From positions 1 through 6,968 of the forward strand of contig JBKPCR010000449.1 in assembly GCA_046727435.1 (NCBI GenBank): a stretch of DNA of 6,968 nucleotides. The letters run 5' to 3'. The notes beneath the pieces were generated by a model, which was not told the DNA's origin, made no database searches, and was given only the letters and a program-made list of their open reading frames with translations. Positions 1 to 6,968 of this stretch are shown here, in pieces (the first letter of the stretch is position 1; each line of letters opens with the position of its first letter). A program made the position numbers and the translations under genes. The DNA comes from CAVPRW01 sp046727435 [NCBI: bacterium] (GTDB lineage Bacteria; Tectomicrobia; Entotheonellia; J063).

Positions 1-2
1 GG

Positions 3-440
3 ATCTTCGTTAATCATAAAGGCCACCGGAAGGCCAAGCGAGTCGGCACAGGAAAGGAGGGGCACAGAGTGGCTATAGCGGCGGCCGAGAAGATCCAGGC
101 GCGGCTGGTGCTGGGTGACTTGTCGCTGTTGGAGGAGCCGCGCCCACAGGAGATCACGCTGCAAGAGTACGGGCACCAATGGCTGACGACCGATGTGACC
201 CTACGGCTCAAGCCTGCTACCGTGGAAAAGTACAGGGAAGTCCTCCGCAAGCACTGGCTGCCCGAGCTGGGCAAGTTGCCCTTGTCAGATATCACGCGCG
301 ATCAGGTGAAAACCATTCTGCAGGGGAAGCTCATGGAGGGGATGAAGCCCAATATGGCTCGCATCATGCTGACGGTGCTCCGAGCGTGCCTCTACGCAGC
401 CGTAGAGGAGGGGCGACTAACGGGCAATCCTGCTGCCCGA
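3..440 (+). pseudogene. Tyrosine recombinase (phage-type integrase), N-terminal part of a broken gene, incomplete at left edge
   Basis: This is the front part of a site-specific tyrosine recombinase, the enzyme that inserts or excises mobile DNA. The frame is already open at base 3, so the gene begins outside the window; the GTG at 69 is internal. Residues read at 3-70 (IFVNHKGHRKAKRVG and onward) fit the arm-type DNA-binding domain. Bases 150-440 encode a SAM-like core-binding domain (TLQEYGHQWL, KPATVEKYREVL, then a helix ending AAVEEGRLTGNPAAR). After codon 438-440 the similarity stops, although the frame stays open to the TAA at 639-641 with implausible sequence. The catalytic domain should follow here, but its first half, with the first catalytic Arg and the Lys, is absent. 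The rest resumes in another frame at about 481. The family call is firm from motif recognition; inactivity is inferred from the missing catalytic part. Confidence 0.85.
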
Positions 441-480
441 TCACTTTCGCTGTCTGGTTTGGATTCCGCTGTTCACATAG

Positions 481-738
481 GCAGGTTTGGGGTATCGCAA
501 GCCCCACACGCTCCGTCACACCTTCGCGTCGATGCTGATCCAGGCAGGGGAAAGCCTCGCGTACGAGGAAGAACAACTGGGGCACTCATCCATCACCATC
601 ACAGTGGACACGTACGGGCATCTCATCCCCGGGACGAATAAAGCCGCCGTGGATCGCCTGGATGATGCCACCCGACGCAACCCCGGCGCAACCAGTGTGG
701 CAGGGACGCTCCGCGTGGTCAGAGGGGGACGTGTGTAA
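481..738 (+). pseudogene. Tyrosine recombinase, C-terminal catalytic box of the same broken integrase
   Basis: This carries the last third of the integrase catalytic domain, in frame 1 (the front part is in frame 3). It shows the conserved HTLRHTFAS box (second catalytic Arg), LGHSS (the His/Trp position) and TVDTYGHLIPG with the Tyr nucleophile, then the usual tail NKAAVDRLDDATRRNPGA. An in-frame TAG at 478-480 stops the frame just before the homology starts, and the TTG at 487 is not a credible start. Compared with a normal integrase of this type, about 130-150 residues are missing between this block and the N-terminal part. The stop at 736-738 overlaps the likely start of the methyltransferase gene downstream. 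The remnant marks the site of a former integrated element, but no att repeat or tRNA gene is visible. Confidence 0.85.
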
Positions 739-1510
739 CCATATACAGAATCAAAGAAATCACCATATCACCCTCGACACCCTGGCCGGTGACTGGCGGA
801 TCTTTCAGCTTCGCCGCGGCTATCGGTTCTCCACCGATGACCTGCTGACGGCATGGGTGGCGGTGCGAGCCCAGCCCGAGGCTCGCCGGCTGCTCGACCT
901 CGGGTCCGGCATTGGCTCTGTCGGCTTACTGGCCCTCTGGAAGTTGCCGGCCGAGGGAAACCTTACCATGGTCGAGGTGCAAGCAGTCAGCCATGCACTC
1001 GCAGGCCGCACAGTTGTGCATAACGGTCTCACCGCACGTGTGACGCTGCAACTCATGGACTTACGACGCTGGCCTGGCGGGAATTTCGATCTGATCACGG
1101 CCTCCCCACCTTATCGGCCGCTGGCCAGGGGCATTCGTCCACAGCATGCGCAAGCGGCGGCAGCACGGTTTGAGCTCCAGGGGGACATCTTCGACTACTG
1201 CAGCGCAGCGGCACGCTCCCTCGCAGACGCTGGTGTCTTTTGCTTCTGCCATACCGCCGACGATCTCCGGCCGGAGCAGGCTATTGCCTCATCGGGCCTG
1301 ACGCTCGTGCATCGACAGCTCGTATACTTCCGAGCGATGCTGCCACCACGCATTGCGCTCTTCACCTGCGCCTGGCGAGGGGCACGTGAAGATCCACCGC
1401 CACTGGTCATTCGCGATCGGGCAGGCCGCTGGACGGATGAGTACTTATCCATTCGCGAGGAGATGGGGGCTTCGGCGACGTTTCTGCAGCGAGCAAGAAG
1501 GACCCCGTGA
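731..1510 (+). CDS. TrmN6/YfiC-like SAM-dependent methyltransferase (COG4123 type)
   Basis: This is a Rossmann-fold SAM-dependent N6-adenine methyltransferase of the TrmN6/YfiC group; characterised members methylate A37 of tRNA1(Val) in the cytoplasm. With GTG at 731 the protein has 259 residues, normal for the group. The family's opening is present (TLDTLAGDWRIFQ, then GYRFSTDDLL), followed by motif I LLDLGSGIGSVGLLAL (about residues 54-69), the acidic motif II Glu in MVEVQ, the motif III Asp in LQLMDL, and motif IV SPPY (about 125-128), an accepted variant of NPPY. A conserved late block reads DPPPLVIRD..GRWTDEYL. I chose GTG 731 because GAGG lies at 722-725, five bases upstream, and no start codon lies between it and the conserved domain. 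ATG 662/665 or GTG 695 would add up to 23 residues read out of integrase DNA, without a visible Shine-Dalgarno. The gene looks intact. The exact substrate is inferred and could be another RNA or a small molecule. Confidence 0.85.
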   Translation: MCNHIQNQRNHHITLDTLAGDWRIFQLRRGYRFSTDDLLTAWVAVRAQPEARRLLDLGSGIGSVGLLALWKLPAEGNLTMVEVQAVSHALAGRTVVHNGLTARVTLQLMDLRRWPGGNFDLITASPPYRPLARGIRPQHAQAAAARFELQGDIFDYCSAAARSLADAGVFCFCHTADDLRPEQAIASSGLTLVHRQLVYFRAMLPPRIALFTCAWRGAREDPPPLVIRDRAGRWTDEYLSIREEMGASATFLQRARRTP

Positions 1511-1624
1511 CGTGTACGCGTATTGAACAAGTAGGAATCGGCACCAATCTTATCGCGTCCTTGGCAGGAGATGGGCTGTGCCAAAGCGAGCCCGGAGCGC
1601 CGTGCAGATTTGCTTGCTCGGTCT

Positions 1625-1786
1625 GAAGCTGAACTTGAAGCGGCCGCCAGCAGCCATAGCTTGCTCCTGCTCCGTCCCACTGAGGCGGGCAAGTTGATGC
1701 TAGCACGGCGGCTCACCACCATTCTGCCGGCCATGACCCTGGCGGAAGCCATCGAGACCACGCGCCTCCACCGCGTCGCTAGCTTC
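1625..1786 (+). pseudogene. ComM/YifB-type Mg-chelatase-like AAA ATPase, short degraded fragment
   Basis: Within a frame open from 1571 to 1891, only about 50 codons resemble anything. They match the P-loop region of ComM/YifB proteins, AAA helicases linked to natural transformation: ELEAAASSHSLLLL, then MLARRLTTILPAMTL, then EAIETTRLHRVA. The Walker A segment, normally GPPGxGKTML, reads RPTEAGKLML here, so the first Gly residues and the Thr after the Lys are lost. The Lon-like N-terminal domain and everything after the P-loop region (Walker B, sensor and C-terminal domain) are absent, while intact proteins have about 500 residues. The codons on either side (1571-1624 and 1787-1891) match nothing I know. 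It is a decayed fragment, not a functional small protein. I am fairly sure of the family and very sure it is broken. Confidence 0.7.
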
Positions 1787-1887
1787 ACTGAGGGGTTCAC
1801 CACAGGCAACAGCCGAATGCCGAGCCTTCCAGCTGCTTGCCCCGCAAATCGGTATTTGATTTCAGGACCTTCTTCATGCGGTCATTG

Positions 1888-2691
1888 CTAGCCCGATGCC
1901 ACGCGGGCGATAAGCTCGATGCCCGCCCCGACCGGGGGGCGAGCAAATGCCTCCCAGGCATTTCCTCCCCGCAGGAAGAGCTCCATCCAGCGCGTCTCGC
2001 CGCCTTGGGGACATGGCCATCCACTGCTGCCAGGGGCCAGGGCGAGTTGCCCGGGTTCGACGGCAAAGCTTCCGTCGCTCACCATAGCATCCTGCTCGGC
2101 GTGCCCGATACGGACGCGCACGATGGTACCTGCCGCCATCGCCTTGGCATGGAGCGGGATGGTCGTCTTCAGGTTGCCATAGCCGTCGATATAGGCGATT
2201 TGCTGCCCCGGAACTTCGGGGATGTCCGTCCGCCGTATGGCCTCTGCTAGTGCCTCCGGGCGGCCCAGGGCAATCGCGGCCGCAGCTTGTGGAAAGAGAT
2301 CGCGCGAGCGGAACTGGGAGCCAGCGGCTGGAGCAGCCGCCCAGCGCAAATCCTCCGCCACCTCCCGCACGAAGGCGAACGTGTAGCCAGCGTTTACGCC
2401 GATCACCCGCACCCCTGTGGGTAAACGTGCGAAGGCCAGGCGCTCGCCGGCATTGCCCACGCGAGCCTCGCGGGCATCTTGGCGTGGCGCCACGTTGTGG
2501 TAGATGAGGGTGCCAGCGGGGGCCGGGTTGAGCCCCAATTGGGCAACGCAAAAACCAGCGGCGAGCGTGGAAAAGGGCGGCACCGGCGTCAGGACCGGTT
2601 CCGCGTCGGGGAGGTAGCCTTTGAGGCGCTGCACGACTTCGGCAAAGGCAAGGTCGCTGGGGCCGTAATCGGCGACGATGTGCACTAACAT
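1888..2691 (-). CDS. SAM hydroxide adenosyltransferase (DUF62) family protein, divergent branch
   Basis: The 267-residue protein has the length and layout of the DUF62/SAM hydroxide adenosyltransferase family. Characterised members split S-adenosylmethionine into adenosine and methionine and are related to fluorinase and chlorinase. Seen here are the N-terminal VADYGPSDLAFAEV (Asp8 in place of the usual TDFG), the VPPFSTLAAGF stretch (about 37-47) matching the family's IPPFD..AGA, a central SQFRSRDLF..AAAAIALG (125-143) matching FHGRD.F..AA.LA.G, and in the C-terminal barrel IAYIDGYGNLKTTI (165-178), typical of the family. The catalytic triad looks changed: the usual VVDPGVG reads HNVAPRQ and the catalytic His position reads Arg128. 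The start ATG (2689-2691) has a perfect AGGAGG seven bases upstream (plus-strand 2699-2704); the stop is TAG at 1888-1890. The gene is intact and stands alone on the minus strand. Fold assignment is good; chemistry is uncertain. Confidence 0.8.
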   Translation of the reverse strand: MLVHIVADYGPSDLAFAEVVQRLKGYLPDAEPVLTPVPPFSTLAAGFCVAQLGLNPAPAGTLIYHNVAPRQDAREARVGNAGERLAFARLPTGVRVIGVNAGYTFAFVREVAEDLRWAAAPAAGSQFRSRDLFPQAAAAIALGRPEALAEAIRRTDIPEVPGQQIAYIDGYGNLKTTIPLHAKAMAAGTIVRVRIGHAEQDAMVSDGSFAVEPGQLALAPGSSGWPCPQGGETRWMELFLRGGNAWEAFARPPVGAGIELIARVASG

Positions 2692-2698
2692 CAGGGAA

Positions 2699-2704
2699 CC
2701 TCCT
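2699..2704 (-). promoter_or_regulatory. Ribosome binding site of the DUF62-family gene
   Basis: The plus strand reads CCTCCT, which is AGGAGG on the minus strand, seven bases before the ATG at 2691. It fixes that ATG as the start. I see no convincing -35/-10 pair farther upstream on the minus strand. Confidence 0.75.
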
Positions 2705-2861
2705 GTAGCAGATGCACGAGGCCTGGCCTCTGGGGACCGGGACGAGCCTTGCGTGCCGCCCGCCGCTGATCAGTGCCATGGAGAGGATGGAGGTCGCACC
2801 TGCGTAGCGGTCCGAGAGGCGCGCATAATCCCACCATGCTTTATCGTACACCGCCTTCCGG

Positions 2862-3202
2862 GTCGGCGCCAGCATCGACGGCGCGGGCTTGGCGGGACTG
2901 TGCACGGCCTGCGAGTTAGAGCAGCGTGGCCACACCTGTGTGCTGTCCTTCCAGAGCTCACGCCGAAGGGTCTCCTGCGCCGCACGGCGAGCTGGAACTG
3001 GGATACCCATCACTGGAGCGGGGGCGCCTTCGCATGGTTGATGCCAGGGCAGCATACGGCCCTACACAGACATCTCATCATGCCAGGAGGCCGTATCTTC
3101 TTCGCGGGCGAGCATGTCTCGCTGACGCACACCTGGATGCAGGGCGCTCTGGAATCGGGGCTGCAGGCGGTGCGAGACCTGCTGGCTACCGGTAGGCGTT
3201 AA
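2862..3202 (+). pseudogene. Flavin amine oxidase (monoamine/L-amino-acid oxidase type), relic with the middle deleted
   Basis: Both ends of an FAD-dependent amine oxidase are recognisable in two different frames. In frame 3, bases 2880-2945 encode GAGLAGL, two to three linking residues, then CELEQRGHTCVL: the N-terminal GxGxxG dinucleotide-binding motif and the helix after it (normally about 30 residues into the protein). In frame 2, from roughly 2950 to the TAA at 3200-3202, the frame reads SWNWDTHHWSGGAFAWLMPG, then GRIFFAGEHVSLTHTW, then MQGALESGLQAVRDLL. This is the classic C-terminal flavin-binding block, including the FAGEH motif. Intact enzymes have about 450-500 residues, so some 350 or more residues including the substrate domain are missing. 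Frame-3 stops at 2805 and 2826 lie close upstream and no start is evident. The relic diverges from the DUF62-family gene. It cannot make a working oxidase. Confidence 0.8.
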
Positions 3203-3352
3203 GATGTGCGTGAAGGATTGAGGCCGAGCCTGGTTGCCGCTCGCCACCGTGATAGTCAGGACGACAGATCGTCGCCCACCGTCGAGCGGACAACTCATGA
3301 GCTCATAGGACCGGATAGACAGGGTGCTCACGACATCGTTTGATGGAAGTGA
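3203..3352 (+). other. Intergenic region with nested inverted repeats and overlapping palindromes
   Basis: This stretch between the amine oxidase relic and the solute-binding-protein promoter has no credible ORF. CCGCTCG (3237-3243) pairs perfectly with CGAGCGG (3283-3289). Between these arms lies a small hairpin, GACGA (3260-3264) with TCGTC (3269-3273) and the four-base loop CAGA. TCGCCACCGT (3241-3250) is almost repeated as TCGCCCACCGT (3272-3282). Two overlapping perfect palindromes follow, CTCATGAG (3294-3301) and ATGAGCTCAT (3297-3306). None has a T-tract, so a standard terminator is not supported. Confidence 0.45.
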
Positions 3353-3381
3353 TTGACACTGGCGCGCGGCTGAAGTATACG
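3353..3381 (+). promoter_or_regulatory. Sigma-70-type promoter of the solute-binding-protein gene
   Basis: The -35 box TTGACA (3353-3358) matches consensus exactly. A 17-base spacer leads to TATACG (3376-3381), four of six matches to TATAAT including the TATA core. Transcription should begin near 3388, leaving a leader of about 44 bases before the chosen ATG at 3432. Spacing and position fit well; activity is inferred. Confidence 0.65.
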
Positions 3382-3418
3382 GGTGGCTGGCACAACCTCA
3401 AAGGATGGCTTATTTAGC

Positions 3419-3426
3419 AAGGAGGT
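3419..3426 (+). promoter_or_regulatory. Ribosome binding site deciding the solute-binding-protein start
   Basis: AAGGAGGT is nearly the full anti-16S complement, five bases before the ATG at 3432. The earlier in-frame ATG at 3405 has only a weak AAAGG directly against it, so 3432 is the better start. Confidence 0.8.
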
Positions 3427-3431
3427 CGACG

Positions 3432-5078
3432 ATGGATCAACCCGTAGGCTGTAGAAGACCATGGGATCACGCCCGGCGTGTAGGACGCTGGGAGCTGGCG
3501 ATACTGCTGGTGGTATGGGGGCTCATCCTGCTGGGTCACGAACGCGTGCTTGCCGCAGAGCAGCACGACAGAGGTGGGACCATTATTTGGGCCGTGCACG
3601 AGGGCATGCCGCACTTTGACATCCATGTTGAGGGCTCCTATATCCTCGCACAGCCTGTTGGGCCGCTCTACAATAGCCTCCTAACCTTCGACTTATACAA
3701 TAACGAGAAGATTGTGGGTGACCTGGCCGAGCGCTGGGAGCTTGCCCCTGACGGTAAGCAAATCACCTTCGCGTTACATCAGGGCGTGAAGTTTCACGAC
3801 GGGTCGGATTTCACCTGTGCCGATGCCAAATATAGTCTCGAGAAGCTGGCGGACCCGAAGCGCGCCTCACCGACCCTCTCGTCGGTGATGGACAACGTCT
3901 TCGTCAGCGCGACCTGTCGTGACGATTTTACGCTGATCATGGCCCTCAAACAGCCCTCACCGGCGATCCTGGCCCTGCTAGCGGACGCCCACACCGTCAT
4001 GATGAAGGCCGGCATCGCCGAGCAGGTCGACCGTAAGGACCCCAAATTTCTGGTGGGTACCGGCCCGTTCAAATATAAATCCTATACGCCTGGCGTTGAT
4101 TTTCGTGCGGAGCGCAACCCGAACTATTGGAAGCCTGGCGTGCCCCACATTGACGGGTATCAGGCGGTGGTGATGGTCGATCTGACCAAAATTTTTGCGT
4201 CGTTTCGGGCGCGGCAACTGACCATGACGGGGATCGGCCGCCATCTCGAAAAACCTGAGGCTGACATCCTGCAGAAGGATTTCCCCGACGCCGTCGTGGC
4301 GCTCGGGCCACGCGCTGGGTGGGATTCGTTTGTGATGCATCACGGCAAGCCCCCGTTCAATGATCCACGGGTGCGCAAAGCGGTCGCCCTGGCTACCGAC
4401 CGGGAGAAGATGATCGAAATTGGTGCCGAGGGATGGGGTGTGCAGGGTGGCTATATTGGTCCCCACACCCCCTATGGACTGCCACTGGAAGAGTTGAAGC
4501 AGTATCCGCAGTATGGCAACGATATGGCCAAGCGCCAAGCGGAGGCCAAACGCCTGTTAGCCGAAGCGGGATACGCCAAGGGCCTGGATGTCGAGTTGGT
4601 GTTGCGCCGCGGCCCCCTCTACGAGCGTGGGGCGCTGTCCCGGCAGGATGACCTGAAAAAAGTGGGCATCAACATTAAGATTACCCTCCTGGATACGGCG
4701 GGCTTTCGCGAGCGAACCGAAAAGGGGGATTTCCAGGCCTATACGGTCCTGTCGGCGGTGACGATTGATGAGCCGGACCTCTATTATGCGCGCCTGGTCT
4801 GCAATTTCACCTCAAACTTTGGGAAGTATTGTAACCCGGAGTTCGATACACTCTTTCAGGCACAGAGCCAGACGTTTGATGTCCAGAAACGGGCTGAGAT
4901 CACTCGCCAGATGGAGCACCTGCTCCTGCAAGATGTGCCTGATGACCGTGGGTTTTACTGGAAATCGGCCATGGGGTATTGGAACCGAGTGAAGCAATGG
5001 CCGCCGATCGCGGGGACCACGGTGTTCAATTTTGGCAAGTTTGAGCAGGTATGGTGCCAGGCAGGCAAGTGTATGTAA
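3432..5078 (+). CDS. ABC transporter substrate-binding protein, family 5 (OppA/DppA type)
   Basis: This is a secreted extracellular solute-binding protein of family 5 (SBP_bac_5), which captures peptides, nickel or other small solutes and hands them to a membrane ABC permease. With the ATG at 3432 it has 548 residues, normal for the family. The start is set by AAGGAGGT at 3419-3426; ATG 3405 would add nine residues. The signal peptide has a basic front (RRPWDHARRVGRW), a hydrophobic core LAILLVVWGLILL (about 22-34) and likely cleavage near VLAA|EQ at 41-42. Mature-protein hallmarks are LAERWELAPDGKQITFAL (98-115), VKFHDG (119-124), GTGPFKYKSY (209-218) with ERNPNYW (227-233), and FNDPRVRKAVALATDREKMI (309-328). 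Six mature cysteines fall as close pairs in sequence or plausibly in space: 129/162, 457/467 and 542/547. No lipobox Cys is at the cleavage site. No permease or ATPase gene is adjacent, so partner and ligand are unknown. The gene is intact and has its own promoter. Confidence 0.93.
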   Translation: MDQPVGCRRPWDHARRVGRWELAILLVVWGLILLGHERVLAAEQHDRGGTIIWAVHEGMPHFDIHVEGSYILAQPVGPLYNSLLTFDLYNNEKIVGDLAERWELAPDGKQITFALHQGVKFHDGSDFTCADAKYSLEKLADPKRASPTLSSVMDNVFVSATCRDDFTLIMALKQPSPAILALLADAHTVMMKAGIAEQVDRKDPKFLVGTGPFKYKSYTPGVDFRAERNPNYWKPGVPHIDGYQAVVMVDLTKIFASFRARQLTMTGIGRHLEKPEADILQKDFPDAVVALGPRAGWDSFVMHHGKPPFNDPRVRKAVALATDREKMIEIGAEGWGVQGGYIGPHTPYGLPLEELKQYPQYGNDMAKRQAEAKRLLAEAGYAKGLDVELVLRRGPLYERGALSRQDDLKKVGINIKITLLDTAGFRERTEKGDFQAYTVLSAVTIDEPDLYYARLVCNFTSNFGKYCNPEFDTLFQAQSQTFDVQKRAEITRQMEHLLLQDVPDDRGFYWKSAMGYWNRVKQWPPIAGTTVFNFGKFEQVWCQAGKCM

Positions 5079-5500
5079 GCGCCGATGGCAAGAGAGCTGG
5101 CACGACTGAGGCGGCTCATGCACTCGTCACGGCATCGGACGGCGGTCGTGCCAGGAAACCCGTTTGTGCACATGGCTCCGCATGAGCTGATCTGCAATGG
5201 CTTCGGGTCATGAGGTGAGGGGGCATTGTCTAGATAGCGCTCAGGAGCACCATCTGGCAAAGGGACGGCTAAAAGCTCCCTTGGACACAGGGGCGACGAC
5301 ACCCTCCTACGCAAGCGCGCTCCCTCACCAGGAGGCAATTCCTGTGCCGCGTTTGCCCCGCCCAGCCGGGCGAGAGATCAGTGGCTCAACTTGTAGGCCG
5401 CCTCGCCCCTCCACTCCAGCGTCTGTAATCGTCTCGTGCTTTTTGCTTGACACTGGGCACCTCCTGGAGTAGGGACAGACCATCTAACGCTCATATGTCA
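5079..5500 (+). other. Long intergenic gap between solute-binding-protein and cyclase genes
   Basis: More than 400 bases hold no ORF with recognisable protein similarity on either strand; the open frames at 5197-5472 (+) and 4955-5338 (-) have unnatural composition and no good start. It contains the inverted repeat at 5097-5154, described separately. A consensus-like TTGACA at 5447-5452 lacks a matching -10 box: 17 bases on, the sequence is TAGGGA. I see no T-rich terminator. Confidence 0.5.
5097..5154 (+). repeat. Perfect 10-bp inverted repeat just downstream of the solute-binding-protein gene
   Basis: CTGGCACGAC (5097-5106) is the exact reverse complement of GTCGTGCCAG (5145-5154), with 38 bases between the arms. 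Two more inner pairs are possible (a T-G wobble at 5107/5144, then G-C at 5108/5143). It starts 19 bases after the stop codon at 5078. In RNA it would form a long-loop stem at the mRNA 3' end. It lacks a U-tract, so it is at best a non-canonical terminator or 3' stabiliser; a protein-binding site is also possible. Confidence 0.5.
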
Positions 5501-5536
5501 GGGGTGCGCCTCAGGGCTCCTGCCGGTGCGCACCCC
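5501..5536 (+). promoter_or_regulatory. GC-rich hairpin in the leader of the cyclase gene
   Basis: GGGGTGCGC (5501-5509) pairs perfectly with GCGCACCCC (5528-5536) across an 18-base loop. All nine pairs are Watson-Crick and eight are G-C. It sits 20 bases upstream of the AGGAGG of the cyclase gene. No T-run follows the stem. It could be a leader structure affecting translation, an operator, or a weak terminator of upstream transcription. The pairing is certain; the role is inference. Confidence 0.5.
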
Positions 5537-5556
5537 GGCCGCTTGCACGGTCGAGC

Positions 5557-5562
5557 AGGAGG
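5557..5562 (+). promoter_or_regulatory. Ribosome binding site of the cyclase/AAA gene
   Basis: A perfect AGGAGG lies eight bases before the ATG at 5571. It supports that start together with the zinc-ribbon Cys residues beginning at codon 3. Confidence 0.8.
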
Positions 5563-5570
5563 GCGTCCAC

Positions 5571-6968
5571 ATGCGCTGCCCACGCTGCGAGTCTGACAAT
5601 CCCGAGGGGATGAAGTTCTGCATTGAGTGTGCCGCCCCCCTCACGCGGCGCTGTCCCCACTGTGGTTTTGCGAATCCCCCGCAGGCGAAGTTCTGTGGAC
5701 AGTGTGCAACGTCGCTCAGTGGCTCGCTGCCAGCGGCTGCGTCATCTCCTCAAGCCATAGACTCCCAGGCGCCACTCAGCTATACCCCCGCATACCTCGC
5801 TCAGAAAATCCTACACTCCAAAACCGCTCTCGAGGGGGAACGCAAGCTAGTGACGGTGCTGTTCGCCGACCTGAAGGGCTCGATGGAGCTGTTGGCCGAT
5901 CGTGACCCCGAGGCAGCACGCAGGCTGCTCGACCCTGTGCTCGAGCGCATGATGGCCGCGGTGCATCGCTACGAAGGGACGGTAAACCAGGTGCTGGGCG
6001 ACGGCATCATGGCGCTGTTCGGCGCCCCCCTCGCGCATGAGGATCACGCAGTGCGAGCCTGTTATGCCGCCCTGGCCATGCAGGAGGCCATCCGCCACTA
6101 CACTGAAGAACTCCGCCACGCCCATGGGATCGAAGTGCAGATCCGGGTCGGCCTGAATTCCGGCGAGGTGGTCGTGCGCGCCATTGGCAACGACCTGCAT
6201 ATGGACTACTCGGCCATAGGCCAGGCCACGCACTTGGCGGCGCGTATGGAGCAGCTCGCCCCCCCCGGAAGCATTCGGCTAACGGCAGAAACCCTTCGGC
6301 TCGCAGAAGGGTTGGTCCAAGTCAAACCGCTTGGTCCGACCCCGGTTAAGGGCCTGTCATATCCCGTGGAGGTCTTCGAGCTTGCGGGCGCCTCGCCGGC
6401 CCGAACGCGTCTGCAGGCGTTTGCGGCCCGTGAGCTTACTCCCTTCGTGGGGCGTCAGGCGGAGCTCGAGGCCATCTGTCAGGCCTTAGAGCAGGCCGGG
6501 GCCGGCCACGGCCAGCTCGTGGCGGTCATCGGGGAGCCCGGGGTGGGCAAGACCCGCCTCTTCTACGAATTCATCTGTTCCCATCGCACCCACGGTTGGC
6601 TCCTGCTCGAAAGCCACGGGGTCTCCCACGGCAAGGCCACCCCCTACCTCCCCATCCGCGACCTCCTCAAAGCCTATTTTCAGCTCGAGGCGCGGGACGA
6701 TGGGGTACGGATCCGCGAGAAGCTCACTAGCAAGCTCCTCGCGCTGGATGAGGCCCTCAGGCCGACCCTGCCCGCCTTACTCACGCTTCTGGACGTGCCG
6801 GTCGAGGACCACGAGTGGCAGGCCCTCGATCCGCCCCAACGCCGCCAGCGGACCCTGGATGCACTCAAGCGCCTGCTGCTGCGGGAGAGTCAGGTCCAGC
6901 CCCTGGTGATGGTTTGCGAAAACCTCCACTGGATCGACACTGAGACCCAGGCGTTTCTCGACAGCCTG
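5571..6968 (+). CDS. Double zinc ribbon - class III nucleotide cyclase - AAA/STAND ATPase signalling protein (incomplete at right edge)
   Basis: This is the first 466 residues of a large cytoplasmic multidomain regulator; relatives run to about 1000-1150 residues with TPR-like repeats at the end. Residues 3-45 form a double zinc ribbon: Cys 3, 6, 17, 20 and Cys 28, 31, 42, 45. Residues 90-270 are a class III adenylate/guanylate cyclase domain, with metal-binding Asp100 in LFADLKGS and Asp144 in VLGDGIMALFG, and HLAARME at 221-227. The usual adenine-selecting Lys position is Gln140 and the transition-state Asn position is His221, while Arg225 is kept. Residues 290 onward are a P-loop ATPase: FVGRQAEL (292-299), Walker A GEPGVGKT (321-328) and a Walker B-like VMVCENLHWID (446-456). 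The start ATG has AGGAGG eight bases upstream. The frame is clean to the edge. Whether it makes cAMP is not shown by the sequence; the substituted residues leave this open. Confidence 0.9.
   Translation, partial: MRCPRCESDNPEGMKFCIECAAPLTRRCPHCGFANPPQAKFCGQCATSLSGSLPAAASSPQAIDSQAPLSYTPAYLAQKILHSKTALEGERKLVTVLFADLKGSMELLADRDPEAARRLLDPVLERMMAAVHRYEGTVNQVLGDGIMALFGAPLAHEDHAVRACYAALAMQEAIRHYTEELRHAHGIEVQIRVGLNSGEVVVRAIGNDLHMDYSAIGQATHLAARMEQLAPPGSIRLTAETLRLAEGLVQVKPLGPTPVKGLSYPVEVFELAGASPARTRLQAFAARELTPFVGRQAELEAICQALEQAGAGHGQLVAVIGEPGVGKTRLFYEFICSHRTHGWLLLESHGVSHGKATPYLPIRDLLKAYFQLEARDDGVRIREKLTSKLLALDEALRPTLPALLTLLDVPVEDHEWQALDPPQRRQRTLDALKRLLLRESQVQPLVMVCENLHWIDTETQAFLDSL

What the first reader, a model, noticed from the sequence alone, without database searches (positions are those of the whole stretch)
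1888..2691. Intact DUF62-family protein that appears to lack the Asp-Arg-His triad
The family's VVDPGVGxxR segment is replaced by HNVAPRQDAREAR (Ala68 at the Asp position by eye) and the FHGRD His by Arg128. Yet length, frame, Shine-Dalgarno and the C-terminal IDGYGNL motif are well kept. This suggests a distinct branch with altered chemistry or a SAM-binding role rather than ordinary SAM hydrolysis.
Basis: partly seen in the sequence, partly recalled or inferred. Interest (0 to 1): 0.6.

Follow-up and report, generated by a model that had tools for sequence, protein, structure and literature searches.

The report
SAM-enzyme branch with rebuilt active site
A bacterial protein related to SAM-splitting and fluorine/chlorine-adding enzymes belongs to a separate branch, shared with some phages, that keeps residues which hold SAM but has swapped the residues that normally drive the reaction, so its real reaction is unknown and easy to test.

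Summary
The ORF (1888-2691, MINUS strand, 267 aa, AGGAGG ribosome site) is predicted to fold over its whole length like the SAM hydroxide adenosyltransferase/fluorinase family (VIA-align Z about 19-23). Its Asp68 and His127 positions are Ala and Arg; its Arg75 position is not conserved.

This is not decay of one gene. All 30 aligned members (27 bacterial including this one, 3 from T4-like phage contigs) share the change, with dN/dS 0.06-0.27 in the pairs computed, and form one branch (100/100) apart from ordinary DUF62 and the halogenases. Six SAM-contact positions are kept. The nucleophile side is rebuilt around invariant N66, R70, D72, R77, E83, R128 and S129. S129 falls on fluorinase Ser158 (Gly in 27 of 27 ordinary DUF62); N66 falls on chlorinase Tyr70.

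Two corrections: His127 is not strict in ordinary DUF62 (7 of 27 sampled lack it), so loss of Asp68 is the sharper mark; and no histidine is conserved to rebuild a triad. Hosts usually carry an ordinary DUF62 as well (11 of 14).

Best reading: a SAM adenosyltransferase whose nucleophile is not triad-activated water. That chemistry is inferred, not shown. No gene neighbourhood reveals a pathway.

The parts
1888..2691 (-). Variant SAM_HAT-fold gene, 267 aa plus stop
2699..2704 (-). Shine-Dalgarno AGGAGG, 7 nt before the ATG
   Evidence: read; checked
2653..2670 (-). D8-D13 (DYGPSD): positions of fluorinase D16 and D21; D8 and D13 identical in 30 of 30
   Evidence: FlA critical-residue list from the PMC3999930 legend
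2443..2502 (-). Y64-E83 (YHNVAPRQDAREARVGNAGE): stands where ordinary DUF62 has VVDPGVGxxRR, with an insertion; N66 on SalL Tyr70, A68 on PH0463 Asp68; invariant N66, A68, P69, R70, D72, R77, N80, G82, E83; model confidence low at residues 71-80 (mean pLDDT 58)
2299..2322 (-). G124-D131 (GSQFRSRD): replaces TFHGRD; R128 on His127, S129 on fluorinase Ser158; identical in all 30 members
2161..2187 (-). D169-T177 (DGYGNLKTT): positions of FlA D210 and N215, kept
2017..2034 (-). P220-W225 (PGSSGW): S222 on FlA S269, kept
1957..1983 (-). E237-A245 (ELFLRGGNA): invariant E237, R241 (Asn in 19 of 25 ordinary DUF62) and A245

Best explanation
The gene encodes a working SAM-binding adenosyltransferase of the SAM hydroxide adenosyltransferase/fluorinase/chlorinase superfamily. 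SAM sits as in its relatives: from recalled fluorinase structures, ribose on D8, the methionine end near D13, D169 and S222, the adenine end near N173. The water-activating Asp-Arg-His triad is gone. A polar, arginine-rich pocket (N66, R70, D72, R77, E83, R128, S129) binds or activates a different nucleophile that attacks C5' of SAM, releasing methionine. SHOWN (by prediction and alignment): fold, six kept SAM-contact positions, loss of the Asp and His, replacement by an invariant set. INFERRED: that SAM is the substrate, that a reaction occurs, that these residues line one pocket, and that the nucleophile is something other than triad-activated water, perhaps a small anion.
For: Full-length fold match to DUF62, fluorinase and chlorinase structures, with the next, unrelated fold at Z 7.6. 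FlA positions D16, D21, F156, D210, N215, S269 are identical in 30 of 30. Asp68 is Ala and His127 is Arg in 30 of 30; the four halogenases aligned also lose both, with Tyr at each, 4 of 4. The fluorinase Ser158 position is Ser in 30 of 30 but Gly in 27 of 27 ordinary DUF62 and in 3 of 3 chlorinases. The SalL Tyr70 position is Asn in 30 of 30 but V, I or L in 25 of 25 ordinary DUF62. Loops 64-83 and 124-131 hold 17 of the 47 invariant positions (hypergeometric p 5e-8; positions are not independent and the segments were picked after seeing the alignment). dN/dS 0.06-0.27. An ordinary DUF62 lies in the same genome in 11 of 14 hosts and in 9 of 10 variant-bearing cyanobacteria, so it is not a stand-in for the ordinary enzyme.
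Against: No assay, no ligand, no coordinates for a residue-level superposition. Both rebuilt loops are low-confidence in the models. The fluorinase features Tyr77, Thr80, RNAA and the long loop are missing, so a halide is only one candidate. FlA S23, W50, R270 and A279 are not matched either. No neighbour gene is shared by three or more loci outside close relatives. Some ordinary DUF62 also lack His127, so the triad may be less essential than the literature seen states.
Confidence: 0.45

Rival explanations
1. It is still a SAM (or (R)-SAM) hydrolase. Water is activated by a different set, for example D72 or E83 with R70, R77 or R128, which reaches the same spot from the longer loop.
For: D72, R77 and E83 are invariant in or beside the inserted loop next to the lost Asp. 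Some ordinary DUF62 have lost His127 (7 of 27), though whether they are active is not known. No pathway genes nearby would suit a stand-alone clean-up enzyme.
Against: No histidine is conserved in the branch; Ser and Asn are gained at the two halide-site positions; hosts usually have an ordinary DUF62 already.
Confidence: 0.28
2. It acts on another adenosyl or nucleoside compound rather than SAM; the arginine-rich pocket holds a phosphate- or acid-bearing substrate.
For: Invariant R70, R77, R128 and R130 (the last shared with ordinary DUF62), and R241 where 19 of 25 ordinary DUF62 have Asn.
Against: Six SAM-contact positions are kept in 30 of 30.
Confidence: 0.15
3. A SAM-binding protein without catalysis (sensor, store or inhibitor), or in the phages a SAM sponge against host defence.
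For: SAM-contact positions kept, known catalytic triad lost; phage copies exist.
Against: The replaced loops carry a new, invariant polar set, which a mere binder would not obviously need. One phage type encodes a DNA methyltransferase two genes downstream (L098), which would compete with a sponge.
Confidence: 0.12

Closest known systems
SAM hydroxide adenosyltransferase / (R)-SAM hydrolase, DUF62 (PF01887 + PF20257; PH0463, MJ1651, Thermotoga 2zbv)
   Same: Whole fold (Z 20.6-22.9 for these three); six SAM-contact positions
   Different: Asp68 is Ala, His127 is Arg, Arg75 column not conserved, Gly128 is Ser; PF01887 score of this protein is below its cut-off, though five branch members pass it narrowly (27.3-32.6 bits)
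Fluorinase FlA (PDB 1rqp)
   Same: Fold (Z 18.9); no triad; Ser at the Ser158 position; six SAM-contact positions
   Different: Lacks Tyr77, Thr80, RNAA and most of the long loop; 18% identity in the structural alignment
Chlorinases SalL, ClA1, ClA2
   Same: Fold (Z 18.7-19.5); no triad; polar residue at the Tyr70 position
   Different: Asn instead of Tyr70; Ser instead of Gly131; Arg instead of Tyr at the His127 position; Ala instead of Tyr at the Asp68 position
PF01887 members with changed His (L027, L029, L084, L085, L090, L094, L095)
   Same: His127 replaced by R, Q, A or D
   Different: Asp68 kept in 6 of 6 readable, Gly128 kept in 7 of 7; the six that were put in the tree group with ordinary DUF62 (L095 left out)

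Membership tests
DUF62 / SAM hydroxide adenosyltransferase | Two-domain SAM_HAT fold | tested here: met
   AF2 model pLDDT 88.3; 2zbv Z 22.9, rmsd 3.2 over 238 residues
DUF62 / SAM hydroxide adenosyltransferase | Pfam SAM_HAT_N score over cut-off | tested here: not met
   18.7 vs 26.3 bits for this protein; 22 of 27 branch members match at E 0.01 and five matches pass the cut-off narrowly
DUF62 / SAM hydroxide adenosyltransferase | Pfam SAM_HAT_C score over cut-off | tested here: met
   27.9 vs 25.5 bits; the two phage proteins scanned are below it (20.9 and 22.0)
DUF62 / SAM hydroxide adenosyltransferase | Asp-Arg-His triad (D68, R75, H127) | tested here: not met
   Ala, variable, Arg in 30 of 30 by alignment; not checked by superposition
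DUF62 / SAM hydroxide adenosyltransferase | Hydrolysis of SAM to adenosine and methionine | not testable with these tools
   needs an assay
Fluorinase | Ser158 in the halide site | tested here: met
   S129, 30 of 30, by alignment
Fluorinase | Tyr77/Thr80 and C-terminal RNAA motif | tested here: not met
   A68 and a variable residue; LRGG at the RNAA place in this protein; RNAA criterion from PMC12871659 passages
Fluorinase | Unique 23-residue loop | tested here: not met
   this protein has 14 columns fewer than FlA there (and 8 more than PH0463); loop criterion from PMC3999930 passages
SAM chlorinase (SalL type) | Tyr70 and Gly131 | tested here: not met
   N66 and S129
Superfamily SAM site | FlA D16, D21, F156, N215, S269 (PMC3999930 list) and D210 (recalled) | tested here: met
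   identical in 30 of 30
Superfamily SAM site | FlA S23, W50, R270, A279 (PMC3999930 list) | tested here: not met
   A15 and G242, F40 and S223; R270 is not Arg in the ordinary DUF62 aligned either

The most novel reading that the evidence does not exclude
A third chemical class in the SAM hydroxide adenosyltransferase/halogenase superfamily: an enzyme that transfers the 5'-adenosyl group of SAM to a nucleophile that is neither triad-activated water nor, judged by the known halogenase motifs, halide handled as in FlA or SalL; spread among several bacterial phyla and carried by T4-like phages.
Probability: 0.35. Interest if true: 0.78.

Novelty: new variant of a known kind. Interest (0 to 1): 0.58.

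Why it matters
The papers seen describe two reaction types for this fold: SAM plus water, and SAM plus halide. [quoted passage not shown] A conserved branch that keeps SAM contacts but replaces the nucleophile side gives a clean natural comparison: one purified protein, SAM and a panel of nucleophiles would show whether the fold does a third reaction. The phage copies raise a second testable question, whether the enzyme alters host SAM during infection.

Tried and rejected
Operon or pathway context: neighbour clustering over 30 oriented loci (window plus 29) showed genes shared by three or more loci only among close relatives (five Rubrobacter-type loci; three near-identical cyanobacteria) (pairs shared by only two loci were not listed there). 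The immediate neighbours listed are otherwise unlike one another. A solute-binding protein (SBP_bac_5) lies near both the window gene (other strand, 713 bp away) and L012 (32 bp downstream, same strand); dropped as probable chance because the geometry differs and the family is common (recalled). An alpha/beta hydrolase lies downstream in L007 and L003: two loci, different geometry, dropped.

Pseudogene idea: rejected, since the ORF is intact, dN/dS is low and the motifs are invariant. Chance misalignment of the triad: two alignments (profile-profile; MAFFT) agree at Asp68 and His127; the Arg75 column is uncertain because of the loop insertion.

Replacement of ordinary DUF62: not supported, both kinds coexist. 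In cyanobacteria 9 of 10 variant holders have an ordinary copy against 80 of 282 others (Fisher p 1e-4, same handles), but genome size and ancestry are not controlled, so it is used only to show coexistence.

Known phages and plasmids: no match to the window protein in 50,697 phage records (E 0.001) or 72,556 plasmid records (E 1e-6), nor to the phage-type protein in the phage records. No match at E 0.001 in BFVD with the window model. An ordinary DUF62 query hit 8 phage records, none over 80% of the query; for Helicobacter prophages a paper passage names such a gene as a bacterial gene beside the prophage (PMC11321410). The cyanophage S-CREM2 'SAM hydrolase' (PMC10665884, passages; 1,245 bp) was not compared directly. 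PADLOC: no match. PHROGs: no match for the window or phage protein. Rfam and tRNA: none in the window. No whole genome is held for the window.

Rows dropped: L008 (masked residues), L016/L077 (same contig, degenerate copy), L078 (partial) and partial extra copies in G009 and G010 were left out of the 27-row alignment. C_L095 and C_L023 (incomplete) were left out of the tree.

Literature: I found no description of this branch, but that rests on seven answered searches of an open-licence library, of which I saw listings, and passages of nine papers (one search had no hit). Three papers that I asked for were not held.

Full report
WHAT IS THERE. The span 1888-2691 holds one intact gene on the minus strand: ATG at 2691, TAG at 1888-1890, 267 aa, AGGAGG at 2699-2704 seven bases before the start. 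The plus strand of the span is not open. Pfam gives SAM_HAT_C above its cut-off and SAM_HAT_N below. NCBIfam gives only a weak match to (R)-SAM hydrolase, 15.9 bits against a cut-off of 350; 15 of 27 branch members match that model at E 0.01.

RELATIVES. A pattern-based scan of one genome for each of 84,980 species, which finds close relatives only, returned 16 loci, from records titled Acidobacteriota, Propionibacteriaceae, Skermanella aerolata, Rubrobacteraceae/Rubrobacter, Pyrinomonadaceae, Phormidesmis priestleyi, Actinomycetota, Frankineae and Chloroflexi. Fifteen are 51-74% identical over nearly the full length; one (L016) is a degenerate copy. Profile searches then found it in 8 of 39 genomes of the class of a Rubrobacteraceae locus, 10 of 292 of the phylum of the Phormidesmis locus, 2 of 251 of the phylum of the Chloroflexi locus, 8 of 296 of the phylum of the Frankineae locus, 1 of 299 of the phylum of Skermanella and 1 of 199 of the phylum of an Acidobacteriota locus. 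Each count includes the genome on which the search was centred, and some hits are partial. So it is patchy and wide. One cyanobacterium (L065) carries a copy 70-71% identical to the window's, while the other nine are 50-55%, which suggests transfer between phyla.

PHAGE COPIES. A scan of IMG/VR with the 27-row alignment found four contigs, and a scan with one phage protein added a fifth, cut by the contig end; the phage proteins are 37-40% identical to the window protein. Neighbours on the two contigs scanned, L098 and L097, match PHROGs for DNA polymerase on both; UvsX-like recombinase, DnaB-like helicase, transglycosylase and DNA methyltransferase on L098; and dCMP deaminase on L097. I read this as a T4-like replication block. 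The contigs represent about two lineages, since two proteins are 98% identical and the others are identical where they overlap. In the tree the phage proteins sit beside the cyanobacterial ones with modest support (91/70).

FOLD. AlphaFold2 on the 27-row alignment gives mean pLDDT 88.3. Foldseek and VIA-align place it over its whole length on DUF62, chlorinase and fluorinase structures: 2zbv Z 22.9 (rmsd 3.2, 238 aligned), 1wu8 Z 20.6, 6ryz Z 19.4, 1rqp Z 18.9; the next, unrelated fold is at 7.6. The phage model (pLDDT 85.4) gives the same picture, 2zbv Z 23.1. The lowest-confidence blocks of the window model are residues 71-80, 121-130 (the rebuilt loops) and the C-terminal tail.

ACTIVE SITE. 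PMC4859513 (passages) gives the hydrolase triad as D68-R75-H127; PMC10491745 (passages) calls it strictly conserved in DUF62 and absent from both halogenases. In an alignment of 30 branch members (this protein included), 27 ordinary DUF62 (24 from genomes, 3 PDB) and 4 halogenases: Asp68 is Ala in 30 of 30, Asp in 26 of 27 ordinary (one gap), Tyr in 4 of 4 halogenases. His127 is Arg in 30 of 30, but in ordinary DUF62 it is His in 20 and R, Q, A or D in 7. The Arg75 column is variable in the branch and Arg in 25 of 27 ordinary (one Ala, one gap). The ordinary sample is not unbiased: 12 of the 24 came from host genomes of the branch (2 of these 12 lack His) and 12 were pulled by weak similarity to the branch (5 of these lack it). 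The profile-profile alignment agrees at Asp68 and His127.

WHAT IS KEPT AND WHAT IS NEW. PMC3999930 (figure legend seen) lists FlA residues critical for SAM and fluoride: D16, D21, S23, W50, Y77, F156, N215, S269, R270, A279, plus S158 for fluoride desolvation. D16, D21, F156, N215, S269, and D210 (added from recall), are identical in 30 of 30; S23, W50, Y77, R270 and A279 are not matched. S129 stands at S158, where ordinary DUF62 has Gly in 27 of 27 and chlorinases Gly in 3 of 3. N66 stands at SalL Tyr70, where ordinary DUF62 has V, I or L in 25 of 25. PMC4859513 names T80-S158 (FlA) and Y70-G131 (SalL) as the halide pairs; my alignment puts Y70 on FlA T75, not T80, so the match of N66 to the fluorinase halide site is less sure than that of S129. 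Invariant in the branch and not so in ordinary DUF62: N66, R70, D72, R77, N80, G82, E83, G124, S125, R128, R241 among others; no histidine is invariant.

BRANCH STATUS. In a 59-row tree the branch is one side of a 100/100 split, with 2.53 and 2.69 changes per column on the two sides of the midpoint root. The tool warns that long branches meet (C_L026 with the branch) and that some rows, phage ones included, differ in composition, so the branch's place relative to the halogenases is not settled. Scores are bimodal: in a 198-genome search four members at 378-453 bits, then ordinary DUF62 at 25.5 bits or less; the lowest full-length member in the other searches had 348.8 bits. Pfam's SAM_HAT_N narrowly accepts five branch matches (27.3-32.6 bits), so some members are already filed under PF01887.

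SELECTION AND COEXISTENCE. dN/dS is 0.06-0.27 in the pairs above 68% identity among 15 genes. An ordinary DUF62 over 140 bits is present in 11 of 14 host genomes and in 9 of 10 variant-bearing cyanobacteria, so the branch is not a replacement.

MECHANISM. The halogenases of this fold keep SAM contacts and lack the water-activating residues. This branch shows the same pattern with a third set of residues. I take it to be a SAM adenosyltransferase with a nucleophile other than triad-activated water (0.45); an unconventional hydrolase is the main rival (0.28). Halide is only a candidate: RNAA, Tyr77, Thr80 and most of the long fluorinase loop are missing. No neighbourhood gives a pathway. I could not superpose coordinates, because the tools give none, so the three-dimensional positions of R70, D72, R77 and E83 are unknown.

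VERDICT. Observation confirmed; interpretation partly supported; a new variant of a known superfamily with a directly testable chemistry question.

Noticed in passing
window 3-738 (+): A phage-type integrase lies in two frames: N-terminal and middle part in 3-641, catalytic C-terminal part (PF00589) in 487-738. It looks broken.
   Followed up: partly
window 1571-1891 (+): ORF matches only 51 residues near the start of the Mg-chelatase ChlI family, a likely gene remnant.
   Followed up: partly
window 2678-3202 (+): Only the C-terminal part of a flavin amine oxidase (PF01593, positions 353-443 of 443), divergent from the variant gene and overlapping its start by 14 bases as called; likely a fragment.
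   Followed up: partly
L027, L029, L084, L085, L090, L094, L095: PF01887 proteins with R, Q, A or D in place of the triad His; L027 also lacks the Arg75 equivalent. Possibly further functional branches.
   Followed up: partly
L097 277-3040: T4-like DNA polymerase split into two ORFs with a dCMP deaminase gene between the halves.
   Followed up: no
L065: A cyanobacterial genome with a copy 70-71% identical to the window protein, unlike the other nine cyanobacterial copies (50-55%): likely transfer between phyla.
   Followed up: partly
L016 / L077: Degenerate 107-aa copy with a large internal loss in an otherwise Rubrobacter-like gene order.
   Followed up: no
window 5526-6968 (+): Zinc-ribbon plus nucleotide cyclase plus AAA ATPase protein running off the window end.
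   Followed up: no
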